Shown piece after piece: positions 1 to 25,813 of a stretch of 25,813 nucleotides of DNA. Location of the stretch: IMG/VR virus record IMGVR_UViG_3300021197_001382, positions 1 through 25,813 of that record, one strand, 5' to 3'. How positions within the stretch are numbered: position 1 is the stretch's first letter; each line of letters starts with the position of its first letter. The stretch comes from a virus. The notes beneath the pieces were generated by a model, which ran no database searches, had not been told where the DNA came from, and worked only from the letters and a program-made list of their open reading frames with translations. Both the position numbers and the translations under genes were made by a program.

Positions 1-302
1 AGACACATATTCATGTATTGCAAACACGTTTTTAAAATATGATGATATCTATCCTCTACTTTAAAAAATAGTATTCTACAAGAAGGTATATTACCAAAAA
101 CATTAGAAAATACTATTAAGTGATTAACAACAAGTCTACACTTAAAATCATCATCCTGCTCATACCGACTAAATAGTCGTTTTAAATATTTAATTCTATT
201 CACATCCTCAGAAAATTCCTCAATGTCTCGACATTCAGGATTTCTATAATTTTGTATTGCGTAATCAAGAAAGTTTTTAGAATTAAGCTTCGCTATCTCC
301 AT
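1..302 (-). CDS. conserved phage protein of unknown function, 3' part cut by window edge
   Basis: An open frame runs from an ATG at 300-302 off the left edge with no stop, giving about 100 residues beginning MEIAKLNSKNFLDYAIQ. Another in-frame ATG lies 9 bases upstream (309-311). Both starts lie inside the end of the upstream gene (stop at 283-285), so the two genes overlap by about 20-30 bases and are probably translationally coupled. The protein is rich in charged and aromatic residues with no signal peptide or membrane segment. The stretch NPECRDIEEFSEDVNRIKYL, followed by KRLFSRY, resembles a small helical protein I have seen repeatedly in marine T4-like phages, but I know no function for it. 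The C-terminus lies outside the window. Confidence 0.8.
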   Translation of the reverse strand, partial: MEIAKLNSKNFLDYAIQNYRNPECRDIEEFSEDVNRIKYLKRLFSRYEQDDDFKCRLVVNHLIVFSNVFGNIPSCRILFFKVEDRYHHILKTCLQYMNMC

Positions 303-816
303 TATATACATCTGCCTGCCTTGCTATTTCAGCGTTTAATTTATAAAGTCCGGACTCTGCCATAGATACATCTATGTTTAAATTATAAGCAGTTCCTTCT
401 GGGAACCCATTGGTTTCATCAAATTCATCAAATGGTGTGGTAGGAGTTTTACCAAAAGTACCACCATTTCTTGTTAGCTCATAGCTATTCTGTCCCTTTT
501 CGAGTACAGAATGTTTTCCTCCAGGATTTTTAGGATCCCTTTTACATTCAAAATCAAGATTGATTAGATTTAATTTGCTCTTGAGAGTACCCAAAACTGT
601 ACTAAGATCACTTACGGGTTGTTTAAAGTATGACTTCAAGAAAGCATTTATTCTATCCATATTGTTTTCTTGATCGATGTTGTGTGTACCCTTACCGTAG
701 TCTTTGTATGCAGATGCAACAGCTCCCTGTGCATCAGTTCTATCTCCGAACCCACCACCAAAGGTGTGCTCACCGCTCTCAAATATTTTGGTCTTTAATT
801 CATTGAAGGTTTTCAT
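283..816 (-). CDS. hypothetical phage protein, 177 aa
   Basis: I do not recognise this family. The protein is hydrophilic, with no membrane segment. Its N-terminus has a glycine-rich patch (GEHTFGGGFGDRTDAQG, about residues 15-31), the middle has mixed helix-forming sequence, and residues 95-145 are rich in glycine, proline and threonine. Its ATG overlaps the end of the upstream DUF5872-like gene by four bases (813-816), a typical phage coupling arrangement, and its own end overlaps the next gene. It sits in a left block with the HNH-like protein and the small membrane protein, so a virion or packaging accessory role is possible, but that rests on position alone. Confidence 0.75.
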   Translation of the reverse strand: MKTFNELKTKIFESGEHTFGGGFGDRTDAQGAVASAYKDYGKGTHNIDQENNMDRINAFLKSYFKQPVSDLSTVLGTLKSKLNLINLDFECKRDPKNPGGKHSVLEKGQNSYELTRNGGTFGKTPTTPFDEFDETNGFPEGTAYNLNIDVSMAESGLYKLNAEIARQADVYNGDSEA

Positions 817-1487
817 TTAGTTCCCTTTCCCTTTGTACTAGTATATAGGTCTTTTGATGTCATAATAATTTTAGCCAGTTTTTTTGCTTCTGGTTTTTTC
901 ACTTTAGTTTTTACCGTCAATTCTCTTGCTATATTATTTTCCAATTGAGAATCTTCCGTTTTTGATTCTGTTGTTAGCAACTTAGCTTTATTTAAAAATG
1001 AATCATTTAAAAGAACACCATCTGGTTCATATGAATCTGCAACAGGGGCACTTTTTCTCCACTGCCGACACGACCAATATCTTGCTTTAGTTTTAGGTCC
1101 CGCATTATCACAATTGTGTCTTGCTCTAAAAGATTTTCTTCTCTTTGGATTATCTCTTTTAATTTCCATATTTGGATCACCAAAGTTTACCTTAACCGTA
1201 TTCCCTTTCTCGTTTTTAACATAGACGGAAAATTTTTTCGGTCCACCGGGTGTTCTAACCGGGTTGTTTAATTTTTTACCTTCTGTTTTTTTCTCTGTTA
1301 ATTCTTCAGTTTCATCTAATAATTTAACTTTGTCATGACTAAGAAAAAACTCTCGAGAACGAGTTCCTGTTTCTGTGATATAATTAACACAATATGAAGT
1401 ATTTCCAAGTCTATTAATACTTTCAACAAAGCAAATAGTATCTTCTATGAGAATTGACATTCCTACTTCTAGTTGTTTAACGTTCAT
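813..1487 (-). CDS. DUF5872-like protein with N-terminal SH3-like segment, 224 aa
   Basis: Two parts are visible. Residues 1-58 (MNVKQLEVGMSILIEDTICF onward, ending near KVKLLDE) have the alternating hydrophobic pattern of a small beta-barrel such as an SH3/KOW-like fold; that is inference. Residues about 83-147 match the DUF5872-type module of marine phages and large DNA viruses: a short beta region (FSVYVKNEKGNTVKVNFGDP), then a basic Cys/His region with RRKSFRARHNC and ARYWSCRQW. H124, C126 and C140 could bind a metal. The function of DUF5872 is unknown. The basic C-terminus (residues 150-224) is rich in Lys and Thr. The gene follows the membrane/coiled-coil gene after about 30 bases and overlaps the next gene by four. 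I am confident of the family resemblance but not of a role. Confidence 0.8.
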   Translation of the reverse strand: MNVKQLEVGMSILIEDTICFVESINRLGNTSYCVNYITETGTRSREFFLSHDKVKLLDETEELTEKKTEGKKLNNPVRTPGGPKKFSVYVKNEKGNTVKVNFGDPNMEIKRDNPKRRKSFRARHNCDNAGPKTKARYWSCRQWRKSAPVADSYEPDGVLLNDSFLNKAKLLTTESKTEDSQLENNIARELTVKTKVKKPEAKKLAKIIMTSKDLYTSTKGKGTK

Positions 1488-1517
1488 GTGAGTCTTTCTA
1501 TGGGTATGTGGTGAGTT

Positions 1518-1790
1518 CTAGTTTTTAGCTTCTAAATCTTTTCTTATCCACATTAAGTCTGTTTTTATTTCAGCTAAATCTGATCGAATTTCCATTCTAA
1601 ATGTTTCTGCAACATCAAGTCGTGCATCCAAATTAGTTAATTCTGTTTCTATATGAGAAATTCTTAGATCATATGTTGCGTTTGTACTAGCAACAGACCA
1701 TAGCAATCCTCCTATAGTTACAACCCATGTTCCTAATATTCCAACTAAGGTTGCATTATTTTTCAGTACATTTCCTGCAAGATCCGACAT
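1518..1790 (-). CDS. small membrane protein with coiled coil, 90 aa
   Basis: A single membrane segment lies at about residues 13-33 (LVGILGTWVVTIGGLLWSVA). After it, residues about 42-88 form a heptad-like charged helix (ISHIETELTNLDARLDVAET and following), ending WIRKDLEAKN. Single-spanning proteins with this plan in phages include XhlA-like hemolysin/holin-associated proteins and spanin-type components. Without a lysis cassette in view, a lysis role is only a possibility, and a virion membrane tether is equally open. The start at 1790 lies inside the end of the upstream 679-residue gene (35-base overlap), so translation is probably coupled to it. The start is supported because the membrane segment lies directly downstream. 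Confidence 0.75.
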   Translation of the reverse strand: MSDLAGNVLKNNATLVGILGTWVVTIGGLLWSVASTNATYDLRISHIETELTNLDARLDVAETFRMEIRSDLAEIKTDLMWIRKDLEAKN

Positions 1791-3795
1791 TATACTTTTC
1801 CTTTTTTAATAACTCTCTAGGTATTGTCATATATGGGGTATCTTGTATATATTTTAACAACAACTCCCAAGTACCTGTTTCTCCTGCACCATACTCTTCT
1901 TTAACAGGTACTTTATTATCACCACGATTTGATGATTTATTTCTAACCCTTAAATTTGAACTGCTATTATCTGTAGCATTGTGATTTTTATGATCAACAT
2001 CATTACCATCACCGTTAGAAACTCTTCCTTCTTTTTCTAATTTTGCTCGTGCTTGGTTTCTACCTTGTCGTCTTTTAATTTGCTCTGGTCTAGAATGATA
2101 TCTGGTGTATTCTTTTTTATAATCTCGTTCTTTTTCTGTTATAAGACTTAACCCTAATACTAGATCTTCCATACTTTCACCTAGTCTAAGAGCAGATCCA
2201 TCATAGTATTCTACATCTTTTTCTACACCAACATAAAAGGTATTATCACCAACATCAATTCTAGTATAGTCACCATTACCAACAGATCCAACTGCATCTA
2301 AGTTTATATTTCGTACAATAACAGAAGTTGCAGATAAACCAAACAACTTAATAAATCCTTCCAATAAACTTTTTTGTTCTGAAAGGAAATTATCAAAAAA
2401 TACTTTACCATCATTAACGGTTTCAGATAATTCTAAAAATTCACTAAGTTGTGGTATGTTTTGTCTGGAAGAAACTAATAGTTGATACATTTCATCAAAC
2501 GGTGTTCCGTCCGGTGATGATGTAAGTTTAAGTTTTAGGTAAGTCTCACCCAATAGCTGTTTAGTTGAAGTATTAGTAATAGGAACCATTTGAAGGTTTG
2601 TGCCGTCACGAGACGTACTCATAAGTGCGTTTGAAACCGCTGGTAATTTACCACCAAATTTTTCATTTCCTGTCAAAGCTTCGATAACCATTACACTCTC
2701 TAAAACATCACTAGTTTGTAATATTTCTTCTAAGTCAGATATAATGTCTATTTTAAAATCTTCCCCACGGGAATATAGATATTTTTGTTGAATCGAAGTA
2801 TTATTACCAAAAGATATAATGTAGTCAGAAACTTTCTTTTTTAATTTTTCTAATGATTTTTTAATTTTTTCATCAGATGTAAGCTCTTCTAGTTTAGATT
2901 TGAAGCAAAAATCAAAAAGAACTCTTGCTTCATCATCTACAATTATCTTCGTTTTATCTTGGATAATAGAAACACAATAAACTGAACCACTTTCATCTTG
3001 TATTATTAGATCAGTGTTTGATCTATCCTGCCCACCAGTAATTTTTGTCCATGCCTTTGATGTAGCGTAAACTTCATCGGGAGTTGTAACAGAAAATTGA
3101 CCCTTAACAATATCATTTAATTGTTGGTAAGCACGAATAGAAGAATCCATTAATGTCTGACTTTGACCAAAAAATTGTTTTATTGCATTTATATCTACAG
3201 GTTTTCCCCCGGTGCTATTTGCAACGAGAGATATTCCCTGTGCTATTGAATCAGGAGAATGATCCCAATCTGGATATGTTGAAGACGTATCCTGTCTTTG
3301 AACACCGTCCTTGGGATAATCATAGTGATCAGATCTAATAATTTCATCTTTAGATTTTTTCTTTCTCGAAACTATACCAAGTAATCTATTAGAGGTTTTA
3401 GATGCCTCAAAGTCATCCTGTGATGACATTTCCTGTGCAATATTAGGAGTTACTTCTGGTTTTGGTGCTTGTCCTGATACTTGTCCAAAAAGTAATTCAT
3501 GTCTATTTTGTTCAAAATCTGCTTTTGGAATTAATCTAACTTTACCATCTTGATTGGTTCTTACTATAATAACATTTTTCCACGGATTTGTGGAATCTTG
3601 TTGTTTTTCTTGTTTTCTATCTACAGATTTTCTTGCTTTATCTACATCTTTTTGATCACCACCACGAGAACGAGCATTTTGAATTGCTCTTTCTTTTTCT
3701 ACTCTATTCGCACGAGTAAATTCCAAAAGATCATCTTTGAATGTACTGCCCATCCAAAAATCTTCTTCTATCTTATTGATAATATTATTTTCCAT
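1756..3795 (-). CDS. large phage protein with HNH-like C-terminal module, 679 aa
   Basis: This looks mosaic. Residues 25-66 are a charged helical segment and 71-140 a conserved-looking stretch (VRLIPKADFEQNRHELLFG, then TPNIAQEMSSQDDFEASKTS). Residues about 245-400 hold SNTDLIIQDESGSVYCVSI and IEALTGNEKFGG, which resemble a PD-(D/E)XK-like nuclease core seen in marine phage proteins, although the usual catalytic lysine is not obvious. Residues 560-628 carry an HNH-like module: YHSRPEQIKRRQGRNQAR, then DVDH (D601, H602), NSSSNLRV and SSNRG. The tail from about 629 (EEYGAGETGT, YIQDTPYM) resembles a short motif at the C-termini of several marine phage proteins. The start follows TTGAGG spaced 5 bases from ATG, just after a terminator, so this gene heads a transcription unit. 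A DNA-processing or capsid-associated role is possible but unproven. Confidence 0.75.
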   Translation of the reverse strand: MENNIINKIEEDFWMGSTFKDDLLEFTRANRVEKERAIQNARSRGGDQKDVDKARKSVDRKQEKQQDSTNPWKNVIIVRTNQDGKVRLIPKADFEQNRHELLFGQVSGQAPKPEVTPNIAQEMSSQDDFEASKTSNRLLGIVSRKKKSKDEIIRSDHYDYPKDGVQRQDTSSTYPDWDHSPDSIAQGISLVANSTGGKPVDINAIKQFFGQSQTLMDSSIRAYQQLNDIVKGQFSVTTPDEVYATSKAWTKITGGQDRSNTDLIIQDESGSVYCVSIIQDKTKIIVDDEARVLFDFCFKSKLEELTSDEKIKKSLEKLKKKVSDYIISFGNNTSIQQKYLYSRGEDFKIDIISDLEEILQTSDVLESVMVIEALTGNEKFGGKLPAVSNALMSTSRDGTNLQMVPITNTSTKQLLGETYLKLKLTSSPDGTPFDEMYQLLVSSRQNIPQLSEFLELSETVNDGKVFFDNFLSEQKSLLEGFIKLFGLSATSVIVRNINLDAVGSVGNGDYTRIDVGDNTFYVGVEKDVEYYDGSALRLGESMEDLVLGLSLITEKERDYKKEYTRYHSRPEQIKRRQGRNQARAKLEKEGRVSNGDGNDVDHKNHNATDNSSSNLRVRNKSSNRGDNKVPVKEEYGAGETGTWELLLKYIQDTPYMTIPRELLKKEKYNVGSCRKCTEK

Positions 3796-3824
3796 AAAAA
3801 CCTCAAGAGTGTATTAGTATGTAT

Positions 3825-3854
3825 AAAAAAGAAGGAGCACATTGCTGTGCTCCT
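3825..3854 (-). terminator. intrinsic terminator, minus strand
   Basis: AGGAGCAC (3833-3840) and GTGCTCCT (3847-3854) form an 8-bp perfect stem with a 6-base loop. Read on the minus strand the stem is followed directly by TCTTTTTTAT, a classic U-tract. It separates the resolvase/NUMOD-like genes and the structured intergenic region from the 679-residue gene. The plus strand has no T-run after this stem, so the terminator is directional. Confidence 0.85.
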
Positions 3855-3960
3855 CCAGGAGTTCTTCACCGTTTTTCAGGGGGAGTAAAGCTGGATCACC
3901 TCCTACCGTGTGCAAAAAAGAATTATATTGCGGTGAAGAAACTTCACTAGTCAATATATG
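3855..3960 (-). ncRNA. candidate structured RNA carrying a 16S rRNA 3'-end (SD/anti-SD) sequence
   Basis: On the plus strand GCTGGATCACCTCCT (3890-3904) equals the 3' end of many gammaproteobacterial 16S rRNAs, including the anti-Shine-Dalgarno; on the minus strand it is the extended SD AGGAGGTGATCCAGC. It lies in the loop of a long stem, TTCTTCACCG (3862-3871) with CGGTGAAGAA (3931-3940). A competing hairpin pairs GTGAAG (3933-3938) with CTTCAC (3942-3947) and TATATTG (3924-3930) with CAATATA (3952-3958). On the minus strand a TATAAT (3927-3922) and a TTGACT (3954-3949), spaced a long 21 bases, could form a weak promoter, and the terminator at 3825-3854 would end a transcript of roughly 90 nt. 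The strand and the existence of the RNA are inference. The SD itself precedes no good start codon; GTG within it opens only a seven-codon frame. Confidence 0.45.
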
Positions 3961-4033
3961 CTATTTTTGTCTTTAAGTAGGGGAAGGTGTTGATGTTTTA
4001 AATAAAGTTTACACATAAAATGTTTCCTTCATT

Positions 4034-4041
4034 CTATTTAG
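4034..4041 (-). promoter_or_regulatory. late-promoter-like CTAAATAG motif
   Basis: On the minus strand the sequence around 4044-4028 reads TGCTAAATAGAATGAAGG. The same core with similar flanks (TGCTAAATAGAGTGAGG) recurs at the end of thyX at 14357-14350, and TAAATAG is also the end of the late-promoter-like elements at 10056 and 24770. It lies in the intergenic region downstream of the NUMOD-like gene. A short ATG frame of 11 codons (4044-4009) overlaps it, which I do not call as a gene. Confidence 0.3.
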
Positions 4042-4054
4042 CATTTATTATCCT

Positions 4055-4390
4055 TCATTCCGGAATTTTTATCAATTTATATTTTTTGTGGTGATTTCGG
4101 ACTCCTCGTAATGTAGCATACATTGCAGCTTTATTTAAATTGTTTTCTTTGCAATATACTGAAAATACTTCAGTTAGTTCTATTTTATTATCTGGAGTTT
4201 TTATGACATATCTATCTGTAATATGAGAAATATCATCAGTATTGTCCCAGGTTACATACCTACCATTTTGTATAAATCTCCCGCCATATTCATTTACAAA
4301 TTGGTTTCTATAATGTTGACGCTGTGCATCTTCATTTACTCTAATCCATGTCGGGGTATTTATTGCATTTACTTGATCTTTTATAAACAT
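4055..4390 (-). CDS. small protein with NUMOD-like DNA-binding C-terminus, 111 aa
   Basis: The C-terminal third (about residues 74-108: FSVYCKENNLNKAAMYATLR, then GVRNHHKKYKLIK) fits the pattern of the small helical NUMOD/IENR-type modules attached to homing endonucleases: an f-C-x-x-n-x-L-n-x-s-x-m-y core followed by a G-x-r-x-x-H-k-x-y end. No GIY-YIG, HNH or LAGLIDADG catalytic domain is present in the N-terminal 70 residues, which I do not recognise. It may be a stand-alone DNA-binding protein or the remnant of a homing endonuclease. The start follows GGAG with about 8 bases spacing and lies just after the upstream resolvase stop, so the two are co-transcribed. Confidence 0.7.
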   Translation of the reverse strand: MFIKDQVNAINTPTWIRVNEDAQRQHYRNQFVNEYGGRFIQNGRYVTWDNTDDISHITDRYVIKTPDNKIELTEVFSVYCKENNLNKAAMYATLRGVRNHHKKYKLIKIPE

Positions 4391-4393
4391 ATT

Positions 4394-4948
4394 TCATTTC
4401 TCCATTTTTTGTACTATATTAAATAATGTTTTACGCACATAATACGAATCTACTATGTCAGTAACGGGATTACCCAAAGTTTTCATTTTTAGTATATCCA
4501 TTAAATCAATTCGTGTTTCTTTATAAAACGAATCATACATATGAGCTTTTGTTGCATTACCTTTGCCTGTTGCATATTTTTTTATAGTAGAGATATTTAT
4601 ACACTCTAAAGGTATTCCTGCCTCATATAGCTTATATTTAAGAATTCCCGTATTTTCTGCAATATTAAATACTCTACCTGTTGCATTATATGCATAATTT
4701 TCTATACCGACATGACTACAAAATGAACAAGTATCAAATGCCCAAGATGAAATACTATCGTACCTTTGTTCTGGTGTATTGTAGTCATCAAAAGATTTAC
4801 CATGTATCCGTTTGTCAAAAATCCCACAATATTTCTTTTTATCTGAAAGATAATAAAAAATACAATTTTCGTATTTCCATTCTGTACCCATATGACAGCA
4901 TAGTGCTGGGGAGGTTAAACTATAATCTATACCACATAATGAATACAT
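4394..4948 (-). CDS. RuvC-like Holliday junction resolvase, T4-like phage type, 184 aa
   Basis: This is predicted to be an RNase H-fold nuclease of the RuvC type, which would resolve branched DNA during recombination-dependent replication and before packaging. Visible motifs: CGIDYSLTSPALC at the N-terminus (catalytic Asp about residue 7), GIENYAYNATGRVFNIAE (catalytic Glu), the basic stretch KKYATGKGNATKAHM, and DIVDSYYV near the C-terminus (last acidic residue). I place the start at the ATG 4946-4948, which puts the first catalytic motif directly at the N-terminus. A longer frame needs a TTG at 4969 that lies inside a 12-bp hairpin. T4 uses gp49 (endonuclease VII) for this job; many marine T4-like phages appear to carry a RuvC-like protein instead. 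The next gene begins 3 bases after its stop. Confidence 0.8.
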   Translation of the reverse strand: MYSLCGIDYSLTSPALCCHMGTEWKYENCIFYYLSDKKKYCGIFDKRIHGKSFDDYNTPEQRYDSISSWAFDTCSFCSHVGIENYAYNATGRVFNIAENTGILKYKLYEAGIPLECINISTIKKYATGKGNATKAHMYDSFYKETRIDLMDILKMKTLGNPVTDIVDSYYVRKTLFNIVQKMEK

Positions 4949-4955
4949 ACAAATA

Positions 4956-4985
4956 TATAGGTGTCTCAATTAAGAGACACCTATA
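4956..4985. repeat. 12-bp perfect inverted repeat upstream of the resolvase gene
   Basis: TATAGGTGTCTC (4956-4967) and GAGACACCTATA (4974-4985) are perfect reverse complements around a 6-base AT loop. The hairpin lies 8 bases upstream of the resolvase ATG and downstream of the porin/82-residue gene unit. Neither strand has a good U-tract after it, so it may be a processing site, a factor-assisted terminator or an operator. A second, weaker hairpin, GTATACT (5015-5021) with AGTATAC (5034-5040), directly follows the stop of the 82-residue gene. Confidence 0.75.
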
Positions 4986-5040
4986 TTAATAGAGATGATC
5001 CAGCAAATCTACGTGTATACTATGTATTATTACAGTATAC

Positions 5041-5289
5041 TCACTCAGATGAACGATCACGTCGAACAGCACGCTCACCACGATCAGGACGATCTACACC
5101 AACAACTTTAACACCACCGTCCCAGAGTCCTGCAACAGTTCTTGCACTCCATGAGACACCACGGGCGCTCATTGGGAGGACTGCGAACAGAAGTAGCCAA
5201 ACACCAAGGGAGAGTCCGAGGACTCGTTTACCAAGCCACCCACATGGGCAGCAACTCTTTGAACAGGTCATTTGTTTTTCAGTAGCCAT
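5041..5289 (-). CDS. small Cys-rich membrane protein, 82 aa
   Basis: I do not recognise a family. The start is the ATG at 5287-5289, preceded by AAAGGAATATAAAA; an upstream in-frame extension would overlap the porin and is not needed. Residues 9-16 hold four cysteines (CSKSCCPC), followed by a membrane segment at about residues 22-41 (RVLGLSLGVWLLLFAVLPMS). The C-terminal 25 residues are strongly charged (Arg, Asp, Glu). The cluster could be a metal site or lipidation-like, but it is not a clear lipobox. The gene is only 28 bases downstream of the porin, shares its GC-rich composition and is the last gene of the unit, so it may act in the envelope with the porin. That link is positional only. 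Confidence 0.65.
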   Translation of the reverse strand: MATEKQMTCSKSCCPCGWLGKRVLGLSLGVWLLLFAVLPMSARGVSWSARTVAGLWDGGVKVVGVDRPDRGERAVRRDRSSE

Positions 5290-5317
5290 TTTTATATTCC
5301 TTTTAATAAATGGGTTT

Positions 5318-6337
5318 TCAGAAACTAACGGTAACACCACTACGGAGAACGAACTGTCCCGAATCGGAACCAGCACGCCATCCAGTGTTATCAGTTACGA
5401 AATTACTACCAAGACTTTGAATAGCATACCCGAGGGTATTAGTCCATACAAGTCCGTGAGCAAGATCGTAGTTACCACCCACGGTGAGAAGATTAAGACT
5501 ACCGTCGTAGTCACCAATTTCCCACTGTGCAAATCCTTCGAACTTGTCGAAGCACTTGTATGCAGCAGTAGTGACGATGGACCAGTTGTTGAGACTGCCT
5601 CCATCATCGTTGACAATCCAATCAGCACCAACGCTGAGAGGACCATCTGCATATTTACCACCGAAGGTGAGACTGTTCACACCTTCCGTGACAGAATCAT
5701 AAGCCCAACCACCGTTAATAGACACAGCATTATCCAGATGATAATTCGCTGCAAAACCGAGGGCATATTTGTTTTCTCCAGCGCCGACACCAGCGGTGTC
5801 GAAACCGTTGTTGTAGAAGGCACTGACTTCAAAGTCTCCGAAAGATCGGAAGGCTTCGATACCAGTTCCTCGTCCCTGACCAAAGGTAAGGGCTGAGACA
5901 CTGTAGTTGAGGGTTGTGAGTTGGGTTGGGTCAGTGACGTATCCAGCATAGAACTGGGGAACGAACTGTCCAACTCGGATGTTTGCATATTCGCTGAACA
6001 TGCGAAGAGTAACGACAGCATCAAGCAGATCGAAACTGTTCGTAACATCGTCCCACTGTCCACTGACGAGGTAAGAGAAACTTTCATTGCTCATATCTCC
6101 TGAAAAGGTAAGACGGGCGCGATCAACCGCAAACCCGTTTTGAGCGGGAAGTCCGCCACCATTAGAATACTCCCAACCAGTTTGAATAAAACCACCAACA
6201 TTAAGACTGAGGTAGTTGTCATTGAGTGATGTCCGCGTTGCGGCATCTAGTTGAACACGATTAAGAGTGTCCGTATCCTGTGCAACAGCAACTCCACTGA
6301 GAACACACGATGTAATAATAGCATTGATCATTTTCAT
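5318..6337 (-). CDS. outer-membrane beta-barrel porin (phosphate-selective porin O/P-like), 339 aa
   Basis: The protein has a signal peptide (MKMINAIITSCVLSGVAVAQ; an AVA motif at 17-19 marks the likely cleavage site). The mature part is rich in alternating beta strands ending in Asn/Gly/Asp turns, for example YLSLNVGGFIQTGWEYSNGG and ANIRVGQFVPQFYAGYV, and it ends in SGVTVSF with a terminal Phe, the usual beta-barrel assembly signal. The pattern resembles the Porin O/P family (phosphate-selective porins), although substrate selectivity cannot be read from sequence alone. It would be exported and inserted in the host outer membrane by the host BAM machinery. The start follows AAGGAG with 6 bases spacing. 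It lies between nrdJ and the small membrane gene, downstream of a sigma70-type promoter, so it is likely expressed early. A porin in a lytic-type phage genome is unusual; possible roles are nutrient uptake or a change of surface receptors. Confidence 0.85.
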   Translation of the reverse strand: MKMINAIITSCVLSGVAVAQDTDTLNRVQLDAATRTSLNDNYLSLNVGGFIQTGWEYSNGGGLPAQNGFAVDRARLTFSGDMSNESFSYLVSGQWDDVTNSFDLLDAVVTLRMFSEYANIRVGQFVPQFYAGYVTDPTQLTTLNYSVSALTFGQGRGTGIEAFRSFGDFEVSAFYNNGFDTAGVGAGENKYALGFAANYHLDNAVSINGGWAYDSVTEGVNSLTFGGKYADGPLSVGADWIVNDDGGSLNNWSIVTTAAYKCFDKFEGFAQWEIGDYDGSLNLLTVGGNYDLAHGLVWTNTLGYAIQSLGSNFVTDNTGWRAGSDSGQFVLRSGVTVSF

Positions 6338-6361
6338 AATTTTCTCCTTAATGATTTTTGA

Positions 6362-8314
6362 TCAGTTTGTTAAGTCTACGATCTCACATGCGCCACCGAC
6401 GCAGGCCATAGTCTGTGATCCAGAAGTATTATCTTCCTTCTCGTACTCTCCGAGACCGCTCCAGTCAACATCGACTGGCATTTTCTTGAGCATTGCTTCG
6501 TACTCTTTCCAAGTACAATCCTGATAGGGTGCTTGACGATATGAGTGATCACTATGCGGCAAGAACGAAATTCCAGAGATCTCGTCGAAGTGATCATATA
6601 CCCATCCACCCACGCTAGGCCATTCTTCTTCCCGGACTGTAATCGTAACGGATGGTTTATGCTCACACCAGTGCCGTTGGTAAACTAACCACAGTTCTAG
6701 TTGTTCAATCGCTCTCATCTCATTACGAGTAATGCAGTTGGGAGGAGACTGAACAGGGAAAGAGAATACAGTGACATGATCTGGTTTCATGACATCTGCT
6801 TCATTTGGAAACCCTTTGTCCTTCATAAAGGAACATAGGGGATCCTTGTTATCCGCACGAACTGTGCGAATATATTGTGAGGCATGACGAGCGTGAATAC
6901 CAGACGCTGCGTCAGTCAACTGAGAAACGGTTCCAGATGGTTTTACGCAGGTGATTGCAGCAGACTGAGGAATACCGAGTTCATCGGCCAGTTCCTTGTT
7001 TACCTTAATCGCTGTGCTGCGTAATCTTCGTAATGTTAAATCCAATCCTTCTACCTTTCTCGTAGTCTCGCAGTCCATTATACCAGTAAGTGACACACCA
7101 AGCAAGCGTTCTTCTTCGCAATTCTTCTTCCACTCACCAGAGAGGAATCGGAAGTTGAGAAGAGTTGATTGCCATGTACCGAGAATAGTGGCAAGTTTTA
7201 CCTTGCGTTGTAGACTCTTACATGTGTCATCTTCACGGACTACGACTTCCGTGAGATTACAAAACTCACGGTCACGAAGAATGATTTCAGAACAGGGGTT
7301 GGTTCCAAACAGGTGATCCGCATCGCGAATTCTGTAGTCTGGATCTAACTGAGTTCTAAATGCGTTTGCTTTTTCAACCTGATTATGTGCTGCTTCTCGG
7401 TTGAAAATGCCTCGTTCACCACTCTTGGACTTATACAGAGCGACCCATTCTTCCATGAATGTGCCAGGTTCTGGTTTTTCTTTGTAAGAAACAGAGTTAT
7501 TCGCAAGAGCCCTCTGTGAATCTGCTTCCCACCATGCACCACTCTTGGCATCCCTCATACGCTCGTCAGTGAGCGATGAGAGGGATATCAGTGCTGATCG
7601 ACGAACACCTCCGACAACAACAATCTCCGCAATCTTGCAGATAATATCGTGACATTCGATAGAAGTAAGTTTTCTACCAGATGCTTTTCGGAAAGTTTCG
7701 ACGGTGAACCTGAAGAGGTCTTCGAGCGGTTCTGGTCCAGACGCTCTACCTCCAAAAGTCTTAAGGCGCTTGCCGGCAGCACGAACTTTGCTCGTGTCCC
7801 ATTTTGGAATTTGACCTCCAATGAGAAGGCTAAACAATTCTCTATAGGCTTTCGCCCAACCCATCTTTGAATCTTGAACAATAATTGTCGTATCACTGTC
7901 TTGAAACTCCTCTGCTATCGTCGGCAGGGTTTTGATGAGGTCGCGTTCTACTGAGAACCCAACCCCCGTTCCGCACATGAGGATGTACAGAATCTCATCA
8001 AACGACTTGACTTTACTTGCACTAACATAGGCACAATTGTATCCTGCAACATTGTCCCTTTTAAGAGCCTCGCCTGCGGTCATCAATGCCCGCATAGACG
8101 GCATAATCTCTAAGTTAATAACTGCATCTGTCAGTTCTTTTCTGAGTTTGGTTGGTACATTATAATTACACTCAGTCTTCAGATGTTCGGTAAAGAAATC
8201 AAAATACCGATTGACTGTTTCATCCCATGATTCTCTTCGACCTTCCTCTTCCAACCATCTGGAATAACGAGAAAGGTGAATAAATGATTGATATAAACTA
8301 GGCAATTCGGACAT
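6362..8314 (-). CDS. nrdJ: class II (adenosylcobalamin-dependent) ribonucleotide reductase, monomeric type, 650 aa
   Basis: This enzyme reduces ribonucleotides to deoxyribonucleotides using a cobalamin-derived radical, feeding phage DNA synthesis without an oxygen-dependent small subunit. Residues equivalent to those of the Lactobacillus leichmannii monomeric enzyme are present: C94 (AGYNCAYVS) and C352 (REFCNLTEV) as the reducible pair, C341 (NPCSEI) as the thiyl radical, E343, and the C-terminal shuttle pair C638/C643 (ACVGGACE). The C341-C352 and C638-C643 spacings match that enzyme. Other family stretches are KPSGTVSQLTDAASGIHARH and RGIFNREAA. At 650 residues it is shorter than the 739 of L. 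leichmannii, with about 40 residues missing between C94 and C341. GGAG precedes the ATG by 8 bases. A sigma70 promoter and a late-type motif lie upstream; the porin follows after 24 bases. Confidence 0.95.
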   Translation of the reverse strand: MSELPSLYQSFIHLSRYSRWLEEEGRRESWDETVNRYFDFFTEHLKTECNYNVPTKLRKELTDAVINLEIMPSMRALMTAGEALKRDNVAGYNCAYVSASKVKSFDEILYILMCGTGVGFSVERDLIKTLPTIAEEFQDSDTTIIVQDSKMGWAKAYRELFSLLIGGQIPKWDTSKVRAAGKRLKTFGGRASGPEPLEDLFRFTVETFRKASGRKLTSIECHDIICKIAEIVVVGGVRRSALISLSSLTDERMRDAKSGAWWEADSQRALANNSVSYKEKPEPGTFMEEWVALYKSKSGERGIFNREAAHNQVEKANAFRTQLDPDYRIRDADHLFGTNPCSEIILRDREFCNLTEVVVREDDTCKSLQRKVKLATILGTWQSTLLNFRFLSGEWKKNCEEERLLGVSLTGIMDCETTRKVEGLDLTLRRLRSTAIKVNKELADELGIPQSAAITCVKPSGTVSQLTDAASGIHARHASQYIRTVRADNKDPLCSFMKDKGFPNEADVMKPDHVTVFSFPVQSPPNCITRNEMRAIEQLELWLVYQRHWCEHKPSVTITVREEEWPSVGGWVYDHFDEISGISFLPHSDHSYRQAPYQDCTWKEYEAMLKKMPVDVDWSGLGEYEKEDNTSGSQTMACVGGACEIVDLTN

Positions 8315-8346
8315 AAACTAAACTCCATTATATATTGGTAAAGCTA

Positions 8347-8354
8347 TATTTATA
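8347..8354 (-). promoter_or_regulatory. TATAAATA late-promoter motif upstream of nrdJ
   Basis: The minus strand reads TATAAATA, the T4 late-promoter core, about 33 bases upstream of the nrdJ ATG. It is flanked by a short inverted repeat AAAGCT (8340-8345) and AGCTTT (8355-8360). Together with the sigma70 promoter just upstream it would give nrdJ both early and late expression. In AT-rich DNA an 8-base match can be chance. Confidence 0.45.
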
Positions 8355-8369
8355 AGCTTTGTATTAAAA

Positions 8370-8397
8370 ATTATATCAGTTCAATGTAAAAAGTCAA
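8370..8397 (-). promoter_or_regulatory. sigma70-type promoter of the nrdJ-porin unit
   Basis: On the minus strand TTGACT (8397-8392) and TATAAT (8375-8370) are separated by 16 bases, close to the sigma70 consensus. The start point would fall about 50 bases upstream of the nrdJ ATG. It resembles the promoter in front of dut (TTGACA-16-TATACT), so both nucleotide-metabolism units look like early genes read by unmodified host RNA polymerase. Confidence 0.75.
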
Positions 8398-8400
8398 CTA

Positions 8401-8456
8401 AAATGTGATTGAGTTTTTACCACGAACACTAAGAACGGTAATAAATTATCACATTT
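8401..8456. repeat. long imperfect stem-loop between tailspike-like gene and nrdJ promoter
   Basis: AAATGTGAT (8401-8409) pairs with ATCACATTT (8448-8456). Inside, TTTTTACC (8414-8421) pairs with GGTAATAAA (8437-8445) with one bulge. The structure lies 20-60 bases downstream of the tailspike-like stop and directly upstream of the nrdJ -35 box. It may be a weak terminator of the tail unit or a regulator binding site. No strong U-tract follows immediately. The rest of 8315-8504 holds only the promoter elements. Confidence 0.6.
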
Positions 8457-8504
8457 AGATATAAACTACCAGAAGGTATGGACAATTGAAGTCTTTTCTA
8501 ATTT

Positions 8505-9632
8505 TCATATTGCAAATCCGACAGTAACAGCAGCACTACCGAGTTCTGGTTGGATTGCTCCGACCGAAGGGAACGATTTTCTTGTTGATGATGTGGGGTC
8601 TTTGCTGTCAGGTAGACCTAGCAGACCACGGAGCAACGCACCCGCTCCGGATGTCGTGTTCAACTGGTAATCGATGTGGTCTACAAACGGATCGCCGGTT
8701 AATGTGATCGGATCAAAATTCTCAGTTATGCCTGTGGTTTGCCCTGACGATACAGCACCGTAAGCGTTGTTGTACGCTGCCCAGTGGAATGAATTTGAGT
8801 TCGTTCGTTGCAAGTGTTCGATGCCGTAGGTCAGATCATAAAACAAGTTTCCATAGATCGACGTGGAAGAGAGCACGGTCGCGGCGACGCCCTGATCAAT
8901 TTGAATTCCGGCGTTCCCAAATTTATGAATTGTGTTATTCGATATGATGTTGTTCTGGGCCTGCGTACCGTTATAAGATGTGATGCCGTTCGATGCTCCG
9001 GGATTCGTTCTCTTTTCTACGATGAGGTTGCCGCAGAGGGAATATGATCGGTAGTCCGGATTAAAACGGATTCCAGCACCTCCATTTGTCCCCGAACCAG
9101 TGGATCGAGATTCAACATAACAGTTAATTACGTTTCCGCGACTGACTACTAATACCCCATCATTTGCCGTGCCGATCTTCGCACTGAAAGAGCATTCGAT
9201 CGCAGACCCGTCGGTGAAACTACCTCCTCCGCCGAAGTTGTAACTGGCGTAAGACTTGCATCGGTACGCAATTGCATTGTCGGCATTAAAGTCAAAAGTA
9301 TTCGAAACATTTGCCGTAACCTGTACGTCGAAGTAGGCAATTATGGAATGCTCGCCGGTGTTGCGGATCGCGTAAGACGTTTCAAAATGAACCCCGTCAC
9401 CGGGAGTCGTGCCATATCCCTCGATGCGAGTCGGTGCGCCGGAAGTCGCGCTGGTCGAGAACGTGATCGCGGTTGATCCGTTGTCACCGACTCGACTGCT
9501 GTGCTTTTTGCAATACAACGTATCACCCGCAGAGATCCCGTCGAACGCAGTCTGGAGGTCAGTCCATGCGTCCGCAGCACTTGAGCCGTCGTTTGCCCCA
9601 CTCGCACCAGCGTCGTAATAGGCTACAGCCAT
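8505..9632 (-). CDS. right-handed beta-helix tailspike-like protein, 375 aa
   Basis: The sequence is rich in short beta strands, Asn, Gly, Ser and Thr, in the manner of parallel beta-helix proteins: DTLYCKKH near the N-terminus, then repeated N-x-I-x-x-N-T-I rungs such as QAQNNIISNNTIHKFGNAGI and STSIYGNLFYDLTYGIEHLQ. The N-terminus (AYYDAGASGANDGSSAADAW) is a common opening of such proteins, including pectate-lyase-like folds. In phages these are tailspikes or fibre tips that bind or cut surface polysaccharide; no catalytic residues can be assigned by eye. There is no signal peptide. Its ATG follows the upstream stop by one base (TGACATG), so the two genes are coupled. It is GC-richer than the 1103-residue fibre gene, pointing to exchange of this tip module. 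Confidence 0.75.
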   Translation of the reverse strand: MAVAYYDAGASGANDGSSAADAWTDLQTAFDGISAGDTLYCKKHSSRVGDNGSTAITFSTSATSGAPTRIEGYGTTPGDGVHFETSYAIRNTGEHSIIAYFDVQVTANVSNTFDFNADNAIAYRCKSYASYNFGGGGSFTDGSAIECSFSAKIGTANDGVLVVSRGNVINCYVESRSTGSGTNGGAGIRFNPDYRSYSLCGNLIVEKRTNPGASNGITSYNGTQAQNNIISNNTIHKFGNAGIQIDQGVAATVLSSTSIYGNLFYDLTYGIEHLQRTNSNSFHWAAYNNAYGAVSSGQTTGITENFDPITLTGDPFVDHIDYQLNTTSGAGALLRGLLGLPDSKDPTSSTRKSFPSVGAIQPELGSAAVTVGFAI

Positions 9633-9633
9633 G

Positions 9634-9996
9634 TCAGTTCACCGTAATTGGTCGGACGCATGCATTAGACATTGCATCGACGAGCGACTGATCAGACGCA
9701 ATGCTTGCCGTGATCGCCATGAACGAGTTGACCAACTTGCAGAACTCGGAGTTCTTGAGAGGCATGATTCCTTCAGCGGTTCTACCGTCGTCAATTGCTT
9801 CGTCTTCCTGACCGACGACCGGGGTCAAACCTGTTGATGCGTCGAAGGTTGCGAGACCAGTCAAGACCATGACGGGAACAATCTCGGCAGTGACCCGCGA
9901 GGTGAGGTCGATGCCTTGGAAGTAGTTGCCACGAAATCGTTCCGAGTCTGGACGAAGGGATTGTGAGATAAAGAGGGTGAGGGTTGCGTTAGTCAT
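9634..9996 (-). CDS. unknown protein of the tail-tip module, 120 aa
   Basis: I do not recognise this family. The protein begins MTNATLTLFISQSLRPDSER, has mixed alpha/beta character, and carries the segment AEIVPVMVLTGLATFDASTG, which is hydrophobic but too interrupted for a clear membrane helix. A good ribosome site (AGGAG, 9 bases before ATG) and a TATAAATA motif 60 bases upstream support a real, late-expressed gene. One base separates its stop from the tailspike-like ATG, so it is likely made together with that protein, as a structural partner, adaptor or chaperone. Composition is GC-rich like its neighbour. Confidence 0.7.
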   Translation of the reverse strand: MTNATLTLFISQSLRPDSERFRGNYFQGIDLTSRVTAEIVPVMVLTGLATFDASTGLTPVVGQEDEAIDDGRTAEGIMPLKNSEFCKLVNSFMAITASIASDQSLVDAMSNACVRPITVN

Positions 9997-10055
9997 TGTT
10001 ATATTCTCCTGTTATATGTATAAGTAACTCTGTTGAGTTTAATATCAATCTAGTC

Positions 10056-10063
10056 TATTTATA
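10056..10063 (-). promoter_or_regulatory. TATAAATA late-promoter motif
   Basis: On the minus strand GAGTATAAATAG lies in the 72-base gap between the 1103-residue fibre gene and the 120-residue gene, 60 bases upstream of the latter's ATG. The T4 late-promoter core is TATAAATA. Its intergenic position directly upstream of tail genes supports a functional late promoter. Confidence 0.7.
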
Positions 10064-10068
10064 CTCAA

Positions 10069-13000
10069 TCATTTATCATGAATCTTTAATTTACATGTTG
10101 CTTTCTGTGAAGCTATTATTGGAGCACCTGCAGCGGTTGCACCCAGACTAAAAGCTAAAATATCACCTTCTGCAATGTCAGCAGTTGTCCCAGTAATCTC
10201 AGTCGTATCTCGTATTATTATTTTTTCTAATAATGAAATTGTTCCTACTTCTGCACTGGCACCAAGATCAGCAGTATCAGAAGTAACTCCATATTTAAAT
10301 ATTGATACTGAAAGTGAACCAGACACATCACCAACTATAGTTGCACTCCTAATAGATCCTGCTTGTTCAACAGGGACTAAAACTGTATTAGCTTGTAATG
10401 TTGCACCCTGTCCGTCAAATCCAGCTCCAACAAAACTATGAGAAGCTTGTATTTGTTCTAATCCATCGGGGAAGGTGATACCAGCGGCATCCATAGAGAT
10501 ACCTGCTTTGGCATGAATAAGTTCGTTTGCTTGCAAAAGTTTTTTGACTTGCACCTTTACTGTACTAGCAGTAACCGCAGATTGATTTGCTGCTTTTAGT
10601 ACGAGGGTGTTAGTGGTGTCAACATCTAGTCCAGTTTCATGACCTATTCCATAGAAATGTGGACTTCTAACATCACCAGAGGCAGTAACATCACCAGATG
10701 CAGAAATACCAGCAAAGTCAAATGTCACCCCACTCGTATCAATAGCACCAGTAAGTCCATTAAGAGATGCTACTACATCGTTTATAGATGTTACTCCACC
10801 AGAACCAGAAGATGCTGTGTCTTGATAGGTTCCATCGGCGAAGGTGATACCAAAAGCATCTAACGAGACACCAGTTCCAGCATGAACATATGTTCCTGCT
10901 TGTACAAATCCGTCTGCCTGAAGGCGACCGTTATTGCTTGTTTGAAGTCCTCCAGAACTAATGGTGACTCTAACATCATTATTACCAGTGTATAACTGCC
11001 ATACGGTGGGATTGTTTACATACCCAAACCTAGAGTTTACATTATCTGGATCCTGAACTACATCGGCAATCAGTCTTCCACCGGCAGTAATATCACCAGA
11101 TGCAGAAATACCAGCAAAGTTAAATGTCAACCCACTCGTATCAATAGCACCACTAATACCATTTATCGATGTTACTGCATCTACATTTAATTCTGTTCCA
11201 GTTAAGGTTATACCAGTTCCAGCAGTAAGTGTAACATCACCACTAGATCCATTAAAGGATGTTACTGCATCTACATTTAATTCACTACCAGTTAAGGTTA
11301 TACCAGTTCCTGCAGTAAGTGTGACATCACCGCTAGCTCCATTAAAGGATGTTACTGCATCTACATTTAATTCACTACCAGTTAAGGTTATACCAGTTCC
11401 AGCAGTAAGTGTAACATCACCACTAGATCCATTAAAGGATGTTACTGCATCTACATTTAATTCACTACCAGTTAAGGTTATACCAGTTCCAGCTGATATC
11501 AGATAAGTAACATCACCACTAGATCCATTAAAGGATGTTACTGCATCTACATTTAATTCACTACCAGTTAAGGTTATACCAGTTCCAGCAGTAAGTGTAA
11601 CATCACCACTAGATCCATTAAAGGATGTTACTGCATCTACATTTAATTCTGTTCCAGTTAAGGTTATACCAGTTCCAGCTGATATCAGATAAGTAACATC
11701 ACCACTAGATCCATTAAAGGATGTTACTGCATCTACATTAAATGTAGTGCCCGTTAATGTTATACCAGTTCCAGCTGATAAAGTTACATCAAGAGTATGA
11801 CCTACGCCCGCAACAATTGAAGACAATGCAAGTCCAACACCTGCAGCAAGAGTTGCTCCGCCTCCACCTGCACCATCTGCACCTTGTTCACCAGTAGCAC
11901 CTACATCACCTGTAACACCTTGCAGATCGTTTGCTGTAAGATTTTTTATTGTGACTACACCACCCATGTTAGCATGATTTTGACATCTATAATAGAGAGT
12001 AGATGGTGCATCATAAGGAACTGTAAATGTTATATCACCACTTTCTGCACCTGCGTTTACAACTCCCGTGGTGTATAGATTACTAGAATCATAAGCACTA
12101 CCGGATGTTGTTTGTAGATGGAATGGATGTCCACTTACACTTCCTGCAAGAGAGAAAACATATTTCTGGCCACGAAGAAGATAAATTGTATCTTGTTGAA
12201 CAGTGTCGATAAAGTAGTAGTTGTTTCCATCTCCTGGATCTGCAACAGTCACCGCATAAGTTTTTGCGATTGCCTGTTCTCCTGTTGCACCAGTAGCACC
12301 AGTAATTGTAACATCACCACTAGCACCATTTACCGATGTTACTGCATCCACCGACAATACATTACCAGTTAAGGTTATACCAGTTCCAGCTGATAAAGTT
12401 ACAGCACCAGTAAGTCCGTTAAAAGATGCTACTACATCGTTTATAGATGTTACTCCACCAGATCCAGAAGCTGAAGTGCTCATTGATGTACCATCAGCGA
12501 ATATAAGTTTATTCGTAGTAATATCACCAGATGCAGACACACCAGCAAAGTTAAAGGTCAACCCACTAGTATCAATAGCACCAGTAAGTCCGTTAATATC
12601 TGCAACATATTGATCAAAAGTAACTTCACATGTCAGTCCGTTCCATGAAGAAACTATTGATTGAGCACTACACCCATCAGGAAATACAAATGCAGTTCTT
12701 GCAGCAACTTCGGTAGCACCCAAAAGAGCTGAATCTGGTATTACAGTAACTAAAACAGGACGAGTACCGCCATACCAATTTTCTAAGGTAGTGCCGTTAG
12801 TAATAGTAACATCCTCAATATCAAACTTTGTTCCGTTATATGAGGGATTATTATAAGTTATCGTGTGTTCTTCAAAAACATTTTCACCTGCAGTATCGGT
12901 TCTGGATGCCAGTATGACTCCATTAAATATTTCTGCAGCAGCAGAAAAACTTTGTTTGCCTGCGGGTCTGTTATTTAAATCTAAAGCATGTATAGAAATT

Positions 13001-13380
13001 TTACGATTATCTGCATTGAATATAAATTCACCTGCAGCACTTGCATCAGGAATATTGAGGGCTCCACTAATAGTAGTAAAGTAATATAAGTGGTTATCAC
13101 CCGCTATTCTGTTAAAAATTTCCTCTTCGTCTGGATCTGCAACAGGAAAAGCTTCAATTTCTGCGGTAATTCCATTAGTAGCAACACTGAAACTAATTCC
13201 CGGTACTCTAGAATGAATAGTTAGAGAAGTTTTGTTGGTAACTTGAGTTGCGTCAGCACTATTCGTAACACCAACAATCTCTATTCCATTAAAAGACGAA
13301 CCGCCACTAATTTCGGTCTTGTCGCCGGTTACAAGTCTAATACTTTCGGTATTTTTAATTTTAACTTTATTTAAAGCCAT
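10069..13380 (-). CDS. large tail-fibre protein with collagen-like, repeat and cupredoxin-like domains, 1103 aa
   Basis: This is a modular virion fibre. Residues 1-260 are a probable attachment region. From about 260 come recurring phrases: NGLTGAIDTSGLTFNFAG, ASGDIT and short collagen-like runs (GATGATGEQ, about 361-369; GDVGATGEQGADGAGGGG, about 491-508). Residues about 371-480 form a cupredoxin-like domain with SGHPFHLQTT (H418, H421) and CQNHANMGG (C466, H469, M472). Residues about 530-745 hold seven near-identical units of about 30 residues (AGTGITLTGSELNVDAVTSF plus NGSSGDV). Later segments contain FADGT/FPDGLEQ motifs typical of fibre shafts and a distinct C-terminal domain. A ribosome site AGAGAAAC precedes the ATG. 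It belongs to the late tail block; no chaperone or peptidase domain was recognised at the C-terminus. Confidence 0.85.
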   Translation of the reverse strand: MALNKVKIKNTESIRLVTGDKTEISGGSSFNGIEIVGVTNSADATQVTNKTSLTIHSRVPGISFSVATNGITAEIEAFPVADPDEEEIFNRIAGDNHLYYFTTISGALNIPDASAAGEFIFNADNRKISIHALDLNNRPAGKQSFSAAAEIFNGVILASRTDTAGENVFEEHTITYNNPSYNGTKFDIEDVTITNGTTLENWYGGTRPVLVTVIPDSALLGATEVAARTAFVFPDGCSAQSIVSSWNGLTCEVTFDQYVADINGLTGAIDTSGLTFNFAGVSASGDITTNKLIFADGTSMSTSASGSGGVTSINDVVASFNGLTGAVTLSAGTGITLTGNVLSVDAVTSVNGASGDVTITGATGATGEQAIAKTYAVTVADPGDGNNYYFIDTVQQDTIYLLRGQKYVFSLAGSVSGHPFHLQTTSGSAYDSSNLYTTGVVNAGAESGDITFTVPYDAPSTLYYRCQNHANMGGVVTIKNLTANDLQGVTGDVGATGEQGADGAGGGGATLAAGVGLALSSIVAGVGHTLDVTLSAGTGITLTGTTFNVDAVTSFNGSSGDVTYLISAGTGITLTGTELNVDAVTSFNGSSGDVTLTAGTGITLTGSELNVDAVTSFNGSSGDVTYLISAGTGITLTGSELNVDAVTSFNGSSGDVTLTAGTGITLTGSELNVDAVTSFNGASGDVTLTAGTGITLTGSELNVDAVTSFNGSSGDVTLTAGTGITLTGTELNVDAVTSINGISGAIDTSGLTFNFAGISASGDITAGGRLIADVVQDPDNVNSRFGYVNNPTVWQLYTGNNDVRVTISSGGLQTSNNGRLQADGFVQAGTYVHAGTGVSLDAFGITFADGTYQDTASSGSGGVTSINDVVASLNGLTGAIDTSGVTFDFAGISASGDVTASGDVRSPHFYGIGHETGLDVDTTNTLVLKAANQSAVTASTVKVQVKKLLQANELIHAKAGISMDAAGITFPDGLEQIQASHSFVGAGFDGQGATLQANTVLVPVEQAGSIRSATIVGDVSGSLSVSIFKYGVTSDTADLGASAEVGTISLLEKIIIRDTTEITGTTADIAEGDILAFSLGATAAGAPIIASQKATCKLKIHDK
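11158..11790 (-). repeat. tandem 90/96-bp repeats inside the fibre gene
   Basis: The sequence GATGTTACTGCATCTACATT recurs at 11168, 11258, 11348, 11438, 11534, 11624 and 11720, so the unit is 90 bp, with two 96-bp versions that add two residues (YLISAGTG instead of LTAGTG). Units are nearly identical at DNA level, which suggests recent expansion or homogenisation by recombination. This is coding repeat, not CRISPR: there are no variable spacers and the reading frame is intact throughout. Confidence 0.95.
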
Positions 13381-13395
13381 TAATGTTTCTCTACT

Positions 13396-13848
13396 TTATC
13401 TAGTAACTTCTCTTGCTAACTCAAACGTCCCGCTTAGTATATTTGTAACTTCTCCGCTAGCTCCAGTAACTCCGTTTGCATCCCTACCTGTTATAGAAAG
13501 ATCATAAAAATTTCTTCCTGCAGGTATATTAGAAACTGTGGTTGCGTCTATAGAAATGTAAACAGAACCACTAACTCCTTCATAGTTCAACGAAATCCCA
13601 CCTACTCCAGTAACTCCTGATCCTACTAGAAAATCAGAATCATTAGATCTACCAAAAACACCAGTAGGAAAATCATCATTTAATTGACAAACCAGCTTAG
13701 AAACCAGAGGAGATCTCCGTATATACATGTCAGCAGAAAATCCTAATAATTCCTGTGGAATGTTAGTTTCGCTTACATACTCAAACTCTAATACGAAGGT
13801 ATCGCCTTGATAATGAACAATTTGATGATCCAAATTTGTCGTACTCAT
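13396..13848 (-). CDS. small phage structural protein, paralogue A, 150 aa
   Basis: Beta-rich protein of a type I associate with marine phage tail modules; it resembles the N-terminal region of baseplate/tail proteins such as the BppU type, but weakly. Its order is QGDTFVLEFEYVSETN, ADMYIRRSP, DDFPTGVFG, GISLNYEGVSG, VYISIDATTVSNIPAGRNFY. The upstream gene (13894-14325) has the same segments in the same order (RRSP, DDWPVGSVG, GGIALNYDSVNGDIHVEIDP, SSNMPVGKHSYDI), so the two arose by tandem duplication. It probably forms part of the fibre or baseplate with the 1103-residue protein, which begins 15 bases downstream. No catalytic motif is seen. Confidence 0.75.
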   Translation of the reverse strand: MSTTNLDHQIVHYQGDTFVLEFEYVSETNIPQELLGFSADMYIRRSPLVSKLVCQLNDDFPTGVFGRSNDSDFLVGSGVTGVGGISLNYEGVSGSVYISIDATTVSNIPAGRNFYDLSITGRDANGVTGASGEVTNILSGTFELAREVTR

Positions 13849-13864
13849 AGCTTACTCCCATTTG

Positions 13865-13872
13865 TATTTATG
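13865..13872 (-). promoter_or_regulatory. late-promoter-like CATAAATA motif
   Basis: On the minus strand CATAAATA, one mismatch from TATAAATA, lies in the 45-base gap between the two paralogous structural genes, 17 bases upstream of the ATG at 13848. The short distance leaves room for little more than the ribosome site GGGAGTAAGCT. Confidence 0.35.
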
Positions 13873-13893
13873 AAGATTAAGTGTTCTAATTTA

Positions 13894-14325
13894 TCATAAA
13901 GTACTAGGAAGAACTTGTAATTCCCCACGTAGTATTGTTGTTTGTGTTGAATCAGAAGATTTAATCAACTGTATATCATATGAATGTTTTCCAACTGGCA
14001 TATTAGATGATGTAACAGGATCAATTTCCACATGAATATCACCATTTACAGAATCGTAATTTAGTGCTATACCACCAGTTCCACCTGTCACTCCTTGTCC
14101 AGAAAGAAAATCACCGGAAGATCCAATTCCAACAGATCCTACAGGCCAATCATCATACAGTTCAGCTATTAATTCCGGACTGTATGGAGAACGCCTTACT
14201 TGCATCTTTGCTGTTCTACCAGATAGATTTATAGCAACATCAGTACTTGTAGTATAAGAAAAATCTAATTTAAAAGTAGAACCTTTATAAAACTTAATAT
14301 TATAATTTGATAAGTCTATAGACAT
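13894..14325 (-). CDS. small phage structural protein, paralogue B, 143 aa
   Basis: Same fold pattern as the gene downstream (13396-13848). The segments FYKGSTFKLDFSYTT, AKMQVRRSPYSPELIAELYD and DIHVEIDPVTSSNMPVGKHS can be lined up by eye with the paralogue. It is beta-rich with no signal peptide. It starts 12 bases after the T-run of the thyX terminator with AGGAATATT before the ATG, so it opens the late tail block. A CTAAATAG motif inside the terminator loop (14350-14357) could be its late promoter. Function is inferred from context: a small fibre- or baseplate-associated structural protein. Confidence 0.75.
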   Translation of the reverse strand: MSIDLSNYNIKFYKGSTFKLDFSYTTSTDVAINLSGRTAKMQVRRSPYSPELIAELYDDWPVGSVGIGSSGDFLSGQGVTGGTGGIALNYDSVNGDIHVEIDPVTSSNMPVGKHSYDIQLIKSSDSTQTTILRGELQVLPSTL

Positions 14326-14336
14326 AATATTCCTAG

Positions 14337-14365
14337 AAAAAACCTCACTCTATTTAGCAGTGAGG
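14337..14365 (-). terminator. intrinsic terminator at the end of thyX
   Basis: CCTCACT (14343-14349) and AGTGAGG (14359-14365) form a 7-bp perfect stem with a 9-base loop. On the minus strand it is followed by TTTTTTCT (14342-14335). The thyX stop codon TAG lies in the loop. It closes the dUTPase-to-ThyX replication operon before the late tail genes. The loop also holds TAAATAG, matching the late-promoter core. Confidence 0.85.
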
Positions 14366-15075
14366 TACTTCCAAGAAACAGGAAATAACGGTTGTATCAA
14401 AATACCAATCGCCTTGGCATATTCTCGTACTTCGTATTGTGCATGGGTGTCGATTCGTTGCTTGTAGAATCGAGCATAAGCAGCAAGCGAACCAGTCCAA
14501 TACCACTCTGTATACATCGCCTGAGGTAATGCAAACCTAGCTTGTTCTGGTGCAACATTATTACGAAGAAGTTCGTCATATGTATAGACAGCAAGACGCA
14601 AAACATTATCAAAGTTTTTCTCTGCTTCGGGATGAATAGAAATAAAATCACTACTACCCTGTTTTGCACCATGAGTTGGTTCTCCTCTCCAAGACGGATA
14701 ATAGAACTCAGGTGTAAAGGAGACGTAACGACGAGAAATTTCATTCTCCACAAAACCCTGTTTATGTTTGAACATTTGTGTCCGAATTGAAATTGGTGCC
14801 TTTATCCGCATAGTAATCTGCGGGTGTGCAAAGGGAGTCCAATGTTGATGAGTCGCTAGATACTTCAGTAACTTTCCATCACGTTCTGATAACTTCTGTA
14901 CATCCTCTACGTGGTACGAGGATCCGCTCTCACGGAGTCTTGAGACCGCTTCCTCATCTATCTCCCATTCAGTATCTTTAGAAAAAGAAACTCTTGCTGC
15001 ATTACATACAGTAAGATCCGAACCCATAGAATCTACGAGATCAACATGACCTTTATCCAATACTTTCTGACTCAT
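14350..15075 (-). CDS. thyX: FAD-dependent thymidylate synthase ThyX, 241 aa
   Basis: ThyX makes dTMP from dUMP using methylene-tetrahydrofolate and a flavin. The family signature is present in variant form: R98-x5-KHK followed by GFVENEISRRY (about 98-117). The classical RHRx7S start is here KHKx8S-like, as in some cyanobacterial-type ThyX proteins. Other family stretches are HWTPFAHPQITMRIKAPISI, ARFALPQAMYTEWYWTGSL and the C-terminal RIDTHAQYEVREYA. The length is typical (about 220-250). The ATG lies one base after the primase stop, with GGAGAAAGG upstream. As the last gene before the terminator it shares the early operon with dUTPase, whose product dUMP is its substrate. Confidence 0.95.
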   Translation of the reverse strand: MSQKVLDKGHVDLVDSMGSDLTVCNAARVSFSKDTEWEIDEEAVSRLRESGSSYHVEDVQKLSERDGKLLKYLATHQHWTPFAHPQITMRIKAPISIRTQMFKHKQGFVENEISRRYVSFTPEFYYPSWRGEPTHGAKQGSSDFISIHPEAEKNFDNVLRLAVYTYDELLRNNVAPEQARFALPQAMYTEWYWTGSLAAYARFYKQRIDTHAQYEVREYAKAIGILIQPLFPVSWKYLTAK

Positions 15076-15076
15076 A

Positions 15077-16135
15077 CTACACCTTTCTCCATTGAGTTAA
15101 TTTAAAAGTCGCCTCTAACCCTGTAAACGTATTTGCATTAATAATTCTTCTAACTTCATTCCATGAACGAGAGTAAATCATATCATTAATATCTTTGTCT
15201 GTAATTTCAGATGGCCAAATACACACTTGTTTTCCCATTTTAATTAATTTTTCGTTATACTTAGAAATTTGTGCATTTCTTGGTTCGTTATCTAAAACAT
15301 AAACTACATCAGATTTAGTAAATCTAGAGTGAATGTTATCAATAGCACCAGATCCAACCATAGCAATACTATTCGGTATAAACAAGGAATCAATTGGTCC
15401 TTCTACAACATATACTCGCTTATTTGGATCCGCTCTCCACATACCATACCATAAACGATCTATACTCTTATCCGCCTTTACGGTAACGTATCGAAGAGTG
15501 GTTCTTGCGTTTGCTTCTCCTTTCATAGTTAGTACTCTTCCCTGAGCACCAACTACAGTACCGTCTTTATCAAAGACAGGAATAACCAGACGTTCTCGTT
15601 CTCCCGCCGGATAATTAGAACAAGATGGATCCAATAATCTCATGTAAGAACCAAAATCTTCAGTATAAAAAAGATACTTCCATTTACTTTTTGGAATTTT
15701 TCTAATTTCTAAAAACTTAACACACGGATGTTCTTTGGGTAATGAATTAACAGAAGTTAAAGGTTTTAATAAATCCTGTTTCTTTTTAAACTCTGGTTTT
15801 TTCATTAGCGATAACATTTCGCTTTCCCCTATTAATCGAGACTTTGTTTTAGTTCCGTGTTTTTCTTTCCATAGTTCTACTGAGTATTCCTTATGTAAGG
15901 AAGGATTTAACTCTTGTAGAAAACCAAACATGTCTGCAGAATATCCACAATTATGACACTTAACTAGATATTTATTCTTTTTTTCATAAAAGTATAGTCT
16001 AGTTTTTGTTTTATTTTTTTGAGAATCCCCACAAATTGGACACCTACAGTTGGCCAAATCTTGTTTTTTCCAACTAAACTTATCTAGTTGACTTGATACT
16101 ATATTAATATACTTTTTATCAATAAAAACTGTCAT
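15077..16135 (-). CDS. 61: DNA primase, T4 gp61-like, 352 aa
   Basis: The primase would synthesise RNA primers for lagging-strand replication with the gp41 helicase. The N-terminus carries a zinc ribbon: CPIC (C32, C35) and CHNC (C60, C63). A TOPRIM-like core follows: VYVVEGPIDSLFIPNSIAM (catalytic Glu) and VVYVLDNEPRN (acidic motif). The RLVIPVFDKDGTVVGAQGR stretch is typical of DnaG/gp61-type primases. I chose the ATG at 16133-16135 because it follows GGAGTTGAA and sits one base after the helicase stop; an upstream in-frame start would overlap the helicase and add a non-conserved leader. T4 gp61 is similar in length (342 residues). Confidence 0.9.
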   Translation of the reverse strand: MTVFIDKKYINIVSSQLDKFSWKKQDLANCRCPICGDSQKNKTKTRLYFYEKKNKYLVKCHNCGYSADMFGFLQELNPSLHKEYSVELWKEKHGTKTKSRLIGESEMLSLMKKPEFKKKQDLLKPLTSVNSLPKEHPCVKFLEIRKIPKSKWKYLFYTEDFGSYMRLLDPSCSNYPAGERERLVIPVFDKDGTVVGAQGRVLTMKGEANARTTLRYVTVKADKSIDRLWYGMWRADPNKRVYVVEGPIDSLFIPNSIAMVGSGAIDNIHSRFTKSDVVYVLDNEPRNAQISKYNEKLIKMGKQVCIWPSEITDKDINDMIYSRSWNEVRRIINANTFTGLEATFKLTQWRKV

Positions 16136-16136
16136 T

Positions 16137-17543
16137 TCAACTCCACGAAGAAAAGTCAGATGAATTAGATTTAAATTTATCAGTAAACGAAATGTCAAAT
16201 CCAGAACCAGCAGCTTCTGTAGTTGTTTGATTTGAATTAACTAGTCCACCTTGTTCATCTGTTTTAACATCATATAATTTCATTTTTCCTCGATTTATAC
16301 CAAGAATAAATTTACGATTTGCTGATGGATCGTTATACCTATTTTTTAGTTGTTTTATCATAATTTGATTTAAATCTTCTAATTCTTCTGTTGATATAAG
16401 TGCAAACATAAAGTCAGCAGTTGCTGGAAGTCCAAATGATTCACTAGTATCTTCCAAACCCATATCGCTATTATTAAAACCTGATCTATTTACCTGTGTA
16501 GCAGAAAATATAGGAACACATTTTTCTACTGCGAGTCCCCTTAACTCTTCTGCAATTGACTTAATTAGAGTGTATGAGTTAGCAGTACCATTATTTTTTA
16601 ATCTCGAAGAGGTACAGATATTTAAATAATCAATAAAGATAATATCAGGTTTAAACTTTTTCTTAAGCCAAAGTTCATCTATAAGATTTCTAAAATGGAC
16701 TACACTAGCAGATGCAGTTGGATATTCCTTAATAATAAGTTTACCCTTTACATGTTTAGATATTGATTCCAATTTATTTTCATACATCTGCTTAGACAAA
16801 GATCTAATTTCATCTATAGGTAAATCAAACAGATTTGCATCAATTCGTTCTGCAATTCGTTCTTCTGCCATTTCACATGTTATATACAAAACGTTTTGGT
16901 TTTGTGCAAGACATGCTGCTGCGTGATGACATAAAAATAAAGACTTACCAACCCCAGTTCCTGCCATAATTATATTCAATGTTTTTTGGGGAGTGCCGCC
17001 ATTAGTAATTCTATTCATATAGTCTAAATCAAATGGAACTTTAGTTTCAACACGATGATAAAAATCAAATCTTTCATCCGAATCTTCTATGTAATCGTGT
17101 CCGATGTGAGCATCAAATGATACCGACAAAGCATCAGATAAAATTCCGGGTATTGAATTAGGAGCTTGGGTTTTTGATTTACCATCAATAATATGAATCG
17201 ATTCCATGATTGCATTATAAACTGCTCTTTCTTTACAGAAATTTTCAGTTTCATCAATCAACCACTCCTGATCAGTTTTATCATCAATATTAAAACTTTC
17301 AATTGTTGAATGACATGTTTTATATAACTCATCATTTAGATCAGTTTTCTTATCAAGACACACTAGTATTGCATCTTTAGTTGGATTACAATTATACTGT
17401 TTTATAAAATCAAAAATAATTTTAAAAACAATTTTATCTGCATGACTTTCAAAAAAGGAGTCTTGTAGAAAAGGAGCGACTCTTCTAGAAAAAGAGTCGT
17501 TGTATGCTAAATTAGATAAAATTATTTTTGAAAGATCACTCAT
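16137..17543 (-). CDS. 41: replicative DNA helicase, T4 gp41-like (DnaB family), 468 aa
   Basis: This is the hexameric 5'-3' helicase of the replication fork. Walker A is AGTGVGKS (194-201), Walker B is [10 protein letters not shown], and the DnaB-type arginine-rich segment with [20 protein letters not shown] lies further on. Residues 1-150 form the helical N-terminal domain. The length is close to T4 gp41 (475). The start overlaps the uvsX stop by 8 bases and the primase follows directly, giving the T4 order uvsX-41-61. No gene for a T4 gp59-like loader was seen in this operon. Confidence 0.95.
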
Positions 17544-18567
17544 TATCGGTTTCCATTTTTACTTGCCCATATGTAAATTCATCATGAGCTACTTTTTCTA
17601 GTTGATCCATTATTTCTTTAGTAAAATACTTTGCTGGATCTTTGTATACATGCTTTTCAAAAACTTTGGCACCATCAGGAAACTCATATCTTGTTGATAC
17701 CTTTTTAATTATACCATATTTTTCTGCAAGAGTCAATAGTCCATAATAGGGATCTAATCCAGTATCATAGTGAAGCATAACATCCACCATAGAGTTTTCT
17801 TTTGTAAGTCTAGATTTATACAACTTACAATGAACAATGTTACCAATGACATCAGTTCCTTCTTTTACTTTTTTCTTTGAGAGATAAATAATGGTGGATG
17901 CCGCATACTTCAAACCGGCACCACCACTCATCTCCTTAGTTGGGAACATGGAGCCAACTGCTGCATAAGTGTGATTTGTCATAATCATAGGAATTCCAGC
18001 AGCACCTAATTTAAGAGTAAGAACGCGGAAAGTTGCCTTAATTACTTGAGCACGAGTCATGTCTCTGGTAGTTTTACCGTCAGCAGTATCAGTCATTTCC
18101 TTTTCGGTAGAAAGCATACCAAGAGAGTCTAGTACAATCATCATTGGCTTTTTGTCTTTACTGTCATTATACTTATCAACAATACTAATTGCTTGATGAC
18201 GGAACTCCTCCACGGTTGATACAGGCATTACTGCAACACGCTTAGTATCGATTCCTCTATCTTTAATCATGTCCGAGGTTACTGCCTGTTCAGAATCAAA
18301 ATAAAGCACAACCCCATCAGGACGATCACGCAAAAATTTAGAAACGATTCCAAGGGTAAAATATGTTTTTCCTGTGGCACTTTCACCAGCAATAGCAATG
18401 ATTTTATTATCTGGTATCCCTCCATAAATAGAACCGCTAAGTATAGCATTAAAAATATAACAACCAGTATCGACAAACCCACCGATGTCAGCTCCTGCCA
18501 ATCCTTGATCAACAATGCTTGCATATTTGTTTCCTGACTCTTTAATAAGATCGTTTAAAAATTCCAT
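17536..18567 (-). CDS. uvsX: UvsX RecA-like recombinase, 343 aa
   Basis: This strand-exchange protein supports recombination-dependent replication and repair. Walker A is GESATGKT (61-68) and Walker B is [18 protein letters not shown] and the L1/L2-region stretch [20 protein letters not shown], followed by MSGGAGLKY, are characteristic of T4 UvsX-type proteins. The length is slightly below T4 UvsX (391) and typical of marine relatives. A ribosome site (AGGAGAATAA) precedes the ATG, 8 bases after the polymerase stop. It lies between polymerase and helicase in one operon. Confidence 0.95.
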
Positions 18568-18575
18568 TTATTCTC

Positions 18576-21119
18576 CTAGACAAATAAGTCTTCTAATGTG
18601 TTTACTTTTTCTACATTCCAACCAATGACATCTAAAATCTTTTTTAGTGGATCTAAAAAACTCACTGTGAATTGTCTGTCATAATTAATATATTCATCAA
18701 GTCCAAATTCTTTTGGTAACCTAGTCTTAAATGAAACTACTTGATCACCTTTAACTCCACCTAGAGGATTTGGAGTCTTTAGGTAAATAAATTTAATTTT
18801 ATCACCCTCAAATACTTCTTCGTACTCTCTAGAAATACCAAGTTTTTTCAAATAGTGATTATATATTAAAGAACCTTTAACTGCAACAGGCGTTCCCTTA
18901 GAATAAATATCAGTAACACTACTATACTTTTCCAAATTAGATACCCCTCGTGGGAATGCTACATCCTCAGGTGCAGTTTTATAAAAAATAGCTTTAACTT
19001 CAACAATATAATTTTGGATTGTTGATTCGTCCGTGGTAAGAATAAGTCTAATACATTCTTTGAGTTTGTGTCTAACAATTGCGGGGGTAGAACTTCGGGT
19101 AGTTTCAATTCCCATAATTTTAAGTTTGGGTTCTTCATACCGAACACCTTCGCTGTCCCACACATTTAACATGTATCGTTTTTTTGCTGTCCATATACCT
19201 TTTTCCGCAATAACTTCGCGTTCCATAATCATTTTGTTTTGGTACGCATTCATAATCTCAGCCAGATTTGCGTACTGTTTGTCAATAAAAGGCTGAATAA
19301 TCTTTTCTGATGCTTTATCTAAAAAGTTTATAACTTCTTCTTTACTTTTAGTAGGTACAAACTTTTTAACTAATTCATTAAGTCGCAAATACACAGAGTC
19401 TGTATCAGATGCAACAACATAATCATAATCTTTAGTTCCCACATGCTCATTTAAAAATACATTTAATTTATCTGCAATCCATCTAATACTCAACTGACCA
19501 GAATGCGTGATTGCTTCTGCCATATCTACATCATAATATCTAAACCACTGATTTCCGATAGCACCATAAGCAGAGTTCAATTGAATTTTACGAACCATCT
19601 GAAAGTTATTAAACTTTGCAATTTTATAATCTAGTTCTTTATTATCCGGATCCTTTTCTTTCTGCTTTTGACACTCGATCATTTTCTTCTTGTACATACT
19701 ACGTTCTTCGTACATATTCTCCATTAGTTCTGGGAGAAAACCGTACTTATCTTTACGATAAAAAGTTCCATTTGCAGCAACCGATAAATCTAACTTCTTT
19801 AGTGTTTTTAGTTTTTCGTAACAACCAGCATACGTGTGATCAACATCACCCATGAGTATGTTATTCACTCCAATACCAAAACAAAGTTCACTATGATCAC
19901 GCACCAAAGTTTCTGGACTGATATTATATTGCATAATCAAGTGTGGATATAGACTATTTAAGTCAAATGACACAACCCAATCATGCTGACCCACAATTGG
20001 ATCTTTAACATAAGCACCAGCATATTGATCGTTTTTAACATTACCTTTCTTTGGTGGAATTACGATATTTTTATCTCTAAGATAATGATAAATTATTGCA
20101 TCCCAAGTTCGTACCTGAGAAAATACATCTTCATAATTTACTTTTGCATTATATGCAAGTGCAACAGCTAGTTCTAGTAACTTTAATTTTTGCTCTAGTT
20201 TTTGAATAAGAACAACATCATGAATATTATAATCTATAAATTTTTGAAAATTATTTTTATAAAAATCTTTTATTGAATCATATTCAGCATAACCTAATTT
20301 TCTTTCATTTAGTTCTACAGATGCAATATGATCAAGTCTATAAGATTCTTGATTTGTATATGTAAACGTTCTATACAAATCATAATAATCTAAAATAGAA
20401 ATTCCTAGAATTTGAAAAACCAAATTCTTTTTTCCTTGTTTTTCAATATACTTATCTCGCAATCTTTTCCACGGAGAAAGTCTTTTTGCATCCTTCGGTT
20501 TTAATACAGTTTTAATTCGAGATACAAGATAAGGAATATCAAAAAACTTAACATTCCACCCAGTTATAATATGTGGTGTATTTTGTTCCCACCACTGCAA
20601 AAAACTTTCCAATAAATCTTTTTCTGAACTAAACTGATAACAAGTAGTACCTTTAGTATTATTTGAAAATGTTCCAAGTCCAAAAACATGAGTTTTATCA
20701 AACATAGAAACTGTAATTGCAATTACTTGTTCCTTTGGATTTTCTACTTGAGGAAATCCTTTTTCGCACGTTGTTTCAATATCAATATAACAAATAGGAA
20801 GTAAATTTAAATCATACGAAACTTCATTTGGAAAATAATCTCCTATGTACTGATAGACATAGTCTGTATTTCCATAAACCGTAAAATTAGGAACATTAAC
20901 GTAGGTATTAACAAATTCTCTACATTCTGCAATCGTACCAGGTTGAATAGGTTCTACGTATTCATTAGTTAAAGTTTTAAGATTTGTCTTGCTATTAGAT
21001 TTTAAAAAAAGAGTAGGAGAGTAATCATCTACTCTCCGAACTTCAATACCATCCTCAAACCCACGATATAAAATACTATTACCAACAAGAGAAACGTTGG
21101 TATAAAAATTAAATTCCAT
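18576..21119 (-). CDS. 43: family B DNA polymerase, T4 gp43-like, 847 aa
   Basis: Replicative polymerase with 3'-5' proofreading. Exonuclease motifs: YIDIETT (D113, E115), ITGWNVKFFDIPYLV (D194) and YNIHDVVLIQKL (D301). Polymerase motifs: SFDLNSLYPHLI (A, D386), KIQLNSAYGAIGN (B, about 511-523) and ASDTDSVYL (C, D572 and D574), plus the KKRYMLNVWD motif. The C-terminus ends TLEDLFV, similar to the sliding-clamp binding tail of T4 gp43. I place the start at the ATG 21117-21119 because GGAG lies 10 bases upstream and the N-terminus then matches the family; the frame is open further upstream with non-conserved sequence. It is slightly shorter than T4 gp43 (898). Confidence 0.95.
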   Translation of the reverse strand: MEFNFYTNVSLVGNSILYRGFEDGIEVRRVDDYSPTLFLKSNSKTNLKTLTNEYVEPIQPGTIAECREFVNTYVNVPNFTVYGNTDYVYQYIGDYFPNEVSYDLNLLPICYIDIETTCEKGFPQVENPKEQVIAITVSMFDKTHVFGLGTFSNNTKGTTCYQFSSEKDLLESFLQWWEQNTPHIITGWNVKFFDIPYLVSRIKTVLKPKDAKRLSPWKRLRDKYIEKQGKKNLVFQILGISILDYYDLYRTFTYTNQESYRLDHIASVELNERKLGYAEYDSIKDFYKNNFQKFIDYNIHDVVLIQKLEQKLKLLELAVALAYNAKVNYEDVFSQVRTWDAIIYHYLRDKNIVIPPKKGNVKNDQYAGAYVKDPIVGQHDWVVSFDLNSLYPHLIMQYNISPETLVRDHSELCFGIGVNNILMGDVDHTYAGCYEKLKTLKKLDLSVAANGTFYRKDKYGFLPELMENMYEERSMYKKKMIECQKQKEKDPDNKELDYKIAKFNNFQMVRKIQLNSAYGAIGNQWFRYYDVDMAEAITHSGQLSIRWIADKLNVFLNEHVGTKDYDYVVASDTDSVYLRLNELVKKFVPTKSKEEVINFLDKASEKIIQPFIDKQYANLAEIMNAYQNKMIMEREVIAEKGIWTAKKRYMLNVWDSEGVRYEEPKLKIMGIETTRSSTPAIVRHKLKECIRLILTTDESTIQNYIVEVKAIFYKTAPEDVAFPRGVSNLEKYSSVTDIYSKGTPVAVKGSLIYNHYLKKLGISREYEEVFEGDKIKFIYLKTPNPLGGVKGDQVVSFKTRLPKEFGLDEYINYDRQFTVSFLDPLKKILDVIGWNVEKVNTLEDLFV

Positions 21120-21153
21120 TCGATATGATCTCCTAGTGTGATGTATTATACAA

Positions 21154-21555
21154 CTAAACTTCTTTATTTGCAAGAACATCTTTAAACAAAGGCATATCAT
21201 CTTCCAGTAAAAGTTCTGGTGTAACTGCAGTATCAACATTATCAGGTTTATCTTTAATGTATGCAGCAAGAAGAACCATGTAATTAATAACATCAATTAC
21301 AGTATCGTAAAAACTTTCGTCCTCCACATGCATTTTGCCTGCATCGATGAAAGAAGATAATCTACTCATTTTATCTGTAATTCTAGTTAAAAACCCTTGC
21401 TCTGTAGTGCATATACCCATAGATTCTACTCTTGTAAAATTTGCAAATGGTTCATTACCATTTTTACCTGCATAGTCACGATTTTTAAGACTCATTAAGT
21501 CTCTTGCAGATAAACAAAGTAGTTTGTGATATTCTAAAAGTTCGTCACGATTCAT
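21154..21555 (-). CDS. DUF1599 / nucleotide-modification-associated domain 1-like protein, 133 aa
   Basis: The central part has the pattern of DUF1599 (Nmad1): LKNRDYAGKNGNEPFANFTR, ITDKMSRLSSFI and DTVIDVINYMVLLAAYI, where the Asp and Asn positions resemble the helical core of MazG/all-alpha NTP pyrophosphatases. A role in the nucleotide pool or DNA base modification is family-level inference. I chose the ATG 21553-21555: it lies one base after the dUTPase stop (GTATAGTATG) and GGAG precedes it. An upstream frame runs into the dUTPase and is not conserved. It sits between dut and the polymerase gene. Confidence 0.8.
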   Translation of the reverse strand: MNRDELLEYHKLLCLSARDLMSLKNRDYAGKNGNEPFANFTRVESMGICTTEQGFLTRITDKMSRLSSFIDAGKMHVEDESFYDTVIDVINYMVLLAAYIKDKPDNVDTAVTPELLLEDDMPLFKDVLANKEV

Positions 21556-21556
21556 A

Positions 21557-22126
21557 CTATACTCCAGTTGATCCAAATCCGCCTTTGCGGTTGGTCTTTT
21601 GTGTTTGTGGGGTTGCTTGTGTGTAGGTGATGTGACTAACAAGTCGGTTGTATTGTACAATCTCAACTTGTGCTACTCGATCACCATGCATAATCTTGAA
21701 CGGACTGCTTGTGGTGTTCCACAGAGGAATGAATACTTCATTACAATAATCCGAGTCGATCACACCTTCTGCATTGATAAGAGTCACGCCGTTTTTCCAT
21801 GCAAGACCAGATCGAGGATGAAGTCGAGCAGAGAAATTGGCAGGAATATCAAAGACCATACCAGTTGGAATCAACGCACGACACTTTGGACCAAGTTCAA
21901 ATGTGCAGTTGGGTGTGTCATCTTGAAAGACAACATTAGGCGTCGTAGTATGTGGTTGATTATAGCAGTCAAACCACTTGATATTACGAATCGTCGGTGC
22001 AACATCTTCGGGGGTAACTGGACCACGCAAATGTGCGTGAATGTCATAACAGGCAGCATCGTGACTGGCATGTTTAAGTTCGAGTGTATTGGGGTACAAC
22101 TTGTAAATTTTCATCGTCTCGGTCAT
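21557..22126 (-). CDS. dut: dUTPase (trimeric type), 189 aa
   Basis: This enzyme would hydrolyse dUTP to dUMP, keeping uracil out of phage DNA and supplying ThyX. The five dUTPase motifs are present: ACYDIHA (25-31), HPRSGLAWKNG (103-113), LINAEGVIDSDYCNE (116-130), GDRVAQVEI (148-156) and RKGGFGSTG (180-188, the C-terminal arm). An insertion of about 40 residues lies between motifs 1 and 2 (about 33-78), so the protein is longer than the usual 150. The start follows GGAGTAAGT and is headed by a sigma70 promoter; a second in-frame ATG at codon 5 is possible. It is the first gene of the early replication operon. Confidence 0.95.
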   Translation of the reverse strand: MTETMKIYKLYPNTLELKHASHDAACYDIHAHLRGPVTPEDVAPTIRNIKWFDCYNQPHTTTPNVVFQDDTPNCTFELGPKCRALIPTGMVFDIPANFSARLHPRSGLAWKNGVTLINAEGVIDSDYCNEVFIPLWNTTSSPFKIMHGDRVAQVEIVQYNRLVSHITYTQATPQTQKTNRKGGFGSTGV

Positions 22127-22157
22127 ACTTACTCCATAAGTAAAAAGATATAGACAA

Positions 22158-22185
22158 AGTATATCATATCAAACAAAAATGTCAA
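22158..22185 (-). promoter_or_regulatory. sigma70-type promoter of the replication operon
   Basis: On the minus strand TTGACA (22185-22180, perfect -35) and TATACT (22163-22158) are 16 bases apart, about 31 bases upstream of the dut ATG. It begins 2 bases after the stop of the glycine-rich tail gene. No terminator hairpin separates that gene from this promoter, so late read-through into dut is possible. Confidence 0.8.
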
Positions 22186-22187
22186 GA

Positions 22188-22916
22188 TTAACCATATGCT
22201 TTTACTATAACCTTACCGTTAGCACCAAGACCACCATCGATTCTAGCATCAGTATATGCCCCACCACCACCACCACCTCCACCGCCGGCGGGTGTAGTAC
22301 CAGCTACAGTAGAAGAACTTGAAGTTCCTCCTGCTCCACCAGCACCACCATTTGCACCAGCACCACCAGCAGCACCGTCTGCGTTTTCTGTACCCCCTTC
22401 AGCTCCAGCAGTACCTTGTGTATTGGTAATGCTACCATTGGAAGCAACACCTCCTGCAGCATTATTCCCTAATGTGCTAGAAGCACCACCGACACCACCG
22501 TTTGCTGCAACATTACCTAAAGTAGATGTATTTGTAATTACAACACCTGATCTAGTATGCGAAACTAAAGTTGTATTACCACCGGCAGATCCCGCCGTAC
22601 TATTTCCACCATCTCCAATAGCTCCACCAGCACCAATTGAGAAATTTAAAACATCACCCAAATGAAGATTTACAATTCGAATTCTGTGTTTAGAGTACCC
22701 CCCGCCACCGCCGCCGCCGCCAGAATAATATTGTTCTGTTCCTCTGCCTCCTGTCCTCTTCCTACCACCTCCACCGCCGCCGGCGCCCCATAACTCAACT
22801 TCAGCATAAACCATTCCGACCGGGACAGTGTACGTCTGAGAACCAGTCGAAGTAATTGTCGTGGTTGCCAGTAGTTGATATGATCTTGTAGAAGATGCTC
22901 TCGATACACCAATCAT
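22188..22916 (-). CDS. glycine-rich tail adhesin-like protein, 242 aa
   Basis: After a short N-terminus comes TYTVPVGMVYAEVELWGAGG, the opening of glycine-rich domain proteins of phage tails, then long Gly-rich runs (residues about 50-72, 95-140, 170-225) separated by variable short segments. Such runs recall the polyglycine framework of the T-even gp38-type adhesins that bind host receptors, but this is architecture, not demonstrated homology. It ends GLGANGKVIVKAYG, a typical closing strand. Its ATG overlaps the upstream fibre stop (ATGA, 22913-22916), so the two proteins are probably made together. It is probably late-expressed and virion-bound. Confidence 0.75.
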   Translation of the reverse strand: MIGVSRASSTRSYQLLATTTITSTGSQTYTVPVGMVYAEVELWGAGGGGGGRKRTGGRGTEQYYSGGGGGGGGYSKHRIRIVNLHLGDVLNFSIGAGGAIGDGGNSTAGSAGGNTTLVSHTRSGVVITNTSTLGNVAANGGVGGASSTLGNNAAGGVASNGSITNTQGTAGAEGGTENADGAAGGAGANGGAGGAGGTSSSSTVAGTTPAGGGGGGGGGAYTDARIDGGLGANGKVIVKAYG

Positions 22917-23452
22917 GAGAAGTTGATTCCACCTACAAATCCGTAAATGGTAGTTCCACCATCTATCGTAATAAAAGATAAAATATCAATACCAGACGAT
23001 GTTAATGATGGTGCAACATTACCTGGCCATTTAACTGCTGCTTCCCAAGTTGTCGTGTTTGCGCCACCGTTTGTAATTAGAAGTGTAATAGTTCCAGCAG
23101 AACCAGATGCTGGTTCATTCGTAAAACTAAATTCGCAGTTTCCATTACCAGTAACAGTCTGAACATTACCATTTGCAAAACTAATTGCAGTGTTACTAGT
23201 AATCGTTCCTATTGCATATACAAGTTCAGTATAGTTTTCTAGATTTGCAGTTCCTGCCAAATTTAAATCGCCTGATGCTGATATTCCAGCAAAGTCAAAT
23301 GTCACCCCACTGGTATCAATAGCACCAGTTAGTCCATTAATGGATAAAACAGCTTCTGGTACTAAATCCCAAGCAGTACCATTAAATTTCCATCTAACAC
23401 CAGTGATTGTATGATGTTGATTTGTATCTGGATTTAAAGGAAAATCAGACAT
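22913..23452 (-). CDS. tail-fibre protein, short, 179 aa
   Basis: The N-terminus (SDFPLNPDTNQHHTITGVRW, then KFNGTAWDL) is a common opening of fibre proteins in marine T4-like phages. Residues about 36-62 carry SINGLTGAIDTSGVTFDFAG and ISASGDL, the same phrase found three times in the 1103-residue fibre; the DNA is also nearly identical (about 23280-23340 versus 10698-10765). The C-terminal half (about 75-179) is a beta-rich domain ending TTIYGFVGGINFS. It is coupled to the glycine-rich gene by an ATGA overlap, suggesting a fibre plus adhesin pair. Confidence 0.8.
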   Translation of the reverse strand: MSDFPLNPDTNQHHTITGVRWKFNGTAWDLVPEAVLSINGLTGAIDTSGVTFDFAGISASGDLNLAGTANLENYTELVYAIGTITSNTAISFANGNVQTVTGNGNCEFSFTNEPASGSAGTITLLITNGGANTTTWEAAVKWPGNVAPSLTSSGIDILSFITIDGGTTIYGFVGGINFS

Positions 23453-23460
23453 TAGTTAAA

Positions 23461-24738
23461 TTACACCTTTGTTCTTTTTTTATATCCAGTTTTAGATGGA
23501 CTCTTAGTACTTTTCTTAATTCTATTTGCTCTTTTGACTTTTTCTTCTTTTTTATTTTGTTCTTCTTTCATTCTAGTTGCTTCTTCTTGTCCATGTATAT
23601 GCTGGAGTAATTCAGAATAAGATTTAAAATTGGATTCTACTCTCCCTCTATGTTCAGGGGGAACAGATTTACTTTCCAATAAAACCTTTGCTGCATTATA
23701 ACCAATATGAGGTTTCATTGCATAGTATGCTGTTGCTGCCAATTCATCCATCACTGTCCATTCATATACATCGCCATGAACAAACAAAATATCATTCTTT
23801 GGATATGGTATTTCAGAAGCAATTCTTGCATAGATATATCCCAAGGCAGGTTTATTATTCATTCTATAATATCGAGCCAAGAACCAAAGTGGTTCTGCTC
23901 TATCTGGTTTGCCATTCCAACAATCTAACATTGCCTTTGTAAACTCTTCTTCTGGTTTTTTTAGTATACCACAAAGAATACCAATTCGCAATCTAGAGTA
24001 ATAAATCTCTTCCGGCCAACCACCCGAGTCTGCTCTTTTAGCATACCACTCTATTGCTTTTTCCCATTGCTGAGAGTCAAAATAGCTTTGTGCAAGATAA
24101 AACATATATCGTGTATTATCTGGTTCAATTTCCATTGCTTCTAAAATAGTTTCAGCATCTCTAGTATATTTTTCTATTACAGTAATACCAATATTTCGAT
24201 TTCCTTCTGTTCTTGCAACCAGTTTATACTTATCATCATCTATTCTATCGTAGACCATATCTTCTCTTGGTTTATCTGTAGTTGCATATTCATGAAGAAC
24301 TCCAACATACTTCCAACCTTCGCTCAATTTGAATATTTGATTTCTCCACCAAGTAAACTCACCTCGCCCCATCTTAAGTGCATATGCATCAGCAGAACCG
24401 AAGTTGTCAGGATACGTAAATTTGCCTTCTATGTAATCATCAGCATCAATTACCCATGCATAATCACACCCACTTTTTTCTGCGTTACGAAACGATTCAG
24501 TGCGAGATCCCATCTTATCTCCCACATCACCAAAACCTTTCCAGTCCGATTGATGAACAGTTCCAGAAACTCCCAATTCATCCATAACCTTTTTAATTAG
24601 GTCTTGTGTTCCATCAGTAGAACCAGTATCGGTAATATCATAACGATCCACATATTTTGCCATAGAACGTAAGCATTGTTCTATAATATGAGTTTCGTCT
24701 TTGACAATCATGCATAATGTAACAGTTGGTCGATCCAT
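23461..24738 (-). CDS. family 2 glycosyltransferase with helical repeat region, 425 aa
   Basis: The GT-A fold is clear: LCMIVKDETHIIEQCLRSM at the N-terminus, DTGSTDGT (37-44, nucleotide binding) and VIDADD (the DxD-type metal site, D98-D101). Residues about 190-370 look like helical tetratricopeptide-type repeats (ILEAMEIEPDNTRYMFYLAQ and similar pairs). The last 35 residues are lysine-rich and may be disordered. It would transfer a sugar from a nucleotide donor; the acceptor could be a virion protein, modified phage DNA, or host surface material. A TATAAATA motif sits upstream and the fibre gene follows after 8 bases, so a role in decorating virion proteins late in infection is plausible but unproven. 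Confidence 0.85.
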   Translation of the reverse strand: MDRPTVTLCMIVKDETHIIEQCLRSMAKYVDRYDITDTGSTDGTQDLIKKVMDELGVSGTVHQSDWKGFGDVGDKMGSRTESFRNAEKSGCDYAWVIDADDYIEGKFTYPDNFGSADAYALKMGRGEFTWWRNQIFKLSEGWKYVGVLHEYATTDKPREDMVYDRIDDDKYKLVARTEGNRNIGITVIEKYTRDAETILEAMEIEPDNTRYMFYLAQSYFDSQQWEKAIEWYAKRADSGGWPEEIYYSRLRIGILCGILKKPEEEFTKAMLDCWNGKPDRAEPLWFLARYYRMNNKPALGYIYARIASEIPYPKNDILFVHGDVYEWTVMDELAATAYYAMKPHIGYNAAKVLLESKSVPPEHRGRVESNFKSYSELLQHIHGQEEATRMKEEQNKKEEKVKRANRIKKSTKSPSKTGYKKRTKV

Positions 24739-24769
24739 AATAACTCCATAACGATTAATAAGTACTTAC

Positions 24770-24777
24770 TATTTATA
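24770..24777 (-). promoter_or_regulatory. TATAAATA late-promoter motif
   Basis: On the minus strand GTATATAAATAG lies about 32 bases upstream of the glycosyltransferase ATG at 24738 and overlaps the stop region of the preceding glycosyltransferase. Its core and TAAATAG end match the elements at 8347 (core) and 10056 (core and end). Confidence 0.65.
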
Positions 24778-25711
24778 TACTATAACTACTAATTATTTCT
24801 GACATAGCAGAAATTCTTTCTTTATTATAACCCAAAGACTTTGCTTGATTTATTCTTTCTTCTAGTGGTTCTTTTAGATGAGGTAATTTCAGCGGATAAG
24901 CAGAGGTAAATTTATTTAGTGCTTCGTCAATTGGAATTTTATCTACATGTGAAATAGCAACACCAACTGCTTCAGTCATTTTATTAAAATTCTCTAACCA
25001 ATGACTTGAGTTTATCCATGTTAATTGATCAGGAAAATGATCCTGTAAACAACCAGTCTCCATTTCTATGCGATCTCCGGCATCATGAATCAACCAAGGA
25101 AAATCTCCCCTATAACTATTTCCAAATGCAACTGGAATATATGAAGTTATCTGTTCTATAAATCTAAAATTTGTTGGATTTAAAACTTCGATTAAACGCC
25201 AGCATATTTGAGCTATGTTTGTATGAATAACATTATGCCAATTTCCATGAAAGTGTTCTGTTTGATCTAGCACTCTTTCACTTGCAGAATTTCCTACAAT
25301 TGAATTGGGATGAGTTCCGTACATATTATTTCCATCCATATCATCAACACGACCTCGTGCAGAAATAAAATTAGTATTAGAAATAGTATCTACGCATTTA
25401 ACAAAACCATCTAGATTAAGATAATCATCATTATCCATAAAAGTCACAAACGGTGTATCTATTTGCATGACTATATTACTCATTTTTTTATAAAAAGTAA
25501 GTAGATCTTTATCATACGAATATTTTTTATAAACATATTGTAATTTGGGATAGTTATTACTGTCGGAAAGTAAATCTGTTATTTCTTTACTCATCCCACC
25601 ATCTGCTATTAAAATTTTAAATTTACACGAAGATTTTTCTAAAGATGACATAAATCTTTTTGTGTATCGTTCTCGATCCTTCAGTGGAAGTAGTATGGTA
25701 CAATTATCCAT
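24773..25711 (-). CDS. GT-A glycosyltransferase, 312 aa
   Basis: The N-terminus (CTILLPLKDRERYTKRFMSS) and FKILIADGGMSKE fit a family 2-like GT-A nucleotide-sugar binding fold. FVTFMDNDDYL (D93, D95, D96) is the metal-binding DxD-type motif. The C-terminal half (about 150-312), with ERVLDQTEHFHGNWHNVIHT and SYIPVAFGNSYRGDFPW, I cannot assign further. Length suits a single-domain transferase. The ATG lies within the last codons of the upstream gene (stop at 25704), so they are coupled. Together with the next gene it forms a pair of glycosyltransferases beside tail genes. Confidence 0.8.
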   Translation of the reverse strand: MDNCTILLPLKDRERYTKRFMSSLEKSSCKFKILIADGGMSKEITDLLSDSNNYPKLQYVYKKYSYDKDLLTFYKKMSNIVMQIDTPFVTFMDNDDYLNLDGFVKCVDTISNTNFISARGRVDDMDGNNMYGTHPNSIVGNSASERVLDQTEHFHGNWHNVIHTNIAQICWRLIEVLNPTNFRFIEQITSYIPVAFGNSYRGDFPWLIHDAGDRIEMETGCLQDHFPDQLTWINSSHWLENFNKMTEAVGVAISHVDKIPIDEALNKFTSAYPLKLPHLKEPLEERINQAKSLGYNKERISAMSEIISSYSI

Positions 25712-25813
25712 TTTTTATTGCCTTTATTCTTAAAATATCATCTAAATTATTGCTATGTCTCCACTTAAATGTTTCTGTACTAATTATATCAAAATTTAAT
25801 TTCTTACATATAT
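25704..25813 (-). CDS. unknown protein, C-terminal 35 residues only
   Basis: An open frame enters from the right edge and ends at TAA 25704-25706, giving a tail with NFDIISTETFKWRHSNNL and LRIKAIKNG. Its stop overlaps the ATG of the next glycosyltransferase by 8 bases, the usual coupling in this genome. The fragment is too short to assign; membership of the same sugar-processing cluster is a guess from position. Confidence 0.65.
   Translation of the reverse strand, partial: ICKKLNFDIISTETFKWRHSNNLDDILRIKAIKNG

Follow-up and report, generated by a model that had tools for sequence, protein, structure and literature searches.

On the basis of comparative sequence analysis, we propose that a T4-like phage encodes a small RNA directed against the ribosome. 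In this model, element A, a candidate gene for a structured small RNA on the gene strand, would pair with the 3′ tail of 16S rRNA and block initiation by 30S subunits, while element B, a copy of the 16S tail, would titrate A late in infection. We put the probability of this model as a whole at about 0.5. The window, i.e. the whole stretch of 25,813 nucleotides analysed here (IMG/VR record IMGVR_UViG_3300021197_001382), represents part of a T4-like phage genome: the DNA polymerase shares 52% identity with those of marine Synechococcus T4-like phages, and the RuvC is nearest to that of Pelagibacter phage Mosig (45%). Element A (minus strand, about 3940-3824) has a helix, P1, around AGGAGGUGAUCCAGC, followed by an intrinsic terminator. 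The features of A and its neighbours are:

3824-3940, minus strand: candidate small RNA gene A, from the P1 5′ arm to the end of the terminator T tract (synteny in L002, L003, L005, L017 and L084/L090; compensatory pairs; P1 shuffle test)
3931-3940, minus strand: P1 5′ arm, TTCTTCACCG, pairing with 3862-3871 (p = 0.003 against shuffles)
3908-3913, minus strand: GCACAC, kept in most members of groups 1 and 2
3890-3904, minus strand: AGGAGGTGATCCAGC, complementary to the 3′ tail of 16S rRNA over the anti-SD and the adjoining GCTGGATCA (duplex predicted at about -33 kcal/mol)
3878-3883, minus strand: CCCCCT, 3′ strand of the inner helix P2 (consensus fold)
3862-3871, minus strand: P1 3′ arm, CGGTGAAGAA (P1 shuffle test)
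3831-3856, minus strand: intrinsic terminator of A, a stem-loop and then a T tract (terminator scan; compensatory pairs)
3818-3825, minus strand: TATACATA, late-promoter-like box of the next gene (same place in relatives)
1756-3795, minus strand: large protein, HNH domain at the C-terminus, conserved 3′ of A in groups 1 and 2
4394-4969, minus strand: RuvC-like Holliday junction resolvase, between B and A (phrog_159, E 1e-27; the true start is probably the ATG near 4945)

As a preliminary description of this DNA had noted, GCTGGATCACCTCCT at 3890-3904 on the plus strand is the sequence of the 16S rRNA 3′ end including the anti-SD; the minus strand is its exact 15-nt complement. Among records annotated as 16S rRNA, those of Acinetobacter match TAAGGAGGTGATCCAGC exactly and those of the Salmonella type match TAAGGAGGTGATCCAACC instead. 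The suspicion that this is more than a chance 15-mer was borne out: about 1e-5 copies are expected in the window, and together with synteny and structure this led us to reject coincidence of sequence. The intrinsic terminator already proposed on the minus strand is present at 3856-3831, with 11 pairs and a T tail, in a region with four terminator-like sites against 0.4 expected. It is followed by a box, TATAAATA or TATACATA, that corresponds to the T4-type late promoter box and also precedes other genes of the same phage, so that both a terminator and a late promoter box stand between A and the next gene. A is a free-standing structured unit ending in a terminator, as expected of a small RNA. 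No promoter for A was identified, and A could be processed out of the ruvC operon mRNA.

Relatives were retrieved with the following gene (1756-3795) and the preceding RuvC gene. Four further contigs (L002/L004, L003/L023, L005 and L017/L018) carry the motif GG(A/G)GGTGATCCAGC in the same position and orientation, with differing flanks and a terminator after it; with the window these make up group 1. A pattern scan added a second T4-like lineage, group 2 (L084 and L090/L091). The only change within the core is GGAGG to GGGGG in L002/L003, which retains pairing with 16S through G.U. The motif was not found at more distant RuvC loci, and it is absent from those of Cr30 and Mosig, among the nearest isolates. 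Thus, the conservation at the locus for which the preliminary description called holds within the clade that retains the large downstream gene. The product of this gene is 35-59% identical in the four further contigs and about 26-29% in the second lineage, where in L090/L091 it lies downstream of A beyond another ORF. Because a distant relative of the same large gene is also downstream in L090/L091, groups 1 and 2 probably go back to a single locus. As a separate observation, the large HNH protein lies downstream of A wherever it was found, and only its HNH part has relatives in isolate phages.

The flanks of the motif differ in sequence, and yet in every member the arms of P1 pair (located about 17-28 nt 5′ and 11-28 nt 3′ of the motif), as in TTCTTCACCG/CGGTGAAGAA, GTACTGGG/CCCAGTAC, CTGGCTTTA/TAAAGCCAG and CTTATCGTGTTGA/TCAACACGATAAG among others. 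Against dinucleotide shuffles that were allowed the same freedom of choice, P1 in all seven members gave individual p values of 0.001 to 0.031 and a Fisher value of 4.6e-10, which is somewhat optimistic because some members are related. Consensus folding of these few sequences yields P1, the inner helix P2 and the terminator, with six compensatory pairs in group 1 and two in group 2; stem covariation, suggested earlier as a check, is thus seen, though in small counts. By contrast, the proposal that the element mimics the helix 45 region of 16S did not stand. ACCGT (3868-3872) and AGGGGGA (3878-3884) do lie at these positions; however, ACCGT is the P1 stem of one phage and is not conserved, and CCC(C)T, which is conserved on the minus strand, is better read as the 3′ strand of P2. 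The preliminary description had noted neither P1 nor element B (about 5028-4955). In L017 (6065-6190), CCGTAAACG lies 5′ of P1 and could pair with the 3′ arm of the A terminator (CGTTTACGG), a possible anti-terminator.

Element B was found by searching for the complement of the A motif. It has the following parts:

4955-5028, minus strand: element B, a candidate second small RNA gene or leader, from AATACATA, a late-promoter-like box that deviates from TATAMATA, through hairpin 2
4994-5004, minus strand: GCTGGATCATC, matching the 16S tail and complementary to A (once per strand in each of the five group 1 contigs)
4989-5012, minus strand: hairpin 1, with GCUGGAUC in the loop (single-sequence folds, five B elements)
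4955-4986, minus strand: hairpin 2, terminator-like (four compensatory pairs)

The sequence GCTGGATCA(C/T)C lies upstream of ruvC on the same strand in all five related contigs (the window, L004, L023, L005 and L017), and each of these contigs, which are up to 74.7 kb long, holds the motif once as A and once as B. B runs from its box through hairpin 1 and the terminator-like hairpin 2 and ends just before ruvC, about 1.1 kb from A. A late-type box precedes it in four of the five contigs and is diverged in the window. Hairpin 1, with stems such as AUAGAGAU/AUCUCUAU and CGCGG/CCGCG, varies in stem length and lies outside the consensus fold, so that it is read from single-sequence folds. A and B thus have complementary loops encoded at separate sites, as in an antisense or decoy pair. 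The CCUCC part of B is degraded, which weakens its predicted pairing with a strong SD from -13.3 kcal/mol to a range of -7.5 to -9.9 kcal/mol; its predicted local pairing with A, by contrast, remains at -26 to -29 kcal/mol. Because CCUCC is degraded while pairing with A is kept, B would be better explained as a decoy of A than as a sponge for ribosome sites on mRNAs. In L017, B reads CACCCUUUU, and the AGGAGG half of A is not fully matched by B. As A retains an AGGAGG that B does not need, A should have another partner, and the 16S tail is the obvious one. Given that B is very close to ruvC, it may also be a ruvC leader.

In the model that we favour, P1 and P2 would hold AGGAGGUGAUCCAGC, with P2 covering part of AGGAGG and UGAUCCAGC left in the loop. 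There UGAUCCAGC would serve as a toehold for GCUGGAUCA of 16S, the segment that B copies. A would then pair in trans with the 16S 3′ tail, i.e. the anti-SD and GCUGGAUCA. The predicted core duplex between A and the tail amounts to -32 to -36 kcal/mol in groups 1 and 2, and the predicted net gain after unfolding of full-length A is -13 to -21 kcal/mol. By binding free 30S subunits (or precursor 16S), A would block or redirect SD-led initiation. SD-like sites precede 16 of the 23 genes of the window; A should, therefore, also hurt the phage unless it is timed, and some release is needed. In the clade of the window, B made from its late-type promoter would titrate A and free ribosomes for late phage mRNAs. 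We infer that both elements are transcribed, that A binds 16S and affects translation, and that the two are timed in this way. A broader version, in which A and B are an RNA inhibitor and its antidote, with A stopping host initiation and late B releasing the ribosomes, and in which phages evolved RNAs against the 16S tail on several occasions, including in tRNA arrays, we offer only tentatively. Phage anti-sRNAs such as AsxR (reviewed in PMC12197685) resemble B in that one RNA titrates another; B, however, copies the rRNA tail, and its proposed target is a phage RNA.

The same complement is found in unrelated phages. Pseudomonas phages vB_PpuM-Amme-3, KoPa-4, NoPa, Kassivere, Roomu-2, XD2 and Y1-MI and contig L212 carry a non-coding 16S complement of up to 17 nt (UAAGGAGGUGAUCCAGC), with a G.U variant in Y1-MI and five compensatory pairs in the group; the element lies inside tRNA arrays, upstream of tRNA-Asn. 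The structure of this Pseudomonas group differs, and a P1-type test fails there. In phages of the PAK_P3/KPP10 type, about 39 records (some of them duplicate RefSeq entries) have the complement before tRNA genes; in PAK_P3 the element is at 85970, with a putative promoter ahead of it. Among Noxifer-like jumbo phages, Noxifer and contig L228 have the complement in a covarying RNA with six compensatory pairs. In isolate phages otherwise, the exact 16-17 nt matches were confirmed or possible 16S contamination, one hypothetical gene and one site in a Streptococcus phage, directly before an annotated gene. A separate B-like partner was recognised in none of the other lineages, although second matches occur in KPP10 and Y1-MI. 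These comparisons suggest that RNAs with the 16S complement recur independently across phages; their structures differ between lineages and so do not show common descent. In the deposited record of Y1-MI (Pseudomonas phage vB_PF_Y1-MI, OR500437.1), the tRNA genes are on the strand opposite to the ARAGORN calls.

Two small RNAs of the lytic phage PAK_P3, sRNA1 and sRNA2, are late and abundant, and sRNA2 was proposed to act on ribosomes via a tRNA-like stretch (PMC4933390). The 16S-complement element shares their tRNA region and lies between them, but was not reported as an sRNA (PMC4933390); no complement of the motif was seen in sRNA1 or sRNA2 themselves (L207:1879-1961 and 2875-3008). The band C and D RNAs of T4 are stable phage RNAs of unknown function (PMC4933390); T4-type records turned up no match to the 16S complement.

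A shares its pairing partner, the anti-SD, with any Shine-Dalgarno site. An alternative reading takes it for an extended ribosome binding site, serving a leader ORF that is short or unusual, or for a trap that catches ribosomes in the next gene's leader. An element from our scan of bacterial genomes lends this some weight: a Roseovarius element weakly matched Rfam family RF01867 (CC2171), which has matches in 61 of 289 alphaproteobacterial genomes. Like A, CC2171 has GAAAGGAGGUGAUCCAG and then hairpins and a terminator, and its near-identical motif serves a leader ORF: ATG or GTG is exactly 7 nt after GGAGG in 26 of the 26 members listed (L298-L322), all with an ORF of 18-26 codons, often MSHCH... 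Although classed as an sRNA, CC2171 thus appears to be a leader-peptide element with an extended SD. Unlike A, its motif has no enclosing P1 helix, and the window has no match to the RF01867 covariance model at the gathering score or up to E = 1. Among 4227 Rfam families, including the HNH-associated HEARO, the window likewise has no match, and the other loci have only tRNA-type matches elsewhere. In the phage elements the codon at 7 nt is GCA or GCT, and no ATG, GTG or TTG occurs within 12 nt of the motif in groups 1-4, where the start of an SD site would be about 5-12 nt downstream; a start codon first appears 29-90 nt from the motif in groups 1-2, and no closer than 17 nt in groups 3-4. The flanks vary in length and frame, A is cut off from the next gene by the terminator and the late promoter box, and the pairing of 14-17 nt extends past the anti-SD into GCUGGAUCA, whose first bases belong to 16S helix 45. 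The ATG at 3842-3840 on the minus strand that had been placed in the terminator stem is indeed there. With CC2171 as positive control, we share the earlier judgement against a mere ribosome site and regard this reading as improbable.

The remaining alternatives keep A as an RNA or turn to the other strand. The preliminary description had left two models, a minus-strand small RNA pairing with 16S and a plus-strand RNA with an anti-SD at 3890-3904. The former is supported by synteny, compensatory changes, a terminator on the gene strand, the absence of a start codon and the recurrence in unrelated phages. The latter, or a stretch of DNA that copies the host 16S end in the manner of an attachment site, would account for the plus strand being the 16S 3′ end sequence; however, the gene strand holds the terminators of groups 1 and 2, an attachment site would have no need of covarying stems, and no integrase is found among the proteins of the window, which makes it very improbable that the plus strand matters. 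An RNA gene with the sequence of the 16S tail does exist, on the gene strand: it is B. If A and B formed an antisense pair internal to the phage, with B as ruvC mRNA leader or sponge and A regulating it, the ribosome would not be a partner at all. Their complementary loops and their positions, B just upstream of ruvC and A just downstream of the ruvC cluster, would fit. However, other lineages have A-type RNAs and no B, conservation covers the AGGAGG half of A but not the corresponding half of B, and what the two have in common is precisely the 16S tail sequence. We consider such a pair unlikely, though ahead of the other alternatives. Ranking after it, and also unlikely, is a serious alternative in which A protects or masks the 16S tail, e.g. 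against rRNA-cutting defence nucleases, or acts in 16S maturation. Phage tRNAs are known to counter anticodon nucleases, and the position of the element directly before tRNA-Asn in the tRNA arrays of Pseudomonas phages would fit this reading; however, neither a nuclease of this kind nor a site that it cuts is known in this case, and groups 1, 2 and 4 are outside tRNA arrays. Finally, A could be a real RNA with an unrelated protein or RNA partner and a coincidental 16S match. As a match of 14-17 nt is retained in at least four unrelated RNA contexts, we rate this below even the ribosome-site reading.

Takeover of translation by phages is known mainly via proteins. In a search confined to the open-access literature, which may have missed earlier reports, we found no description of a phage RNA pairing with the 16S tail. 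A natural RNA against the 16S anti-SD, with a phage copy of the tail as decoy, would, if true, be a new way of controlling the ribosome. The idea is directly testable because the complement is present in isolated Pseudomonas phages that have laboratory hosts (PAK_P3/KPP10 type, vB_PpuM-Amme-3 type and Noxifer), and it may help to account for small RNAs without a known function among phage tRNA genes.

The motif searches also returned loci of other kinds. Matches to WAGGAGGTGATCCAGCW in viral contigs are mostly inside long ORFs. Two Bryobacteraceae genomes (L288 and L291, minus strand) share ACACTGAGAAAGGAGGTGATCCAGCA followed by a conserved 14-aa ORF (MISGSSTQREVAGG / MTSDSRKPREVADS) and were set aside as ribosome sites, as was L150, with a start codon 9 nt away and a 12-aa ORF. 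Further motif loci are L250 (ATG at 13 nt, unproven), L122 (unproven) and L239. The Roseovarius element (L290:4767-4855, minus strand; L290/L297) is CC2171-like, lacks a start codon (AAAGGAGGTGATCCAGCATCTCG) and is close to the Pseudomonas phage version; it is possibly an sRNA derivative.
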